Assembly (NCBI RefSeq): GCF_000379725.1
Contig: NZ_KB903664.1
Span: 62,154-126,153, forward strand
DNA: 64,000 nt
Direction of reading: 5' to 3'
Source: Cytophaga aurantiaca DSM 3654
Lineage (GTDB): Bacteria > Bacteroidota > Bacteroidia > Cytophagales > Cytophagaceae
Shown: in pieces, positions 1 through 64,000 of the stretch
Numbering within the stretch: position 1 is the first letter of the stretch
How the letters are laid out: the number at the start of each line of letters is the position of its first letter
Notes under the pieces: model-generated
Told to the model about the DNA's origin: nothing
The model's database searches: none
What the model saw: only the letters and a program-made list of their open reading frames with translations
Position numbers and translations under genes: made by a program

Positions 1-542
1 ACATTCAAACTTTTGCTTGAAATGATTCCGCTGAAAGGTGCTACAATATTGCCATCCGAAATTTGCTTTCTGATCTGATCCGCTTCAATACGTTTGTTGT
101 CATAAGCATATTTCGCATCAATCATATTTGTTTCTGTAGCAGCTTTACCTTCATACAATTCTTTTGTACGTTCGTAATCTCTTTTTAATTTTGCTTCAGA
201 TAATTCAATCGCTTCCAGATTCAGTTGTTTTAATTGTGAATCAATTGTACCAATAATCTGTCCTTTGCTTACGTGCGAACCATTTTCAATAGACAGGCGT
301 GTTATTTTCCCAGCAACATTGACCGCAATTTTTGATTCTTCAATCGGTGCAAGGGATGCAGGTAAATTGAATGAACTGCCCAGACTTTTTTCTTCTACCG
401 CTGCAACCGCTACCGAAACAGGTATTTTAGAGCGATCAACAATCTGTTTGCTTTCATTAATTTTCTTTTTGTTGCTAACAAGCTTGAATGTAACAAGCGC
501 TACAAGAGCTAAAATTCCGCCGATGATTAATATTTTTTTCAT
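1..542 (-). CDS. Efflux RND/HlyD-type periplasmic adaptor subunit (partial, C-terminus beyond window)
   Basis: Reverse-strand frame opening with ATG at 542 and still open at base 1, giving about 180 N-terminal residues. It starts with a membrane anchor or signal (MKKILIIGGILALVALVTF), then a lipoyl/barrel-sandwich half (KIAVNVAGKITRLSIENGSHVSKGQ), an alpha-helical hairpin (about residues 100-155, rich in E, K, A) and the start of the second lipoyl half (DGNIVAPFSGIISSKS). This is the classic membrane fusion protein layout, bridging an inner membrane pump to a TolC channel in the periplasm. It lies 24 bases downstream of the TolC-like gene on the same strand, so the two are probably co-transcribed. 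The pump gene should follow outside the window. The substrate cannot be told. Confidence 0.9.
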   Translation of the reverse strand, partial: MKKILIIGGILALVALVTFKLVSNKKKINESKQIVDRSKIPVSVAVAAVEEKSLGSSFNLPASLAPIEESKIAVNVAGKITRLSIENGSHVSKGQIIGTIDSQLKQLNLEAIELSEAKLKRDYERTKELYEGKAATETNMIDAKYAYDNKRIEADQIRKQISDGNIVAPFSGIISSKSLN

Positions 543-565
543 AGGTATATATGATTAATAAAGTA

Positions 566-1894
566 TTACAGTTTTTGTGCAAATGGAATTAATGTGCCGT
601 TCGCTTTTTCGTTGTTTAATGTTGAAGACAGTAAATTCAACATGGAAGTGATGTAATTGTTTTGTGCCTCTTTCAATGAATACTCTGCGTTCAGAAGATC
701 CGTCAATGTTCCCATTCCTTTTTGGTATTGAAGATTTGTTATGTCAAAAACTTCCTGAGCCAGATTTAAATTTTCTTTGTTGTTGGCAACATCGTTGTAT
801 GATTTTTGTAATTGTGTATTCGCATTCAATGCCTGCAGTTTTAATGTATTGTTTGTTATGATGAAATTCTTTTGAAGATTCATAAGATTCAATTCACTTT
901 GTTTCAATTGACTTTCTTTTCTAAAACCGCTGAATACAGGAATACTTAATTTTAAACCTATAGCAGAGTAATCAAACCATGTATGAAAAAGATTGTTGGA
1001 TGCCTGACTGTAGGATTGTGCTCCATATCTTGCATAGCCCGTTAATGTTGGGTAGTAAGCAGCTCTTTTACGTTTCACATCAATTTCCTGCAAGTGTATT
1101 TTTTGAGAATTAATTTTATATGTGAACAATTGTGTTTCATCGAAATCACTGGCCTTTGATGTTGGAATCAATCGTTCGTAATCCAGAGAATCATTGATTG
1201 TAAGCTTCTCGTCCAAAGTCATACCCATAGCATCTTTAAGCTTATTCAGCGCAAGGTCTCTATTGGTTTCTGCAAGTGTTTTTTCTGCAACAATATTTTT
1301 ATAGGTTACAAGAATCCGGTTGTAATCTACTTGTGTAGCTGTACCTTTTTCATATTGTAACTTTTTTATACTTAAAAGTTCTTTGTATTTATTTTCATTG
1401 ATAGATAGAATACGAATTTTTTCACCATAGATCGCCGCTTCAATATAGGCTGCAGTTGTATTGTAGATCAGTGTTTCCTGATTTTGTTGGGCGTTCAATG
1501 CGGCAATTTCTTTATTGGGCGTATTTGCTTTGATCCCATAGATCATGGATTGATCAAAGATGGTTTGATCCAATTGTAATACAGAAGTTGTTGCATAACG
1601 TTGTCCCATCTGGAATTTTCTTGCATCCGGTCCGAAAGGGCCGCCACCTGGAATAATGGATGTTGCCAGCTTAAGGTTGTTGTCAAAATTTGTGACAAGC
1701 GCTACTTGAGGTAAGTAACCCGCTAAGGCTTCACGTCCTTGTTGGTTCGCAATTTCAACATTGTTTTGGTAAACCTGATTACTTAAATGATTTGTTAAAC
1801 TATAGTCGATACACTGCTTAAGTGTAAGTTTTTGCTGTGCCATCGCTTGAGTGGCGGTGATCACGAGCATCAGACCCAGGATGTAAAGTCTCAT
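566..1894 (-). CDS. TolC-family outer membrane efflux protein
   Basis: 442 residues with a Sec signal peptide (MRLYILGLMLVITATQAMAQ) and the two-fold repeated, Q/N/L-rich long helices of outer membrane efflux proteins. The second repeat ends with GMGTLTDLLNAEYSLKEAQ, a typical OEP element. The length is normal for the family. It forms the outer membrane and periplasmic channel of a tripartite exporter. It sits between the regulator gene upstream and the adaptor downstream on the same strand, so the order regulator-channel-adaptor predicts one drug or metabolite efflux operon. The exact substrate is unknown. Confidence 0.93.
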   Translation of the reverse strand: MRLYILGLMLVITATQAMAQQKLTLKQCIDYSLTNHLSNQVYQNNVEIANQQGREALAGYLPQVALVTNFDNNLKLATSIIPGGGPFGPDARKFQMGQRYATTSVLQLDQTIFDQSMIYGIKANTPNKEIAALNAQQNQETLIYNTTAAYIEAAIYGEKIRILSINENKYKELLSIKKLQYEKGTATQVDYNRILVTYKNIVAEKTLAETNRDLALNKLKDAMGMTLDEKLTINDSLDYERLIPTSKASDFDETQLFTYKINSQKIHLQEIDVKRKRAAYYPTLTGYARYGAQSYSQASNNLFHTWFDYSAIGLKLSIPVFSGFRKESQLKQSELNLMNLQKNFIITNNTLKLQALNANTQLQKSYNDVANNKENLNLAQEVFDITNLQYQKGMGTLTDLLNAEYSLKEAQNNYITSMLNLLSSTLNNEKANGTLIPFAQKL

Positions 1895-1964
1895 TGTGAT
1901 AGATGTTTATTTAATGTATTGATTGAAGTCGGTTGAGTGTAAATAATATTGTTGTGTTTGAATA

Positions 1965-2435
1965 TTATTTTTTTGTTGCCTTCCATCGCTCAATTAATGA
2001 TGGAATTTCTTTATGAAAGAAGCTCATAAAACTATGGATCTCTTTTAAGCTCTCATTGAATTGAGGAGTAGAATCAGGTCGTTGCTCAATAATCTCTTTC
2101 ATAAGAGAATGCATGGTAATAACTCCTTCCATTTTTTCTTTCATGTGATTTTTCCAGTTTGTAATTGTTGCTCTGAAATAGCGTTTCCGTTCGCCCGGAT
2201 TGGTAAAATATTCGATGCGTTTTGTATTAATTAATAAGTTAATTGCTGTGCTTGTTGCACTTTTACTGATGTTGAGTGCATCTTTAATTTCATCGAATGT
2301 CAATTCGTTTCTGTCAGCAATCAATAAGAGAGCGAGTATGCGTGCACCCGCAGGATGAAATCCTTCGTGTTCATAAAACACACCTAGTTGTTCTATAAGT
2401 ACGCGTTGTTTTTCAGTTATAATTTCCTTCGTCAT
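1965..2435 (-). CDS. GbsR/MarR-like winged-helix transcriptional regulator
   Basis: 156 residues. A winged helix at about residues 30-95 (GARILALLLIADRNELTFDEIKDALNIS, then SATSTAINLLINTKRIEYF and the wing around GERKRYF) is followed by a helical C-terminal half that probably dimerises. The family is close to GbsR/MarR proteins that respond to small molecules. As the first gene of the divergence-free minus-strand efflux operon it is the likely local repressor. A palindrome TTAGTT-CTGA-AACTAA at 2490-2505 lies just past a TAAATTTG promoter word in front of it, which fits autorepression. The ligand is unknown. Confidence 0.85.
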   Translation of the reverse strand: MTKEIITEKQRVLIEQLGVFYEHEGFHPAGARILALLLIADRNELTFDEIKDALNISKSATSTAINLLINTKRIEYFTNPGERKRYFRATITNWKNHMKEKMEGVITMHSLMKEIIEQRPDSTPQFNESLKEIHSFMSFFHKEIPSLIERWKATKK

Positions 2436-2489
2436 CTCTAAAAGTGTTAAGTTTGTTTCTTTAATGTTGTAAAGTTATGAAATATTTAA

Positions 2490-2518
2490 TTAGTTCTGAA
2501 ACTAAAGAACCAAATTTA
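2490..2518 (-). promoter_or_regulatory. Candidate -7 promoter word and overlapping operator of the efflux operon
   Basis: On the minus strand TAAATTTG (2518-2511) matches the Bacteroidetes -7 consensus TAnnTTTG. The perfect 6-4-6 palindrome TTAGTT-CTGA-AACTAA (2490-2505) follows within a few bases, covering the expected transcription start. This is where a MarR-type repressor site is expected. No clear TTTG -33 element is visible. Inferred, not tested. Confidence 0.45.
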
Positions 2519-2708
2519 TTACATACGATAAGTTTATTTTAATTATCAGTTAGTGAGGTATTTGTATGTTAATTTAAATGCAGATGACAGCAAAAATATT
2601 GAAAAATGACATTTTAAGATGTTTTTCTATCTTTTGAAACTAGATCAGGGATTTGAAGAAAGAGAGAAATAAGATAAGATCTAAATGTTATGGAAACTAA
2701 AAGGCAAT

Positions 2709-2741
2709 AAAAAAACCCAATCGGTTCGACTGGGTTTTTTT
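2709..2741 (-). terminator. Terminator of the HU gene (A/T-tracts on both sides)
   Basis: An A-tract, CCCA, TCG, loop GTT, CGA, TGGG and a T-tract form a stem with one A/C mismatch. It lies just past the stop of the minus-strand HU gene. The A- and T-tracts flanking the stem make it usable in both directions. Confidence 0.8.
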
Positions 2742-2764
2742 ATGTAAAAAAGTGGGATGGTTAA

Positions 2765-3037
2765 TTACTTAACTTTTTTAGTAAGATCAGAACCAGCTTT
2801 GAATTTAACTACTTTTTTAGCTTTGATTTTAATCACTTTACCAGTTTGTGGGTTTCTACCGTTACGAGCTGCACGTGTAGCAGTTTTAAATGTACCGAAA
2901 CCAATCAATACAACTGATTCACCTTTTTTAAGCGCTTTACCAGTAGCATTAAGGAATGCGTCTAAAGCTCTTTTAGAATCTGCTTTAGTTAATTTTGATT
3001 CAACTGCAATAGCATCGATTAATTCTGCCTTGTTCAT
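2765..3037 (-). CDS. HU-family DNA-binding protein
   Basis: 90 residues, the standard HU length. It starts MNKAELIDAIAVESKLTKAD and has the helical dimer core, then the GFGTF turn and the beta arm with RNGRNPQTGKVIKI, where the Pro intercalates into DNA. The C-terminus is lysine-rich. HU bends and compacts DNA in the nucleoid. The gene is monocistronic: a terminator follows it, and about 610 bases of spacer separate its start from mraZ. A hup-type name fits, but alpha or beta cannot be assigned. Confidence 0.95.
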   Translation of the reverse strand: MNKAELIDAIAVESKLTKADSKRALDAFLNATGKALKKGESVVLIGFGTFKTATRAARNGRNPQTGKVIKIKAKKVVKFKAGSDLTKKVK

Positions 3038-3650
3038 AGTGTGTAGTTTTTGTTTGTAAAAGTTAAAATTGTTTTACGAAATTATAGGAAAACCCTTAGC
3101 CCGCAAGCGCTTCAGCAATAATTTATCCAGTTGTTGATAACTTTATTGTAATTCACATTTTCTGTAGGCTACGTTAATAGGGAGATAGCGTGCTAAAGTA
3201 CAATTTTATACTGAGCTGTTTTTTCAAATATATTTTTAATATTATTTATGTATCCCTTTATTCATGGGTTTTATAAGAATAGTTGCAACTTATTGACATT
3301 TATTTTTACGATGTGGATATAGTAATATTTCAATCCGTTAATTCAATAATCTTTTTATCGGGCACGTCTCAAGCCTTTATGCTCGGGACTTTAAAGAGGT
3401 TCTTCATATATATGTTTTATATCATCTTGTGGTATGCAATCAAAACGTGCTTCTACATAATTCGATGAATTGAATTCGCAACGTGAATAAAGGCGTGTGT
3501 AACATCTGAATAAATGTTGGAAAAGGTGTTATTTTTCCACAAAATGGTTTAAATTGATATAAATGTGGGTTAAAGTGGGTCTTTGTGGTTGGATTTTGCT
3601 TTTTCTTTTTTAAATTTGAATTAACCAATTGTAAATCAGTATAAATATAT
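3038..3650. other. Divergent intergenic region between HU and mraZ
   Basis: About 613 bases of AT-rich spacer between two divergent genes. On the minus strand TAATTTCG (3084-3077), one base from the -7 consensus, could serve HU. The MraZ repeats and promoter occupy the other end. The middle (about 3100-3540) shows no convincing gene. A short plus-strand frame at 3283-3468 has no family resemblance and is treated as chance. Confidence 0.6.
3565..3618 (+). promoter_or_regulatory. MraZ operator (three 10-bp-spaced repeats) overlapping the mraZ/dcw promoter
   Basis: GTGGGT at 3565-3570, GTGGGT at 3575-3580 and GTGGTT at 3585-3590 recur with an exact 10-bp period, one helical turn. MraZ proteins of other phyla bind direct repeats of this kind (TGGG or AAAGTG cores) ahead of their own operon. 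A -7 word TAAATTTG lies at 3611-3618, with GTTG at 3588-3591 as a possible -33 element 19 bases upstream, so the third repeat overlaps the promoter. The start codon is at 3651. This predicts autoregulation of the whole dcw cluster. Confidence 0.75.
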
Positions 3651-4106
3651 ATGGGGTTCTTTTCAGGGGAATATGACTGTACAGTAGATGCGAAGGGCCG
3701 TATGGTCCTGCCTGCTCGTATTAAGTCCAATTTGCCCGAATTAGACGCCGGTAATGTTGTGCTTACTAGAGGCTTTGAGGCCTGTATCGTATTGTATTCT
3801 CAAACGGAATTCAAAAAAATATACTCTAAGGTCTCCGGTTTGAATGAATTCAGCGAAGAATACAGAGTCTTTCAACGGAATTTCTTTAGAGGCATCAATG
3901 AGGTTGAACTGGATAATAATGGACGCTTGCTTATTCCTAAGATGCTTCTAGGGCATGCACAGCTGGATAAGGACGTTACAGTTGTGGGGATGGGGAACCG
4001 TGTTGAGATCTGGTCGCCCGACTTATATCAGAAATATCTAATTCAGGACTCTTCGGAATTGGCTCAATTAGCAGAAAAATATTTAGCACCAACAAAAAAA
4101 GAATAA
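3651..4106 (+). CDS. mraZ: MraZ, transcriptional regulator of the dcw cluster
   Basis: 151 residues with two SpoVT/AbrB-like halves. The first begins MGFFSGEYDCTVDAKGRMVLPA and the second contains EVELDNNGRLLIPKMLL. The paired D-x-K/N-GR-hh-hP motifs are the MraZ signature. MraZ rings bind direct repeats upstream of the division operon, and such repeats are present here at 3565-3590. It is the first gene of the cluster, six bases before rsmH. The start is fixed by the conserved N-terminus. Confidence 0.97.
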   Translation: MGFFSGEYDCTVDAKGRMVLPARIKSNLPELDAGNVVLTRGFEACIVLYSQTEFKKIYSKVSGLNEFSEEYRVFQRNFFRGINEVELDNNGRLLIPKMLLGHAQLDKDVTVVGMGNRVEIWSPDLYQKYLIQDSSELAQLAEKYLAPTKKE

Positions 4107-4112
4107 AGACAT

Positions 4113-5009
4113 ATGTATCACGTTCCGGTTTTATTAAAAGAAAGTATTGAAGGCTTAGCTATTAACCCGGAAGGAATCTACGTCGATGTAACATTCGGTG
4201 GAGGTGGCCACAGCCGCGAGATTCTGAAACATTTAAAAGGCGGTAAACTATACGCTTTTGACCAGGATGCCGATGCGGTTGATAACGCAAAGGATCTGAT
4301 CGGTCCCAACTTCACTCTTATCCCTGCAAACTTTCGATATATAAAAAAATATTTACGACTGAATGGTGTAGATAAAGTGGATGGTCTATTAGGTGATCTG
4401 GGTATTTCATCACATCAGATCGATACACCTGAAAGAGGATTTTCTATTCGCTACGATGCTCCATTGGATATGCGTATGGATCGTGCCATTGATAAAACAG
4501 CGGCGGATATTATAAACAAATATTCTGAACACGGATTACATAGCATCTTAGGTATGTATGGTGAAGTGCGTAATGCAAAAACACTTGCACAGGCATTGGT
4601 TAAAAATCGAATTAACAAACCCATCAATCGTACATCCGAATTAATTGCAGTCTTATCCGAGTACGCACCCAAAGGCAAAGAAAGTAAATACTATGCACAG
4701 GTTTTCCAGGCACTTCGAATTGAAGTGAACGAAGAACTTGAAGCATTAAAAGATTTATTGGAACAAAGTCAGCAAGTATTGAAATCCGGCGGACGCCTTT
4801 CAATTATCAGTTATCACTCGCTTGAAGATCGTTTGGTAAAAAACTTTGTACAGCATGGAAAATTTCATGGTGATGCTGAAAAGGATTTGTATGGAAATAC
4901 AAACAAACCTTTTAAAGCAATAGGCAAAGCAATCGATCCGGACGACGAAGAGAAAGAACGCAACAACCGTGCACGCAGTGCACGCTTAAGAATAGCAGAA
5001 CGCGAATAA
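4113..5009 (+). CDS. rsmH: 16S rRNA (cytosine(1402)-N(4))-methyltransferase
   Basis: 298 residues. The N-terminus MYHVPVLLKESIEGL, the SAM-binding loop VDVTFGGGGHS (GGGGHS at about 29-34), GDLGISSHQID and the C-terminal SYHSLEDRLVK and NNRARSARLR are the RsmH/MraW hallmarks. It methylates N4 of C1402 in the ribosomal P site. It is the usual second gene of the dcw cluster, followed after four bases by the ftsL-like gene. Confidence 0.98.
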   Translation: MYHVPVLLKESIEGLAINPEGIYVDVTFGGGGHSREILKHLKGGKLYAFDQDADAVDNAKDLIGPNFTLIPANFRYIKKYLRLNGVDKVDGLLGDLGISSHQIDTPERGFSIRYDAPLDMRMDRAIDKTAADIINKYSEHGLHSILGMYGEVRNAKTLAQALVKNRINKPINRTSELIAVLSEYAPKGKESKYYAQVFQALRIEVNEELEALKDLLEQSQQVLKSGGRLSIISYHSLEDRLVKNFVQHGKFHGDAEKDLYGNTNKPFKAIGKAIDPDDEEKERNNRARSARLRIAERE

Positions 5010-5013
5010 GCAG

Positions 5014-5421
5014 ATGGCAAAAAATACAGTAAGATCTACTCCGGAGCCACAGGTTGAAGAACCTATCGAGCAAGACGTTAAACCGTCGGGCAAAGGAGTA
5101 TTTTCTATGGTAGATAAATACATACCGATCGGACAAATATTTAACGAAGGGTTACCTGTTCAATATGTTCCCAAGGTATTGTTTTTTGCATTTGTAATGA
5201 TGATGTATATAGCCAATGCACATTATGCAGATAAGCTTGTTCGTAAAATAGCTAAGATGAATTCAGAAGTGAATGATTTGAGAGCAGATTATACCACGCT
5301 TAAAGCAGATCTGATGTTTAAAAGCAAACAATCAGAAGTAGCAAAGCAAGTTGAAAATTTAGGTTTAAAAGAAAGTACCGAGCCACCAATAAAAATAACA
5401 GAGAAGCAGCGTGAATATTAA
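5014..5421 (+). CDS. FtsL-like cell division membrane protein
   Basis: 135 residues. A polar cytoplasmic N-terminus of about 55 residues is followed by one membrane span (about 58-72, VLFFAFVMMMYIANA) and a periplasmic coiled coil (KLVRKIAKMNSEVNDLRADYTTLKADL). That topology and the position between rsmH and ftsI are those of FtsL, which partners FtsB/FtsQ and activates the FtsWI synthase. Sequence conservation of FtsL is always low, so the call rests on topology and synteny. Its end overlaps the ftsI start by 11 bases, suggesting coupled translation. Confidence 0.8.
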   Translation: MAKNTVRSTPEPQVEEPIEQDVKPSGKGVFSMVDKYIPIGQIFNEGLPVQYVPKVLFFAFVMMMYIANAHYADKLVRKIAKMNSEVNDLRADYTTLKADLMFKSKQSEVAKQVENLGLKESTEPPIKITEKQREY

Positions 5422-7513
5422 AAAATCCATCGTCCTTCGAATTCGTGTTGCCTTTTTGGTTACACTGTTATTTTCTTTCGCAATTGGATATAAGATCATC
5501 AATATTCAATTTATTAAAAGCGAAAGATGGGCGAAGCTGCATGAAGAAAATATTCTTGACTTTAAAGATGTAAAACCAACACGCGGTAATATTTTTTCTG
5601 CTGACGGAAGTTTGCTGGCTACCTCTTTACCTTTCTACAGACTTTGCATTGATCCTGTGATTGTAGAGAATGATGTATATAGAAAGGGAATAGATCAGTT
5701 GTCGAAAAATCTTTCTGCGTATTTTAAGGACAAGTCTGCAAGTGAGTATAAAAGAAAGATCAATGATGCCAGAAGGGGCAACAAAAGATATATTGTTCTG
5801 AATCACAAACTGATCAATTATCAGGATAAAAAAGAAATGACGGAATGGCCTATTTTTTCTGAAGGAAGATCTAAAGGTGGTGTTGTGTTTGAAAAGGTTG
5901 ATAAACGATTTATGCCTTTCTCATTTTTGGCGCAACGGACTGTTGGATTCGTAAATGAAGAAAATCATGGTGCAGGTTTGGAATATAGTTTCAATAAAGA
6001 ATTAGCAGGTAAAAACGGAAAAGCATTATTCAAAAAAATATCCGGAGGAAACTGGAAACCTGTTCACGATGAAAATGAAATTACTCCGGTGGATGGTATT
6101 GACATTGTTACAACAATTGATATAAATATTCAGGATGTAGCTGAAGCATCACTTCGGAACCACTTGGCAGCACACGATGCAGATTATGGTTGTGTGGTAT
6201 TGATGGAAGTTGCAACGGGTGAAATTAAAGCCATAGCGAATTTAGGAAAAGTGGCAGAAGGACGTTATGCTGAAAATTATAACTATGCAATCGGTAATCA
6301 AGGGTTAACAGAACCTGGCTCTACCTTTAAACTTGCATCGGTAATTGCGTTGTTTGAAGATACGGATATTAATCTGGCAGATACGATTGATACAGGTAAT
6401 GGAGAATATGAATTTTATGATCGGATCATGCGTGATTCCAAGCCGGGTGGCTATGGAAAGATCACCTTGCAGCAAGCATTCGAAAAATCATCAAACATTG
6501 CAATTTCAAAAAAGGTAAACGAATATTTTGGGGCGAAGCCGGATAAATTTCTTGAATACATTCAAAAGATGGGCTTAACAGAGCCTGTTGTATTTCAGAT
6601 GGACGGTGTTGCAAAACCTTATTTTAAAACAACTGCTTCTAAAACATGGAGTGGTACCACGCTTCCATGGATGTCGATTGGTTATGAATTAAGCATGTCG
6701 CCTATTCATACACTATCTTTTTACAATGCCATTGCAAACAACGGTAAAATGGTTCGGCCAATGATTGTAAAAGAAACCCGTGTAGCAGATCATGTACTTG
6801 ATAAGTATGACACAGAAGTGGTGGTTGATAAAATTTGCTCGGATGAAACATTGCGTAAAGTAAAAATAATGCTGGAAGGTGTTGTTGAAAGCGGCACGGC
6901 AACGAACATTAAAAATGTCAATTATAAAATTGGAGGTAAAACAGGCACGGCTCAACGGTTGGTAAAGCAAAGATATACGCAAACATATTATACTTCTTTT
7001 GTTGGCTACTTTCCTGCTGATCGTCCGAAGTACAGCTGCATTGTAGTGATTGATAATCCGAAAGGATTTAATTTATATGGTTCAGATGTTGCTGCGCCTG
7101 TATTTAAAGAAGTAGCAGATAAAATATTTGCGCAGGATCTGGAATTGCATACACCAATCGTTCCTCAGGAACTGGTTAACACAGGCATTTATCCAACCAT
7201 TAAGGGTGGTTTGTTTGATGATTTGAAATATTTATGTGATGCGCTGAAGATACCACATCATAAAGGTGCCAATGCAAACGATGATTGGGTTACTTCGCAT
7301 TTAGAAAATAAAACAGTGATCTGGTACGATCGGAAAATAGTTACAGGCATTGTACCGGATGTAACAGGTCTACGATTGAAAGATGCGTTATACATTCTGG
7401 AAAATGTAGGATTGCATGTACAGTATCAGGGAACGGGAAGGGTTGTTTCGCAATCCATCACTAAAGGTACCAGATATAATAAGGGGAATTATATCACTAT
7501 TGTTTTAAACTAA
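5411..7513 (+). CDS. ftsI: Division-specific peptidoglycan transpeptidase (PBP2/PBP3, FtsI) with a C-terminal PASTA domain
   Basis: 700 residues from a GTG start. One N-terminal membrane anchor (about 12-30), the PBP dimerisation region (TRGNIFSADGSLLATS), then the transpeptidase domain: S304-T-F-K307, S360-S-N362 and K510-T-G512 form the active site. A single PASTA domain follows (about 645-700, VPDVTGLRLKDALYILENVGL). It cross-links septal peptidoglycan with FtsW. The PASTA tail is absent from the proteobacterial enzyme and more like Gram-positive Spo/PBP2x-type proteins, though it is known in Bacteroidetes. murE follows after one base. Confidence 0.96.
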   Translation: MNIKKSIVLRIRVAFLVTLLFSFAIGYKIINIQFIKSERWAKLHEENILDFKDVKPTRGNIFSADGSLLATSLPFYRLCIDPVIVENDVYRKGIDQLSKNLSAYFKDKSASEYKRKINDARRGNKRYIVLNHKLINYQDKKEMTEWPIFSEGRSKGGVVFEKVDKRFMPFSFLAQRTVGFVNEENHGAGLEYSFNKELAGKNGKALFKKISGGNWKPVHDENEITPVDGIDIVTTIDINIQDVAEASLRNHLAAHDADYGCVVLMEVATGEIKAIANLGKVAEGRYAENYNYAIGNQGLTEPGSTFKLASVIALFEDTDINLADTIDTGNGEYEFYDRIMRDSKPGGYGKITLQQAFEKSSNIAISKKVNEYFGAKPDKFLEYIQKMGLTEPVVFQMDGVAKPYFKTTASKTWSGTTLPWMSIGYELSMSPIHTLSFYNAIANNGKMVRPMIVKETRVADHVLDKYDTEVVVDKICSDETLRKVKIMLEGVVESGTATNIKNVNYKIGGKTGTAQRLVKQRYTQTYYTSFVGYFPADRPKYSCIVVIDNPKGFNLYGSDVAAPVFKEVADKIFAQDLELHTPIVPQELVNTGIYPTIKGGLFDDLKYLCDALKIPHHKGANANDDWVTSHLENKTVIWYDRKIVTGIVPDVTGLRLKDALYILENVGLHVQYQGTGRVVSQSITKGTRYNKGNYITIVLN

Positions 7514-7514
7514 T

Positions 7515-8975
7515 ATGCAGATAAAAGATTTAATATATAAGGTCTCTTTAATTTCTGTATCTGGAAGAACAGATATAGATGTTACTGCTATATGCTTTGA
7601 TTCACGCAAAGTGGAAAAAGGCTCTATGTTTATTGCAGTAAGAGGTGTAAGCAGCGATGGACATTCTTATATCAATGATGTTATTAAAAAAGGAGCTACA
7701 ACAGTTGTTTGTGAAGAGCTTCCGGTTATAGATGGAGAAACAGATTGTACAATCATTCAGGTTAAAGATACATCTGAAGCGTTAGGAATTATTGCCTCAA
7801 ATTTTTATAACAGTCCTTCTTCTAAATTAAAACTGGTTGGTATTACCGGTACAAATGGTAAAACAACTACAGTGACTTTGTTGTATCGTTTGTTTAGAAA
7901 ACTGGGTTATAAAACAGGTCTTATATCTACGGTAGAAAACAGAATTGAAGATAATGTTATTGAGTCTACACATACAACACCAGATGCAATTTCATTAAAC
8001 AAGCTTCTTGCAGATATGGTGGCTGCGGGCTGCACGCATTGTTTCATGGAAGTGAGTTCGCATGCTGCTGTGCAAAGACGTATTGCTGGATTAAATTTTG
8101 CAGGAGCATTATTCAGTAATATTACACACGATCACCTGGATTATCATAAAACATTTGATGAATACATCAAAGCTAAAAAAATGTTTTTTGATGGTTTACC
8201 AAATGATTCTTTTGCGCTTATTAACGCAGACGATAAGAGAGGTCGGGTGATGATACAAAATACGCGTGCAAAAACATATACCTATTCGTTGCTTGCAATG
8301 GCAGATTTCAAAGGCAAACTGATTTCTACTACGATGCATGGTTTGGAAATGGATGTAGATGGCTTTCAGGCGTGGTTTAGATTGATAGGGAATTTTAATG
8401 CATATAATTTACTGGCTGTATATGGTGCAGCAGTATTGTTGGGAGAAGATAAAGAAGAAGTACTGATGCAGCTGTCTTCGATTGAAGCAGCGCACGGACG
8501 TTTTGAACAGTATCAGTCTTCTACAAATATTTCTGTGATTGTTGATTATGCGCATACGCCTGATGCATTGAAAAATGTATTGGAAACAATTACGGAATTA
8601 AAAGAATCGCATAAGATCATTACAGTTATTGGTTGTGGAGGTAATCGCGATGCAGCGAAGAGACCTGTGATGGCTGATATTGCCTGCCAATTCAGTGATC
8701 ATATAATTTTGACTTCCGATAATCCACGTGACGAAGATCCTCAGGCAATCCTTTCTGAAATGGACAAAGGAGTTCGTGTGGTTGATAAGAAAAAAGTATT
8801 GACAGTATTGGATCGAAAAGAAGCAATAAAAATAGCCTGTACGTTGGCTGCACCCGGAGATATCTTATTGATCGCAGGGAAAGGTCATGAAACCTATCAG
8901 GAAATTAAGGGCGTGAAATATCCGTTCGACGACCGTTTAATAGTTAAAGAAGTGTTAGACACATTAGGCAAGTAA
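7515..8975 (+). CDS. murE: UDP-MurNAc-L-Ala-D-Glu:meso-diaminopimelate ligase
   Basis: 486 residues with the three-domain Mur ligase layout. The ATP loop GTNGKTT is at residues 112-118. The C-terminal DNPRDEDP motif is the one associated with meso-diaminopimelate rather than lysine. The central domain carries TTPDA and the SSHA stretch that binds UMAG. It adds the third residue of the peptidoglycan stem peptide in the cytoplasm, predicting a DAP-type wall. It is followed after four bases by the first of two small genes that are not part of the standard cluster. Confidence 0.97.
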   Translation: MQIKDLIYKVSLISVSGRTDIDVTAICFDSRKVEKGSMFIAVRGVSSDGHSYINDVIKKGATTVVCEELPVIDGETDCTIIQVKDTSEALGIIASNFYNSPSSKLKLVGITGTNGKTTTVTLLYRLFRKLGYKTGLISTVENRIEDNVIESTHTTPDAISLNKLLADMVAAGCTHCFMEVSSHAAVQRRIAGLNFAGALFSNITHDHLDYHKTFDEYIKAKKMFFDGLPNDSFALINADDKRGRVMIQNTRAKTYTYSLLAMADFKGKLISTTMHGLEMDVDGFQAWFRLIGNFNAYNLLAVYGAAVLLGEDKEEVLMQLSSIEAAHGRFEQYQSSTNISVIVDYAHTPDALKNVLETITELKESHKIITVIGCGGNRDAAKRPVMADIACQFSDHIILTSDNPRDEDPQAILSEMDKGVRVVDKKKVLTVLDRKEAIKIACTLAAPGDILLIAGKGHETYQEIKGVKYPFDDRLIVKEVLDTLGK

Positions 8976-8979
8976 TAGT

Positions 8980-9354
8980 ATGATGAGTTCTTTTTTAGAA
9001 ATAAAACATTTTAACCAAACAACTGTAAGGTATTCAGTTGAACGGTTTGTCGTTTTGTTAAACGATGTGAATCGTGAAGATCTTTCAGAGCGAATTGATT
9101 TGCTGTATAAAGAAATTGTAAATGCATTGCATCATGCAGAAATTTCTAAAACAAATCACGAATACAGATTGAATATGTTATCTGCTTCAAAGCAATCAAA
9201 AGGCTTATTGAATTTGATTCGATTTATTAAAATATATAAAATAATACCGGTCCTGGAAGAAGATTACAAAGACTTTACAGAGTTAGTGGATCAAATCGAA
9301 CAGGCAAGAAGAAATACAAATATACGTGCAAACGCTTTTAAATCTATAGACTAG
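8980..9354 (+). CDS. Small helical protein of unknown function inside the dcw cluster (first of a pair)
   Basis: 124 residues with no recognised domain, no signal peptide and no membrane span. Predicted almost entirely helical in four segments: about 14-30 (VRYSVERFVVLLNDV), 33-52, 55-85 and 92-118. Helix spacing and the pattern LSxRh...hHxAE...hhRFI resemble the next gene, suggesting two diverged copies of one fold. The closest general fold by eye is a four-helix bundle of the 23S-rRNA-intervening-sequence protein type. It sits four bases after murE and three before its neighbour, so it is co-expressed with wall synthesis genes. Function unknown. Confidence 0.75.
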   Translation: MMSSFLEIKHFNQTTVRYSVERFVVLLNDVNREDLSERIDLLYKEIVNALHHAEISKTNHEYRLNMLSASKQSKGLLNLIRFIKIYKIIPVLEEDYKDFTELVDQIEQARRNTNIRANAFKSID

Positions 9355-9357
9355 TCA

Positions 9358-9729
9358 ATGACTTACGAACTATTAAGTAACCGAACTTTTGAACTGTCCA
9401 ATAGGATTATGGATCTCTATTCTATTCTGTTAAAGAATAATGAAATGGAGTTGTCTGCAAGACTATTGAAATACGGGCTGTCTATACGTAAACATTCTGA
9501 AACTGCGTGGGCTTCTACTACACAGATGGATTTTACGGAGGCTATTTCTACTGCTTCTGAAATGTCAGTACAAACAAGGTACTGGTTGAAATTAATTCAG
9601 ATGAAGCACCCGTTAAGTACCGAATGCGATGAATGTGTGGAGTTGTTAAATAACGTCATCAACATGTTAAATTATATTATCAGTCACAACGAGCAATATC
9701 ATTTTCAACTTCAATACCAGTCGAACTAA
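9358..9729 (+). CDS. Small helical protein, possible four-helix bundle, inside the dcw cluster (second of a pair)
   Basis: 123 residues, all-helical. The central pattern [20 protein letters not shown], then [20 protein letters not shown] recalls the four-helix-bundle family that includes 23S rRNA intervening-sequence proteins (TIGR02436-like), but that family's conserved NIxEG stretch is not clear. Its stop codon overlaps the mraY start by one base (TAATG), so translation is coupled to mraY. Together with the preceding gene it is an insertion in the usual murE-mraY order, where most bacteria have murF or nothing. Function unknown. Confidence 0.75.
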
Positions 9730-10940
9730 TGCTATACTACTTATTTGATTATTGGAACCATAAATACAACCTGCTGGGGGCTGGTGTATTTCAATACATT
9801 TCATTCCGTGCCGGAATGGCTGCATTTGTTTCGTTATTGATTGCGTTAGTTTTCGGAAAAAAAATCATCAGCTTCATACAAAATAAACAAATAGGTGAAA
9901 CCATTAGAGATCTTGGATTAGAAGGTCAAATGGAGAAAAAAGGTACTCCAACAATGGGAGGACTTATGATCATTTTGTGTATCGTTGTTCCCACATTATT
10001 GTTTGCTAAGTTAGAGAACGTATACATTGTGTTGTTATTGATATCAACCATATGGCTTGGTTTTATTGGCTTCATGGATGATTACATAAAAGTATTTAAA
10101 AAGAATAAAGAAGGCTTACAAGGTAAATTTAAAATTGTTGGTCAGGTTACATTGGGTTTAATTGTTGGCTTAACCTTATTGTACAACTCCAGCGTTGTTA
10201 TTCGTGAATATACGTTAGCAGACGGAAGCAAATCAACTATTCAAAGTTCTGCTGTATACAAAGATGTTGAATCAAGTCTAACAACAATTCCATTCATGAA
10301 AAACAATGAATTGGATTACGGTTCTATTTCATGTTTGATCACAGACAACTGCACACCGATTTTATATGTATTACTTGTGATTGTTGTTATTACCTCCGTT
10401 TCAAACGGTGCCAACATTACAGATGGTATTGATGGCTTGGCTGCAGGAACATCCGCGATCATTGCATTGACCTTAAGTATTTTTGCATATGTATCCGGGA
10501 ATGCAATTTTTGCCAGCTACTTAAACATTATGTACATCCCGAACAGCGGTGAACTTGTGATCTTTGGAGCAGCGTTAATGGGAGCATGTATTGGTTTCCT
10601 TTGGTACAATTCTTATCCGGCTCAGGTATTCATGGGCGATACGGGAAGTCTTGCATTGGGTGGGGTAATCGCAGTTATGGCACTTGCTGTTCGAAAAGAA
10701 TTATTGTTACCTGCAATATGCGGTATTTTCTTAATTGAAAATTTATCGGTGATCATCCAGGTGTCGTATTTCAAATACACAAAGAAAAAATATGGTGAGG
10801 GCAGAAGGATATTTAAAATGTCTCCATTACATCACCATTACCAAAAATCCGGATATCATGAAGCGAAGATCGTTACACGTTTCTGGATCGTTGGAATTCT
10901 ATTGGCGATTCTTTCGCTGGCAACATTAAAATTAAGATAA
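9729..10940 (+). CDS. mraY: Phospho-N-acetylmuramoyl-pentapeptide-transferase
   Basis: 403 residues, about ten membrane spans. Diagnostic segments include [21 protein letters not shown] with the catalytic Asp pair, [26 protein letters not shown] and the histidine motif [12 protein letters not shown]. It transfers phospho-MurNAc-pentapeptide to undecaprenyl phosphate, making lipid I at the inner membrane. The protein is longer than the E. coli enzyme (about 360): an extra loop at about 155-210 ([11 protein letters not shown] through [13 protein letters not shown]) is typical of Bacteroidetes versions. murD starts three bases later. Confidence 0.98.
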
Positions 10941-10943
10941 TTC

Positions 10944-12296
10944 ATGAGTCAAAAAGTAGTCATATTGGGTTCAGGAGAAAGTGGTGTTGGTGCGGCTTTG
11001 CTATCAAAGGCAAGCGGCTATACTACTTTTGTATCGGATTCAAATGTGATTCCTGGTGCCTTTGTTAAAGAACTGGAAGATGCTTCCATTGCTTACGAAC
11101 AAGGCAAACATTCCGAAGATATTATTTTATCTGCGGACATCATTGTTAAAAGTCCGGGTATTCCTGAAAAGGCACCCATCATGAAAACGATCCGTGCCAA
11201 AGGCATTGAGGTTATTTCAGAGATTGAATTTGCATACAGACATATTCATGAAGAAGCTGAGTTTATCGCCATCACAGGTAGCAATGGTAAAACGACGACT
11301 ACCTTATTGACCTATCACATCCTGTCGAAGTTAGGCTATTCTGTTGGATTAGGCGGTAACATCGGTAAAAGCTTAGCAAGACAAATTATACAGGAGCAGA
11401 AGGATATATATGTTTTGGAATTGAGCAGTTTTCAGCTGGATGATATGTATACGTTTAAAGCAAATGTTGCTGTATTGCTGAACATCACTCCGGATCATTT
11501 AGATCGTTACGAGTATAATTTTGAAAACTATGTGGATTCTAAATTCAGGATCTTTCAGAATTTAACTCCTGCTGATTATTATATCACATACGCAGAAGAT
11601 GAAGTTGTTGCAAATAAATTGAAGCATACATCAATCACTGCAAAGCATCTACCTGTTTCATTAAAGCAGTTGTACACTACAGGTGCTTATTCAGATGAAA
11701 CAACGATTCAGATCAAAGATTTAACGAATAATACGGTTACTGCTGCTGTTGCTGATTTTCCGTTGAACGGAAAACATAATTACATCAATATTATGGCTGC
11801 TTTAAATGCGGTAATTGCAATAGGTGCAGACGTAGCAGAAAGTATTGAAGCAGTAAAAAGTTTCAGAAATGCTCCGCATCGTTTGGAATTTGTAGGTTCT
11901 ATATATGGAGTAAAATACGTGAATGATTCAAAAGCTACCAATGTAGATTCTGTCTGGTATGCATTGGATAGTATGAAAACACCGGTTGTGTTGATTGTTG
12001 GTGGAGTAGATAAAGGAAACGATTATACGCAGATCGAATCCTTAGTAAAAGAAAAAGTACATACAGTGGTTGCCTTAGGAAAAGATAATTCAAAAGTATT
12101 GGCAGGTTTTTCTTCCATGGTTAAAGAAATAAAAGAAGCAGGCTCTATGCTGGAGGCGATTCGTATTGCACATGATTCTGCAAAACAAGGAGACACCGTA
12201 TTGTTGTCGCCTGCTTGTGCAAGTTTCGACTTGTTCAAGAATTATGAAGATAGAGGGAATCAGTTTAGAAACTTAGTAATTGAATTAGCAGGTTAA
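10944..12296 (+). CDS. murD: UDP-N-acetylmuramoylalanine--D-glutamate ligase
   Basis: 450 residues. The N-terminal Rossmann fold VVILGSGESGVGAA binds UDP, the ATP loop GSNGKTT is at residues 112-118, and ITPDHLDRY and the C-terminal NDSKATN and SPACASFDLF motifs are MurD signatures. It adds D-Glu to UDP-MurNAc-L-Ala. Order mraY-murD-ftsW-murG matches the canonical cluster. Confidence 0.98.
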   Translation: MSQKVVILGSGESGVGAALLSKASGYTTFVSDSNVIPGAFVKELEDASIAYEQGKHSEDIILSADIIVKSPGIPEKAPIMKTIRAKGIEVISEIEFAYRHIHEEAEFIAITGSNGKTTTTLLTYHILSKLGYSVGLGGNIGKSLARQIIQEQKDIYVLELSSFQLDDMYTFKANVAVLLNITPDHLDRYEYNFENYVDSKFRIFQNLTPADYYITYAEDEVVANKLKHTSITAKHLPVSLKQLYTTGAYSDETTIQIKDLTNNTVTAAVADFPLNGKHNYINIMAALNAVIAIGADVAESIEAVKSFRNAPHRLEFVGSIYGVKYVNDSKATNVDSVWYALDSMKTPVVLIVGGVDKGNDYTQIESLVKEKVHTVVALGKDNSKVLAGFSSMVKEIKEAGSMLEAIRIAHDSAKQGDTVLLSPACASFDLFKNYEDRGNQFRNLVIELAG

Positions 12297-12306
12297 TTGT
12301 ATAGAT

Positions 12307-13461
12307 ATGTTGAATCGCTTTACATACTGGTTGAAAGATAATTTGAAAGGGGATCCTTTCATATGGACTATTATTATAGTGCTTTCATTGATCAGTGTTG
12401 CAGTAGTATACAGTGCTTCAAGTGCGCTTGCATTTCAGAAAAAGGGAGGCGATACCGTGTATTATTTAATTAAGCATGGAGGTTTAATTATCGGCAGTTT
12501 GGTATTGGTATGGTTGGCACATAAAGTAGATTATAAATACTATTCCCGTTTAAGTCGTTTCGCATTAATTATTTCAGTACCTATTCTGGTCTTTACATTC
12601 CTTATGGGTGGCGAATTGAACGGTGCAAGCAGATGGCTTGTAATTCCTATTATCAATCAATCGTTTCAGCCTTCGGATTTAGCTAAGCTTGCATTGATTG
12701 CCAATCTGGCGAGTATGCTTGCTAAAAGACAAGCGAACATTGAAGACTTTAAAGAATCGTTTATTCCGATTGTATTGTGGTGCGGATTGATCTGTGGCTT
12801 GATCGCGCTTTCGAATTTATCTACGGCATTGATATTATTTTCTACTTGTCTATTATTGATGTTTATAGGTAGAGTGCCAATCAAATATTTATTCATGTTG
12901 GTTTTAGTTGGTGCAATATTTGGAACAATTGCATTGAAGATTGGTCAGCGTTTGGAAACAGCTATTAACAGGATAAAAGATTTCTTTAATGATTCAGGTG
13001 AATTACCGGATCAGGCGGAGCAAGCATTTATAGCGATATGGAATGGAGGGTTTTTCGGTAAAGGCCCAGGGAATAGTGATCTGAAATATTTTCTTCCGCA
13101 ATCTTCTTCTGATTTTATTTATGCAATTATTATCGAAGAGTACGGATTTATAGGAGGCGTATTTGTCTTGTTCTTATACCTTGCTTTACTCTATAGAGGA
13201 ATGAAAACCGTTGTGAATAGCGAACGCGCATATGGTGGTTTGTTATCTGCAGGTTTGGCATTTAGTCTTGTTGGTCAGGCAATGATCAATATGGGTGTAG
13301 CAGTAGGTTTGGGTCCGATTACAGGACAGCCACTACCCTTAGTAAGTATGGGAGGTACATCGTTATTGTTCACCGGACTTTCATTGGGAATTATATTGAG
13401 TGTAAGCAGAGGAGATATTTCAGAATCGAATTCATCAGAGCCAAAGTATGCAACAGCGTAA
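12307..13461 (+). CDS. ftsW: SEDS peptidoglycan glycosyltransferase FtsW
   Basis: 384 residues with about ten membrane spans of the SEDS fold. Visible signatures are YSASSALAF near the N-terminus, GGELNGASRWL, FQPSDLAKLALI, and near the C-terminus GLGPITGQPLPLVSMGGTSLL. It polymerises lipid II into septal glycan strands in complex with FtsI. Its last 14 bases overlap the murG start. Confidence 0.97.
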   Translation: MLNRFTYWLKDNLKGDPFIWTIIIVLSLISVAVVYSASSALAFQKKGGDTVYYLIKHGGLIIGSLVLVWLAHKVDYKYYSRLSRFALIISVPILVFTFLMGGELNGASRWLVIPIINQSFQPSDLAKLALIANLASMLAKRQANIEDFKESFIPIVLWCGLICGLIALSNLSTALILFSTCLLLMFIGRVPIKYLFMLVLVGAIFGTIALKIGQRLETAINRIKDFFNDSGELPDQAEQAFIAIWNGGFFGKGPGNSDLKYFLPQSSSDFIYAIIIEEYGFIGGVFVLFLYLALLYRGMKTVVNSERAYGGLLSAGLAFSLVGQAMINMGVAVGLGPITGQPLPLVSMGGTSLLFTGLSLGIILSVSRGDISESNSSEPKYATA

Positions 13462-14557
13462 TCCATATAGAGTAATTATCAGCGGCGGCGGTACAGGCGG
13501 ACACATCTATCCGGCGGTAGCAATTGCAAATGAGATCAAAGCACGACATGCCGATGCAGAGATATTATTTGTAGGAGCTAAAGGACGTATGGAAATGCAG
13601 AAAGTTCCTGCAGCAGGTTATAAGATTGAAGGCTTATGGATCAGTGGTATTCAGCGTAAGTTGTCTTTGGATAATTTAGCGTTCCCATTAAAAGTTATCG
13701 CAAGTTATTTCAAAGCGAGAAAAATTGTTAAAACATTCAAGCCGGATATTGCAATCGGTGTAGGCGGATATGCAAGCTGGCCATTGTTGCAGGCGGCAAA
13801 CTCTGCAGGTGTACCAACCTTGATACAGGAGCAGAATTCGTATGCAGGTATAGCGAATAAAGCATTGTCTAAAAAAGTTCGTGCAATCTGTGTTGCCTAC
13901 GAACGTATGGAACGTTTCTTTCCGGGAGATAAAATTATTTATACCGGAAATCCTGTGCGCAAAGATATTGTTGATTACAAACAATTCGGAACAGGAGCAC
14001 ACGAGTTCTTTGGTTTGAAACCTGGTATACCAACCGTATTTGTTATGGGCGGAAGTTTGGGTGCACGTACAATTAACATTTCCATTGAACGCCATTTAGA
14101 AGAATTGAAGCAGGCAGGTGTTCAAGTATTGTGGCAGACAGGAAAATTTTATTACGAAAATTTAAAACAATATAATTCGGATACGATTAAAGTAACCGAT
14201 TTTATTGCCGATATGAATAAAGCCTATGCAATGGCAGACGTAATTGTTTCCAGAGCAGGAGCTTTATCGATTTCAGAATTATCCATTGTTGGCAAGCCTT
14301 GTATTCTGGTCCCTTCGCCGAATGTGGCAGAGGACCATCAGACAAAAAATGCGAAAGCACTTTCTGAAAAAGATGCAGCCTGGATGGTTAAAGATATGAA
14401 TGCGCCGGAGCAGCTGGTTCAAAAAGCATTGGAGTTATTGAAAGATACCGCTGCACAGGAAGTATTGACTAAAAATATTAAAGTCTTTGCAAGACCGAAT
14501 GCAACTGAAAAGATTGCAGATAAGGTTATTGAAATAATGAATGAAGTAAAGAAGTGA
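13448..14557 (+). CDS. murG: Lipid II synthase: UDP-GlcNAc--undecaprenyl-PP-MurNAc-pentapeptide GlcNAc transferase
   Basis: 369 residues, GT28 family. The N-terminal glycine-rich loop SGGGTGGHIYPA (residues 12-23) and the C-terminal donor-binding stretch VSRAGALSISEL are diagnostic. A second G-loop is FVMGGSLGAR. It works at the cytoplasmic face of the inner membrane and makes lipid II. The stop overlaps the GTG start of murC by four bases. Confidence 0.98.
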   Translation: MQQRNPYRVIISGGGTGGHIYPAVAIANEIKARHADAEILFVGAKGRMEMQKVPAAGYKIEGLWISGIQRKLSLDNLAFPLKVIASYFKARKIVKTFKPDIAIGVGGYASWPLLQAANSAGVPTLIQEQNSYAGIANKALSKKVRAICVAYERMERFFPGDKIIYTGNPVRKDIVDYKQFGTGAHEFFGLKPGIPTVFVMGGSLGARTINISIERHLEELKQAGVQVLWQTGKFYYENLKQYNSDTIKVTDFIADMNKAYAMADVIVSRAGALSISELSIVGKPCILVPSPNVAEDHQTKNAKALSEKDAAWMVKDMNAPEQLVQKALELLKDTAAQEVLTKNIKVFARPNATEKIADKVIEIMNEVKK

Positions 14558-15951
14558 ATTTAACAAGTATACATAGCGTCTATTTAATTGGTATCGGTGG
14601 TATCGGTATGAGTGCTTTGGCCAGATGGTTCAAGCAGAATGGCTATGCGGTTGGAGGATATGATAAAACACCTTCTGATCTGACGCATGCATTAGAGGCA
14701 GAAGGAATGTGGGTGCACTATGCAGATAACGTTCAGGAAATTCCGGAAGCATTCAAAAAGAAAGATTCTTCACTTATCATTTATACGCCTGCAATTCCGG
14801 CAGAACATGTTGAATTGAATTTCTTCAGAGACAATCAATATCAACTATACAAACGTTCGCAGGTATTAGGTTTTTTAACAAAAGAGTTAAAAACAATTGG
14901 TATTGCAGGTACGCATGGTAAAACAACTACCTCGTCAATGGCTGCGCATATCATGTTTGAGTCGGGTCAACCATGCAGTGCCTTTCTAGGTGGTATTACA
15001 CAAAATTACGGTACGAATCTATTGATTGGAAATCACGAAGATGGTGCCGGTTGGGTTGTTGCGGAAGCCGATGAATACGATCGTTCGTTCTTACAATTGA
15101 GTCCGGATATTGCTGTGATTAATAATATGGATCCGGATCATCTGGATATTTATTCAGACGTTCAGTCTTTTTATGATTCGTTTAATGAGTATCTGAAAAA
15201 GCTGAAGCCGGAAGGTATTGTGATCCGCAGAGTGGATGTGGATGTTCAGATTCCATCTCAGGCATCAAAGGCAGTAACGTTCGGAGAGTCTGTTGAAGCA
15301 GATTACAGAATTCAGAATGTGGTAGTAGAAGATGGTGGAGTTACATTCAGTATTGATCACGATTTTCTTCGTTGGAATAATATTCGTATTGAAATGCCGG
15401 GCATGCACAATGTAATGAATGCAACTGCTGCATTCCTGGCTTGTTATTATGCAGGAGTTTCCGTAGATTCTATAAAGCAGAGTTTACGCACGTTTGGTGG
15501 AGTAAAAAGAAGATTTGAATACATCTATAAAAACAATCAGCTTGTGTATGTAGATGATTATGCACATCATCCTACAGAATTGGAAGCATTGCTGAAGGCC
15601 GTGCGCATGGTATTTCCGGGGAAAAAGATCGCAACAATTTTTCAGCCGCATTTGTATACACGTACACGTGATTTTATGAATGAGTTTGCTCAAAGCCTTG
15701 CATTGACGGATGAGTTGTTGTTGATGGATATTTATCCAGCTCGCGAATTGCCGATTGAAGGAATTACATCAGAGGTATTATTGGATTTAATACCTTCGAA
15801 AAATAAACAAGTGGTACGAAAAGAAAATGTACTGCAGGAATTAGAAAAGTTGAATTTTGATGTTGTAGTTACAGCAGGGGCGGGAGATATAGACCGTTTT
15901 ATTCAACCGATAAAATTGCTTTGTGAAAAAAGATATGGCAGAGGAAACTAA
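14554..15951 (+). CDS. murC: UDP-N-acetylmuramate--L-alanine ligase
   Basis: 465 residues from a GTG start embedded in the murG stop (GTGA). The Rossmann loop IGIGGIGMSALA, the ATP loop GTHGKTT at 119-125, EADEYDRSF and YVDDYAHHPTE mark MurC. It adds L-Ala to UDP-MurNAc. The conserved start of the protein is close to this GTG, and no better ATG is near. No murB or ddl gene follows, unlike in proteobacteria. Confidence 0.97.
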   Translation: MNLTSIHSVYLIGIGGIGMSALARWFKQNGYAVGGYDKTPSDLTHALEAEGMWVHYADNVQEIPEAFKKKDSSLIIYTPAIPAEHVELNFFRDNQYQLYKRSQVLGFLTKELKTIGIAGTHGKTTTSSMAAHIMFESGQPCSAFLGGITQNYGTNLLIGNHEDGAGWVVAEADEYDRSFLQLSPDIAVINNMDPDHLDIYSDVQSFYDSFNEYLKKLKPEGIVIRRVDVDVQIPSQASKAVTFGESVEADYRIQNVVVEDGGVTFSIDHDFLRWNNIRIEMPGMHNVMNATAAFLACYYAGVSVDSIKQSLRTFGGVKRRFEYIYKNNQLVYVDDYAHHPTELEALLKAVRMVFPGKKIATIFQPHLYTRTRDFMNEFAQSLALTDELLLMDIYPARELPIEGITSEVLLDLIPSKNKQVVRKENVLQELEKLNFDVVVTAGAGDIDRFIQPIKLLCEKRYGRGN

Positions 15952-16732
15952 AACAAAGTCGAAGTGGAAGATCGGAGCTTCATTCTGGAACAAACTTACG
16001 TTTGGTCTGATGGGAGTTTTTATGTTCTTTTTGATCGGTTTTGTAGAGAACCAGCATGCCGAGAGAACCGTGAAGTCTACAGTGGTTCGGATCAATTACG
16101 AAGCCGATAATTACTTTGTAGATGAAACGGATATTCTTCGAACATTAACCATGAATGATGCAGATCAAATTGTGGGTAAAAAATATCGTGATATTGAATT
16201 GAAAAATCTAGAATTACGACTCGAAAGCATTAAATTTGTGGAAGATGCACAAATAAGCACAGATCACAAAGGAACCTTAATGGTTGAAATTATACAGAGC
16301 AAGCCAATTGCTAGAATCGTTAATCAAAATGGACCGCATGCTTATATCGGAAGCAATGCAACAGCACTGTCGACTTCTGATAAATTTACCTCTCGAGTTT
16401 TAATTATTGATGGACCGTTTTCTCCTAAGCTGATAAAAGAAAATTATTTATTGACGGACTCTGTCGGCAGTAAATATTTTGAAGTGATCCAGTTTATTGA
16501 TAAAAGCGAGTATTGGAAAAAAATGATCGCTCAACTTACGTTGCAGGCAAATGGGAACATCCTTATGCAGCCTCAGATCGGTGATTATGAAATTCAATTC
16601 GGGAAGCCGGAAGATATTGAAAACAAGTTTAAAAAAATTGATATGTTCTTTAGAGATATACTTCCATCAAAAGGATGGGATGCATACAAAACAGTGAACG
16701 TGTCCTTTAATAATCAAATAGTCTGTGAATAA
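15935..16732 (+). CDS. ftsQ: FtsQ-like cell division protein
   Basis: 265 residues from the ATG at 15935. A GTG four codons upstream (15923) is in frame and also possible. The start overlaps murC. One membrane span (about 18-38, LTFGLMGVFMFFLIGFVE) is followed by a POTRA-like periplasmic part with YFVDETDILRTL and LRLESIKFVEDAQI, then a beta domain. Topology, size and place between murC and ftsA identify it as FtsQ/DivIB, scaffold of the divisome, although similarity to the E. coli protein is weak. Confidence 0.85.
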   Translation: MAEETKTKSKWKIGASFWNKLTFGLMGVFMFFLIGFVENQHAERTVKSTVVRINYEADNYFVDETDILRTLTMNDADQIVGKKYRDIELKNLELRLESIKFVEDAQISTDHKGTLMVEIIQSKPIARIVNQNGPHAYIGSNATALSTSDKFTSRVLIIDGPFSPKLIKENYLLTDSVGSKYFEVIQFIDKSEYWKKMIAQLTLQANGNILMQPQIGDYEIQFGKPEDIENKFKKIDMFFRDILPSKGWDAYKTVNVSFNNQIVCE

Positions 16733-16743
16733 TTTTTACGCCC

Positions 16744-18123
16744 ATGTACAAGGAAAACAATGAATCTAACGCTAATTCAAACGACAAAATTGTTGTTGGT
16801 TTAGATATTGGAACTACAAAGATTTGTGCCATTGTTGGTAGAAAGAATGAGTACGGTAAACTTGAGATACTTGGTATCGGTAAAGCTGTATCAGAAGGTG
16901 TGATTCGTGGCATGGTTACGAACATCAACCTTACTGTGACTGCCATTGAAAAGGCAATCAAAGAAGCTGCCGATCAATCTGGTATTGATATTGGTATCGT
17001 AAATGTTGGTATTGCAGGGCAGCATATTAAAAGCTCTTTACACCATCATGGTTTTAACAGACCAAATGGTGAAGAAGAAATTTCTGTAGATGACATCAAT
17101 CGTTTAACTGCAGATATGTACAGAACGGTTATGCCGTTTGGTAATGAAATTATTCATGTAATGCCACAAGTGTATACAGTGGATTACGAAGAAAATATAA
17201 AAGATCCGGTTGGTATGACAGGTGTTCGTCTGGAAGCAGACTTCCATGTGATCACAGCAAATACCAATGCGATCAAAAATATCAATCGTTGTGTTCAGAA
17301 AGGTGAGCTTTCAATTGATAACTTAATCCTTGAACCGATAGCATCAAGCATGTCGGTATTGAGCGAAGAAGAAAAAGAAGCAGGTGTATGTTTGGTAGAT
17401 ATTGGTGGCGGTACAACAGACATCGCGATCTTCTACGATAACATCATCCGTCATACTGCAGTGATTCCGTTTGGTGGTGATATCATCACATCGGATATTA
17501 AAACAGGTTGCAACATCATGCACAAGCAAGCAGATGAATTGAAAATTAAATTCGGTTCAGCTTTAGCTAGCGAAGCACGTGCAAACGATATCATTACTGT
17601 AAAAGGGTTAAGAGATAGACCGGCAAAAGAGATTTCAGCTAAAAATTTAGCTTCGATCATTCAGTGCAGAATGGAAGAAATTTTGGAGTTGGTTCATACA
17701 GAAATTATTTGTTCAGGTTACGAAGATCGTTTAGCCGGTGGTATTGTTATCACTGGTGGTGGTGCTCAGTTGCAAAACTTAAAACAATTGTTCGAGTTAA
17801 TGACGGGTCAGCATACACGTATCGGGTATCCGAACGAGCACCTGGGTAAGAGCAAAACAGAATTGGTTAAAAGTCCGATGTATGCAACTGCTGTAGGGTT
17901 GGTACTTGCAGGCTTCTGGTCGATCGACGAACGTGCAAATAAATATTCAGATGTAGTTGAAAAAACTTCGACGGCAGCACCTGTTGAAAGTAAGAACCAA
18001 AAAGTTCAAGAAAAAAATTATAAAGACGATACTAAATCCTTGTTTGGATTCAATTTGAAAAAAGCCAGCGATAGACTGAAAGGTTTGTTGATGGATGATA
18101 TTGACGATAAACAAGACTATTAA
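16744..18123 (+). CDS. ftsA: Cell division protein FtsA
   Basis: 459 residues of the actin fold. The N-terminal phosphate loop VVGLDIGTTKICAIVG, CLVDIGGGTTDIAIF and VITGGGAQL are the three nucleotide-binding segments. The C-terminus ends in a basic amphipathic helix (KKASDRLKGLLMDDID) that attaches FtsA to the membrane. It tethers FtsZ filaments to the inner membrane. A linker of about 40 residues before the helix is longer than in E. coli. ftsZ begins 30 bases later. Confidence 0.97.
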   Translation: MYKENNESNANSNDKIVVGLDIGTTKICAIVGRKNEYGKLEILGIGKAVSEGVIRGMVTNINLTVTAIEKAIKEAADQSGIDIGIVNVGIAGQHIKSSLHHHGFNRPNGEEEISVDDINRLTADMYRTVMPFGNEIIHVMPQVYTVDYEENIKDPVGMTGVRLEADFHVITANTNAIKNINRCVQKGELSIDNLILEPIASSMSVLSEEEKEAGVCLVDIGGGTTDIAIFYDNIIRHTAVIPFGGDIITSDIKTGCNIMHKQADELKIKFGSALASEARANDIITVKGLRDRPAKEISAKNLASIIQCRMEEILELVHTEIICSGYEDRLAGGIVITGGGAQLQNLKQLFELMTGQHTRIGYPNEHLGKSKTELVKSPMYATAVGLVLAGFWSIDERANKYSDVVEKTSTAAPVESKNQKVQEKNYKDDTKSLFGFNLKKASDRLKGLLMDDIDDKQDY

Positions 18124-18153
18124 TAAATTCATTTTTACTAAACTTCGTGTCCT

Positions 18154-19731
18154 ATGTATAAGTTTGATTTGCCAAGTCATCACAAATCCATCATCAAGGT
18201 TATTGGTGTAGGAGGCGGCGGAAGTAACGCCGTAAATCATATGTATAGCCAAGGCATCAAAGATGTTGAGTTCATCGTGTGTAACACGGATGTTCAAGCA
18301 TTGGGTGGCAGTCCGATACCTAATAAATTACAAATAGGTATTGGCTTGACCGATGGTTTAGGTGCAGGTGCTAACCCTGAAAGAGGTAAGAATGCTGCCC
18401 TTGAAAGCAGAGAAGAAATCAGAGAAATGCTGAGCAATAATACAAAGATGGTTTTCATTACTGCCGGAATGGGCGGTGGTACAGGTACCGGTGCGGCTCC
18501 GATCATTGCAAAACTTGCAAAGGAATTGGATATCGTTACAGTAGGTATTGTTACTGCACCATTTGGTTTTGAAGGTAAAAAGAAAATCATGCAGGCAGAG
18601 CAAGGTATTGCTGAGCTGCGTATGTATTGCGATACGGTACTTGTTATTCTGAACGATCGTTTACGTGACATCTATGGTAACCTTTCTATTCGCGAAGCAT
18701 TTGCAAAGGCAGATAATATTTTAACAACTGCTGCAAAAAGTATTGCTGAGATCATTACGGTTACAAGTGATGTGAACGTAGATTTTGAAGATGTTAAAAC
18801 GGTAATGAAAGATTCGGGTGCTGCTGTAATGGGCTCCGGTATTGCAAGCGGAGAGGGTAGAGGTACACGTGCCGTTGAAGAAGCATTATCTTCACCGTTA
18901 TTGAACAATACAGATATTACAGGTGCTAAAAAAATATTGTTATCTATTATGTATGGTCCGGATGCGGAATTACGTATGGATGAGTTATCTGAAATTGCAG
19001 ATTACATCGAAGCACGTGCAGGTCTTGAGCAGGATACTATCTGGGGACAAGGTGTTGATCCGGAGTTGGGCGATAGTATCCGTGTTACGGTGATTGCTAC
19101 AGGTTTTGAACCGAATAAAATGTCTTCTGAAACGAAAGTTGAAAAAGACGTAAAAAAATTCTATGATCTGGATAGTGCAAAACAGATCACCATATTTGAT
19201 GCCATCGACGATAAAAAGGCACACGATTCAAATGTAGAATTGAATCAGGAAATGGCGAACAGAAATAAATTTGATACAACAATCAAAGATGTTTCATCGA
19301 CTCTTTCTTTAGAAACAACAGAACCAACAAACACATACACGTTTGACTTCCCTACGCCTGTTACAAATAAGGTTCAGGAAGAAGTTGATAATAATCCAAA
19401 GGATGAAACGGAGTTTGTATTTGAGATTCAACAGGTAGCTCCTGAAACTCCCGTTACACCTACTGCAGAGACTCTGATGGCTGAAGAACAACGGAAAAAA
19501 CTTGTTCAGCAATCAGAAGAAAGAATAAAACGTTTGAAGAGTTTAAACAGCAATCCGAATATTCCTCACGAACAATTCAAGGATATGCTTGACAGACCTG
19601 CATTTGAACGTAAGAATGTAAACCTGAAAGATTATCCGCATTCATCGGATAGAAATATCTCAAGATTTAATTTGAATGATGAGAATGAGATCTTAGGGAA
19701 CAATAAGTTTTTACACGACAACGTAGATTAA
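18154..19731 (+). CDS. ftsZ: Cell division GTPase FtsZ
   Basis: 525 residues. The tubulin signature GGGTGTG is at residues 107-113, with NTDVQAL near the N-terminus and FAKADNILTTAAKSI later in the GTPase fold. The globular part ends near 320. The rest is a long, charged, poorly ordered linker of about 180 residues, much longer than the E. coli one, closing with a short conserved-looking tail. It forms the Z ring. It is the last gene of the cluster and is followed by a very strong hairpin. Confidence 0.98.
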   Translation: MYKFDLPSHHKSIIKVIGVGGGGSNAVNHMYSQGIKDVEFIVCNTDVQALGGSPIPNKLQIGIGLTDGLGAGANPERGKNAALESREEIREMLSNNTKMVFITAGMGGGTGTGAAPIIAKLAKELDIVTVGIVTAPFGFEGKKKIMQAEQGIAELRMYCDTVLVILNDRLRDIYGNLSIREAFAKADNILTTAAKSIAEIITVTSDVNVDFEDVKTVMKDSGAAVMGSGIASGEGRGTRAVEEALSSPLLNNTDITGAKKILLSIMYGPDAELRMDELSEIADYIEARAGLEQDTIWGQGVDPELGDSIRVTVIATGFEPNKMSSETKVEKDVKKFYDLDSAKQITIFDAIDDKKAHDSNVELNQEMANRNKFDTTIKDVSSTLSLETTEPTNTYTFDFPTPVTNKVQEEVDNNPKDETEFVFEIQQVAPETPVTPTAETLMAEEQRKKLVQQSEERIKRLKSLNSNPNIPHEQFKDMLDRPAFERKNVNLKDYPHSSDRNISRFNLNDENEILGNNKFLHDNVD

Positions 19732-19748
19732 AAAAACGTTGTGCTAAA

Positions 19749-19793
19749 ATTATAGAGCCTTGGTTTAATTCTTTTAAACCAAGGCTCTATAAT
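19749..19793 (+). terminator. Bidirectional hairpin between ftsZ and the convergent gene (20-bp perfect stem)
   Basis: Arms 19749-19768 and 19774-19793 are perfectly complementary over 20 bases with a 5-base loop (TTCTT). It ends dcw transcription. The stop codon of the minus-strand gene (19787-19789) lies inside the right arm. There is only a short T-run, so the stem strength probably carries the effect. Confidence 0.85.
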
Positions 19794-20314
19794 TTTCCTG
19801 ATTTTTTTGAAGGAGTTGTTGCGGGAGCCTTCTTCTCTGCAGGGATCTCATCTTTATATAAGAACAAAGGTTGAAATTGGCTGTCACCAAAATGAAGCCA
19901 TACTTTTTCTATATCCGTTGCTGAAAATATTTTATCGTAGCAGTAATACTGCATGTGGGTAGTACCCGGAGCAACCTGATACTTACACGCATATTCTCCG
20001 GTTGTTGCAGTTGTTAAAAAATTATATACCAATGTCCCATCTTTAAGCAAGATGTATATTTTAAAATCGTTCCATTCAATTGGCTCAGCTTTTTCATTAT
20101 TCACCAAAGCCACACTCATAACGCTATACAGTGTGCCATCATTTTTTTTACTTTGATTAATAGAGCTCGGATATACACCCATGGTAAACTTTATAGTCCC
20201 CGTTGTATTTGAAAATACGCCCAAATAATACTCATTTGTTTGCTGAGCAAACACCTGTTTTGATAAGGCTACTATCAAAAGGCATATAATAAATAAAGCA
20301 CCTGTTTTTTTCAT
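19787..20314 (-). CDS. Secreted protein of unknown function
   Basis: 175 residues with a clear Sec signal peptide (first 24 residues, ending VFAQQ). The mature part is beta-rich (TNEYYLGVFSNTTGTIKFTMGVYPSS), with no recognised domain and no lipobox, and ends in a basic, proline- and lysine-rich tail. Probably periplasmic. It follows the FMN reductase gene by four bases on the same strand, so the two likely share a transcript. Function unknown. Confidence 0.75.
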   Translation of the reverse strand: MKKTGALFIICLLIVALSKQVFAQQTNEYYLGVFSNTTGTIKFTMGVYPSSINQSKKNDGTLYSVMSVALVNNEKAEPIEWNDFKIYILLKDGTLVYNFLTTATTGEYACKYQVAPGTTHMQYYCYDKIFSATDIEKVWLHFGDSQFQPLFLYKDEIPAEKKAPATTPSKKSGKL

Positions 20315-20318
20315 TCTA

Positions 20319-20843
20319 TTAAAATCTTAGAAGTTCTTTAGCTTGAGCAGAGATCAATTCTTTTACAAATGCATCTTTTATTTCACCACCAACAAAATTC
20401 TGCTCGATCTTTGTAATACGTGGTTTCGAAGCCAGCACATGCATTCCTAAATAATTTAAAATATCTGTAAGGTGGCTTAATGCCAGACTGCCGCCCATAA
20501 CACCGGAAGATATACCAAGCAGTGCTGCTTTTTTATTTTTAAAACTGGCAGGATAATCCAAACCATCTATAAAAGCTTTTAATACTCCCGGGAATGACCC
20601 GTTGTATTCAGGCACTACAAACACAAACTTTTCAGCTTCCGCTATGGTTTTTTTAATGGCATTAAAGATTGCGTCTTTTCCCTGATTGTGATAAAGAGCC
20701 GAGAATAAATAGCTTTCCGGTAATTTATTTAAGTCAATCAATGTACATGGAACACCTTCCTTTTCAAGAAGCTTAATATAGTATTCGGATATTTTTAGTG
20801 AGTTCGAATTGGGCCTATTTGTGCAGGCAATAACACAGATCAT
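20319..20843 (-). CDS. NADPH-dependent FMN reductase-like flavoprotein
   Basis: 174 residues with a flavodoxin-like fold. The phosphate loop is CTNRPNSNSLKISEYY near the N-terminus. VVPEYNGSFPGVLKAFIDGL and GISSGVMGG are the typical substrate and flavin contact stretches of the NADPH-dependent FMN reductase family. It probably reduces flavins or quinones in the cytoplasm. The precise substrate is unknown. It is transcribed with the secreted protein downstream and lies divergently from the response regulator gene. Confidence 0.88.
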   Translation of the reverse strand: MICVIACTNRPNSNSLKISEYYIKLLEKEGVPCTLIDLNKLPESYLFSALYHNQGKDAIFNAIKKTIAEAEKFVFVVPEYNGSFPGVLKAFIDGLDYPASFKNKKAALLGISSGVMGGSLALSHLTDILNYLGMHVLASKPRITKIEQNFVGGEIKDAFVKELISAQAKELLRF

Positions 20844-20877
20844 GGTGCTTCAACTTTGCTTTAGATTGTTGATTTAA

Positions 20878-20909
20878 TTTGTTGAAGTTAATTAAAAAAA
20901 CTAAATTTA
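20878..20909 (+). promoter_or_regulatory. Candidate promoter of the two-component system operon
   Basis: TTTG at 20878-20881, 20 bases, then TAAATTTA at 20902-20909. This matches the Bacteroidetes -33/-7 pattern (TTTG, 19-21 bases, TAnnTTTG) with one mismatch in the last base. The start codon of the response regulator is at 20943. Confidence 0.5.
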
Positions 20910-20942
20910 GTAGCAATGCTACACTAGTCAACGAATATAATT

Positions 20943-21620
20943 ATGAAAATATTATTAATTGAGGATGAAAAGGAGTTAAGGCAATCCATTATTACCTATT
21001 TGTCTCATGAAGGCTATGTGTGTGAGGTTGCACGGGATTTCCCCGAAGGGCAGGAAAAGATGAATACCTATGCGTACGATTGCTTTATTATTGATTTAAT
21101 GATGCCAGGCGGAAATGGTCTGGATCTGGTTAAAGAGATCAAAACAAAAAATATTAAAGGTGGTATTATAATCATTTCTGCCAAAGATACACTTGACGAT
21201 CGCATCAAAGGATTGGATCTTGGATCAGATGATTACCTTACTAAACCATTTCACTTATCAGAATTGAATGCACGTTTGAAATCAATTGTAAGAAGAAGAC
21301 AATTTGATGGCAATACGGATATTATTTTCAATGAAATCCGATTGATTCCCGAGAATCATGAAGTATTTGTAAACGATACACGTGTAACATTGACAGGAAA
21401 AGAATTTGATCTGTTATTATTTTTTGTATCAAACAAAGGACGTGTGTTACCTAAAGATTCTATTGCAGAGCATATATGGGGCGATCACATGGATCAAAGC
21501 AATTCATTTGATTTTATATACACGCATATTAAAAACATGCGCCGAAAACTTGTAGATGCAGGCTGTAAGGATTATTTAACTACCGTTTATGGTATTGGTT
21601 ATAAATTTCAAACTGAGTAA
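20943..21620 (+). CDS. OmpR/PhoB-family response regulator
   Basis: 225 residues. Receiver domain (1-120) with the acidic pair E7/D8, phospho-acceptor D51 in FIIDLMMPGG, and K101 in the LTKPF turn. An OmpR-type winged helix follows (about 130-225, with VTLTGKEFDLLLFF and TVYGIGYKF). It is a DNA-binding transcription regulator controlled by phosphorylation. It overlaps the downstream kinase gene by one base (TAATG), so the two are a cognate pair. The stimulus is unknown. Confidence 0.95.
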   Translation: MKILLIEDEKELRQSIITYLSHEGYVCEVARDFPEGQEKMNTYAYDCFIIDLMMPGGNGLDLVKEIKTKNIKGGIIIISAKDTLDDRIKGLDLGSDDYLTKPFHLSELNARLKSIVRRRQFDGNTDIIFNEIRLIPENHEVFVNDTRVTLTGKEFDLLLFFVSNKGRVLPKDSIAEHIWGDHMDQSNSFDFIYTHIKNMRRKLVDAGCKDYLTTVYGIGYKFQTE

Positions 21621-22879
21621 TGAAACTAACAGCTAAAAGCTCCATTTATTATTTAGTTTATACGCTTTTCATATTTACAATAGGAACGATTCTGTTCTAT
21701 TTTTTAATACGTAATATTCTTTTTAATGCCATTGATGAAGCACTTCATCAGGAGAAAAATCAAGTAGTAGAAAATTTAAAATACGAAAAGGATTTTAAAG
21801 AAATACACAACAGTGATTTCATAGATATCATTGAAGTAAGTTCGGATAGTAAACTATACGACAAAGTTTATAATACAAGTATTTATAGTTACGAAAAGAA
21901 AATACGCATTGATTACAGAGAATTAAAAAGTGTTTACAGGCGTGGCGATCATTTTTATGAAATAACAATCAGACAATCATTAACGGAAGCCGAATCCCTG
22001 ATCAGCTCGATTCTACCTATTGAAGTAGCCTTGTTTATGGGCTTGATCGTAGGAGTATTATTGATTAACGGATATATATCAAATAAAATCTGGGAACCAT
22101 TTTACGAATTGATTGAACGTCTTAAAAATTACGATCTGGTGAATGTTAAAATCATTTCCTATAAAAAATCGAATGTGGATGAATTTGATGAATTGAGTGA
22201 GATTGTAGAAAAAATGACCACACGGATTTATCGGGATTTTAATAGTCAGAAAGAGTTCAATGAAAATTCGTCACACGAACTACAAACGCCTTTAGCAATT
22301 ATTCGAAACAAACTGGAATTACTTATTCAATCCAAGAATCTACAGGATGAAGATATGGTTTTGATCGGGTCGGCCTTTCACAGTATTAACCGCCTTACAC
22401 AATTAAACAAAGGCTTGATCCTGCTTTCAAAAATTGAAAACAATCAGTACTATGAACTATCCCGTATAAATATCGGACAGCTTCTGGAAACGTTGATGGT
22501 GAGCTTCGAAGAATTGATCGCAGAACGTAATATTCAGGTTGAGATGAATATTACAAAGACCATCATTATTCCTGCAAATCAGATTTTGGTTGAGACACTT
22601 CTGTTCAATATTATTTCAAATGCAATTAAACATAATCTGGAAGAAAACGGTAAGATTGTCATTGATACCATTTCAAAAAATGTATTGGAGATCTCAAATA
22701 CCGGACGACCATTGCCGGTTGCAGCAGAGCGCATGTTTGAACGTTTTTTGAAGAGTTCCACTTCAGAATTGTCCGTAGGTTTGGGCTTATCGATCGTTAA
22801 AAAAATATGCGATCTGTATAAGTTTGACATAAAATATACCTGCGATGGAAATATTCATACGATACGAATTGAATTTTAA
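21620..22879 (+). CDS. Membrane sensor histidine kinase
   Basis: 419 residues. Two membrane spans (about 12-32 and 134-152) enclose a periplasmic sensor of about 100 residues. A HAMP-like linker leads to the dimerisation domain with the phospho-acceptor H219 (SSHELQTPLAII) and the ATPase domain (N-box NIISNAIKHNL, G-boxes ISNTGRPLP and VGLGLSIVKKI). It autophosphorylates and passes phosphate to the regulator encoded just upstream. The signal it senses is not evident from sequence. Confidence 0.94.
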   Translation: MKLTAKSSIYYLVYTLFIFTIGTILFYFLIRNILFNAIDEALHQEKNQVVENLKYEKDFKEIHNSDFIDIIEVSSDSKLYDKVYNTSIYSYEKKIRIDYRELKSVYRRGDHFYEITIRQSLTEAESLISSILPIEVALFMGLIVGVLLINGYISNKIWEPFYELIERLKNYDLVNVKIISYKKSNVDEFDELSEIVEKMTTRIYRDFNSQKEFNENSSHELQTPLAIIRNKLELLIQSKNLQDEDMVLIGSAFHSINRLTQLNKGLILLSKIENNQYYELSRINIGQLLETLMVSFEELIAERNIQVEMNITKTIIIPANQILVETLLFNIISNAIKHNLEENGKIVIDTISKNVLEISNTGRPLPVAAERMFERFLKSSTSELSVGLGLSIVKKICDLYKFDIKYTCDGNIHTIRIEF

Positions 22880-22969
22880 TCCCTGCTTCAGTATAAGAAA
22901 ATACGGAAATTCATTTACAGCAATATTATTTCAATCAACTTCTTAGTAACTTATAGAAATTTTATAAAA

Positions 22970-23017
22970 CAGTATACATGCTTAAATAAAATCCTGTTAA
23001 GCATGTATGCTGTTTCT
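22970..23017 (+). terminator. Hairpin after the histidine kinase gene
   Basis: Arms 22970-22985 and 22997-23012 pair over 16 bases with one G-U wobble and an 11-base loop, followed by TTTCTTG. It lies 90 bases after the kinase stop and 28 bases before the porin start, so it separates the two transcription units. Confidence 0.65.
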
Positions 23018-23040
23018 TGTGAATTAAGAATATTTATGTA

Positions 23041-24531
23041 ATGAAAAAAATCAGTATCGTTATCTTTTTGCTTCTTTCTATAGGGACTGCATATGCGCAG
23101 CAGGATACACTGACACCACCTACTAAAAAAGCGATCAAACCTCAGGTTATAAAACCGCTGAAATTAGCACTGAATGAAGATGGCAGTCACTATGTGCAGT
23201 TCACAGGCCTGATCCAGGTGTGGGTACGCTACAATCAAAGCAATCCAAATTCTACAGTTAACGGTCAAGCCAATAATGCAAAGAATACATTTGATATCGG
23301 TTTAAGACGTGTGCGTTTCCAGACAATGGCGCAGCTAACAGACCGTTCGTATTTCTATGTTCAGATTGGGGAGAACAGTTACAATTATTTATCTGCAAGA
23401 AAATTCGGATTGTTTTTGATGGATGCAACCGGAGATTATGAATTCATAAAAAAACATTTAACAATCGGTGCTGGCCTTGGTTCATGGGTTGGGCCACTGC
23501 GCTATTCTGCACCTGGCGTTGGTTCATTGATGGGAATGGATGGTGTGATCTATCAGCAAACAACAAATGATCTGAACGATCAATTTGTGCGTAGGTTTAT
23601 GGTCTATGCAAAAGGTAAGATCGGTAAACTGGATTATCGTGTAAGTGTTTCAAAACCATTTATCGTAAACAGTACTACAAACAGTCCTTCGAATATTACC
23701 GGCGGACAAGCAGGCATTGGTATACTTACAAAGGATGCAGCGAATGCAGGCATTAACGGATATATGCAGAACGATGTAGCGACCTTTTCTACAAGAGGTC
23801 CCAATCCGCAATTGAATACCTATTTAATGTATCAGTTTTTTGATCAGGAAACGAATAAGGTTCCGTATAATACAGGTACCTATTACGGAACAAAAAAAAT
23901 ATTGAATGTGGGTGGCGGTATTCAATATCAGAAAGATGCTATGTGGTATACACAGGCAAATGCATCTCATGCAAGCGGCATTGATACAGTCACACACCAA
24001 TTGCTGACAGCAGGTATTGATGTGTTTTACGATGCCCCGCTCAACAAAGAAAAAGGAACAGCTATAAGTTTTTATGCGGCATATTTATACAGCGATTACG
24101 GAAAAAATTATGTACGTAATTTAGGCGTGATGAACCCGGCAGATGCTGGTCAGGGGTATAGCGGACAAAGTGCTGCAGCCGGTTCTGCAACACCTAGATT
24201 GTATAATAGTGGAGGCGGCAGCGCATATGCAATGAACGGTACAGGTAACACACTGTCTGCACAGATCGGATATAAACTGAAAGATGATCTGTTGGGCGAA
24301 CACGGAACACTGATGCCTTATGTGATGACTCAGTTATCGACCTTTCAGTATTACGATTATAAGATCATGTCAACATTTGATATTGGTATCAACTGGTTGA
24401 TCAAAGGGCATCACTCTAAGTTTTCATTGGATTATCAAAACAGACCGTACTTCTCTCAGAAGGCAGGTGAGTCCCCTAAAGAAACAACAAGAAGAGGGAT
24501 GGTGGTATTACAATATCAGGTATCGTTCTAA
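23041..24531 (+). CDS. Outer membrane porin (beta-barrel, OprO/OprP-like)
   Basis: 496 residues with a signal peptide (first 20 residues, ending AYAQQ). The mature protein shows alternating aromatic beta strands, the early strand HYVQFTGLIQVWVRY, the RRVRFQTMAQL strand and a C-terminal strand ending in Phe (GMVVLQYQVSF), as expected of a trimeric or monomeric porin of the phosphate-selective porin superfamily. The substrate is unknown. It is flanked by hairpins on both sides, so it is probably monocistronic. Confidence 0.82.
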   Translation: MKKISIVIFLLLSIGTAYAQQDTLTPPTKKAIKPQVIKPLKLALNEDGSHYVQFTGLIQVWVRYNQSNPNSTVNGQANNAKNTFDIGLRRVRFQTMAQLTDRSYFYVQIGENSYNYLSARKFGLFLMDATGDYEFIKKHLTIGAGLGSWVGPLRYSAPGVGSLMGMDGVIYQQTTNDLNDQFVRRFMVYAKGKIGKLDYRVSVSKPFIVNSTTNSPSNITGGQAGIGILTKDAANAGINGYMQNDVATFSTRGPNPQLNTYLMYQFFDQETNKVPYNTGTYYGTKKILNVGGGIQYQKDAMWYTQANASHASGIDTVTHQLLTAGIDVFYDAPLNKEKGTAISFYAAYLYSDYGKNYVRNLGVMNPADAGQGYSGQSAAAGSATPRLYNSGGGSAYAMNGTGNTLSAQIGYKLKDDLLGEHGTLMPYVMTQLSTFQYYDYKIMSTFDIGINWLIKGHHSKFSLDYQNRPYFSQKAGESPKETTRRGMVVLQYQVSF

Positions 24532-24564
24532 GAACTGGATTGTATTAAAAAATAAATAGATTGA

Positions 24565-24600
24565 AAGAAACCCATTGCTCTTAGCGATGGGTTTCTTTTT
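24565..24600 (+). terminator. Bidirectional terminator between porin and rsgA
   Basis: Arms 24565-24579 and 24583-24597 pair over 15 bases with one G-U wobble and a 3-base loop, followed by a T-run. It sits between convergent genes, and the rsgA stop codon (24581-24583) falls in the loop region. Confidence 0.85.
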
Positions 24601-25504
24601 CAAATAAGATACTGCAATAACTTTCGTAACGTGTCGGAGCAATAGTAAAGGCTTCAACAGCGTCTTTAACTTTACACCCCGGCTCGTTGGTGTGTCTGCA
24701 GTTGTGAAAGCGGCATTGTCCCATCAACTTTCTCATCTCCGGAAAATAATGCGAGAGCACATTGTCTTCAATTTCAAATAATCCCAATTCTTTAATACCC
24801 GGAGTGTCGATCACTTTTGATGTTTCATCAAGATCGTACATTTCTGCAAACGTAGTTGTATGTTTTCCTTTTTGTGAATGATCGGAAATGATGTCTGTCC
24901 GAAGCGCAAGCTCAGGAAATATTTTATTCACCAAGGTTGACTTACCTACACCTGAATGTCCTGAGATAACAGAGGTCTTACCATATAGCAGGGGCATTAA
25001 TTCTTGCAAGCCATCTTCTTTTTCCATCGATGTTAAAATACATGTGTATCCCAAAGGCGTGTATACATCTTTTAAATACAAATATTCTTCCATCAATTCG
25101 TCGTTGTATAAATCTGATTTGTTAAATACAATAACTGCCGGAATACGAAATGCTTCACAGGAAATTAAAAAACGATCGATAAATCCAATCGAAGTTTTAG
25201 GTTGTTTAAGTGTTACCAGTAAAATACTTTGATCGATGTTGCAGGCAATTAAATGTCCGAATGCAGTTTTGTGTGAAGACCTGCGGATGATGTAATTGGT
25301 GCGGGGAACAATTGTAAAAATAACTGCCTCCGTTGGAGTTAACGGATCAATCGTCATTTCAACAAAGTCGCCTACTGATAAAGGATTTGTTACTTTCAGA
25401 TCCAGATTTTTAAATTTACCACGTAAACGTGCATTGTAAAATGAACCATCTTCTGCTTTAACCGAATACCAGGATCCTGTTGATTTGTAAATTGTACCTT
25501 TCAT
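24581..25504 (-). CDS. rsgA: Ribosome small-subunit-dependent GTPase A
   Basis: 307 residues with the circularly permuted GTPase order: G4 NKSD at 128-131, then G1 GHSGVGKS at 182-189 and G3 DTPG at 233-236. The N-terminal OB fold is present, and C264, C269, H271 and C277 form the zinc site. It helps late maturation of the 30S subunit. Its start overlaps the stop of the upstream waaA gene by four bases (ATGA). Confidence 0.96.
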   Translation of the reverse strand: MKGTIYKSTGSWYSVKAEDGSFYNARLRGKFKNLDLKVTNPLSVGDFVEMTIDPLTPTEAVIFTIVPRTNYIIRRSSHKTAFGHLIACNIDQSILLVTLKQPKTSIGFIDRFLISCEAFRIPAVIVFNKSDLYNDELMEEYLYLKDVYTPLGYTCILTSMEKEDGLQELMPLLYGKTSVISGHSGVGKSTLVNKIFPELALRTDIISDHSQKGKHTTTFAEMYDLDETSKVIDTPGIKELGLFEIEDNVLSHYFPEMRKLMGQCRFHNCRHTNEPGCKVKDAVEAFTIAPTRYESYCSILFEKETHR

Positions 25505-26769
25505 CGGGTAGGCGTGTTGAAATTAAGAGTAGAGTCTTTTGATAAAGTATTCATGATGTGATCTGTGGCCCCACAAGCCTGCAGCATGGTACTTTTCAAA
25601 CCGGATCGGATAGAATTCTGTAGTGTTATGGATTCATAAATCGTATTAAACTCTTTTGTAAATGTTTCTGTAGAGGTAATACTTTTTGCATAACCCAATT
25701 TGATCAGCCAGGCTGCTTCCGGAAACTTTTTTATTTTTGGTCCAAAGAAGATCGGAGAACCAAACACAGCAGGTTCTAAAATGTTATGAAGTCCACTGCC
25801 AAAGGCGCCGCCAACGTAGGCATAATCTGCATAGGCATAAATAGAGGAGAGCATGCCGATATTATCGATCACAAGTATATCCGCGTCTGCAGCTTGTTCT
25901 TTGTTGAAGCCTGAGTACAGTATACTTTTTTTAGTAAGCTGTTTTGTTACTTCCTCAATTTCTTTTGAATGAATTTCATGCGGAGCAAAAATGATTTTCA
26001 ATTCTTGATCAAATGCATTTATGAATGGGATCAATACATTCATATCTGCTTGCCAGCCGCTACCAATAACCAACAATGGTTTTTGTTGTTTAAATGTTTC
26101 GATTTCTGTCAATTGTTTTGCTGCACGGGCTGTTTGTTGAACCCGATCAAAACGTGTATCGCCGGAAACAGACCAGTTCTTAAAACCGATAGATGTTAAT
26201 AATTCACCTGAATTACGATCCTGCAAAAAGAAGTGCGAGAATGCATGCAGACGCTTGCGCATGAAGCCGCCGCCTGTGCGGAAGAACAATAGTTTTTTAC
26301 GGAACACACCCGATATTAGAAACAAAGGAATTTTTTTATCTGCTATAGCATCCAATAGATTCAGCCAGAATTCATACTTCACAATAAATACAATAGCAGG
26401 AGAAAGGTCGTGTATGAAAGCCTGAGCTTCTTTTTTTGTATCTGCAGGTAAGTAAACAATCAGATCTGCCTGCGCGTAATTTTTACGCACCTCATAACCT
26501 GAAGGAGAATAGAAGCTAACAGCAATCTTGTATTCAGGATATTGTTTTTTCCATGCTTCAATTACAGGGCGCGCTTGCTCAAATTCTCCCAATGATGCGC
26601 AATGAAACAATGCGATCGGATCTTTGTATGAACTTCTAAAAGATTCAATTTTCGAAAAGGTTGCTTTTCTGCCTTCAGAAATAAATGCAGCTTTTTTATT
26701 TCCACCCAATTTGGCCAGCACAATCAGCCAATTGTACACATAAATTGATAAATCGTATATGAATTTCAT
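25501..26769 (-). CDS. waaA: 3-deoxy-D-manno-octulosonic acid (Kdo) transferase
   Basis: 422 residues. An N-terminal membrane-association segment (about 1-20) is followed by a GT-B fold: FHCASLGEFEQARPVI near the N-terminus, SGVFRK in the middle, and VGGAFGSGLHNILEPAVFGSPIFFGP in the donor site. The enzyme adds Kdo to lipid A precursors at the inner membrane. It is the first of a two-gene operon with rsgA. The number of Kdo residues added cannot be inferred. Confidence 0.94.
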   Translation of the reverse strand: MKFIYDLSIYVYNWLIVLAKLGGNKKAAFISEGRKATFSKIESFRSSYKDPIALFHCASLGEFEQARPVIEAWKKQYPEYKIAVSFYSPSGYEVRKNYAQADLIVYLPADTKKEAQAFIHDLSPAIVFIVKYEFWLNLLDAIADKKIPLFLISGVFRKKLLFFRTGGGFMRKRLHAFSHFFLQDRNSGELLTSIGFKNWSVSGDTRFDRVQQTARAAKQLTEIETFKQQKPLLVIGSGWQADMNVLIPFINAFDQELKIIFAPHEIHSKEIEEVTKQLTKKSILYSGFNKEQAADADILVIDNIGMLSSIYAYADYAYVGGAFGSGLHNILEPAVFGSPIFFGPKIKKFPEAAWLIKLGYAKSITSTETFTKEFNTIYESITLQNSIRSGLKSTMLQACGATDHIMNTLSKDSTLNFNTPTR

Positions 26770-26859
26770 AAGTAGTGCAAGGTACGAAATTGTAGATGTT
26801 TGATAAGCATGTATCTGTTTTGTATTTTGCGAGGATTTTTATTGAAAAGTAACATATAT

Positions 26860-28125
26860 ATGATATCAGATACTACGAATTCTACTGTTAAGAACGCCAT
26901 AACCACAACCGTGCTGGTCGCGGCATTGGGCTATTTTGTGGACGTTTATGACCTGGTGCTGTTTTTGATCATTGGGGTTAAAAGCATTAAGGGCATTGGT
27001 TTTCAGGAAAATATTATTGAAGACTTCCAGAAGTTACTGGATATTCAAATGATCGGAATGCTGCTTGGAGGGATCTTCTGGGGGATTCTGGGAGATAAAA
27101 AAGGCCGTTTATCTGTTCTTTTTGGATCCATTATCATGTATTCGTTGGCAAATATTGCAAACGGTTTTGTGGATGTATTTCAGGATAAAGATCAGGCATT
27201 TTTAGCTTATGGTATTTTAAGATTTATAGCAGGCTTTGGTTTAGCAGGCGAACTGGGTGCAGGCATCACACTGGTAAGTGAAGTAATGAGCAAAGAGAAG
27301 CGTGGTTATGGAACCATGATTGTTGCTTCAGTAGGTGTAACGGGGGCTATTGTTGCGGCTTTGGTGGGTAAGTTTATGTCCTGGCAGACGGCTTATTTTA
27401 TTGGCGGTGGTTTGGGTTTATCGCTGTTGTTGCTGCGAATAGGAGTGTTTGAATCAGGTATGTTTGAAAAATCAAAAGGAGAAAACGTACGTCATGGAAA
27501 TTTCTTTGATCTGTTTAAAAATAAAAATACCGCATGGAAATACCTCTACTGCATTGTTATCGGATCGCCGATCTGGTTTGTCATTGGTGTGCTGATCGGT
27601 AGAGCGCCGGAGTTTGCTGCAGAAATGGGCATCAGCGGAACTGCTGTATTAGAGCGGGAGTACAGTATTATGTTTTGTTATACAGGTTTGGTTTTTGGAG
27701 ATATTGCAAGCGGTGCACTTTCCCAATTATTGAAAAGCAGAAAAAAAGCATTTTATATTTTTTATACATTCTGTATCATTCAGATCTTAATTTATCTGAA
27801 TCTGCATGATGTATCTGCAACCGTTTATTACATCATGATTACGCTGTTGGGCTTCTCTGTTGGCTTCTGGGCTATGTTTGTAACGGTGGCATCCGAACAG
27901 TTCGGTACCAATCTGCGTTCCACAACGGCTACTACTGTTCCGAATTTTGTAAGAGGTTCATTGGTGCCGATTGCAATGTTGTTTGATTATCTGAGTAGCC
28001 CTCAAAAATATAATAGCTTAACTACAGCAGCACTTATTGTTACAGGTTTATTATTCCTGATCTCCTTTGTCGCTATATACCGCTTACCTGAAACGTTTGG
28101 TAAGGATTTGGATTATGTGGAATAG
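26860..28125 (+). CDS. MFS transporter
   Basis: 421 residues from the ATG at 26860. The open frame extends 20 codons upstream, but those codons (MISMYLFCILRGF...) cover a likely promoter (TTTG at 26799-26802, 20 bases, TATTTTG). About twelve membrane spans. The loop GDKKGRLSVLFGS matches the MFS loop 2-3 signature, and GFGLAGELGAGITLVSE resembles sugar or organic acid porters. Mitochondrial or chloroplast-like signatures are absent. Substrate unknown. It is the only plus-strand gene between two minus-strand blocks. Confidence 0.87.
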   Translation: MISDTTNSTVKNAITTTVLVAALGYFVDVYDLVLFLIIGVKSIKGIGFQENIIEDFQKLLDIQMIGMLLGGIFWGILGDKKGRLSVLFGSIIMYSLANIANGFVDVFQDKDQAFLAYGILRFIAGFGLAGELGAGITLVSEVMSKEKRGYGTMIVASVGVTGAIVAALVGKFMSWQTAYFIGGGLGLSLLLLRIGVFESGMFEKSKGENVRHGNFFDLFKNKNTAWKYLYCIVIGSPIWFVIGVLIGRAPEFAAEMGISGTAVLEREYSIMFCYTGLVFGDIASGALSQLLKSRKKAFYIFYTFCIIQILIYLNLHDVSATVYYIMITLLGFSVGFWAMFVTVASEQFGTNLRSTTATTVPNFVRGSLVPIAMLFDYLSSPQKYNSLTTAALIVTGLLFLISFVAIYRLPETFGKDLDYVE

Positions 28126-28353
28126 TTTCCAGTTACTAGGTACTAGTTACTAGACGAAAGAACAGTACAGAATAACAAATGAGTTACTAGGCACTAGCTT
28201 CCAGTTGCTAGACAAAAGAAAGCATAGAGTAAAAGTAATAGCAAACTAAAAACTATATTATTCTGAATATTATATATTATAAACAAGAAAGTCCCGCCAA
28301 TTAGCAGGACTTTCTTGTTTCATTGTCTAGAAGCTAGTACCTGGTAACTAGAA
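28125..28353. repeat. Inverted pair of heptamer arrays around the MFS/ahpC convergent spacer
   Basis: Arrays with a 7-base period: GTTACTA/GGTACTA units at 28125-28154 and again at 28181-28212 (GTTACTA, GGCACTA, GCTTCCA, GTTGCTA), and the reverse orientation (AGAAGCT, AGTACCT, GGTAACT, AGAAACT) at 28324-28353. The first and last arrays pair over about 30 bases with four mismatches, enclosing the terminator. The same word family recurs at 51834-51930. Confidence 0.8.
28281..28320 (-). terminator. Bidirectional terminator between the MFS gene and ahpC
   Basis: Arms 28281-28294 and 28307-28320 pair perfectly over 14 bases around a 12-base loop. A- and T-rich ends let it serve both convergent genes. 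It is nested inside the heptamer-array inverted repeat. Confidence 0.8.
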
Positions 28354-28354
28354 A

Positions 28355-28984
28355 CTAATTCTTTGCTAAGTAATCAGAAACACCTTCAACAGTTGCTTTC
28401 ATTGCTTCTTTGCCTTCGCCCCAGTTAGCAGGACAAACTTCGCCGAATTTCTCAACATGTTGTAAAGCTTCAACCATACGCAACGTCTCATCAATGTTAC
28501 GACCCAATGGGAAGTCATTTACTGTTTCATGACGAACAATACCTTCTTTATCGATTAAGAATGTTCCTCTGTATGCGATCGGAGCACCAATGAAGATCAT
28601 TAGTCCGTTGTCATCAACATCAAAATGACCACCTAATACACCGTAGTTTGTTGAGATAGTTTTTGCTGTATCAGCTACAAGTGGATATTTTACACCTTGT
28701 ATGCCGCCTTTGTTTTTCGGCATAGACAACCATGCAACGTGAGAGTTTTCCGTATCTGTAGAACAACCTACAACTACAGTATCTTTTGCTTCAAATGCAG
28801 CAAGTTTTTCCTGGAAAGCTAAAATTTCAGTCGGACAAACAAATGTGAAATCTTTTGGATAGAAATAAAACACAACATATTTTTTGCCTAAATACTGATC
28901 CAATGAAAATTCTTCAACAACTTCGTATCCGTTTAATACAGCCGGCGCAACAAATGACGGAGCTTTTTTTCCTACTAATGACAT
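28355..28984 (-). CDS. 2-Cys peroxiredoxin (AhpC/Prx1 type)
   Basis: 209 residues. The peroxidatic cysteine is C50 in DFTFVCPTEI and the resolving cysteine C184 in GEVCPANW. The GGHF segment stands where GGLG is found in eukaryotic overoxidation-sensitive enzymes. It reduces hydrogen peroxide and organic peroxides in the cytoplasm. It lies 34 bases behind a Fur-family gene on the same strand, consistent with peroxide-linked control. Whether AhpF or thioredoxin recycles it is not shown here. Confidence 0.95.
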   Translation of the reverse strand: MSLVGKKAPSFVAPAVLNGYEVVEEFSLDQYLGKKYVVFYFYPKDFTFVCPTEILAFQEKLAAFEAKDTVVVGCSTDTENSHVAWLSMPKNKGGIQGVKYPLVADTAKTISTNYGVLGGHFDVDDNGLMIFIGAPIAYRGTFLIDKEGIVRHETVNDFPLGRNIDETLRMVEALQHVEKFGEVCPANWGEGKEAMKATVEGVSDYLAKN

Positions 28985-29018
28985 ATTTATTTTATTTTAT
29001 AGTGAACAATTATTGATT

Positions 29019-29486
29019 TTACTGAATGGAAATTTTTTGTTTGGGATTAATGACTTCTGCTTTAATGTGTACCTGTAGTTCGTGGATGGTAAGATTGGTA
29101 AGCTTTTTTTTCTTGAGATACGCAGTTAATATTTTTTGCAATTCCGGATCATGGTAGTCAATGATTTCATCGGTATTGCAAAGGTATATATGATGATGCT
29201 GATGCGTGTTGAAATCGTATCTGCTTTTTCCTTCTTCCGATAAAACGCGGGTAATTAATTTTGCTTCAACAAAACTATCTAAGGTATTATAAACCGTAGC
29301 GATAGAAATAGAAGGGTTGTCAGAATGTATAAGCGTATATACTTCTTCTGCAGAAGGGTGTAAGTGAGTTTTTTGTAATGCATCATACACAACCAATCGC
29401 TGATGTGTGGCTTTAAGGCCATATTCAGTCAATTTATTTTTTATTTCTTCAAGCGAAATAGGTTGTGAAATGCTATTTTGAATCAC
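29019..29486 (-). CDS. Fur-family (PerR/Fur-like) metalloregulator
   Basis: 155 residues. The winged helix is at 20-90 (GLKATHQRLVVYDALQ, TVYNTLDSF). The metal-binding histidine cluster is RYDFNTHQHHHIYLCNTDEIIDY. The paired CxxC structural zinc motifs of many Fur and PerR proteins are absent: only one Cys is present. Location in front of a peroxiredoxin gene, plus the palindrome at 29493-29509, points to peroxide or metal sensing (PerR-like), but Fur cannot be excluded. Confidence 0.9.
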   Translation of the reverse strand: MIQNSISQPISLEEIKNKLTEYGLKATHQRLVVYDALQKTHLHPSAEEVYTLIHSDNPSISIATVYNTLDSFVEAKLITRVLSEEGKSRYDFNTHQHHHIYLCNTDEIIDYHDPELQKILTAYLKKKKLTNLTIHELQVHIKAEVINPKQKISIQ

Positions 29487-29492
29487 TATTTG

Positions 29493-29558
29493 TTAATAAT
29501 AATTATTAATTGATAATTAGTTACAATGATAATAAATCGTTGAAGGGAATCAAAATTA
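29493..29558 (-). promoter_or_regulatory. Fur/PerR-box-like palindrome and -7 word ahead of the fur-ahpC operon
   Basis: TTAATAAT-A-ATTATTAA at 29493-29509 is a perfect 8-1-8 palindrome with the centre and composition of PerR/Fur boxes (TTATAATnATTATAA-like), six bases before the start codon. TAATTTTG at 29558-29551 (minus strand) matches the -7 consensus. A second inverted repeat (29584-29592 with 29603-29611) lies further upstream. Inferred autoregulation. Confidence 0.5.
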
Positions 29559-29662
29559 TTTGAATAAAATTGATGTGCTTATGAAATCAAAAACGTTTAA
29601 AATTTTGATTTTCATTTGCAACATACATTCTTAGTAACGTTGAGTTACTTAATAAATGTATA

Positions 29663-29851
29663 TTATCTAGCCTGGTGTGGAGTAAGTGGATAGTGGAATA
29701 GATCTTCAACTACCATAAACTGTTCGGTTGCTTTAAGGGCAATCGTCCAATTATAAAAATTAGCAGAAGTGTACGTTTTCATTAGAAAACTTATAAAAAT
29801 AAGTAAGTAAAGAGTGAAAACTTTTGCGTAAAATGAACTCTGTTTTTTCAT
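29663..29851 (-). CDS. Possible small membrane or secreted protein, 62 residues
   Basis: A lone frame in a 513-base gap. It starts with an ATG, has a basic N-terminus and a hydrophobic stretch (about 12-26, VFTLYLLIFISFLMK), then a polar tail. A TATATTGC word on the minus strand about 35 bases upstream is near-consensus. No homologue is recognised. The rest of the gap (29487-29662 and 29852-29999) holds the fur regulatory region and AT-rich sequence, nothing else seen. Could be chance. Confidence 0.3.
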   Translation of the reverse strand: MKKQSSFYAKVFTLYLLIFISFLMKTYTSANFYNWTIALKATEQFMVVEDLFHYPLTPHQAR

Positions 29852-29999
29852 TCGGGTATGTTAAACAAGTTAACAATTTGGTGCAATATAGTACATCTTA
29901 ACGGATGTTAATCGAAAAAGATATACTAAATATTGAATATTCAACGGTGTTAATTTGTTGGATTTTCTGTTACTTTGTTATACAAGTAAATACGATTGA

Positions 30000-30482
30000 A
30001 TGAATCAAATTAATGTACTTTTTGTGTGTCTGGGGAACATTTGCAGGTCTCCAATGGCAGAAGGAATTTTTAAAAATGTAGTTGAACGGGAAGGTTTGGC
30101 TCATCATTTCAATATTGATTCAGCCGGAACAAGCACATATCATATCGGTGAAAACCCTGATATTCGGGCAATAGAAACATGTGGAAAAAAAGGTGTAATC
30201 TTACGCCACAAAGGAAAAGAGTTTAAGGCCACTGACTTACAGCAACAACATTATATTCTGGCAATGGACAAAAGCAATTTTGCGAACATTTCCAGGGTGT
30301 TTCCTGACGTACCTTTTCCGGCTAAAGTTTTATTGATGAGGGATTTTGATGAAGAGTTTAAAGGAAAGGATGTACCGGATCCATATTATGGTGGCATGGA
30401 TGGATTTTCTGATGTTTTTGAGATGCTTGAACGTTCATCCTATGAATTATTAAGCTATATTCGCAGAGAACATTCAATCTGA
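30000..30482 (+). CDS. Low-molecular-weight protein-tyrosine phosphatase family protein
   Basis: 160 residues. The active-site loop C10-LGNIC-R16-S17 lies at the N-terminus and the general acid D127 in DVPDPYYG, the expected spacing for the family. The whole protein has the family's usual length. It may dephosphorylate tyrosine kinases of polysaccharide export or other small phosphate esters. No exopolysaccharide genes adjoin it. It precedes the kinase-like gene by 26 bases on the same strand. Confidence 0.93.
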   Translation: MNQINVLFVCLGNICRSPMAEGIFKNVVEREGLAHHFNIDSAGTSTYHIGENPDIRAIETCGKKGVILRHKGKEFKATDLQQQHYILAMDKSNFANISRVFPDVPFPAKVLLMRDFDEEFKGKDVPDPYYGGMDGFSDVFEMLERSSYELLSYIRREHSI

Positions 30483-30508
30483 TAGAAGAACACTGAATTT
30501 GTGTACTA

Positions 30509-31372
30509 ATGAATAAAGAAACGATAGAATCCTTATTAATACAAGTGGCAGGCGCAGACGTAAAAGTCCATGAAGTGCGCCCTATCGGAGGAGGAAATAC
30601 CAGCAGAGCATTTGCTGTAAAATCTACTCAAGGAAATTTCTTTATCAAGACCAATCGTGCAGGTTTGGTTGATATGTTCGAAAAGGAAGTACGTAATCTC
30701 GAATTGCTGAGAAAAGTACTTCCGCATAATACGCCCGAAGTTGTTGGTTTTGGTACCGTTGATCACATCAGTTATTTTATTTTAAAACTGATCGAACCTG
30801 GTAAACGTGTGCCGGATTTTTGGGCAGACTTTGGCAGAACGCTTTCTGAATTACATAAAGTAACAGGTACTACATTCGGATTAGAGTATGATAATTATAT
30901 CGGATCTCTTCCTCAATCAAATAAACAAAATGCCAATTGGGTTGATTTTTTTCTGAACGAACGAATCATGCCTCAGGCAAAAAAAGCCGAAAAAGTTTTG
31001 GGCCCTGAGATCATGGCAATGATCGATAAAGTAGGAAACCGCTTACCTGATTTACTTACTCAGTCGAGACCAACGTTATTACACGGTGATTTGTGGAGCG
31101 GGAACTTTACCTTAAATCAGAAGGGAACAGTTTGCTTAGTTGATCCCGCAACCTATTACGGAAATCGAGAAATTGAAATTGCCTTCACTAAATTATTTGG
31201 TGGTTTTGAAGATGAGTTTTATGATGCCTATAATGAGGTATTGCCTTTAGATAAAGGCTTCTTCGATACACGTGCAGATATTTATAATCTTTATCCGTTA
31301 TTGGTTCACGTTAACTTATTCGGTGGCTGGTACGTCGCTTCTGTTAGAGAAACATTAAAGCGGTTTATCTAG
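30509..31372 (+). CDS. Fructosamine kinase family protein
   Basis: 287 residues with the aminoglycoside-phosphotransferase-like fold. Gly-rich GGGNTSRAFAV near the N-terminus, ATP lysine region FFIKTN, catalytic loop HGDLWSGNF at 192-200 (D194) and metal site DPA at 212-214. Family members phosphorylate fructosamines or ribulosamines on glycated proteins, a deglycation step. Its last 18 bases overlap the convergent minus-strand gene. Confidence 0.92.
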   Translation: MNKETIESLLIQVAGADVKVHEVRPIGGGNTSRAFAVKSTQGNFFIKTNRAGLVDMFEKEVRNLELLRKVLPHNTPEVVGFGTVDHISYFILKLIEPGKRVPDFWADFGRTLSELHKVTGTTFGLEYDNYIGSLPQSNKQNANWVDFFLNERIMPQAKKAEKVLGPEIMAMIDKVGNRLPDLLTQSRPTLLHGDLWSGNFTLNQKGTVCLVDPATYYGNREIEIAFTKLFGGFEDEFYDAYNEVLPLDKGFFDTRADIYNLYPLLVHVNLFGGWYVASVRETLKRFI

Positions 31373-31669
31373 ATCCGAATCAGAAGAATAGGCTCTGCGA
31401 ATCTTCATTTTTTGTATTAAGCGCTCAACAATGAGTGTACATAAGCGTTGTGCGATCTCGCCGCTGTCCGGAATGCCTTCAAAAATTTCTTTTACTTTCT
31501 TTTCGGATACATCAATTCGATACAAACCATTCCATAAAGTTGCTGTATCTTTTTCCAGTAAAAAATGAAGTTGCTTTGTTAGTCTGGCCTTAAAAAGAGA
31601 AACATCCGGAGTATCTAGCTCCGGATGTTCTGGTATAGGAATTTCAAATATTTCTAAGGATTTATTCAC
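31355..31669 (-). CDS. Conserved small protein of unknown function
   Basis: 104 residues from a GTG at 31669 that overlaps the end of the DUF5606 gene (its stop is 31662-31664). A longer frame runs upstream to 31798, but that part is a K/Q/L-rich shadow of the Ala/Lys tail in another frame and is rejected. The protein begins (M)NKSLEIFEIPIPEHPELDTP and is mixed alpha/beta, with no signal peptide or membrane span. The overlap implies coupled translation. Function unknown. Its 3' end overlaps the fructosamine kinase gene on the other strand by 18 bases. Confidence 0.7.
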   Translation of the reverse strand: MNKSLEIFEIPIPEHPELDTPDVSLFKARLTKQLHFLLEKDTATLWNGLYRIDVSEKKVKEIFEGIPDSGEIAQRLCTLIVERLIQKMKIRRAYSSDSDLDKPL

Positions 31670-32240
31670 CTTTTGCTTTAGCCGCTTTTTTAGCTGCTGG
31701 TTTTTTAGCCGCTGCTGCTTCTTTTGCAGGAGCAGCTTCATCCTTTTCTTTTTTAGCTGCTGCTTTTTTAGCCGGAGCAGGTGTTGCTTCTGCTTCAACA
31801 GTTGCAGCGGTTGAAGTTTTTTCAGCTTTCTTCTCTGCAGCTTTCGGAGTTAATACTTCCGGAAAATTAGCAAATAATATTGCGTACCAGTTTGCTAATT
31901 TTTTAATATCGGAAAGGTAAACTTTTTCGCGATCGTAATCAGGTAGAACAGAAGCAAGGAAAGCGCCTAGTTCATCATCAGATGACTTAGGTGTTATTTT
32001 AGTATCAGCACCATACTTCGCATTGATCTTTTGTAAAATTGTTTCTAATGCAACGGATCCTTCTTTATCAGTTGTATAAATTGAAATTTCATTCAAGATA
32101 GAAACGCGTTCATTTGCACCTGCAACAAAACGTTTTTTTGAAGCATCAATTGCTTCAAGGATTACACCATTTTTAGTTGGTTTAAGTATTTTGAATAAAC
32201 CACCTCTGCCTGATACAGCTGCTACTTCTCTTAACTCCAT
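31662..32240 (-). CDS. DUF5606 family protein with Ala/Lys-rich tail
   Basis: 192 residues. The N-terminal 130 residues (MELREVAAVSGRGGLFKILK, ISIYTTDKEGSVALETIL) match the Bacteroidetes DUF5606 family, whose role is unknown. The last 60 residues are low-complexity Ala, Lys, Glu, Pro (PAPAKKAAAKKEKDEA), like histone H1-type tails that bind nucleic acid. The tail is the odd part. No signal peptide. Co-transcribed with the 104-residue gene downstream. Confidence 0.85.
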   Translation of the reverse strand: MELREVAAVSGRGGLFKILKPTKNGVILEAIDASKKRFVAGANERVSILNEISIYTTDKEGSVALETILQKINAKYGADTKITPKSSDDELGAFLASVLPDYDREKVYLSDIKKLANWYAILFANFPEVLTPKAAEKKAEKTSTAATVEAEATPAPAKKAAAKKEKDEAAPAKEAAAAKKPAAKKAAKAKGE

Positions 32241-32276
32241 TGTAATTTTAATATGATTGGTACTGTTGATGATTAA

Positions 32277-32645
32277 TTATAATTTGAAATATACCGGGAT
32301 GCTTGTTTGCTGTTTAAAACCAGGCGCTTTGAATTTTAATAATTTCACGATTCGCGCTGCTTCTTCGCCACAACCACCACCAATATTTTTTACTACAGTG
32401 ATATTGGACATTGTACCATCTGCTTCTAATACACCTCCTACAATGCATTCACCTTGAATTCTATTTCTTTTTGCTGTTGGCGGATATAAAAGCTGAGAAT
32501 TAATAAATGCATACATAGCAGTCTGTCCACCTTCATAATATTGAGCAGCAGGTACAGCTTTTGTTGGTGTACCTTGAGCCTGAATTTCATTGTATGAAAT
32601 CATGGCAATTAAACCTAGGGTAAGAACAAATAAGAATTTTTTCAT
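32277..32645 (-). CDS. Secreted TonB C-terminal-domain-like protein
   Basis: 122 residues. A signal peptide (first 23 residues, ending EIQAQG) precedes a domain resembling the TonB C-terminus (INSQLLYPPTAKRNRIQGECIVGGVLEADGTMSNI, then AARIVKLLKFKAPGF). The lengthy Pro-rich spacer and membrane anchor of true TonB are absent, so it is a soluble periplasmic or outer-membrane-associated stand-alone domain, not an energy transducer by itself. Such proteins are common in Bacteroidetes. Function unknown. Confidence 0.8.
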   Translation of the reverse strand: MKKFLFVLTLGLIAMISYNEIQAQGTPTKAVPAAQYYEGGQTAMYAFINSQLLYPPTAKRNRIQGECIVGGVLEADGTMSNITVVKNIGGGCGEEAARIVKLLKFKAPGFKQQTSIPVYFKL

Positions 32646-32707
32646 AATCTGAAATTTGGTTACGGTTTAGTTTGCAAGTATAGGGAAAATCATTGTAAGT
32701 ATCCCCT

Positions 32708-33307
32708 TTAATTTGAAATCTGTTTGTTGATTGCTGTTATATATTCTAATAACTCGTCTTTTCCTTTTCCTGACTCAGACGAGGTTATTATAATTTTGGG
32801 CAATTCCTCCCAATCTTTGCTCAATTCTGCTTCCCAAATAGCAATATTTTTAAGGCTTTGAGAATTTGAAAGCTTATCAATTTTAGTAAGGATCAAACTA
32901 AATGGTATTCCATTGCTGGCTAACCACGTAATTTGTTCCATATCCGATTTCAAAGGAGCATGTCTGGAATCTACAAGTAAGAATACGTTGGTAAGGTTAC
33001 TTCGGTTTTTTAAATAATCATGAACCATCATTCCCCACTTAATTCGGCTTGATTGACTGGCTTTTGCAAAGCCGTAACCAGGTAAATCGGCAAGTATCCA
33101 TTTATCCTCAATATTGAATAAATTGATCAATTGCGTTTTTCCGGGCTTTGACGAGGTCATTGCCAGGTTTTTAACGCCCGTAATGGCATTAATGAGAGAA
33201 GATTTTCCAACGTTTGATCGTCCAATGAATGCATATTCGGGCGTAGACATCTCCGGGCACTTTTTGTAATCATCGTAGCTACTGATGAATTTTGCATTCA
33301 TTTTCAT
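32708..33307 (-). CDS. engB: Ribosome biogenesis GTPase EngB (YihA/YsxC)
   Basis: 199 residues. G1 GRSNVGKSS begins at residue 29, switch region KPGKTQLINLF, G3 DLPGYG, G4 TKIDK, and the family-specific GYGFAKASQSSRIKWG stretch. It assists late 50S subunit assembly. The start is the first ATG; a second ATG two codons inside is equally possible. Confidence 0.96.
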   Translation of the reverse strand: MKMNAKFISSYDDYKKCPEMSTPEYAFIGRSNVGKSSLINAITGVKNLAMTSSKPGKTQLINLFNIEDKWILADLPGYGFAKASQSSRIKWGMMVHDYLKNRSNLTNVFLLVDSRHAPLKSDMEQITWLASNGIPFSLILTKIDKLSNSQSLKNIAIWEAELSKDWEELPKIIITSSESGKGKDELLEYITAINKQISN

Positions 33308-33524
33308 ATGGGCTCTATTCTGTTATTGATAATGGGTCTACAATTTACTAAAATAAATGCATACGATGGACTTCGATTGATATTATTCATCCATTTTTAA
33401 AAAATAGGAGTAGGAAGTGAAAAATAAAGTTTTTTTCAGAAAATTGTATAATTCAAACGTAACCTTTACATTTAAGTTCGTGTAAAAGAAGAAATATAGA
33501 TTATTTCTAGAAATTTTAAATATT

Positions 33525-35561
33525 ATGGAATCGACAAATTACAGATCATTCATATTCAAAATCCTATTTTTTGCTTATTTACTTTTAAGTCTTTCCTACA
33601 TTACTCAGGCTCAGAATGAAAAAAGGTATATTAAGGATGGCGATGCAGCAAAAGCTGCAGGCGACAATCCTACTGCTTTACGATTATATTTAGAAGCGTA
33701 TAAATTAAATAAAACGAATGCGAGTTTAAATAATAAAATAGGTATACAATATATAAAATCAGATTACCCGCATAAATGTTTATCTTTTTTTGAAAGTGCG
33801 TATAAGCTGGATCCTAAAGTTGATCCGGATATTTTATTCAATTTAGGCGTAGCTAATCAAGAAAACCTTCGTTTTGCTGAAGCAATTGATTTTTATACAC
33901 AATTCAGAGCAACCTTACCATCTAGCAGTCCTTTGCTGAAAAAAGTAGACAGACGTTTGTACGAATGTGCCAATGGCATTGAATTCATGGCCAAGCCGGT
34001 TGATGTAAAGATCGAATCTGTTGGCAAGGTATTAAATTCAACATCTCCTGATTTTGCACCGGTTATCTCTGCCGATGAAAAAGTAATGATCTTTACTTCA
34101 AGAAGACCGGGAAGTACCGGTGGCTTGCTGGATGAAACAGGGCAGTATTATGAAGATATTTACATATCTAAAAAAGTAAACGGACAATGGGGAACGCCTC
34201 AAAACATTGGTGCGAACATCAATACAGATGGACATGATGCAAGTATAGCCTTGTCTGCAGATGGTTCGGAATTGTTTATCTATAAAGACGATGGTTCCGG
34301 AGATATTTATTATTGTAAGGAACGCCCGGATGGTTCATGGTCTAAACCTTTGCCAATTGAAGGCTCTGTGAATAGCCGATCATCGTATGAAAATGCAGCA
34401 GCCGTTTCTCCGGATGGGAACACCTTGTTTTTTGCTAGTAACAGAGAAGGCGGCTATGGCGGCCTTGATTTGTATATGGTTAAAATGAATGATAAAGGTT
34501 TTTGGGGCAAGCCGGTAAATTTAGGACCGGTTATCAATACAGAAGAAGATGACGAAGGTCCGTTTATGGATTTTGATGGTATGACCTTATATTTCTCTTC
34601 CCGTGCACATAAAGGGATGGGGGGCTATGATATTTTTAAAACCTATTACGATTCTACAAGATCTGAATGGACCGATCCGATTAACATGGGGTATCCAATC
34701 AATACTGCAGATAATGATATTTACTTCGTATTGTCAGGGGATGGTTCTCACGGGTATTATGCATCTGCTAAAGATGATGGGGTAGGTGAAAAAGATATTT
34801 ACATGATCTCAATGCCTCCAAGAGAAGATAAGCAGGCCTTGATCGCAAAAATGAAAGCGATGAACCTGGATGTGCAGCCGGTTGTAACTACTCCGGATCC
34901 GCTTCCTGTTCCTGTTGTTGCCACGGCTATGCTTCCGATCACCATTAAAGGGGTGATCAAAGATGCGGATACAGGTTTGCCAATTGTAACATCCATTCAG
35001 CTTACAGATGCAAATGGAGAATTAGTTGCTGTTGTACAAGCGAACGATAAAGGGATGTATTCCTTTGTAGTGCATAATGCAGCTGCTACACAATATACTT
35101 TGTCTGCTGAAAAAGACGGGTACGGCTTTGTGAACAAAACATTCAATGTGCCTGGACAAACATCAAGCGCACAGGAGATCACTCAAAACTTGGCGTTGAA
35201 GAAGTTAGCTGTTGGAAATATTTATGTATTGAGAAATATCTATTTTGATTTTGATAAAGCAACGTTGAAACAGGCATCTAATAAAGAACTAAATAATTTA
35301 TTACAGTTGCTTGAGAAAAATCCGGGTATGCAGATCGAAATTTCAGGACATACCGATAGCAAAGGCTCGGATGAATATAACAGAGTGTTGTCTAAAAGAC
35401 GTGCGCAGGCAGTTGTAAACTGGCTGGTTTCAAAAGGTATCTCTAAAGACCGCTTAAGTTATGAGGGCTATGGAGAAACAAGACCGTTGGCGTCCAATGA
35501 TGATGAGGAAGATGGTAGGGAATTAAACAGAAGAACAGAGTTTAAAATTATAAAACAATAA
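33525..35561 (+). CDS. PorE-like multidomain protein (TPR, PD40 propeller, regulatory beta domain, OmpA domain)
   Basis: 678 residues. Signal peptide about 1-29 (ending ITQAQ); TPR helices about 33-135; PD40/WD40-like beta-propeller blades about 160-400 (repeated hhFxSxRxxGhGGhDIF); a carboxypeptidase-regulatory-like beta domain about 470-555; OmpA C-terminal domain about 565-678 (ISGHTDSKGSDEYN, ELNRRTEFKI) that binds peptidoglycan. This exact order is that of PorE, the type IX secretion protein of Porphyromonas that anchors the outer membrane machinery to the wall. It is followed after ten bases by a paralogue. Confidence 0.85.
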   Translation: MESTNYRSFIFKILFFAYLLLSLSYITQAQNEKRYIKDGDAAKAAGDNPTALRLYLEAYKLNKTNASLNNKIGIQYIKSDYPHKCLSFFESAYKLDPKVDPDILFNLGVANQENLRFAEAIDFYTQFRATLPSSSPLLKKVDRRLYECANGIEFMAKPVDVKIESVGKVLNSTSPDFAPVISADEKVMIFTSRRPGSTGGLLDETGQYYEDIYISKKVNGQWGTPQNIGANINTDGHDASIALSADGSELFIYKDDGSGDIYYCKERPDGSWSKPLPIEGSVNSRSSYENAAAVSPDGNTLFFASNREGGYGGLDLYMVKMNDKGFWGKPVNLGPVINTEEDDEGPFMDFDGMTLYFSSRAHKGMGGYDIFKTYYDSTRSEWTDPINMGYPINTADNDIYFVLSGDGSHGYYASAKDDGVGEKDIYMISMPPREDKQALIAKMKAMNLDVQPVVTTPDPLPVPVVATAMLPITIKGVIKDADTGLPIVTSIQLTDANGELVAVVQANDKGMYSFVVHNAAATQYTLSAEKDGYGFVNKTFNVPGQTSSAQEITQNLALKKLAVGNIYVLRNIYFDFDKATLKQASNKELNNLLQLLEKNPGMQIEISGHTDSKGSDEYNRVLSKRRAQAVVNWLVSKGISKDRLSYEGYGETRPLASNDDEEDGRELNRRTEFKIIKQ

Positions 35562-35571
35562 TACTGCTGTA

Positions 35572-37518
35572 ATGAAAATGTTAAAATATTTTTATACTGT
35601 TTGTTTAATTAGTTTAATATTCTCATTACAGAGTGTTGCACAAAACACGAAGATTTTAGTACGTCCGGGCGAACGTTGTTTCAGCAAGGAGCAATATAAA
35701 AATGCGTATCCGTATTTTGAACAGGTTTTAAAAACAGATCCGGATAATTTAAATGCTTTATATAAAAGCGGTGTATGTAATCTGCATAGATTCTCCAAAG
35801 AGCAGGCGCTTATTAATCTGGAGAAGGTATATGCGAAGGATTCAACATACAATAAATACTTATATTTTTGGTTAGGAAGAGCCTATCATTTGAATTACGA
35901 TTTTGAAAAGGCCTTTATTTTTTACAATAAGTTTCAACAGAAAATCTCTAAAAACAATATTCAGTACAAGGAAGTTGAAAGGTATAAATACCAATTAACG
36001 TGCGGTGCAGATTATATTTCAAATCCATCGAATTATAAAGTTCAAAATGTTGGTGCTGCAATAAACTCCAGTTATTCTGAACACAGTCCGGTATTATCAC
36101 AAAACGACACCTTACTTTTATTTACGTCAAGAAGAGCCAATGTGATTGATACAAAAGAAGAATATGACGGAGAACCATTCGAAAATATTTTTTATTCGCA
36201 TAAACTTGATTCTGTTACCTGGTCCGCACCTGAATCGTTTCAATTAAATACTTCCGGTCACGACGCCTCTATTCAATTGTATGATAACGATACAAAATTA
36301 TTTATATACAGTTATCTGCATGGCGGCGACATTTATACAACGGAGAATAAAAACGGAACATGGAGTACACCGGTTTCTTTGGAGGAAATTAATTCAATAG
36401 ATTTTGAAGCGGATGTATTTCTCACTGCAGATGGTAAAACGTTGTATTATGCTTCAAACCATTTCAAGAAAAACGGAGATTTAGATATTTATTATCTGAC
36501 TAAAAATACGGATGGTACCTGGAGCAAACCTCAGGCGCTTTCGTCAACAATTAATACCGACGAAGACGAAGATGCTCCCTATATCAGTGCGGATGGAAGA
36601 ACGATGTATTTCAGCTCTCGCGGACATACCAGTATGGGTGGTTATGATATCTTCAAATCAACTTTGGATACAGCAACAGGGGCGTGGAGCAAACCGGTTA
36701 ATTTAGGGTATCCTGTAAATACTCCGGATGAAGATCTGTATTTTATATTAAGCCACACCTCGGAAAAAGGATATCTGTCGTCTTACAGAACCGGTGGTTA
36801 TGGTGAAAAAGACATCTATGAAGTCATCGCTATTGAAGATGCAGTGATTAAAGGGCAACTGGTAGATAAAAATAATTCACCTGTAAAAAGAGACGGATTA
36901 ATTGTTCAGATTATACCTCTTGAAACTGCTTCTAAAAATGCCAAATCAACGCAGGCTACAGTATTGAATGACGGAACATTTGATGTGTCTGCCTTGTCAG
37001 ATAATAATTATTCTGTATTTGTTCTTGACGGGAGGGATACCATTGCACGCGATACCTTGCATATAGCATTGATCGGTGAAAAGAACAGAGCGGTTAAGTA
37101 CAACTGTGTGATCCCGGATAAACAAGTAAATGAGAGTACGGCTCCTGTAACTGCTGATACTACTGTTACTACACCGGTTGCTGCTCAAAAAATACAGCAA
37201 ACGTTTTATTTTGCTGTCAACATATCCACTGTAGGACCTTCAACCAAAGCAGAATTGAGAGAGCTTGTCTCTATTTTGGAGAAAAATCCGAATGCAACGA
37301 TTTCCATCAGTGGGCATGCCGATGGCTCCGGTCCTGAATCTGTGAATACAACATTGGCTCAAAAAAGAGCAGCAAATGTTAAAGAGTATTTAGAGTCAAA
37401 AGGAATACTTGCTTCCAGAATTAAAGTCGCTTCTTATGGGTCGACAAAACCTGTGGCTACGAATGATACAGAAGCCGGCAGATCCAAAAACAGAAGAGTC
37501 GAGATAGTTGTAGAGTAG
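35572..37518 (+). CDS. Second PorE-like multidomain protein (paralogue of the upstream gene)
   Basis: 648 residues with the same modules: signal peptide (about 1-23), TPR (about 30-140), PD40 propeller (about 155-400, including MYFSSRGHTSMGGYDIFKS), a short beta domain, and an OmpA domain (about 540-648, ISGHADGSGPES, KNRRVEIV). Divergent from the first copy outside the motifs. Either it is a second subunit of the same assembly or it has a separate peptidoglycan-anchored role. It is co-transcribed with the first copy. Confidence 0.82.
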   Translation: MKMLKYFYTVCLISLIFSLQSVAQNTKILVRPGERCFSKEQYKNAYPYFEQVLKTDPDNLNALYKSGVCNLHRFSKEQALINLEKVYAKDSTYNKYLYFWLGRAYHLNYDFEKAFIFYNKFQQKISKNNIQYKEVERYKYQLTCGADYISNPSNYKVQNVGAAINSSYSEHSPVLSQNDTLLLFTSRRANVIDTKEEYDGEPFENIFYSHKLDSVTWSAPESFQLNTSGHDASIQLYDNDTKLFIYSYLHGGDIYTTENKNGTWSTPVSLEEINSIDFEADVFLTADGKTLYYASNHFKKNGDLDIYYLTKNTDGTWSKPQALSSTINTDEDEDAPYISADGRTMYFSSRGHTSMGGYDIFKSTLDTATGAWSKPVNLGYPVNTPDEDLYFILSHTSEKGYLSSYRTGGYGEKDIYEVIAIEDAVIKGQLVDKNNSPVKRDGLIVQIIPLETASKNAKSTQATVLNDGTFDVSALSDNNYSVFVLDGRDTIARDTLHIALIGEKNRAVKYNCVIPDKQVNESTAPVTADTTVTTPVAAQKIQQTFYFAVNISTVGPSTKAELRELVSILEKNPNATISISGHADGSGPESVNTTLAQKRAANVKEYLESKGILASRIKVASYGSTKPVATNDTEAGRSKNRRVEIVVE

Positions 37519-37550
37519 TTGAATTCAATGATTTTATTGTGATTATGCTT

Positions 37551-37724
37551 CATCCCGTAGGGATGAAATATCTGTAGAACATCTATCCCAATAATTATTT
37601 AATGTACGGAGCTCCGTTTAGGAGCGACTGATAACGCCTTTATAATATACCGTCCCAATGGGACTTGTAAATTTTTATTTATTTAATTCGTAATTTCTAC
37701 AGATATTATGTCCCTAAAGGGACT
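37551..37724. repeat. Dispersed palindromic element, copy 1 (about 174 bp)
   Basis: Begins with the hairpin CATCCC-GTA-GGGATG (37551-37565) and AAATATCTGTAGAA, and ends with the complement TTCTACAGATATT plus a GTCCC-TAAA-GGGAC hairpin (37696-37724). Between them lie ACGGAGCTCCGT (37606-37617) and GTCCCAATGGGAC (37652-37664). Layout and words are shared with the copy at 60880-61043 and in part with 40636-40812. No frame is coding. Non-autonomous, MITE- or REP-like. Confidence 0.85.
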
Positions 37725-37751
37725 GCAAATAAAGAAAGAGCACGGATTTTT

Positions 37752-37781
37752 CTGATAACTGACAACTGACAACTGACAACT
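37752..37781 (+). repeat. Heptamer array upstream of menG
   Basis: CTGATAA then CTGACAA three times, an exact 7-base period, ending six bases before a TACCTTTG promoter word. Confidence 0.85.
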
Positions 37782-37787
37782 ATTTTG

Positions 37788-37795
37788 TACCTTTG
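37788..37795 (+). promoter_or_regulatory. Candidate -7 promoter word for menG, nearly leaderless
   Basis: TACCTTTG fits TAnnTTTG and lies only five bases before the ATG at 37801. The expected transcription start would be at or next to the start codon. A heptamer array occupies the place of the -33 region. Confidence 0.5.
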
Positions 37796-37800
37796 CGCCT

Positions 37801-38532
37801 ATGTCAGTAACAATTAAGCCATACCAGGAAAAAGAGAGTGAAAAACGTGAGCAAGTAGAGCTTATGTTTAATAATATTTCTCCCAAATACGATTTATTAA
37901 ACCGTGTTTTAAGTTTAGGAATTGATAAAATATGGAGAAAGCAAGCACTCAATTTGCTTAAAAAAGATAAACCTGCCTACATCTTAGATGTTGCTACAGG
38001 TACTGCAGATCTGGCAATCGAAGCGGCAACAAGGCTAAAGCCAACATCTATTGTAGGAATTGATATTGCAGAGAACATGCTGCAGATAGGCAGAGAAAAA
38101 ATTGCAAAGAAAAATCTGGACAACATTATCCGTTTGCAAAAAGGCGATTCAGAAAAAATTGAATTTGCAGACAATACTTTTGATGCAGTAATCGTTTCCT
38201 TTGGTGTACGCAATTTTCAACATCTTGAATTGGGATTGTCTGAAATACACCGGGTGCTTAAACCAGGCGGCAATATTATGGTTTTAGAGTTTTCTAAGCC
38301 TCAAAAGGCCCCTTTTAAGCAGGTATATCAGTTTTACTTCAAAAATATTTTACCAATGGTAGGGAAGCTGGTATCCAAAGATACAGCAGCTTATACCTAT
38401 TTGCCGGACTCGGTAAATGCCTTTCCGGATGGTAAAGCATTTTGTGCGATTCTGGAAAAAATTGGATTTAGTGTACAGCATTATAAGCCCTTTACATTTG
38501 GCGTATGTACATCGTATGTCGGGAAAAAATAA
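37801..38532 (+). CDS. menG: Demethylmenaquinone methyltransferase (UbiE/MenG)
   Basis: 243 residues. SAM-binding motif I LDVATGTAD at 62-70, then IVGIDIAENML, VSFGVRNFQ and RVLKPGGNIMVLEFS, all UbiE/MenG signatures. Bacteroidetes use menaquinone, so MenG is the more likely role: it carries out the last methylation in quinone synthesis. The gene is next to porT here, an association seen in related bacteria. Confidence 0.94.
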   Translation: MSVTIKPYQEKESEKREQVELMFNNISPKYDLLNRVLSLGIDKIWRKQALNLLKKDKPAYILDVATGTADLAIEAATRLKPTSIVGIDIAENMLQIGREKIAKKNLDNIIRLQKGDSEKIEFADNTFDAVIVSFGVRNFQHLELGLSEIHRVLKPGGNIMVLEFSKPQKAPFKQVYQFYFKNILPMVGKLVSKDTAAYTYLPDSVNAFPDGKAFCAILEKIGFSVQHYKPFTFGVCTSYVGKK

Positions 38533-38558
38533 AAGAAATACATAGTTTACATAATTGC

Positions 38559-39245
38559 ATGAAATCCTTCAGCCTGCTCGTATTATCCTTATTTGTTATT
38601 CTTAAAGTTCAAGCCCAGGATCCGAGATGGACAAACCTGCCTTTTTATGATGATAAATTCATGCATTATGGGTTTACATTAGGGGTAAATGCTTCGGGTT
38701 TTAAATCAAAAGTATCTTCAGACTATTTAAGTAATCCTGCTGATACAGCGATGAACGTTACTCCAACATACACCCCCGGCTTTTCTTTGGGTTTTATCGT
38801 GAACTTTCGCTTGCACGATCACTTTGATTTGCGTGTATTGCCAACGGTGGGTTTTTACAGCCGCAGCATTACATATGACTTTGCAAATAGTTCTGAAACA
38901 CAGTCTATTGAATCCACTTTTATGGAAATTCCACTGATGTTAAAGTATAAATCTATGCGCAGAGGAAATTCAAGAATGTATGTACTGGGCGGTTTTAAGG
39001 CAGGAATTGAAGCGGGAGCGAAGAAAAAGCAGCGTAAACCGAGCGATTTACGTACCAATGGCTTTGATTTCTGTCTGGATATGGGGGTTGGTATGGATAT
39101 TTATTGTCCGTTATTTAAATTCTCCCCCGAAATACGCTTTTCCCACGGCTTGTTAAATCTATTAAATAATGATCCAAATATCTATAGTTCAAGTTTATCG
39201 AGGTTGTCTTCCAATACCATATCGTTATTTCTGAATTTTGAATAA
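38559..39245 (+). CDS. porT: PorT/SprT outer membrane protein of the type IX secretion system
   Basis: 228 residues from the ATG at 38559. A frame extends 18 codons upstream into menG, but only this ATG gives a proper signal peptide (about 18 residues, ending KVQAQ). The mature part is an eight-strand-like beta barrel (FMHYGFTLGVNASGF, DLRVLPTVGFYSRS, MEIPLMLKYKS, YVLGGFKAGIEAG, FSPEIRFSHGL) ending in Phe-Glu. PorT is essential for secretion by the type IX system in the relatives where it was tested. The menG-porT pair and nearby PorE-like genes support the call. Confidence 0.88.
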   Translation: MKSFSLLVLSLFVILKVQAQDPRWTNLPFYDDKFMHYGFTLGVNASGFKSKVSSDYLSNPADTAMNVTPTYTPGFSLGFIVNFRLHDHFDLRVLPTVGFYSRSITYDFANSSETQSIESTFMEIPLMLKYKSMRRGNSRMYVLGGFKAGIEAGAKKKQRKPSDLRTNGFDFCLDMGVGMDIYCPLFKFSPEIRFSHGLLNLLNNDPNIYSSSLSRLSSNTISLFLNFE

Positions 39246-39293
39246 TTGTGGAATATTATTTAGCTAAATATGGATTATAGGTATAAAAATTTA

Positions 39294-39301
39294 TATATTT
39301 G
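39294..39301 (+). promoter_or_regulatory. Promoter -7 word of the first secreted paralogue
   Basis: TATATTTG matches TAnnTTTG, 47 bases before the ATG. The second paralogue has the same word in the same context at 41570-41577, so the promoter was duplicated with the gene. Confidence 0.55.
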
Positions 39302-39348
39302 AAATACGATTGACAACAATTAATTAAACAAAATAAATTCAAACTAGT

Positions 39349-40350
39349 ATGAAAAAAGTTTTACTTTCTTTATCAATGCTTGCAGCTGTAATGGTTGCAA
39401 ATGCACAAAATCAAGTTGTGCTTTGGAATTCAGCAAATGGTGCTACTCAAATTACAGGTGTTCCTTTTAACTTCGGTGTTCCGGATTCAAATCCGAACAA
39501 CCCAAATGTAGCAAACCCTCCAGCTATCGATGGTGGTTTGTTTGTTGATACAGTTACTGTTTCTGGTGTACAAACAATCACAGCAACAGGTTCTCGTTCA
39601 GCTGCATCAGGTGGTTATTATGTAGGTGGTATGGGTAATGGTTCATTCCAAACAGCTAACGTTGGTAAGCCTTGGGGAACAAATGTTACTGGTACTCCTG
39701 GATCATCAATGGCTACTTACTACTTCAACTTCAAAATTAAAAGTGCTAGCCCGGGACCAAAAATTAAGGTTCAATTAGAATCAAAAGATTCAACGAACGT
39801 TCAAGGTTATATTGTTGATCTTTCAGCTGGTACAACTGGTGGTAACTATCAAACAGTAAGTATTGCTTTAGGTTCTTTCAGTAATACAATCGGTCAGTAT
39901 GGTGATCCAATCGGAACTACTGGTAACTTCATGACGAAAGCATTTGCTGATTCACTTTTCAAAGTAGGTTTCTCAGTAAACAATGCTGGTTTAAATGGTG
40001 GTGAAGGTGCTGTATCATTTACTATCACTGATATCTGGATCAGTACTTCTAAAGCTGGTATCGTTGCTTCAACTTCAGCAGCTGCTGCTAACATTGCATC
40101 TTCTGTAGTTTATCCTAACCCTACATCAGGTGATGTTAAAGTTAACATTACATTACAAAATCCTGCTTCAGTAACAATGATCGTTACGGACATGGTTGGC
40201 AAGCAAATTGCTACTAAAAACTTCGGTACAGTTTCTTCTCTTAGCGATGCTTCAGTATTTGATGCTGCTGGTTTAGCTAAAGGTATGTACACTGTTACGT
40301 ATGTTTTAGATGGTACTCCTGCTAAAACTGAATTAGTAGTTGTTAAGTAA
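39349..40350 (+). CDS. Secreted protein with type IX C-terminal sorting domain (paralogue A)
   Basis: 333 residues. Signal peptide 1-19 (ending VANAQ). An N-terminal region of about 215 residues, beta-rich and Gly/Asn/Ser-rich (TATGSRSAASGGYYVGGMGN, SPGPKIKVQLESKDS), resembles a carbohydrate-binding jelly roll but is not assignable. The last 80 residues are a type A sorting domain (VVYPNPTSGDVKVNI, GKQIATKNF, AGLAKGMYTVTYV, ending VVVK) that routes the protein through the type IX system to the surface. A nearly identical gene follows 2.3 kb on. High-quality codons suggest strong expression. Confidence 0.88.
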   Translation: MKKVLLSLSMLAAVMVANAQNQVVLWNSANGATQITGVPFNFGVPDSNPNNPNVANPPAIDGGLFVDTVTVSGVQTITATGSRSAASGGYYVGGMGNGSFQTANVGKPWGTNVTGTPGSSMATYYFNFKIKSASPGPKIKVQLESKDSTNVQGYIVDLSAGTTGGNYQTVSIALGSFSNTIGQYGDPIGTTGNFMTKAFADSLFKVGFSVNNAGLNGGEGAVSFTITDIWISTSKAGIVASTSAAAANIASSVVYPNPTSGDVKVNITLQNPASVTMIVTDMVGKQIATKNFGTVSSLSDASVFDAAGLAKGMYTVTYVLDGTPAKTELVVVK

Positions 40351-40371
40351 TTAACGATTCTCTAAAATATT

Positions 40372-40405
40372 AAAAACCCTGATCGGTAACGGTCAGGGTT
40401 TTTTT
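40372..40405 (+). terminator. Terminator of paralogue A
   Basis: AAAAACCCTGA (40372-40382) pairs with TCAGGGTTTTT (40393-40403), with a 10-base loop and a T-run following. Confidence 0.9.
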
Positions 40406-40497
40406 ATTGCCTTGTCTGAATGGATGTAAGGGTAAAAAAGGATTGTTTACTAGAAGCGGTTATTGTTATTTTGATGAAAAGTGCAACTTAAGAATTG

Positions 40498-40812
40498 CAG
40501 TCTCACGGGGCAATTGGAATTTATATCCACAATGGCGATTGGATTCCTCTGGAGTTTATTACTAATTGGTATTCAATTTAATTTTGAATTATCACTAATA
40601 AATATATTCAATAAAATAGTCGATAAGGTGTAATGACTCCGGAGGAGTACATATCTATAAAAACCTGCGAACACTATTATTGCACGCACGGAACTCCAGT
40701 TTAGGAGCGACTGATATCGATTAATATAACTGATATCGATTAATATAATAGTCTTTGTGCGACTCTACTATTATCTTTTTGGTGTTACAGATATTTCATT
40801 TCTACGGAATTA
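40498..40812. repeat. Composite palindromic element (degenerate copies of two families)
   Basis: The half at about 40552-40670 (TTCCTCTGGAGTT, later the hairpin ACTCC-GGA-GGAGT at 40636-40648) is homologous to 46242-46362. From about 40684 it switches to the other family (CGCACGGAACTCC, AGGAGCGACTGATA, ending TTACAGATATTTCAT ... CGGAATT), as at 60880-61043. A 19-base tandem duplication, CTGATATCGATTAATATAA, lies at 40711-40729 and 40730-40748. Confidence 0.7.
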
Positions 40813-40857
40813 CGCAAAATATTGTAACTAAAAAAACAAAATTGACTGAAAACAAAA

Positions 40858-41472
40858 CTATCTAAAACTATATCCTATAGATAAGGTTGCATTTAAACCA
40901 TTGCATCGAACATTTTTTGCTTTATTAGTAGTGTTTTTGAGTTCATATACATTTCCTGTTTGCATTGCATAACCCATCATGAAAGAGGCATAAATTTTAT
41001 CTGAAGGATTACATAAAACACCTACGTTAATTGCAGGAGACAAAACAAGCGAATTCGGTTTCGGATCAAGTGTAAGTGGAAGAGAACTAGAATTATTTTT
41101 ATTATGTCCGATGTTGCTCATGAAGCTTAATGCACCATCTATAAAAGGTTTTAGCTTGCTACCATTAAATACATAGCGTACACCAACAGGTATGCTAAGA
41201 TATTGTGCATGATACATGTTATATGAATAATATGGTTTATATAAAGAGTTTGAAAAAGAAAAGGATACATATTCTAGTCCAGTACGTATTTTCCAGTGCG
41301 TATTTAAACCAAAAATAAATTCTACACCAAGTTTAGAAGCGGAGCTTGGTCTTAGTGATGTATCAGGAACATGTTGTAAAGGAAGGATAACCCCTCCCGT
41401 AAATCCAATTGAGATCTGAGAAAATGATTGGAATGAAATGAAAATAAGTAAACAAAAAAAGATTTTTCTCAT
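40858..41472 (-). CDS. Outer membrane beta-barrel protein (PorT-family-like)
   Basis: 204 residues. Signal peptide 1-19 (ending QSFSQ), then strands alternating hydrophobic and polar residues typical of the small barrel family (PF13568-like): IGFTGGVILPLQ, WKIRTGLEYVSFSF, YLSIPVGVRYVF, ASFMMGYAMQ and a C-terminal strand ALSIGYSFR-like (TLSIGYSFR). Role unknown. It lies on the opposite strand between the two secreted paralogues, so the duplication apparently straddles it or it was inserted between the copies. Confidence 0.75.
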   Translation of the reverse strand: MRKIFFCLLIFISFQSFSQISIGFTGGVILPLQHVPDTSLRPSSASKLGVEFIFGLNTHWKIRTGLEYVSFSFSNSLYKPYYSYNMYHAQYLSIPVGVRYVFNGSKLKPFIDGALSFMSNIGHNKNNSSSLPLTLDPKPNSLVLSPAINVGVLCNPSDKIYASFMMGYAMQTGNVYELKNTTNKAKNVRCNGLNATLSIGYSFR

Positions 41473-41569
41473 AACTGATTCATGGCAGGAAATATATTAA
41501 AAGAACTGAGTTTAGTAAACGTAAAACGCCTCTACAGTTTTATTTATTATGCATCGACATTAAAATTTA

Positions 41570-41577
41570 TATATTTG
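41570..41577 (+). promoter_or_regulatory. Promoter -7 word of the second secreted paralogue
   Basis: TATATTTG matches TAnnTTTG, with flanks closely matching those of paralogue A's promoter (39294-39301). Confidence 0.55.
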
Positions 41578-41624
41578 AAATACGATTGACATCAATTAAG
41601 TAAACAACATAAATTTAAACTAGT

Positions 41625-42608
41625 ATGAAAAAATTTTTACTTTCTTTATCAATGCTTGCGGCTTTAATGGTTGCAAATGCACAAAATCATGTTGTACTTT
41701 GGAATTCAGCAACTGGTGCTACTCAAATTACAGGTGTTCCTTTTAACTTCGGTGTACCGGATTCAAATCCGAACAACCCAAATGTAGCAAACCCTCCAGC
41801 TATCAATGGTGGTTTGTTTGTTGATACAGTTACTATTTCTGGTGTACAAACAATCACAGCAACAGGTTCTCGTTCAGCTGCATCAGGTGGTTATTATGTA
41901 GGTGGTTTCGGTAATGGTTCATTCCAAACTGCTAACGTTGGTAAGCCGTGGGGAACAAATGTTACTGCTTCTGGCGGTTCACTGTCTGTTTACTACTTCA
42001 ACTTTAAAATTAAAAGTGCTAGCCCGGGCCCAAAAATTAAGATTCAATTAGAATCAAAAGATTCAACAAACGTTCAAGGTTATATTGTTGATCTTTCAGC
42101 TGGTACAACTGCTGGTAACTACCAAACAGTAAGTATTGCTTTAGGTTCTTTCAGTAATACAATTGGTCAGTATGGTGATCCGATAGCTACTGCTGGTAAC
42201 TTCATGACTAAGAAATTTGCTGATTCACTTTACAAAGTAGGTTTTTCAGTAAACAATGCTGGGTTGAATGGCGGTGAAGGTGCTGTTACATTCTCTATCA
42301 CTGATATCTGGATCGGTAATGATATTCTTTCTACTGCTGCAGCTGCTAACATTGCATCTTCTGTAGTTTATCCTAACCCTACATCAGGTGATGTTAAAGT
42401 TAACATTACATTACAAAATCCTGCTTCAGTAACAATGATCGTTACGGACATGGTTGGTAAGCAAATTGCTACTAAAAACTTCGGTACTGTTTCTTCTCTT
42501 AGCGATGCTACAGTATTTGATGCTGCTGGTTTAGCTAAAGGTATGTACACTGTTACGTACGTTTTAGATGGTACTCCTGCTAAAACTGAATTAGTAGTTG
42601 TTAAGTAA
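41625..42608 (+). CDS. Secreted protein with type IX C-terminal sorting domain (paralogue B)
   Basis: 327 residues and nearly identical to paralogue A along most of its length. The difference is mostly a short deletion near residue 230 and scattered substitutions. The C-terminal sorting domain (about 80 residues) differs at only one residue. Signal peptide 1-19. The secreted N-terminal domain is of unknown function. Its upstream region, leader and terminator share the duplication, so the copy arose recently. Both copies may be expressed. Confidence 0.88.
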   Translation: MKKFLLSLSMLAALMVANAQNHVVLWNSATGATQITGVPFNFGVPDSNPNNPNVANPPAINGGLFVDTVTISGVQTITATGSRSAASGGYYVGGFGNGSFQTANVGKPWGTNVTASGGSLSVYYFNFKIKSASPGPKIKIQLESKDSTNVQGYIVDLSAGTTAGNYQTVSIALGSFSNTIGQYGDPIATAGNFMTKKFADSLYKVGFSVNNAGLNGGEGAVTFSITDIWIGNDILSTAAAANIASSVVYPNPTSGDVKVNITLQNPASVTMIVTDMVGKQIATKNFGTVSSLSDATVFDAAGLAKGMYTVTYVLDGTPAKTELVVVK

Positions 42609-42615
42609 TTAACGA

Positions 42616-42677
42616 CTCTCTAAAATATTAAAAAAACCTGATCGGTAACGGTCAGGTTTTTTTAATATTTTAGAGAG
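42616..42677 (+). terminator. Extended terminator of paralogue B (26-bp perfect stem)
   Basis: Arms 42616-42641 and 42652-42677 are perfectly complementary over 26 bases around a 10-base loop. The left arm includes the sequence shared with paralogue A, but the outer part of the right arm has no counterpart after paralogue A, so the hairpin was lengthened in this copy. Confidence 0.85.
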
Positions 42678-42792
42678 AAACTTATGAGGTCTTTTAATAA
42701 TCACCTCGACATATCCAAATCATTTTTTGTTTATTGGTAAGACCTCATAGGTTTTGTTAGTTAAAACTTCTCACATTTTTATATCTTTAACC

Positions 42793-44115
42793 ATGCAAAC
42801 AATCTTAATCCTTGGAATCGGTCGATCAACCTATTATTTACTTCAATACCTGAATGAATATATAGCTTCGGATGATATTGCTGTTACTGCGCTGGATGCA
42901 CAACAAGCATTGGTAGAAAAGCGCAGCAGGGAATTTTCAAAGATCCGTTTCATTCGATCTGAAATTAATGAAGCATCCTTATTACCGGTAATTTCAAATT
43001 CAACGATTGTTGTGTCCATGTTACCGCCTGCTTTCCATACGATGGTTGCTAAATTGTGTCTGGATGAGAATAAACATTTATTTACAGCATCCTATGTAAG
43101 TGCGGAGGTCAAGGCAATGAGCGAGCAAGCTAAGAGCCAGGGCTTGTTGTTTATGATGGAGTGTGGTCTGGATCCGGGCATTGATCATATGTCTGCCATC
43201 ACGCTTATACATACATTAAAAGAACAAGGTGCTCAAATAACATCTTTTAAATCCTATACAGGAGGATTGGTACACCCATCCAATACAAATCCACCATGGA
43301 ATTATAAAGTGTCCTGGAATCCACGCAATGTGGTATTAGCCGGACAAGGTGCTGCTGCGCATTATCTGGAAGATGGCATTGTAAAAATCGTTCCCTATCA
43401 TAGATTGTTTACAAACCCTTCTATCTGGAAGCTTTCAGATACGAATGTATATGAAGGATATCCGAATCGGGATTCATTGAGTTACCAGAAACTCTATGCA
43501 TTGGAATCTGCAGAGACCTTTGTGCGCGGCACATTGCGCTATCCGGGCTTTTGCGAAGGCTGGAATTATCTGGTGCAGCTTGGCTTAACAGATGATTCCA
43601 TTATTCTGAAAGAAGATCCGTCCCGCACAGGACGAAGTTTTTTACAGCACTTTCTGTTAGAGGGGACGGAAACTATTCAAGATAAATTAAAAGAATTGTT
43701 TCAGGAGAATGCTTCAGAGGCAACTATATTTCTTGAATCCTTAGGCTTATTGTCTGACACTGAAATTGCCACCCAAGCCGCTACGGCTGCCACAATCCTT
43801 CAGTCTGTTATTGAAAAAAAATGGAAATTGGAAGCAGAAGATTGCGATCGCATTGTTATGATTCACCGCATTTCTTATGTGTTGAAAGGAGAGAAGCAGA
43901 CCATTCAAAGTTCTATGATTGTAGATGGGGAAGACAGCGAACGTACTGCTATGGCCAAGACTGTGGGCCTACCATTAGCAATAAGCATTGATTTATTTTT
44001 GAATGGAAATATTTCTGAACGGGGTGTCGTGATACCTGTTGATCCTTTGCTGGCTAAAACTATTTTATCTAAGTTAGAAAGCTTAGGTGTTTGTTTTAAA
44101 GAAATGAAATTATGA
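42793..44115 (+). CDS. Saccharopine dehydrogenase family protein
   Basis: 440 residues from the ATG at 42793. A frame 13 codons longer has a poor N-terminus (MLVKTSHIFISLT). N-terminal Rossmann fold ILILGIGRSTYYLLQYL, then ECGLDPGIDHMSA in the middle and the C-terminal substrate domain. The family reversibly links lysine and 2-oxoglutarate or uses related substrates; this subgroup could equally reduce homospermidine-type imines. The true substrate is unknown. The stop overlaps the next gene by four bases (ATGA). Confidence 0.85.
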   Translation: MQTILILGIGRSTYYLLQYLNEYIASDDIAVTALDAQQALVEKRSREFSKIRFIRSEINEASLLPVISNSTIVVSMLPPAFHTMVAKLCLDENKHLFTASYVSAEVKAMSEQAKSQGLLFMMECGLDPGIDHMSAITLIHTLKEQGAQITSFKSYTGGLVHPSNTNPPWNYKVSWNPRNVVLAGQGAAAHYLEDGIVKIVPYHRLFTNPSIWKLSDTNVYEGYPNRDSLSYQKLYALESAETFVRGTLRYPGFCEGWNYLVQLGLTDDSIILKEDPSRTGRSFLQHFLLEGTETIQDKLKELFQENASEATIFLESLGLLSDTEIATQAATAATILQSVIEKKWKLEAEDCDRIVMIHRISYVLKGEKQTIQSSMIVDGEDSERTAMAKTVGLPLAISIDLFLNGNISERGVVIPVDPLLAKTILSKLESLGVCFKEMKL

Positions 44116-45533
44116 TAAACGATTCTATACAAAAGTGGTCTTTTGATAAAAGACTCTTATTCCAATTTTTATTTACTACGGTGCTGTTATCTATACCTGC
44201 ATTGTATAATAAGTATCCGTTGTTTGTTTCGGATTCAGGAACCTATCTCGTTACGCTGTTTGATAAACGAAATGTACCTATGGATAGACCTTTTGGTTAT
44301 GGATTCATCATGCGTTTTGTTTCAATGAAACTGAGCTTGTGGCCTATTATTTTATTTCAGAATTTAATTGCGACAATATTAATATGGAAGATCATTAAAC
44401 GATTTTTTGAAGTCGAAAAAGTAATTTACATTCACATGGCTGTCTGTTCAATATTGCTTCTTGCAAGTTCACTTCCATGGTACTCAAATCAAATCATGCC
44501 GGATATTTTTACACCATTTATAATTTTGATTCTGTATTTATTTTTCACGTCTGTAAGTAACTATAAATGGTTTTATATGGGTATTTTATTCTTCTTTGTA
44601 ATGACACATTTTAGTAATTTCCCGATCCTTATTTTTTCGACTGGTACAATTGCAGCGTTGATGTATTTCTTTAAAATAAATACATTGAAAACAACGGTTT
44701 TGAAAAGTTTAGTCGTTTGTGGTGTCGCAATCGCAGGCTTTGTGTCGATTTGTCTGCAATCATATGTAAACAATCAAGGCTTTGTTTTTTCACACTCGTC
44801 TGATGTTTTTCTTACCGGAAGACTTTCAGAGACGGGCTTGCTAAAAACATATTTGCAAGATCAATGTGCATCAGCACCATCGCCGTTATGCAGGTATACA
44901 GACAGTTTATCAAATTCAGCAGCTGATTTTATCTGGAATGATCAAAGTGCTTTGAATAAAGTTTCGCGCACACATTTTAATGGAGCGCAAGCAACAGGTG
45001 AAGAGAAATGGCACTATTTAAATAATGAAGTATGCAAGCCGGTTGTAAAAGATATTTTTACTACACCAAAATATTTAAGCCGTTTTTTATATTACGGTAT
45101 TCGGGAATCGGTTATTCAGTTTTTTCAAATAAATATCGGAGCAGGTTTGTCTCAATATGGATATAATTCAGCACCATTCTGGCCAATCAGAGATCATGTA
45201 GCAGCAGAATTGCCTGCATTTCTGAGTTCTGAGCAGAATACTCGTCACCTTGATTTTGATTTATTAAATGTTATCAATTATGTTGTTTTGCTATTGTCGG
45301 TTTGTATTTTTTGGTTTGCGTGTATTCAAAATCAGTTATCGAAAGAATTAAAAGTATTTTGTTTATTTATTGTATTTAGCATTTATTGGAACGCATTTTT
45401 TACGGCAGCACTTGCCAATGTATACGATCGCTTGCAAGCCAGAGTAACATGGTTGTTCGTGTTTGCCGCAATTTTGATTGCAGTGAAAATGATTCAATTG
45501 TATCGTGAAAATAAAATATCGAATGTGTTGTAA
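44112..45533 (+). CDS. Multi-spanning membrane protein of unknown function, possible glycosyltransferase
   Basis: 473 residues with about ten hydrophobic spans. The first loop contains the acidic pair in FVSDSGTYL, followed by the pattern RPFGYGFIM, reminiscent of GT-C glycosyltransferases, whose acidic first loop binds a lipid-linked sugar. No further motif confirms this. Co-translated with the dehydrogenase-like gene upstream. Two other large membrane proteins of similar style occur at 58480-59745 and 59700-60815. Confidence 0.6.
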   Translation: MINDSIQKWSFDKRLLFQFLFTTVLLSIPALYNKYPLFVSDSGTYLVTLFDKRNVPMDRPFGYGFIMRFVSMKLSLWPIILFQNLIATILIWKIIKRFFEVEKVIYIHMAVCSILLLASSLPWYSNQIMPDIFTPFIILILYLFFTSVSNYKWFYMGILFFFVMTHFSNFPILIFSTGTIAALMYFFKINTLKTTVLKSLVVCGVAIAGFVSICLQSYVNNQGFVFSHSSDVFLTGRLSETGLLKTYLQDQCASAPSPLCRYTDSLSNSAADFIWNDQSALNKVSRTHFNGAQATGEEKWHYLNNEVCKPVVKDIFTTPKYLSRFLYYGIRESVIQFFQINIGAGLSQYGYNSAPFWPIRDHVAAELPAFLSSEQNTRHLDFDLLNVINYVVLLLSVCIFWFACIQNQLSKELKVFCLFIVFSIYWNAFFTAALANVYDRLQARVTWLFVFAAILIAVKMIQLYRENKISNVL

Positions 45534-45601
45534 GTATGAGTTGATATTTAGTTGAGATTTTATTTTTTATCGTATGTTAATATTGAAAAATAATGTTTGT
45601 A

Positions 45602-45678
45602 GTAATGACCCCAACGGGGTCAAATGTTTATAGCAAAATGATAATTTTGTAATATCGACCCCATCGGGGTCGCACCAA
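45602..45678. repeat. Left palindromic repeat flanking the transposase gene
   Basis: Hairpins GACCCC-AAC-GGGGTC (45607-45621) and GACCCC-ATC-GGGGTC (45657-45671), 35 bases apart. The 76-base unit recurs in direct orientation at 46343-46418 with about 80% identity, counted by eye. Confidence 0.8.
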
Positions 45679-45723
45679 TAGTTATATCATTTGTACAATC
45701 AGTTCAGCTAATTTTTAATCATT

Positions 45724-46179
45724 ATGCCAAATACATTTTCACAAATTTACATTCAAGTTGTTTTTGCAGTTAAAGGCCGTGAGTGCCAAGTTCAACATTC
45801 ATGGGAGGAAAAATTATATAAATATATTGCGGGTGTTGTTCAAAATCACAAACTGATTGCAATAAATGGCATGCCGGATCATATTCATTTTTTGATAGGA
45901 ATGAAACCTACCTGTTGTTTATCAGATTTAATTAGAGAGATAAAAAAAGCTTCTAACGCCTATATTAAAGATAATAAATTATCGCCATATAAATTTCAAT
46001 GGCAGGAAGGTTTTGGTGCATTTTCATATAGTCATTCATCTTTAGATAACGTGATTCATTATATTATGAATCAAAAACAACATCATACGAATAAGACATT
46101 TAAACAAGAGTATGAAGAATTTCTTACTAAGTTTAACATAGAATTTAAATCTGAATATCTTTTTGAATGGTATGAATAA
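45724..46179 (+). mobile_element. IS200/IS605-type (HUH/Y1) transposase, RAYT-like, intact
   Basis: 151 residues. The HUH motif is H53-I-H55 in GMPDHIHFLIG, and the catalytic tyrosine is probably Y113 with Q117 (YIMNQ), spacing typical of TnpA. Single-domain, no TnpB gene adjacent. It is bracketed by GACCCC-type palindromes (45602-45678 on the left, 46190-46204 and 46343-46418 on the right), as for REP-associated tyrosine transposases or single-strand IS200 ends. It looks full-length and active: no stop or frameshift. It inserts between a membrane protein gene and rnhA. Confidence 0.88.
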
Positions 46180-46189
46180 TTGTATGTTC

Positions 46190-46418
46190 GACCCCGCTGG
46201 GGTCGGTATCGGGTGGTGGTGATTTTTTCCTATAAACATGTGACTCCTCTGGAGTCATTTCTAATAAATATTCGTTTTAATACTTGAATGTTTGGTATTC
46301 AATTGATATCTCGTATAAACTTTACCAAATATCAGATTATGCGTAATGACTCCAGAGGAGTCACATGTTTATAGCACAATGATAGCTAAATTATTTCGAC
46401 CCCATCGGTGTCGCACTA
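46190..46418. repeat. Right palindromic repeats flanking the transposase gene
   Basis: GACCCC-GCT-GGGGTC (46190-46204), GACTCC-TCT-GGAGTC (46242-46256), GACTCC-AGA-GGAGTC (46348-46362) and GACCCC-ATC-GGTGTC (46398-46412). The part 46343-46418 is a direct copy of the left repeat. The second and third hairpins are inverted relative to one another, like a BIME pair. Confidence 0.8.
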
Positions 46419-46428
46419 CTTTGTTCTT

Positions 46429-46463
46429 GCAACTAAATACTAGCAACTGGCAACTAAAACTCT
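46429..46463 (+). repeat. Heptamer array upstream of rnhA
   Basis: Units GCAACTA, AATACTA, GCAACTG, GCAACTA, AAACTCT in a 7-base period, abutting the TACCTTCG promoter word at 46464. Confidence 0.75.
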
Positions 46464-46471
46464 TACCTTCG
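46464..46471 (+). promoter_or_regulatory. Candidate -7 word of rnhA, nearly leaderless
   Basis: TACCTTCG (one base from TAnnTTTG) lies four bases before the ATG at 46476, with a heptamer array directly upstream. Same arrangement as ahead of menG. Confidence 0.4.
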
Positions 46472-46475
46472 TAGC

Positions 46476-46958
46476 ATGATTACTTTATATACAGACGGTT
46501 CTTCACGAGGCAATCCCGGTCCGGGAGGCTTTGGTGTTGTGTTGATGTTTAAGCAGCACCGTAAAGAGATTAGTGGCGGTTTTCGCATGACTACAAACAA
46601 CCGCATGGAACTGCTTGCTGTTATTACAGGTTTAGAAGCACTGAAAGATCCCGGTCATGAAGTATTGATTTATTCAGATTCTAAATATGTAATTGACTCT
46701 GTTGAAAAAGGCTGGTTGATGGGCTGGGTAAAAAAGAATTTTAAGGATAAAAAAAATGAAGACCTGTGGAGACGCTATTTATATGTTTCGAGTAAACATA
46801 AAATTCGTTTTCAATGGGTGAAAGGGCATGCGGGCAATAAAGAAAACGAACGTTGTGATGTACTTGCTACTGAAGCAGCAGATGGTCCGGGTAAGCTGAT
46901 TGATTTTGGATACGAGACAGAAAATGGTTTGTTAAACAAAGATCATTTGTCGCGTTAA
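46476..46958 (+). CDS. rnhA: Ribonuclease HI
   Basis: 160 residues. Catalytic carboxylates D7 (YTDGSSRGNPG), E45 (NRMELLAV), D68 (YSDSKYVIDSV) and D128, with H118 in VKGHAGNKENERCD. The full set needed for RNA-DNA hybrid cleavage is present. It removes RNA primers and R-loops. It is followed after two bases by trmN6, so the two are co-transcribed. Confidence 0.96.
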   Translation: MITLYTDGSSRGNPGPGGFGVVLMFKQHRKEISGGFRMTTNNRMELLAVITGLEALKDPGHEVLIYSDSKYVIDSVEKGWLMGWVKKNFKDKKNEDLWRRYLYVSSKHKIRFQWVKGHAGNKENERCDVLATEAADGPGKLIDFGYETENGLLNKDHLSR

Positions 46959-46960
46959 GT

Positions 46961-47683
46961 ATGGCCAACTCCTGGTTCCAATTCAAACAATTTTTAGTAA
47001 AGCAGGAATCTGCTGCCATGAAAGTGTGCACCGATTCATGCGTGTTTGGAGCTACTATTCCAGTTGTTTCAAAAGTTACATCTATTTTAGATATTGGTAC
47101 CGGAACCGGCCTGTTGGCATTGATGCTGGCGCAGCGCACTACGGATGAAGTATTCATTGATGCTGTTGAAATGAATGAAGAGGCAGCACAACAGGCGCAG
47201 GATAATTTTTTTAACAGTCCGTGGGACGCACGTATAAAATTACATACCTGTTCGATACAGGATTACTTTAAATTTACACCCAAGCAATACGATTTAATTA
47301 TTTGCAATCCTCCATTTTTTTCTTCTTCGCTTAAAACCGGAAATACTTCTAAAGACATGGCCTTGCATCAATCACATTTGCTGATCGATGAATTGATGCA
47401 GATCATACATTTTATGTTAAAGTCTGAAGGAGATGCTTATCTGCTTATCAGTATTTATGAAGAGACGCATTTTATTAAAGCAGCTGCTGATGCAGGGCTT
47501 TATATAAAAAGGTTTCAGGAGATGTCTGATAATGAGAGTAAGTTGATCCGTTATGTGTTGCATGCACGGAAAGATGCAAAGCATTTGAATAATGTAGAAG
47601 AAAAATTTATTATTCGAAATGTTGATAATCAATATACGCAACAGTTTGTGGATGCGTTAAAAGAGTTTTATTTGAATTTGTAA
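46961..47683 (+). CDS. trmN6: tRNA1(Val) (adenine(37)-N6)-methyltransferase (YfiC-like)
   Basis: 240 residues. The SAM motif is DIGTGTG at 44-50 and the amino-methyltransferase motif NPPFF at 116-120. MKVCTDSCVFGA near the N-terminus is the family signature. It methylates N6 of A37 in tRNA1Val. The function is inferred from family membership only; other HemK-like targets are possible. Confidence 0.88.
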   Translation: MANSWFQFKQFLVKQESAAMKVCTDSCVFGATIPVVSKVTSILDIGTGTGLLALMLAQRTTDEVFIDAVEMNEEAAQQAQDNFFNSPWDARIKLHTCSIQDYFKFTPKQYDLIICNPPFFSSSLKTGNTSKDMALHQSHLLIDELMQIIHFMLKSEGDAYLLISIYEETHFIKAAADAGLYIKRFQEMSDNESKLIRYVLHARKDAKHLNNVEEKFIIRNVDNQYTQQFVDALKEFYLNL

Positions 47684-47879
47684 TGTCTGAACTTCCGCTC
47701 CTAAAGCGGGACAGGCGCTGATTAACCTGATTAGATGATTTTTATGATGGGTTTAAAATGTCATCAGATATAAATTTGAAATGCAGCTAAAGCTATAAAA
47801 AGTCACAAATAGCGCTACGATAAGTTAGCGAAAGAAATCATTGTAATCATTTACATCAGATTAATCAGTGGTTCAGACA
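47684..47879. repeat. Inverted-repeat-bounded element between trmN6 and the SerC-like gene
   Basis: Perfect 9-base ends TGTCTGAAC (47684-47692) and GTTCAGACA (47871-47879). Inside each end lie matching CTGATTAA, ATGAT and GATTAATCAG stretches. It carries no coding frame. It contains a CTCCTAAAGCGGGA stretch at about 47697-47711. It fills the whole convergent spacer. Confidence 0.65.
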
Positions 47880-47883
47880 ATTG

Positions 47884-48924
47884 TCAAATCGCTAACAACA
47901 GCTCCTTGAAATCTTCATCCGTATGTGCAGGAAAGTTTGCAATGCGTATGGTATTTTCTTTCCAGATGCCGTATCCGCTGCCGATAATAATACCTTGTTC
48001 TTTTAAGGATTTTTTTATTTGCTTGATATAGTCTTCATCACCTTTCAATGTTAGCACTGTAGGGGACTGTACCTCTTTTTCAATGATCAAAGGGTTTAAG
48101 GATGCATGCGCTGAAAAATGATTGTATAAATAATCCATTCGTTCTTTTAATTGTAAAAACTGAATGCTGTTTATTTCTTTTAATCGTTCAGATAATAAAT
48201 AGATGCCTAAAATATTAGGTGTATGTGTTGTCTGAAAAGTAGAACCATTTTCTACAATACGTTTTAATGAATTGTACTGGATGTCTTTGCTTCTGTGTTC
48301 AATGGTATGTTGCGCTTGAGGCGATAAAATAAGTACACCTAATCCGGATGGCAAACCAAAACATTTTTGTACAGATGCAAACCAGATATCGGCATGTTCC
48401 CATTTAACAGCTATGCCCGCTAATGCTGAAGTCGCATCCACAGCAATTAAGCTATCCGCAAATGTTTCACGGATATCTGACTGAATATGGTGCGATAAAA
48501 ATGTTCCGTTAGAAGTTTCTGCAAGTGTTGTACAAACGATTTCTGCAGAAATAGAATCATCAATAGTCTGTACATTAAGTTCTGAATGAATATCAAAAAC
48601 AACAGATTCATGTTCAATAGACAATTGCTTCGAAACCTCCATCCATTTTTTTCCAAACGATCCATTATAAATATGTAAAAAGGAACGATTGGGAAATGAT
48701 TGTGCAAGGATCGTCCAGCACTCTGTTGCAGATGAAGTAAAATATACGCGATAACCTTTAGGCAGGTCATAATATGTTTCAAATCTTTCCTGTACCTGCT
48801 TGTACAGCTCCATGAATTCAATGCTTCTGTGATTCATGCTGAGTATACCGGACGCAATGGCTTCCTGCACATGTATATTTGCGTGTGCGTGCAATTTGGA
48901 TGGACCGGGATAGAAATTTAACAT
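47884..48924 (-). CDS. Class V aminotransferase, SerC-like
   Basis: 346 residues. PLP lysine K187 in SVQKCFGLP, the typical N-terminus FYPGPSKL and the acidic VDATSALAG stretch. The family is that of phosphoserine aminotransferase and related enzymes. It lies two bases before aroQ on the same strand, both amino acid biosynthesis genes. SerC is likely, but without the phosphate-binding residues being checked by alignment other class V activities are possible. Confidence 0.8.
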   Translation of the reverse strand: MLNFYPGPSKLHAHANIHVQEAIASGILSMNHRSIEFMELYKQVQERFETYYDLPKGYRVYFTSSATECWTILAQSFPNRSFLHIYNGSFGKKWMEVSKQLSIEHESVVFDIHSELNVQTIDDSISAEIVCTTLAETSNGTFLSHHIQSDIRETFADSLIAVDATSALAGIAVKWEHADIWFASVQKCFGLPSGLGVLILSPQAQHTIEHRSKDIQYNSLKRIVENGSTFQTTHTPNILGIYLLSERLKEINSIQFLQLKERMDYLYNHFSAHASLNPLIIEKEVQSPTVLTLKGDEDYIKQIKKSLKEQGIIIGSGYGIWKENTIRIANFPAHTDEDFKELLLAI

Positions 48925-48925
48925 A

Positions 48926-49345
48926 TTATTTACTTAGCAAATGATGAACAGCTAATGCGTAACTTTTCATACCGAAACCTGTAATGATTCCTGCACAGTT
49001 TTTTGCCATCAGACTTTTGTGTCTGTATTCTTCGCGGGCATATACATTTGAAATATGAACTTCAATAACGGGTGTTTTAATTCCCGCTACTGCATCAGCA
49101 ATTGCAATAGAGGTATGCGTGTATGCACCGGCATTAAATACAATGCCATCGTAGTCAAAACCAACTTCGTGCAGCTTGTTTACCAGTTCACCTTCAACAT
49201 TCGACTGAAAATACGTGAATGTTACAGATGGATGAAGTTGTTTCAATTCATTAAAAATGTCTTCAGCAGATGCTGAGCCATAGATACCCGGTTCGCGTTT
49301 GCCAAGCAGGTTCAGATTAGGACCGTTGAGAATGAGTATTTTCAT
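48926..49345 (-). CDS. aroQ: 3-dehydroquinate dehydratase, type II
   Basis: 139 residues. N-terminus ILILNGPNLNLLGKREPGIYG, the catalytic Tyr in GIYG, NAGAYTHTSIAIADA and EVHISNVYAREEYRHKS. A dodecameric shikimate pathway enzyme. It is upstream of the SerC-like gene and separated from divergent xerD by a heptamer-array spacer. Confidence 0.96.
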   Translation of the reverse strand: MKILILNGPNLNLLGKREPGIYGSASAEDIFNELKQLHPSVTFTYFQSNVEGELVNKLHEVGFDYDGIVFNAGAYTHTSIAIADAVAGIKTPVIEVHISNVYAREEYRHKSLMAKNCAGIITGFGMKSYALAVHHLLSK

Positions 49346-49353
49346 AAAGTAAA

Positions 49354-49508
49354 TATAAGTTATAAGTTTTATGTTTTAAGTTCTAAGAGTGTATCTATTT
49401 AACTTTTTATGAAAAATAGTTTTGGGTGTATTAAAACCATTGAAATTATAATCAAATTTTATTTGTGGCGTTTTCTTAAAACTTAAAACTTAAAACGTAT
49501 AACTTACA
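49354..49508. repeat. Inverted pair of five-unit heptamer arrays between aroQ and xerD
   Basis: Left array 49354-49388: TATAAGT, TATAAGT, TTTATGT, TTTAAGT, TCTAAGA. Right array 49474-49508: TCTTAAA, ACTTAAA, ACTTAAA, ACGTATA, ACTTACA. Read in reverse complement they match unit by unit with one mismatch in four of the five units (31 of 35 bases). The 85 bases between are AT-rich. Confidence 0.85.
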
Positions 49509-49510
49509 CC

Positions 49511-50410
49511 ATGAATTGGAAGATCCTGATACGGCAGTTTAGAGATTATTTAAAAATTGAACGCTCTTTGTCGGGTAATTCAGTCGAAGCGTACGAGCAC
49601 GATATTGTAAAGTTTATGCAATATCTGGAATTGACAGAACCTTCAATCGGGCCTATGCAGGTAAAGGGAAAGCATATTCAGCAATTTTTAGAATACATTA
49701 CCGAACTGGGTATGTCCGCTTATTCGCAGGCTCGTATTTTATCCGGTATAAAATCGTTCTTCCGTTTTTTACTCATGGAAGAAATCCGTGATGAAGATCC
49801 ATCGTCGTTGATTGATAGTCCAAAACTAGGACGCAAGCTTCCGGATACCCTTTCGTTTCCTGAAATCGAACAGTTGTTGCAGGCTATTGATCAATCAAAA
49901 CCGGAAGGCGTCCGCAACAGAGCGATGCTTGAAACCCTTTACAGTTGTGGCTTACGTGTTACAGAGCTGGTAGAATTGAAAATTTCGAATTTGTTTTTCG
50001 AAGATGGATTTATAAAAGTTCTTGGGAAAGGGAATAAAGAACGTTTGGTGCCAATCGGCAGAGAAGCCAGAAAATTTATTACGATTTACAAAAACGAAAT
50101 ACGCTGTCATCTGGACATTGTAAAAGGTGCCGAAAATTATGTTTTTTTAAATCGAAGAGGAAATAAATTGACCCGCGTGATGGTCTTTACGATCATTAAA
50201 GATCTGGTCACGAAAATAGGTTTAAATAAAACCGTCAGTCCGCACACTTTTCGCCATTCCTTCGCGACACATTTAATTGAAGGCGGTGCAGATTTACGGG
50301 CCGTTCAGGATATGCTTGGTCACGAATCCATTACAACTACAGAAATATATACCCATCTGGATCGGGATTATTTAAAGCAGATCATTAAGGATTTCCATCC
50401 GAGATCGTAG
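49511..50410 (+). CDS. xerD: Site-specific tyrosine recombinase XerD/XerC
   Basis: 299 residues. N-terminal SAM-like DNA-binding domain (1-105). Catalytic residues R149 (GLRVTELVEL), K173 (GKGNK), H245, R248 (HTFRHS), H271 and nucleophile Y280 (TTTEIYTH). It resolves chromosome dimers at dif with its partner and FtsK, which is encoded 1.5 kb away. In Bacteroidetes a single Xer is common, so the letter is tentative. Confidence 0.94.
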   Translation: MNWKILIRQFRDYLKIERSLSGNSVEAYEHDIVKFMQYLELTEPSIGPMQVKGKHIQQFLEYITELGMSAYSQARILSGIKSFFRFLLMEEIRDEDPSSLIDSPKLGRKLPDTLSFPEIEQLLQAIDQSKPEGVRNRAMLETLYSCGLRVTELVELKISNLFFEDGFIKVLGKGNKERLVPIGREARKFITIYKNEIRCHLDIVKGAENYVFLNRRGNKLTRVMVFTIIKDLVTKIGLNKTVSPHTFRHSFATHLIEGGADLRAVQDMLGHESITTTEIYTHLDRDYLKQIIKDFHPRS

Positions 50411-50423
50411 GATTGATGTTTTC

Positions 50424-50532
50424 TAGGGGCGATGCCCCTAGTTCGAATATTTCAGGCTTACAGCCTAAGTATCTCATGTGAACCGATAAGCCTGAAAGGC
50501 TTAGATAGCATAGCTTGGGGCATCGCCCCAAG
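50424..50532. repeat. BIME-like paired hairpins between xerD and pyrD
   Basis: Outer hairpins TAGGGGCGATGCCCCTA (50424-50440) and CTTGGGGCATCGCCCCAAG (50514-50532) are inverted copies of one another. Inner hairpins AGGCTTACAGCCT and AAGCCTGAAAGGCTT are also paired in inverted order. Confidence 0.8.
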
Positions 50533-50550
50533 TAAAATAGATTTCTCCCA

Positions 50551-50742
50551 CGAGTTTTTCCACAATCAAGTCAAGCCCTTTTCTGGCGCGAGTCTTAGCG
50601 AAGCGGGACTCGTGTCTAGCATTTTTGCAGTCTTTGACTGCTTTATAATTAAGTAGTCAAAGACTACTAAAATGAAGGGCACCAGTCTGAAGACTGGCGT
50701 CAGGTTAGGCTACCCCAACGAGTTTTTCCACAATCAAGTCAA
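50551..50742. repeat. 24-base direct repeat, apparent promoter-region duplication
   Basis: CGAGTTTTTCCACAATCAAG plus TCAA at 50551-50574 and, identical, at 50719-50742. Both copies are followed 40-50 bases on by ATTTTTGCAGT. The second one leads into pyrD. Confidence 0.8.
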
Positions 50743-50769
50743 ACCTTTCTTTCACATCCAGTCTTTGCG

Positions 50770-50777
50770 TATTTTTG
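50770..50777 (+). promoter_or_regulatory. Promoter -7 word of pyrD
   Basis: TATTTTTG matches TAnnTTTG, 26 bases before the TTG start codon. Confidence 0.5.
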
Positions 50778-50803
50778 CAGTAGAAAATTAAACGCATACG
50801 ATC

Positions 50804-51841
50804 TTGTATAAACTCCTAATAAAACCAATTTTGTTCTGTTTCACCCCGGAAACAGCACATCATATAACGTTTGCATTCATTAAGTTCCTATTTAAAATCC
50901 CTGGTGTAAGCAGTGTTTTCAGACTGATCTATTCTGTTGAAGATAAGCGTTTGGAACGTACGGTTTTTGGAATCACATTTCCCAACCCGGTTGGTTTGGC
51001 AGCAGGGTTTGATAAAGATGCGAAGATTGTAGATGAGTTTTCAGTACTGGGCTTTGGCTTTATTGAAATCGGTACGGTTACACCTGTCCCACAGGCAGGA
51101 AATGATAAGCCAAGATTATTCCGTTTGCCTCAGGACGAAGCTGTCATAAACCGAATGGGCTTCAATAATGGCGGGATGAAAGAGATTGCGGCACGTTTGC
51201 GCAAAAGAAAATCGAAGGTATTGATCGGTGGAAACATTGGTAAAAATAAGATCACACCAAACGAAGAAGCATTGAACGATTACATCAAAGCGTTTAATGA
51301 ATTATTTGATTGTGTAGATTATTTTGTTGTGAATGTAAGCTCTCCAAATACACCCGGACTTAGAGCTTTGCAGGAAAAAGAACCGCTGAAGAAGATCCTG
51401 AACAGTCTGCAGGAGGTGAATAATCAAAAAGCAGTTCCCAAACCTATTTTATTGAAAATTGCTCCGGATCTGACCAATGAGCAATTAGATGATATTGTTG
51501 AAATCATTACCGAAACGAAACTTGCGGGTATCATTGCTACCAATACAACCATATCCAGAGATGGGTTGGTAACTGAGAAAGAAAACGTGGAAGCGATCGG
51601 AATGGGAGGCTTAAGCGGCAGACCATTAGCCGTAAGGTCTACAGAAGTTATTCGCTATCTGGTAAAAAAATCGAATGGAACCATTCCGGTTATTGGCGTG
51701 GGTGGAATACATTCACCTCAGGATGCTTTAGATAAGCTGGATGCAGGAGCTTCCCTGATCCAATTGTATTCAGGGTTTATTTATGAAGGACCGGCTTTGG
51801 TAGGAGCAATTAATAAAGCGATTTTGAAGAAAAGTTTCTAG
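50804..51841 (+). CDS. pyrD: Dihydroorotate dehydrogenase (quinone), class 2
   Basis: 345 residues from a TTG start. The N-terminus [20 protein letters not shown] is the membrane-associating helix of class 2 enzymes, so TTG is the right start. [20 protein letters not shown]-like [21 protein letters not shown] (the catalytic Ser of the class) and GGIHS near the end fit. It passes electrons from dihydroorotate to menaquinone. pyrF is encoded 3.4 kb downstream. Confidence 0.95.
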
Positions 51842-51930
51842 TTGCCAGGTACTAGTTTCTAGACGTTGAAAATTGCAAATAATGAGAATTCTTTTGTCTA
51901 GTAACTAGAAGCTAGAAACTGGTAACTAAC
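51834..51930. repeat. Inverted pair of heptamer arrays upstream of ftsK
   Basis: Left 51834-51864 and right 51896-51930, with CTAGNAA/TTNCTAG units. The left array includes the pyrD stop codon. Same word family as at 28125-28353, 23.7 kb away. Confidence 0.8.
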
Positions 51931-51967
51931 ATATATTTTGGTTAACTTTAGGCGTTACTAAGTACAT

Positions 51968-54526
51968 ATGGCTGAGAATACGTATAGGGCTGAAAATACG
52001 CCTGTTCAGAAAAAAAATAATAAGACAAATACTGCTTCAAAGGCTGACAAAAAGGAACCGGAAGTTGAAGAAGAAAAAGCTCCCAAAGGCCCTTCTGCAA
52101 TCATGACTTTCTTGAGAGACCGTCGATTACATTTGGTAGTCGGTATGTTCATTATGCTTTTTTCATTTGCATTGCTGATTGCATTCACTTCATTTTTATT
52201 TAGCGGAAGAAACGATCAAAGCATTGTCGAGTCTATTTGGGATACAAGCGTACAGGAATCGGGACGGGAAGTAGATAATTTATTAGGTATTATTGGCGCA
52301 GTTTTATCGTACTTTTTTATTTATAAATGGTTTGGTCTTGCTTCGTATTTGTTCCTTCCGATATTCTTCCTGGTCGGTTTCAGAATTATTTATTTAAGCT
52401 CTCCGATCCATTTAGGAACCTTGATTAAAACCAATTTTTATTTTCTATTATGGATCAGTACTGCCTTTGGATACATTGTATTGTCTGTAGATGGAGATAA
52501 GTTTCTTGCTTTTCTAAGTGGAGGAATCGGATTTGACATTGCCTTATACCTGGATAATTTAATTGGTTGGGGAACGCCGTTTTTATTGCTGTTCATGCTA
52601 CTGGCGTTCGGTATCTATTTCTTTAACATAACTAAGATTCATTTATTCGCTCCGCAGCCGGTTACAGATCTGCAAGCAGAAGTGCCGGGAGATATTGAAG
52701 ATACAGAAGAAGAGCTTGAAGAAGAGGAAGAGTTAGAAGAAGACGAAGAAGAGGAAATTGAAGAGTCAGAGGAAGAGTTAGAAGAGGAAGAAGAACTGGA
52801 GGAAGAAGAAGAGTTAGAAGACGAAGAAGAATGGGTAATTGAACGTAAAGAACCTGTTGCAACGAAAGGTACTTCTGAACTGCAGATTGAAGAACCGGTT
52901 GTTGAACCATTGGTGGAAATGCCGGAATCAATTGCAGAAGGTGAATTGGATCTTGTTGTCGAAAAACCGAAGGAAGAAGATACCCTTGAGAATGTAGGCA
53001 ATCTTGAAACATTCAATTACGATCCTACTTTAGATCTGTCTTCATATAAATACCCAACGTTTGATTTGTTGAATGAATACGATTCAAGCAAAGCGATTCA
53101 GGTAACAAAAGAAGAATTAAGTGCAAACAAAGATCGTATTGTAGAAACCTTATCGCATTACAATATTGGTATTGCCAGCATCAAAGCAACCATCGGGCCT
53201 ACTGTTACCTTGTATGAGATCGTTCCGGAAGTTGGTATCCGTATTTCTAAAATTAAAAACTTAGAAGATGATATTGCCTTGAGTTTGTCTGCTCTTGGTA
53301 TCCGTATCATTGCGCCGATACCAGGCAAGGGTACGATTGGTATTGAAGTTCCGAATAAAAATAAAGAAATGGTTTCGATGCGTTCTGTATTGTCTACAGA
53401 AAAGTTTATGAAATCAGATAAAGAATTGCCGGTTGTATTTGGTAAGACTGTTTCGAACGAAGTGTTTGTAGTAGATCTGGCAGAACTTCCGCACTTGCTT
53501 ATTGCAGGTGCTACCGGACAAGGTAAGTCTGTTGGTTTGAATGTGCTTCTTGCATCGTTGCTTTATAAGAAACACCCGTCTCAATTAAAATTGGTATTGG
53601 TTGATCCGAAGAAAGTTGAATTAACCTTATTCAATAAAATTGAAAGACATTTCTTAGCGAAGCTTCCGGATGGTGGTGATGCCATTATTACCGATACGAA
53701 GAAGGTTATACATACGTTGAATTCGTTGTGTGTGGAAATGGATCTGCGCTATGATCTGTTGAAAGATGCGCAGGTACGTAATATCCGCGAATACAATAAG
53801 AAATTTGTTGAACGCAAATTGAATCCGAATAATGGTCACCGCTTCCTGCCATACATTGTACTTGTAATAGATGAGTTAGCAGATTTAATGATGACTGCAG
53901 GTAAAGAAGTGGAAACACCGATTGCCCGTTTGGCACAGCTTGCACGAGCAATTGGTATACATTTGGTTGTTGCTACACAACGTCCGTCTGTAAACGTTAT
54001 CACAGGTACTATTAAAGCCAATTTCCCTGCACGTTTGTCCTTCAAAGTATCTTCTAAAATAGATTCAAGAACAATTCTGGATGCAGGTGGTGCAGATCAA
54101 TTGATCGGTAAAGGGGATATGTTATTTGCCCATGGCGATATGGTCCGTTTGCAATGTGCGTTTTTAGATACGGCCGAAGTAGAACGAATTTGCGAATTTA
54201 TTGGTTCTCAGAGGGGTTACAGTATGGCATACAAATTGCCTGAGTACGTCGACGATGAAGCCGGACAAGAGAAAGGTGACTTCAATTTCTCTGAAAAAGA
54301 TCCATTGTTTGAAGAAGCTGCTAAAATACTTGTAATGCATCAGCAGGGAAGTACTTCGCTTCTTCAACGTAAATTGAAATTGGGATACAACCGTGCGGGC
54401 CGCCTGATCGATCAGCTGGAAGCAGCCGGTATTGTAGGACAGTTTGAAGGAAGCAAAGCCCGGGAAGTCCTTATAAAAGATGAGTATTCGTTAGAAGCTC
54501 ATTTGAAAGGATTGGATCAACGTTAA
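51968..54526 (+). CDS. ftsK: DNA translocase FtsK
   Basis: 852 residues. Four membrane spans (about 52-205), then a very acidic linker (about 240-290, repeated EEEEL and EDEEEE), then the motor: Walker A GATGQGKS at 514-521, Walker B VLVIDELADLM, and the C-terminal winged-helix gamma domain (SLLQRKLKLGYNRAGRLIDQL). It pumps the chromosome through the septum and activates Xer recombination. The short N-terminal linker is unlike the long Pro/Gln one of E. coli. Confidence 0.96.
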   Translation: MAENTYRAENTPVQKKNNKTNTASKADKKEPEVEEEKAPKGPSAIMTFLRDRRLHLVVGMFIMLFSFALLIAFTSFLFSGRNDQSIVESIWDTSVQESGREVDNLLGIIGAVLSYFFIYKWFGLASYLFLPIFFLVGFRIIYLSSPIHLGTLIKTNFYFLLWISTAFGYIVLSVDGDKFLAFLSGGIGFDIALYLDNLIGWGTPFLLLFMLLAFGIYFFNITKIHLFAPQPVTDLQAEVPGDIEDTEEELEEEEELEEDEEEEIEESEEELEEEEELEEEEELEDEEEWVIERKEPVATKGTSELQIEEPVVEPLVEMPESIAEGELDLVVEKPKEEDTLENVGNLETFNYDPTLDLSSYKYPTFDLLNEYDSSKAIQVTKEELSANKDRIVETLSHYNIGIASIKATIGPTVTLYEIVPEVGIRISKIKNLEDDIALSLSALGIRIIAPIPGKGTIGIEVPNKNKEMVSMRSVLSTEKFMKSDKELPVVFGKTVSNEVFVVDLAELPHLLIAGATGQGKSVGLNVLLASLLYKKHPSQLKLVLVDPKKVELTLFNKIERHFLAKLPDGGDAIITDTKKVIHTLNSLCVEMDLRYDLLKDAQVRNIREYNKKFVERKLNPNNGHRFLPYIVLVIDELADLMMTAGKEVETPIARLAQLARAIGIHLVVATQRPSVNVITGTIKANFPARLSFKVSSKIDSRTILDAGGADQLIGKGDMLFAHGDMVRLQCAFLDTAEVERICEFIGSQRGYSMAYKLPEYVDDEAGQEKGDFNFSEKDPLFEEAAKILVMHQQGSTSLLQRKLKLGYNRAGRLIDQLEAAGIVGQFEGSKAREVLIKDEYSLEAHLKGLDQR

Positions 54527-54562
54527 GAAAAAATTATTACAATCGAATATTTATTAAAAATT

Positions 54563-55207
54563 ATGAAAAAGAACATTCTAATTTTATTAACTACATTTTT
54601 TATTGCGTTGCTGGCATTTGGACAATATGATCCCAAGGCATTGACAATTCTGGATGAAATGAGTAATAAATTTAAAACGTATTCTTCGTTTAAAGCATCT
54701 TTTACATTTACACTGAAGAATACCTCTGCAAGCATCAATGAAGTTTCTGAAGGCGAATTGCTGGTGCGCGGATCGAAGTATCGCATTAAGCTTCCTAAAA
54801 TGGAAATTATCAATAACGGTACTACCGTTTGGAATTACATGAAGGAAGCAAACGAAGTGAACATCTCTACCTACGATCCTGCAGATGACGACATCTCTCC
54901 GAATAAGATCTATACAATGTATAAGAAAGGATACAAGTATACATACGTTGGCGATAAAGTGGAAGGCAGTAAAACGTATCAGATCGTTGAGCTTGTACCG
55001 GAAGACAGAAAAAACAGATTTTTCAAAGTACGTCTTGAGATCAATAAGCTTGATAAGTCTATCAAGAATTGGAAATTATTTGAGAAGAATGGTAATATCT
55101 ATGAATACTCCATTAAAACATTTACTCCAAATACCATAGCAGATGATACACCTTTTACATTTGATAAATCAAAGTATCCGGGTGTTGAAGTAATTGATTT
55201 ACGATAA
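54563..55207 (+). CDS. LolA-like outer membrane lipoprotein carrier
   Basis: 214 residues. Signal peptide 1-20 (ending LLAFGQ), then an unclosed beta-barrel with helices typical of LolA (SFKASFTFTLKN, GELLVRGSKYRIKLPKMEIINNGTTVWNYM). It ferries lipoproteins across the periplasm from LolCDE to LolB or an equivalent. Family members with other cargo exist. It follows ftsK by 36 bases, the ftsK-lolA order found in many bacteria. Confidence 0.87.
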   Translation: MKKNILILLTTFFIALLAFGQYDPKALTILDEMSNKFKTYSSFKASFTFTLKNTSASINEVSEGELLVRGSKYRIKLPKMEIINNGTTVWNYMKEANEVNISTYDPADDDISPNKIYTMYKKGYKYTYVGDKVEGSKTYQIVELVPEDRKNRFFKVRLEINKLDKSIKNWKLFEKNGNIYEYSIKTFTPNTIADDTPFTFDKSKYPGVEVIDLR

Positions 55208-55216
55208 GGAATAACA

Positions 55217-56041
55217 ATGAATAAGGCTGAATTAGTAGCAAGCATTAAGCGTAAGAAGTCGTATTTGTGTGTTGGATTAGATACAGATCCTGCAAAAATT
55301 CCTTCTCATTTATTGAAAGCAAAAGATCCCATCTTTGAATTCAATAAATACATCATCGATGCTACGATTGATTATGCAGTAGCATACAAACCAAACTTAG
55401 CCTTTTACGAATCACTAGGTAAGGCTGGTTGGGAATCATTAGAAAAAACATTGGAATGGATTCCGAAAGATGTCTTTACGATTGCAGATGCAAAACGTGG
55501 TGATATCGGTAATACAGCTACCATGTATGCAAAAGCTTTTTTCGAACAGCTTTCGTTTGATTCAGTAACAGTTGCTCCATATATGGGTGAAGATTCTGTT
55601 ACACCTTTTCTTGCATTCAAAGATAAGTGGGCAATTGTGTTGGCGCTTACCTCAAATGCAGGTAGCAAAGATTTTCAGCAGCTTGAACTGAAGGATTCTG
55701 CAGAGCCTTTATACAAAGAGGTATTGAAGAAGTGTGCATCCTGGGGATCGTCTGAAAACTTAATGTTTGTAGTAGGTGCAACGAAGGCATCTTACTTTAA
55801 AGAAATACGTCAGATTGTTCCGGAACATTTTTTATTGGTACCGGGTGTAGGAGCACAAGGAGGCAATTTACAGGAAGTATCGGAGTTTGGTTTGAACAGT
55901 TCTTGCGGACTGCTGGTAAATTCTTCACGAAACATTTTGTATGCCGGTGCAGATGAAAGCTTTGCAACAGCTGCTAAAGCTGAAGCGCATAAGATGCAAC
56001 AAGAGATGAAAACATATTTAGAAGATTACCTTAACTGGTAA
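55217..56041 (+). CDS. pyrF: Orotidine 5'-phosphate decarboxylase, type 2
   Basis: 274 residues. N-terminus [15 protein letters not shown], catalytic DAKRGDIG at 91-98 (K93, D96), and the PGVGAQGG phosphate loop. The longer size is that of the type 2 (archaeal/mycobacterial-like) subgroup. It makes UMP. Its end overlaps the convergent AI-2E gene by 11 bases, and the last codons form part of a terminator. Confidence 0.95.
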
Positions 56042-56057
56042 TCTTCGTTTTTAATTT
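56021..56057 (+). terminator. Terminator overlapping the ends of pyrF and the AI-2E gene
   Basis: GAAGATTACC (56021-56030), loop TTAACT, GGTAATCTTC (56037-56046), then GTTTTTAATTTTTT. A perfect 10-bp stem built from the coding ends of two convergent genes, with the T-run on the pyrF side. Confidence 0.8.
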
Positions 56058-57131
56058 TTTAAAGAATTTTGTAAAGAAATTCTCTTCTTTACTCTCATCA
56101 TCACTTAGCAAAATACTCAGCGGCTTTAACGGTTCAATGTGATCGCATAATATTTTAAAAATGCCTAATAGCGGAATGAATAAAATCATGCCCGCTACGC
56201 CCCAGATCAGTCCGCCGATGATAACAATGAAAATTGTTGCAAGCGAATTCAACCGTACATAACCTCCCACAACATTTGGTGTAGTAATGTTGTTGTCGAT
56301 AAATTGGTTGATCATAAAAATGGCAAGCACACCCACCGGATACCACAGCGAATCTTTATAGATTAATGCCATGATGATTGGCAAACCTGCACCAATAAAG
56401 GATCCTATGTATGGAATAATATTTAGAAAACCTGCAAGCAGTCCTAAAAATATACCATGCTCAATACCTAAAATGGATAATCCAATCGCATTCATAACAC
56501 CAATAATAGATAAGGCGATGCATAAACCGGTTATGTAATGCATCACCAATGACTGTACCTTATGAATAACAGTCTGTGCTTTTTCATGTTCAGATTCATC
56601 AATCAGTGATAAAATAAACAGCTTAATCTTGCCTCTGTAAAGTTGTAAAAAGAAGGTATAGATCATTACCAGCGTAAGGCCAAAAACAAAATTTCCAACA
56701 CCAACTAAAAGCGTTGCTCCTTTTTGAAATCCGGATTTTAGCAATTGTTCGGATTCTTTATCAAACCAGGCTTCCTGCTCTTTTTCATCCATACCGGTGT
56801 ATTGATTAACTGTAGCCTGCAGTGTATGAGCTTTTGTTTTGATCTTGCTTTCAATTAAGTCAGAGTCTGAAATAATATTTGAAATCTGTGTTGAAATGAA
56901 ATAACTCACGCCGCAGATTACAATAAAGAAAAGAATCAGGGATAAAATGATTGAAAATACTTCGTTGTGAATGAATTTTTGAATCTTTTTTGATATGGGC
57001 AGCAATAATAGGGAGAGCAGTCCTGCAAAGAAAACCGGAACCAAAAATGGCTGTGCATAGATGAGACCGATTACGATTAGAAAAATAAATACTAATAAAA
57101 CGGTAATTCGTAATAATAAAGAGTCTTTCAT
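56031..57131 (-). CDS. AI-2E family transporter (PerM/YdbI-like)
   Basis: 366 residues from the ATG at 57131. A TTG nine codons upstream is in frame, but the ATG gives a normal basic N-terminus. Eight or so membrane spans, with [39 protein letters not shown] and [23 protein letters not shown] typical of the AI-2E exporter family. Some members export autoinducer-2, others act in sodium or proton exchange. Specific role unknown. Confidence 0.85.
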
Positions 57132-57212
57132 AACAAAAGTTGTTTTATGAATATACAAATTTAATGTAACATTGTACAGGGGATTTTTTAAATATTCATT
57201 TTTAATAAAGCT

Positions 57213-58508
57213 ATGGTTAACGAAGAACTTTTATGGGTACTTTGGCAGAATCTGTTATTTTCTGTCGAACATTTAAAAACAACATCCGGAGAAACAATTA
57301 TTATTAAGCGCACCGGAACATTGAATACACATGCTGGTCCGGATTTCAGTCTTGCCTTGCTAAGCATTAATGGAATAGAATGGTGCGGCGATATTGAAAT
57401 TCATACCAAAGCATCTGATTGGAACAGACATCATCATTCAACAGATGCAGCATACGAATCCGTAATCCTTCATGTGGTATACGATGCGGATGTAGAAATA
57501 ACACGTGCAGATGGTACGCTTATTCCTGTATTGGAATTAAAGCATCGGATTGAAGCATCTCATTTGAATACGTATCGGTATCTGATGGAAAGTCAGGCTG
57601 TGATTCCCTGTGCACAGGCGTTCCCTTTCATTAAACCCATTGTTATTGAACAGATGAAACAACGCGTGTTGGTTGAACGACTGGAACGTAAAACCGATAC
57701 ATTGTTTCTGCAACTCAAAGATCAGCCGGATTGGAAGAATGTTGCAGCGAAACTTATTTTTAAATCCTTTGGTACGGGACTGAATGATTTTCTCTTTGAG
57801 CGTATGGCACAGCAGATTGATTTCAATAAGCTGGATCGATTGAGTTATGCACCTAAGTCGATTGAAGCATTATTTTTCGGATTGGCAGGCATGCTGGAAG
57901 AAACGTTTGAAGAAGCATATGTCAATGCATTGAAAAAAGAATTTGATCACTTAAAACGTACGTTATCGGTTGATTCGGTTGTGCAATTTTCTGAGTGGAA
58001 ATTTCTTCGTACGCGTCCCGGAAATTTCCCGACAGTGCGACTCGCTCAGCTTGCAGGTCTGTTCTCCGATCCGGAATGGTTTCATCGTTTTGCAGCTGTA
58101 TGTGATGTTAAATCTGCAAAGCAGTTGCTGCAAATACAACTGCCGGAATATTGGAATACACATTATCGTTTCGATCAGCAAACACATGTTTCAGCAAAGC
58201 ACATCGGTACTAATTTTACTAACACATTTCTGATCAATGCATGTATCCCGTATTTAGTTTTGCAGGCCCGTTATATGAAAAGCGAAGAAACCTGGGATCA
58301 GGTATTTCAATTTATTGATTTATTGAAAGCAGAAGACAATGTGATTACCCGCAAGTGGGTGGATCTTGGAATGAAAATGACATCCGGATTTGATAGTCAA
58401 AGTGCGTTGGAATTATATAAGATGTATTGTACTCATAAAAAATGTTTATCTTGTAGTATTGGCTATTCCATTTTACGAAATGCAACAAGTACTGCTGCTG
58501 TTATGTAG
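57213..58508 (+). CDS. DUF2851 family protein
   Basis: 431 residues. The N-terminus MVNEELLWVLWQNLLF, TLNTHAGPDFSLALLSINGIEWCGDIEIHTKASDW and YESVILHVVYDAD are the DUF2851 signature, a mostly Bacteroidetes cytoplasmic family of unknown function. A cysteine pair near the C-terminus (KKCLSCSIGYSIL) could bind a metal. Its last 29 bases overlap the next gene. Confidence 0.87.
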   Translation: MVNEELLWVLWQNLLFSVEHLKTTSGETIIIKRTGTLNTHAGPDFSLALLSINGIEWCGDIEIHTKASDWNRHHHSTDAAYESVILHVVYDADVEITRADGTLIPVLELKHRIEASHLNTYRYLMESQAVIPCAQAFPFIKPIVIEQMKQRVLVERLERKTDTLFLQLKDQPDWKNVAAKLIFKSFGTGLNDFLFERMAQQIDFNKLDRLSYAPKSIEALFFGLAGMLEETFEEAYVNALKKEFDHLKRTLSVDSVVQFSEWKFLRTRPGNFPTVRLAQLAGLFSDPEWFHRFAAVCDVKSAKQLLQIQLPEYWNTHYRFDQQTHVSAKHIGTNFTNTFLINACIPYLVLQARYMKSEETWDQVFQFIDLLKAEDNVITRKWVDLGMKMTSGFDSQSALELYKMYCTHKKCLSCSIGYSILRNATSTAAVM

Positions 58509-59745
58509 TCTGTTTTTAGGTCTCGTTTGTTATTATTCTGTGATGCGTATGCAGCCTGATCTGCGTAAGCCTTATGCAGTATTGCTTTTGTATCGTTTTT
58601 TGTTTTTCGTTCTTCAATCGGTTTTCTTTTATTCACTTTATAATAATCAATTGGATCCGTTTTTTTATCACGATACATTGGTGAAGTTATTTGATTGTTT
58701 CGCAAAGAATCCCTTTGATCTTATTTTGTTTTTAAAAGGAGAATATCAAACCATGCACATTGCTGCAGAATTGAAAACATATTTTGCAGCGGAAGTACGG
58801 GCAACCTTTTTTATAAAAGTATTAATACCTTTCTTCGCCTTTGCTGCAAATAATTATTATTTATTGGGTGCTTGGCTAACACTCTTCGGCTCGATGTGTT
58901 TGGTTTCCTTTCTCTCTCTATTCAAGCGCAGTTCAAGTTTAGTAATATGGCTGCTTATATTGGTTATTCCGTCGTTTACGTTCTGGACGGTTGGTGTATT
59001 GAAAGAGGCCTTTGTACTTCCCGTTCTCTTTTTGTTGATCTATTTTTTGAATAAAATAATAGACAGTAAAGGGAAAGATCTTTTTTCGATCACATTATTT
59101 ATTGTATGCTGCTGTTTGTGCTGGTATGTGAAATATTATCTGGTTGCGATCTTTTTATTGGGAACGCTTATGTATTTTATAAACAGTAAAATTTCCTATT
59201 CTTTTAATGCCGTTCTTTTTTCAATACTTGTTATGGCAATGGTTATTGTAGGCTTGGGTTTTCTGCACCCTGCCTTGCAATGGAACGTATTCCCGGAAGT
59301 TATTTATATCAGCAATCATCTTACCTGCACAAAATATGTAGATGCTTACGCATGCATTCCGTTCGATCTGGATAGGACATGGACTTCTATTATACTGAAT
59401 TATCCGAAGGCTTTGTTGTATGCATTTTTCAGTCCGTTTCCCTGGCAGATTCATAACCTCTCATCTTTATGTGCAGCATTGGAAAGTTACGTGTTTATAG
59501 CGCTGTTGTTTTATTTGATCTATCGATGGGTAACTAAAAAAATAATTGTTTCAAATGCAGAACTATTTGGGCTGCTTATTATTTTATTGGCAGGAGGTTT
59601 GTTGATTATGGCATCTCCCAACATAGGTAGTTTCAGTAGATACCGGATTTTTTATTTACCCATATATGCATACATCGTTTTGAAACACTCGGGTGTTATT
59701 TATAACGCTGCATTTTTACGTTTTAAAAATTGGATCGAAAAATAA
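58480..59745 (+). CDS. Multi-spanning membrane protein of unknown function
   Basis: 421 residues from the ATG at 58480. The frame opens 30 codons earlier inside DUF2851, which would give a poor start. About ten hydrophobic spans, and an acidic first outer loop around residues 40-70 (LDPFFYHDTLVKLFD). It has the style of EpsG/GT-C or O-antigen polymerase families but no diagnostic motif. Its last 46 bases overlap the convergent gene on the other strand. Confidence 0.65.
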   Translation: MQQVLLLLCSLFLGLVCYYSVMRMQPDLRKPYAVLLLYRFLFFVLQSVFFYSLYNNQLDPFFYHDTLVKLFDCFAKNPFDLILFLKGEYQTMHIAAELKTYFAAEVRATFFIKVLIPFFAFAANNYYLLGAWLTLFGSMCLVSFLSLFKRSSSLVIWLLILVIPSFTFWTVGVLKEAFVLPVLFLLIYFLNKIIDSKGKDLFSITLFIVCCCLCWYVKYYLVAIFLLGTLMYFINSKISYSFNAVLFSILVMAMVIVGLGFLHPALQWNVFPEVIYISNHLTCTKYVDAYACIPFDLDRTWTSIILNYPKALLYAFFSPFPWQIHNLSSLCAALESYVFIALLFYLIYRWVTKKIIVSNAELFGLLIILLAGGLLIMASPNIGSFSRYRIFYLPIYAYIVLKHSGVIYNAAFLRFKNWIEK

Positions 59746-60815
59746 ATTCCCAAACCCGACCAGATAAAAATCATTGGGAGGAGCGGAGCCAGAAAGCGCC
59801 CGTCCCAATCTGCATAGGTAACCATAACCAATACAGAATTTATTCCGCAGTAAAGCAACGTGATCCGGGTTAATTCAGTGAATAGTTGCCTGTACTGAAT
59901 GAATCCGATAATCGCTGCACTATAGGTCGTAAGCAGGTATATGCCTATGAAGATATTGTGTGGAAGACTGTAGTAGGCGCGTACATCCGACCAGAGCGCT
60001 ATGAAACGACCAACAAAAAGCTGCATGCTTTTCACCGGATTTGAAGAAATCAGATCAATTATTTTTGTAATGCTTCCGCCGGAAGAATTATTTTCTATGT
60101 GTGTTTTATGCGGCGATGTCCAATGGTCGTAACCGCAAATAACTTCTCCTTTATTAAATGAGTCTAATAAAAATTGATAAAAGGTATCTGTGAAAGAATT
60201 AACGATCAGCAGTGCCACTGCAATTCCTATCATAAAAAAAACAGGAAACGTTTTTTTTTGTTGGATCAATTGAATGGCATGGCCGCCAATGCAAGTGATA
60301 AATAAAATTCCTCCGTTAGGCCTTACAGTTGCTGCAAGTATGGAAATTAAAATTAGTACAAACCATTTGTGCGATAATTTTTCAATGGAGAAAGCCCAGA
60401 CAAATAATAATAGCAAACTGATAAAGATCGATTCTGTGAGCAGACAGGTGTTCCATTGCTGAATGGGCATGTAGCATAGAATCAATAAAGTTGAATAAAA
60501 TGAAGCCTGTTCGTTTTTAATCAATTTACTTAATCCCTTATAAAACAAAACTGTAGAAATGAGAGAAAGCAGATATTGAAAAATAATGCTTGGGTAAATG
60601 GAATGAAAGATGCTTTTGCAAATAAAAAGTATTGCAATATATCCGCAGTACCATAGCCGGTAGCTGGGTTCAAATTCACCGTTGATCCATGCAGTTGCTT
60701 CGGATTCAAATCGTGTTGTATCGATTGCGTATTTAATTCCTAATAGATATAACAAGAGTCCGTTTATCATGAACCAGCAAGATAGAAGAATGAATAGGTT
60801 TTTATTGATACGCAT
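59700..60815 (-). CDS. Multi-spanning membrane protein, glycosyltransferase-like
   Basis: 371 residues with about nine spans. The first loop has IDTTRFESEA, with acidic residues where GT-C enzymes carry their catalytic Asp/Glu, and the spans after it are regular. Family PMT/GT39-like cannot be confirmed. Convergent with, and overlapping, the membrane protein gene at 58480. Function unknown. Confidence 0.65.
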   Translation of the reverse strand: MRINKNLFILLSCWFMINGLLLYLLGIKYAIDTTRFESEATAWINGEFEPSYRLWYCGYIAILFICKSIFHSIYPSIIFQYLLSLISTVLFYKGLSKLIKNEQASFYSTLLILCYMPIQQWNTCLLTESIFISLLLLFVWAFSIEKLSHKWFVLILISILAATVRPNGGILFITCIGGHAIQLIQQKKTFPVFFMIGIAVALLIVNSFTDTFYQFLLDSFNKGEVICGYDHWTSPHKTHIENNSSGGSITKIIDLISSNPVKSMQLFVGRFIALWSDVRAYYSLPHNIFIGIYLLTTYSAAIIGFIQYRQLFTELTRITLLYCGINSVLVMVTYADWDGRFLAPLLPMIFIWSGLGIYFSIQFLKRKNAAL

Positions 60816-60879
60816 GTATGCAAATGTATGTGTTTTAATGTTGTTATTGCAAGACCTCTACTTAAGCTCGTTGGTTATT

Positions 60880-61043
60880 AATCCCGTAGGGATGAAATAT
60901 CTGTAGTAAAATGTATTTTACACAATACTACGCACGGAGCTCCGTGAGGAGCGACAAACAATACAATATATCGTCCCGATGGGACTCGTACAATTTGTAA
61001 TAGATAGATTTCTTTGCTACAGATATTTCATCCCTACGGGATT
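60880..61043. repeat. Palindromic element with 27-bp perfect terminal inverted repeats (164 bp)
   Basis: Left end 60880-60906 and right end 61017-61043 are exact inverse complements over 27 bases and each contains an ATCCC-GTA/TAC-GGGAT hairpin. ACGGAGCTCCGT (60934-60945) and GTCCCGATGGGAC (60973-60985) lie inside. It has no coding capacity. A second copy is at 37551-37724. Confidence 0.9.
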
Positions 61044-61111
61044 AAAACAAGACAATAAATCTATTCCGTCTTTTTGATAAAAATGATGTATTTTTGTACA
61101 AATATTGAAAT

Positions 61112-61756
61112 ATGGAAAAGAAAGATGCAGTAATTATTTTCGGTGCTTCTTCATTAGGAAAAGCAGCTTTGGAAATTTTTGAAAGCAATGGCATGGTAGC
61201 GTACGGCTTCCTGGATGACACAAAAGCATTACACGGTACACAGATAAATGATGTTACGGTATTAGGCTCAACAGACGAAGATGCCTATTTGAAACTGATT
61301 GGAACTAGCTGCGATGCATTCATTGCAAGCGACGAGCCTAAGCTGCGTGAAGGTTTAACGAAGATGCTTCATGAACGCAGACAAACGCAGGCTGTAAATG
61401 CGATTCATTCAACCGCTTCTGTTTCTCATTCTGCTTCTATCGGTCACGGTAATTTTATTAATGGAGCTGTTGTAATTGGTGCAAATGCAGAAGTGGGCAG
61501 CCACTGTTTGATACACACAGGCGCGATCATTGATTTTGAAGCCGTAGTTGAAGATTTCGTTCAGATTGGTGCGGGTGCTATTATTAACGCAGGTGCGAAG
61601 ATCGAAAAAGGTGCATTTATCGGCACCGGTGCTGTGATTATCGGAGGTATTGTCATTGGTAAAAATGCCCGTGTAGGTGCAGGTTCTGTAGTAATTGCCC
61701 CGGTGAAAGATAAAGAAACGGTGTTCGGTAATCCGGCACAACCGATGAAAGCTTAA
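61112..61756 (+). CDS. Sugar O-/N-acyltransferase, NeuD/PglD family
   Basis: 214 residues. N-terminal Rossmann-like sugar nucleotide site VIIFGASSLGKAALEIFESNG, then a left-handed beta helix of hexapeptide repeats from about 115 to 205 (SIGHGNFINGAVVIGANAEV, GAGAIINAGAKIEKGAFIGTGA). The family acetylates amino-sugar nucleotides in glycan or sialic acid pathways. No other glycan genes adjoin it. Followed by a terminator. Confidence 0.85.
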   Translation: MEKKDAVIIFGASSLGKAALEIFESNGMVAYGFLDDTKALHGTQINDVTVLGSTDEDAYLKLIGTSCDAFIASDEPKLREGLTKMLHERRQTQAVNAIHSTASVSHSASIGHGNFINGAVVIGANAEVGSHCLIHTGAIIDFEAVVEDFVQIGAGAIINAGAKIEKGAFIGTGAVIIGGIVIGKNARVGAGSVVIAPVKDKETVFGNPAQPMKA

Positions 61757-61916
61757 TTATAAATTATGAGTTATGAATTATGAATAAAGTGAATTCATAA
61801 TTTTATATAGTAAAAGAACAGTTAAATGTAAGTTTGACTGTTCTTTTTTTGCCCATTTTGGACTGAATCACTGTATCTACCCATAATTTATCATTCATAA
61901 TTCATAATTTATAATT
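61755..61916. repeat. Inverted pair of heptamer arrays between the acyltransferase gene and trhO
   Basis: Left 61755-61789: AATTATA, AATTATG, AGTTATG, AATTATG, AATAAAG. Right 61882-61916: CATAATT, TATCATT, CATAATT, CATAATT, TATAATT. The two are near inverse complements and enclose the terminator at 61812-61850. Confidence 0.85.
61812..61850 (+). terminator. Terminator of the acyltransferase gene
   Basis: AAAAGAACAGT (61812-61822) pairs with ACTGTTCTTTT (61837-61847) and is followed by a T-run. The loop is 14 bases. Confidence 0.85.
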
Positions 61917-61923
61917 AATTTTG
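61916..61923 (+). promoter_or_regulatory. Promoter -7 word of trhO
   Basis: TAATTTTG matches TAnnTTTG, 38 bases before the ATG at 61962. The right heptamer array runs straight into it. Confidence 0.5.
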
Positions 61924-61961
61924 CAGTAACACTTAGATTGAAACTAAGCAACGTTATTATT

Positions 61962-62903
61962 ATGAAAGATTATCAGATACTCTTGTATTACTGCTATACC
62001 CACATAGCAGATCCTGATGCTTATCGGGAAGAACACCACCTTAAATGTCTTGAACTTGGTTTGCTTGGCCGTATCATTATTGCGAGCGAAGGCTTGAACG
62101 GTACAGTTTCCGGTACGGAAGAAGGCTGCCGTCAATACATGGAATATGTGAAAGCAGATCCGCGTTTTGAAGCGCTGGAATTTAAGATCGAAGCACACGA
62201 AGGGCATGCATTCCAGAAATTATATGTGCGTGTAAAACCTGAAATTGTTCACTCTTCTCTGAAGCATGTGGACCCTACAAAACGTACGGGGAAACATTTA
62301 GAGCCGGCAGAGTTTAAAGCCATGAAAGACCGCGATGATGTGGTTGTGCTGGACGTGCGTTCTAATTATGAACATCAGGTAGGGCGTTTTAAAAATGCCG
62401 TTACAATTGATATGGAAAATTTCCGGGATTTTCCGGAGAAAATAAAAGAACTGGATCACCTGAAAGGCAAGAAAGTATTGACGTATTGCACAGGCGGAAT
62501 CAAATGTGAGAAGGCAAGCGCGTTCTTGATAGAACAAGGTTTTGAAGATGTATACCAATTGCATGGAGGTATCATTAAATATGGTATTGAGCAAGGCGGC
62601 GAAGATTTTGAAGGCAAGTGTTACGTGTTCGACGGTCGTGTAATTGCAGACGTGAACAAAGTGAATCCAAGCATCATTTCGAAATGCTATGTATGCGGAA
62701 CGTTAAGCGATCGTATGGTGAATTGTGCAAATCCGGTATGTAACCGTCACGAACCGATGTGTGAAGCCTGTGGTGATAAAATGCAGGGTGCGTGTTCAGA
62801 AGAATGTAAATGTCATCCCGAGAAGCGTCCGTATGATGGTACCGGTGCGTATCCAAAAGAGCTGAACGGGTACGATCCTTATCTGCATGTTAAACGCAGT
62901 TAA
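61962..62903 (+). CDS. trhO: tRNA uridine(34) hydroxylase TrhO, rhodanese-domain protein (YceA-like)
   Basis: 313 residues from the ATG at 61962. A TTG eight codons upstream is in frame but far less likely, as MKDYQILLYYCYTHI is the conserved start. N-terminal acylphosphatase-like domain (1-95), then rhodanese domain with active-site C176 in YCTGGIKCEKAS (also C182). The C-terminal cysteine cluster (CYVCGTLSDRMVNCANPVC) looks metal-binding. It hydroxylates U34 in tRNA with molecular oxygen. Family identity is firm. Confidence 0.92.
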   Translation: MKDYQILLYYCYTHIADPDAYREEHHLKCLELGLLGRIIIASEGLNGTVSGTEEGCRQYMEYVKADPRFEALEFKIEAHEGHAFQKLYVRVKPEIVHSSLKHVDPTKRTGKHLEPAEFKAMKDRDDVVVLDVRSNYEHQVGRFKNAVTIDMENFRDFPEKIKELDHLKGKKVLTYCTGGIKCEKASAFLIEQGFEDVYQLHGGIIKYGIEQGGEDFEGKCYVFDGRVIADVNKVNPSIISKCYVCGTLSDRMVNCANPVCNRHEPMCEACGDKMQGACSEECKCHPEKRPYDGTGAYPKELNGYDPYLHVKRS

Positions 62904-62940
62904 ATTCCAAAGAACAAATTCCAAACGGAACAGGATATCA

Positions 62941-62976
62941 AAAAGAGTTGTGCTAACTAGTACGACTCTTTTTTGT
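62941..62976 (+). terminator. Terminator of trhO
   Basis: AAAAAGAGT pairs with ACTCTTTTT, extended by G-U pairs towards a short loop, followed by T's. Confidence 0.8.
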
Positions 62977-63163
62977 TTTATAGATTATTCAATGATCTTG
63001 AAGTCACAATTTGTGAACCCAAGCGTTACAAAGATTCGATGTATAATTTCTTAACACGAACTTTCTTTTCATACCACTATTTTTAAGAAGTTTTTATCGA
63101 TATTTGTCTCATTAATCGAAGTCCAATCGTATTAACATCTGCTGTTAATATAAATTCTGTCGC

Positions 63164-63856
63164 ATGAGTTCCATACGCTTAGCAGGAATGATCATATGGT
63201 CTATTCTGTGCATTACCTCTTCTATACTTGTTCGCTTTCTTACCTTTTCTACACATCTGGGTGTTGCTATGGCGCGTACGATGTGGGCACCTGTAATCTT
63301 ATGGTTAGCTGGTATTAAGTTAACGGTGAAAGGACTTGAAAATATTCCTACAGATAAGCAATCGTATATTGTGGTTGCCAATCATCAATCCGTGATTGAT
63401 ATTCCCATTTTGTTTTACACCCTTCCGTTCAATGTATATTTTGTAGCGAAAAAAGAAATAGCAAAAGTTCCTTTTATCGGCTGGTACATGTATGCAATGG
63501 GTATGATCTTTATCGACCGCGGCAGTCGTGATAAAGCCATGCAGAGTATGATCAACGCAGGTTCATTAATTCGGAATGGCAAAAGCGTAATGACCTTCCC
63601 GGAAGGTACACGTTCATTAGATGAAAAGATGGGTGTGTTTAAGGCGGGTACGTTTGTAATGGCTGAAAAAGCTGGTGTACCTATACTTCCTGTTAAGATC
63701 ACTGGTGCAGGCAAGATCTGGCCAAGCGGAAGCTTTACCATCAAGGGCGGACCTGTTACGGTGTCGTTTGGTGAGCCGATCTCAACTGCAGGTTTGAATG
63801 ATCAGACACGGGCTGCGTTTATTGAAGAGGTGAAGGGCAGAGTAGAGGCATTGTAA
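63164..63856 (+). CDS. plsC: 1-acyl-sn-glycerol-3-phosphate acyltransferase
   Basis: 230 residues. Two N-terminal hydrophobic segments (about 6-26 and 38-52), then the acyltransferase motifs NHQSVIDI (H74 and D79, spacing H-x4-D) and FPEGTRS (145-151). It acylates lysophosphatidic acid to phosphatidic acid at the inner membrane. Other lyso-lipid acyltransferases share the motifs. The 144 bases after its stop reach the window edge and hold no identifiable gene. Confidence 0.92.
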   Translation: MSSIRLAGMIIWSILCITSSILVRFLTFSTHLGVAMARTMWAPVILWLAGIKLTVKGLENIPTDKQSYIVVANHQSVIDIPILFYTLPFNVYFVAKKEIAKVPFIGWYMYAMGMIFIDRGSRDKAMQSMINAGSLIRNGKSVMTFPEGTRSLDEKMGVFKAGTFVMAEKAGVPILPVKITGAGKIWPSGSFTIKGGPVTVSFGEPISTAGLNDQTRAAFIEEVKGRVEAL

Positions 63857-64000
63857 GAGGCATAAGGCTGGTTGTTTCCTAGCCACTGCTCAACCCGTTG
63901 TTGTACCAACGGCCAACAACCCACAAAATTTTTTAGGAGATGGTCAATAGAGGCTGTTGTTGGTGTTTCTGCCTGAGTAAATGATATGATAGAGGTAGCG

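Follow-up and report, generated by a model that had tools for sequence, protein, structure and literature searches.

Facing heptamer arrays between aroQ and xerD of Cytophaga aurantiaca are members of a dispersed array family at spacer borders

The spacer between the genes aroQ and xerD of Cytophaga aurantiaca DSM 3654 carries two arrays of 7-base units that mirror each other, which raises the question of whether the pair is a structure specific to these two genes. We examined this pair within the window, that is, the whole stretch of 64,000 nt that was analyzed, to which all coordinates refer unless a contig is named. The left array (49354..49388, + strand) consists of five units of the form A-N-G-T-[TA]-[TAC]-T with its AAGT side facing aroQ, and the right array (49474..49508, – strand) is of the same class and inverted to it, with its AAGT side facing xerD. 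Direct comparison of the reverse complements confirmed that each arm contains five 7-base units and that 31 of 35 bases are complementary, as described in the first-pass annotation. A repeat search delimited the arms as 33 nt matching at 91% (49356-49388 and 49474-49506, 85 nt apart), and TRF reported a period of 7 with 4.9 and 4.6 copies. The flanking genes are divergent, as had also been noted, and encode a class II 3-dehydroquinase (aroQ, 48926..49345, – strand) and a XerD-like tyrosine recombinase (49511..50410, + strand). The –7 element of Bacteroidota promoters has the consensus TAnnTTTG, and on this basis we take TATATTTA at 49350..49357 (– strand; TATATTTG in both congeneric genomes) to be a possible –7 element of aroQ; the left array begins directly against it.

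We searched for period-7 segments in the window, in its genome of origin (G000) and in two congeneric Cytophaga genomes (G001 and G002). Within the window, six segments reached a score of 13 at period 7, and none did so at periods 2-6 or 8-11. A 388-kb sample of the own genome contained 13 such segments at period 7 versus none in one dinucleotide shuffle, with no more than one at every other period from 4 to 11, and 400 kb of G002 contained six versus none in the shuffled sequence, with zero to two at periods 4-6 and 8-11; both samples were picked regardless of arrays, but include the contig of the window and its counterpart. In 159 kb of G001, period 7 was not special (three segments, and three at period 6). 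Inverted repeats of any kind with a score of at least 15 were present in 42 of the 188 intergenic regions of the own-genome sample and in none of 188 shuffled regions. The same 388 kb contained 17 arrays of the class with CTAG units and none after shuffling; the corresponding counts for AAGTTTT, the class of the aroQ-xerD arms, were two and zero.

The arms proved to have many relatives. Several unit classes coexist in the own genome, which carries dozens of arrays, and CTAGNNNCTAGNNNCTAG occurs at 93 sites in the whole genome, compared with none for the reversed control. When 40 of 130 candidate matches to the aroQ-xerD spacer were scored, at least 52 matches elsewhere in the own genome were obtained, each covering an arm; none of these was confined to the inner DNA (49389..49473), of which the scored own-genome matches included no second copy. 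Elsewhere in the window, facing CTAG-class arrays bracket the spacer at 28123..28357 (arms 28123-28155 and 28325-28357), and another such pair lies at 51833..51927 (arms 51833-51864 and 51896-51927), between two genes whose translations read as pyrD and an FtsK-like protein; the first of these genes takes its stop codon from the left array. Facing ATTATGA-class arrays occupy 61753..61918 between two co-oriented genes, and an unpaired CTGACAA-class array (37752..37781, – strand) lies upstream of a + strand gene. Pure arrays reach up to 29 copies. Wherever CTAG and GTAC arrays were both visible in the spacers examined, the former lay outside the latter, forming nested layers.

We retrieved 20 further loci of the AAGTTTT class, hand-picked from the match list, seven of which had already been seen there as facing (eight pairs, nothing else). 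Together with the window, these loci contained 45 arrays that formed 19 facing pairs, two and one neighbors in the same direction and none pointing apart. The tendency was maintained when only the window and the 13 loci not previously seen as pairs were counted (11 facing, two and one in the same direction, none apart). The possibility, raised in the first-pass annotation, that the pairing is a matter of chance was thus not borne out, since the 20 loci yielded 18 more facing pairs of this class (seven loci already visible as pairs).

We further determined how 162 arrays are oriented relative to genes, using a gene caller that keeps open-ended ORFs; three classes were covered (AAGTTTT and CTAG in G000, and GTAC in G001 and G002). 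The CTAG and GTAC loci were among the matches listed in exact-pattern searches, and the GTAC pattern, for which the own genome was not used, comprised three units because the two-unit form was too loose (nine real versus five shuffled matches). A total of 135 arrays turned the same end (the AAGT, TAG or AGT side, depending on the class) toward a gene no more than 60 nt away, whereas six were reversed; 15 were farther from a gene and six were inside ORFs. Of the 135 gene-facing arrays, 3΄ ends accounted for 81 and 5΄ ends for 54, and the polarity rule therefore concerns the border of the spacer rather than the direction of transcription. Since both kinds of gene end are occupied, the presence of xerD beside the pair is incidental. 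Neighboring arrays separated by 11-400 nt faced each other in 56 of 69 cases and never pointed apart; in the CTAG class, 22 were facing (remaining tallies 3, 4 or 5, 3, a few arrays being nearly palindromic). In facing pairs, the median distance from arm to gene was 6-10 nt per class, and 77 of the 106 distances were 25 nt or less. All four gene-strand arrangements occurred around arrays, and the frequency of convergent spacers was unremarkable (9/41 with arrays versus 32/167, P = 0.67).

Arrays that abut gene ends supply the stop codon in the CTAG and AAGTTTT classes. Among gene 3΄ ends within 12 nt of an array, the stop codon was TAG in 30 of 32 cases for CTAG arrays and TAA in 15 of 16 for AAGTTTT arrays, against a background of 215 TAA, 52 TAG and 41 TGA in 308 genes of G000. 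The stop codons at GTAC arrays were mixed (five TAG and five TAA in G001, seven TAG and two TAA in G002). In ten genes that we examined, the protein length was equal across the compared species in six and differed by 1-8 residues in four, and the stop codon was TAG here in nine of the ten and TAA in five of six counterparts in G003, which represents the nearest other genus. The abutment on stop codons as well as on a likely promoter element indicates that the arrays extend to the edge of constrained sequence. A 7-base repeat array can contribute the stop codon of the gene that it adjoins.

Of the alternatives that we weighed, the first is that the two arms were selected to form an RNA or DNA hairpin, acting as a 3΄-end stabilizer, terminator, attenuator or cruciform. 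The aroQ-xerD spacer does fold well, and the earlier suggestion that a long hairpin is possible was upheld (DNA folding energy of –21.7 kcal/mol, z = –3.88, with 1 of 200 shuffles equally good); moreover, the RNA minimum free energy was below the shuffle mean in all nine facing pairs of the class that were tested. However, a selected hairpin would be expected to show partner-specific complementarity, which was absent from two classes. In the AAGTTTT class (19 pairs), the average match of an arm was 17.11 to its own partner and 17.54 to arms of other loci (P = 0.78), and in the CTAG class (22 pairs) these values were 16.77 and 17.27 (P = 0.85); a weak, non-significant excess for own partners was seen in the GTAC class (P = 0.15 for 10 pairs and P = 0.20 for five pairs), in which the arms of the pair at locus L308 are identical over 26 nt. 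As for the aroQ-xerD arms themselves, the left one fits its own partner best (25, compared with 14-23 for other loci), and for the right one, the left arm of locus L332 scores higher (27) than the own partner does (25). As arms from other loci match just as well as own partners do, the 31/35 mirror match reflects family resemblance and not selected pairing; it follows from likeness within the class combined with polarity. It also speaks against a selected hairpin that the polarity holds at 5΄ as well as 3΄ ends and that no Rfam match was found in 48900-50500. Terminator-like hairpins apart from the arms were present in a few spacers (such as L073, L085 and L120), the count of loosely defined ones being equal to that in shuffles (5/20 spacers versus 52/200). 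A hairpin can therefore form, yet it seems incidental, and we regard selection for it as unlikely. Near-perfect inverted repeats in spacers, in other words, need not be hairpins under selection. The proposal of a dedicated regulatory or recombination structure for aroQ and xerD is likewise not supported, since the arms are copies from a dispersed family and partner specificity is lacking class-wide: the arrays are real and beyond chance, yet they form no special aroQ-xerD structure.

To follow the arrays over time, we compared orthologous spacers. The divergent aroQ-xerD order was present in 22 of the 30 aroQ loci examined, the own locus included; of the other loci, seven (short ones) lacked xerD, and in G003 xerD lies on the opposite strand. 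The spacer measures 165 nt in the own genome and 238 nt in G001, where the units are the same; it measures 197 nt in G002, with AGTGTAA-like units that are less well mirrored, and 89 nt in G004, where TTGACAG units are mirrored. A further eight genomes of the family have a spacer of only 29-39 nt, which leaves no space for such arrays. Among 54 orthologous spacers of G000 and G002, arrays with a score of at least 9 were found in both genomes for five spacers, in G000 only for three (one of them doubtful by eye), in G002 only for none and in neither for 46 (Fisher's exact test, P = 1.8e-5, unchanged with a strand check), and no arrays were shared at the six control periods (5, 6 and 8-11). The sites are thus shared, whereas the unit class differs between the two genomes at aroQ/xerD, at pyrD/ftsK, at the 28.1-kb spacer and at other spacers. 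By an end-window measure, the arms of G000 were alike in six of seven spacers (z from 3.7 to 11.3) and the orthologous left spacer ends were not alike (z of 2 or less in 6/7). The orthologous right ends were alike in four of seven (z from 6.4 to 15.9), the promoter sequence being included there. In G002, the arms were clearly alike in one of seven spacers (z = 9.2), with a z of 2.6 in one more and of 1.0 at aroQ/xerD; those of pyrD/ftsK lie deeper than the end window and were found by a scan of the whole spacer (score of 28).

Outside the genus, no array with a score of at least 12 was found in 120 kb of G003, in 120 kb of G007 or in 40 kb of G037, and one was found in 120 kb of G033. Array spacers exceeded their G003 counterparts by a median of 125.5 nt (n = 6), compared with 20 nt for other spacers (n = 24, P = 0.017) and 56.5 nt for long spacers without arrays (n = 14, P = 0.046), in a comparison limited to conserved gene strands, which leaves out aroQ/xerD because of the strand of xerD in G003. 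One array spacer (61.8 kb) was longer in G003 (244 versus 181 nt). With respect to distribution, the GTAC-class pattern did not occur in the 16 genomes that represent other genera of the own family, and we observed 40 matches to it in G033 and 111 in G049 (family f16, another family of the order).

MITEs and REP elements are dispersed intergenic inverted repeats, and the arms could be regarded as the terminal inverted repeats of a MITE-like element inserted between genes. Facing arms with dispersed copies, nested layers with CTAG outside GTAC, and the shorter length in G003 of five among the six array spacers whose gene strands are conserved would all agree with insertion. The inner DNA, however, was unrelated among the 13 and 18 pairs compared, with mean scores near those of shuffles, although a single CTAG comparison reached 23.5, above the shuffle maximum of 20. 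Nor was a target-site duplication detected (own partners 2.11 versus shuffled partners 1.86 for AAGTTTT, and 1.00 versus 1.48 for CTAG). The Cytophaga arrays differ from MITEs and REP elements in these two respects and in their heptameric arms, which moreover fall into several classes. In addition, the stop codon is supplied by the array, which would not result from insertion downstream of an intact stop. We therefore consider a MITE-like origin decidedly unlikely.

It is still less probable that the arrays are boundary or insulator sites for a protein that steps along DNA in 7-bp units, with the unit class following the specificity of the protein. Sites that are conserved while their units change, and the strict polarity, could be expected of such a protein, but the coexistence of several unit classes within one genome and the occurrence of all four gene-strand arrangements argue against it. 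Chance likeness of AT-rich spacers can be dismissed, in spite of the AT-rich composition of the arms, because the period-7 excess, the array counts and the inverted-repeat counts all lie above those of shuffles.

Two further candidates were rejected. A repeat product of the DRT10 type captured in the genome, synthesized in a telomerase-like manner as described in the available part of a recent report (PMC12632851), would require a reverse transcriptase, and matches to RVT_1 did not correlate with arrays across six genomes: there was one match in each of G000, G001 and G033, none in G003, none in G002 (where arrays are present) and 11 in G007 (without an array in the 120 kb covered). The idea that units are excision footprints, composed of a palindromic 4-mer and three variable bases, fits CTAG and GTAC but fails for AAGTTTT, in which an A, a G, a T and the final T are fixed.

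The explanation that we favor, on comparison of sequences, is that the aroQ-xerD pair probably represents two members of a fast-evolving, dispersed family of heptamer arrays located at spacer borders, and that these arrays probably came about through DNA replication or repair and are tolerated. The appearance of an inverted pair arises because both borders carry arrays of the same class with gene-facing polarity. According to this explanation, the arrays would be generated during replication or repair at spacer DNA, slippage would set their copy number, and copying between loci would keep a unit class alike. Spreading would halt at coding or promoter sequence under selection, and the arrays would be tolerated rather than selected. 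Slippage is suggested by the pure arrays, the longest of which have 29 copies; on its own it accounts for neither the polarity nor the conserved sites. A process acting on DNA ends, or growth from the spacer toward the gene, would yield a fixed polarity.

Comparable arrays have been described in other bacteria. In the portions of the paper available to us, Rehm et al. (2015) describe, without assigning a function, heptameric repeats with GGGAATC or GGGGA(C/T)T units in Xanthomonas and Nostoc, mostly in arrays of four units; the two Xanthomonas genomes contain 70 and 75 facing ('convergent') pairs, and Nostoc has few (PMC4692102). According to that source, the Xanthomonas heptamers share with the Cytophaga arrays a 7-base unit with fixed and variable positions, dispersed copies, a location near ORFs, at whose 3΄ and 5΄ ends alike the polarity is fixed, facing pairs, and under-representation between divergent genes (here, 4/41 with arrays versus 45/167, P = 0.02); in two species, most of them are also found between corresponding genes while their length and sequence vary, and the sites are likewise conserved here. 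By contrast, as far as the same text goes, the Cytophaga arrays are AT-rich and lack G-runs, comprise several classes per genome that differ at orthologous sites, nest in layers, and nearly always furnish the stop codon in two classes. No run of three G was found in the unit columns, as a G-quadruplex-capable unit would require, and the Cytophaga arrays are accordingly an AT-rich, multi-class variant of the published Xanthomonas-type heptamers and not members of the G-quadruplex class. The published G-rich case invited explanations by G-quadruplexes; since polarity and facing pairs also occur with AT-rich units, the layout is independent of quadruplexes, which cannot be its general explanation.

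MacGregor (2015), in the part of the paper at our disposal, reported TAACTGA direct repeats in marine Beggiatoaceae, some Cyanobacteria and five Bacteroidetes, and recorded other heptamer arrays in two Bacteroidetes (PMC4679880). These repeats resemble the Cytophaga arrays as intergenic heptamer arrays near genes, but according to that description they have a single unit sequence, are mostly direct repeats that precede start codons, and include one inverted case. Membership of the Cytophaga arrays in the TAACTGA family was ruled out, because their units differ and both gene ends are occupied. As cited in these two papers (PMC4692102, PMC4679880), Mrazek (2007) found heptamers to be the most abundant long simple sequence repeats in most genomes; in contrast to what we observed in Cytophaga, polarity and facing pairs are not mentioned in those citations. 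A literature search, in which most subscription journals were outside the scope, returned no publication that describes facing arrays of AT-rich units in Cytophaga.

An oriented CTAG pattern was widespread, matching at least 119 stretches across the genomes of many phyla. Among the matches listed, the CTAG-type arrays elsewhere had CTAGAAA, CTAGAAC, CTAGCAC and other units, and facing pairs near genes were also seen in unrelated bacteria, for example Syntrophobacter, Vibrio and Brevundimonas. Neighboring arrays among these listed matches were facing in 18 cases (one of which is a Cytophaga record), pointed apart in four and had the same direction in eight. The polarity relative to genes was near even in these unrelated genomes (of 194 arrays, 69 toward, 57 away, 62 far and six inside, counted with an ORF finder that omitted genes running off the locus). 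In a spacer of a Firmicutes MAG (L250), a TTGACAG array on one side faces a CTAG array on the other, so that two different units form one facing arrangement.

A broader reading, which we put forward as a speculation of low probability, is that an undescribed general DNA process might lay polarized 7-base arrays from the spacer side against both gene borders. Spacers would be overwritten as far as the last sense codon, with even the stop codon taken over, and the process would operate in unrelated phyla and on units of any composition. The dominant unit of each lineage would then be replaced in the course of time while the sites stay put, as though it were copied from a changing template or made by an enzyme that acts on DNA ends. 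Because units turn over while their sites stay fixed and flush with stop codons, the bacterial excess of 7-base repeats becomes amenable to testing: at the same sites, congeners differ in unit class.

Several minor features accompany the arrays. The contigs G000:C4, G001:C18 and G001:C28 start inside heptamer arrays, and draft assemblies may therefore break there, so that arrays may be undercounted. Four loci of G002 (L139, L140, L151 and L153) contain GC-rich palindromes of the CGCCGCGGCG kind inside heptamer arrays, as though another small element inserted there; the combined unit of array and palindrome is itself repeated in L153. GC-rich mirrored elements (GGGGCGATGCCCC and GGCTGAAAGCC) recur in own-genome spacers (50425-50530 of the window and 191451-191813 of G000:C44), and one element of this kind sits within nested heptamer pairs. 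An IS200-type Y1 transposase (PF01797) is encoded at 45724-46179 of the window, and in G002, the ortholog of the 37.5-kb spacer contains, by eye, another apparent Y1-type gene flanked by palindromes.
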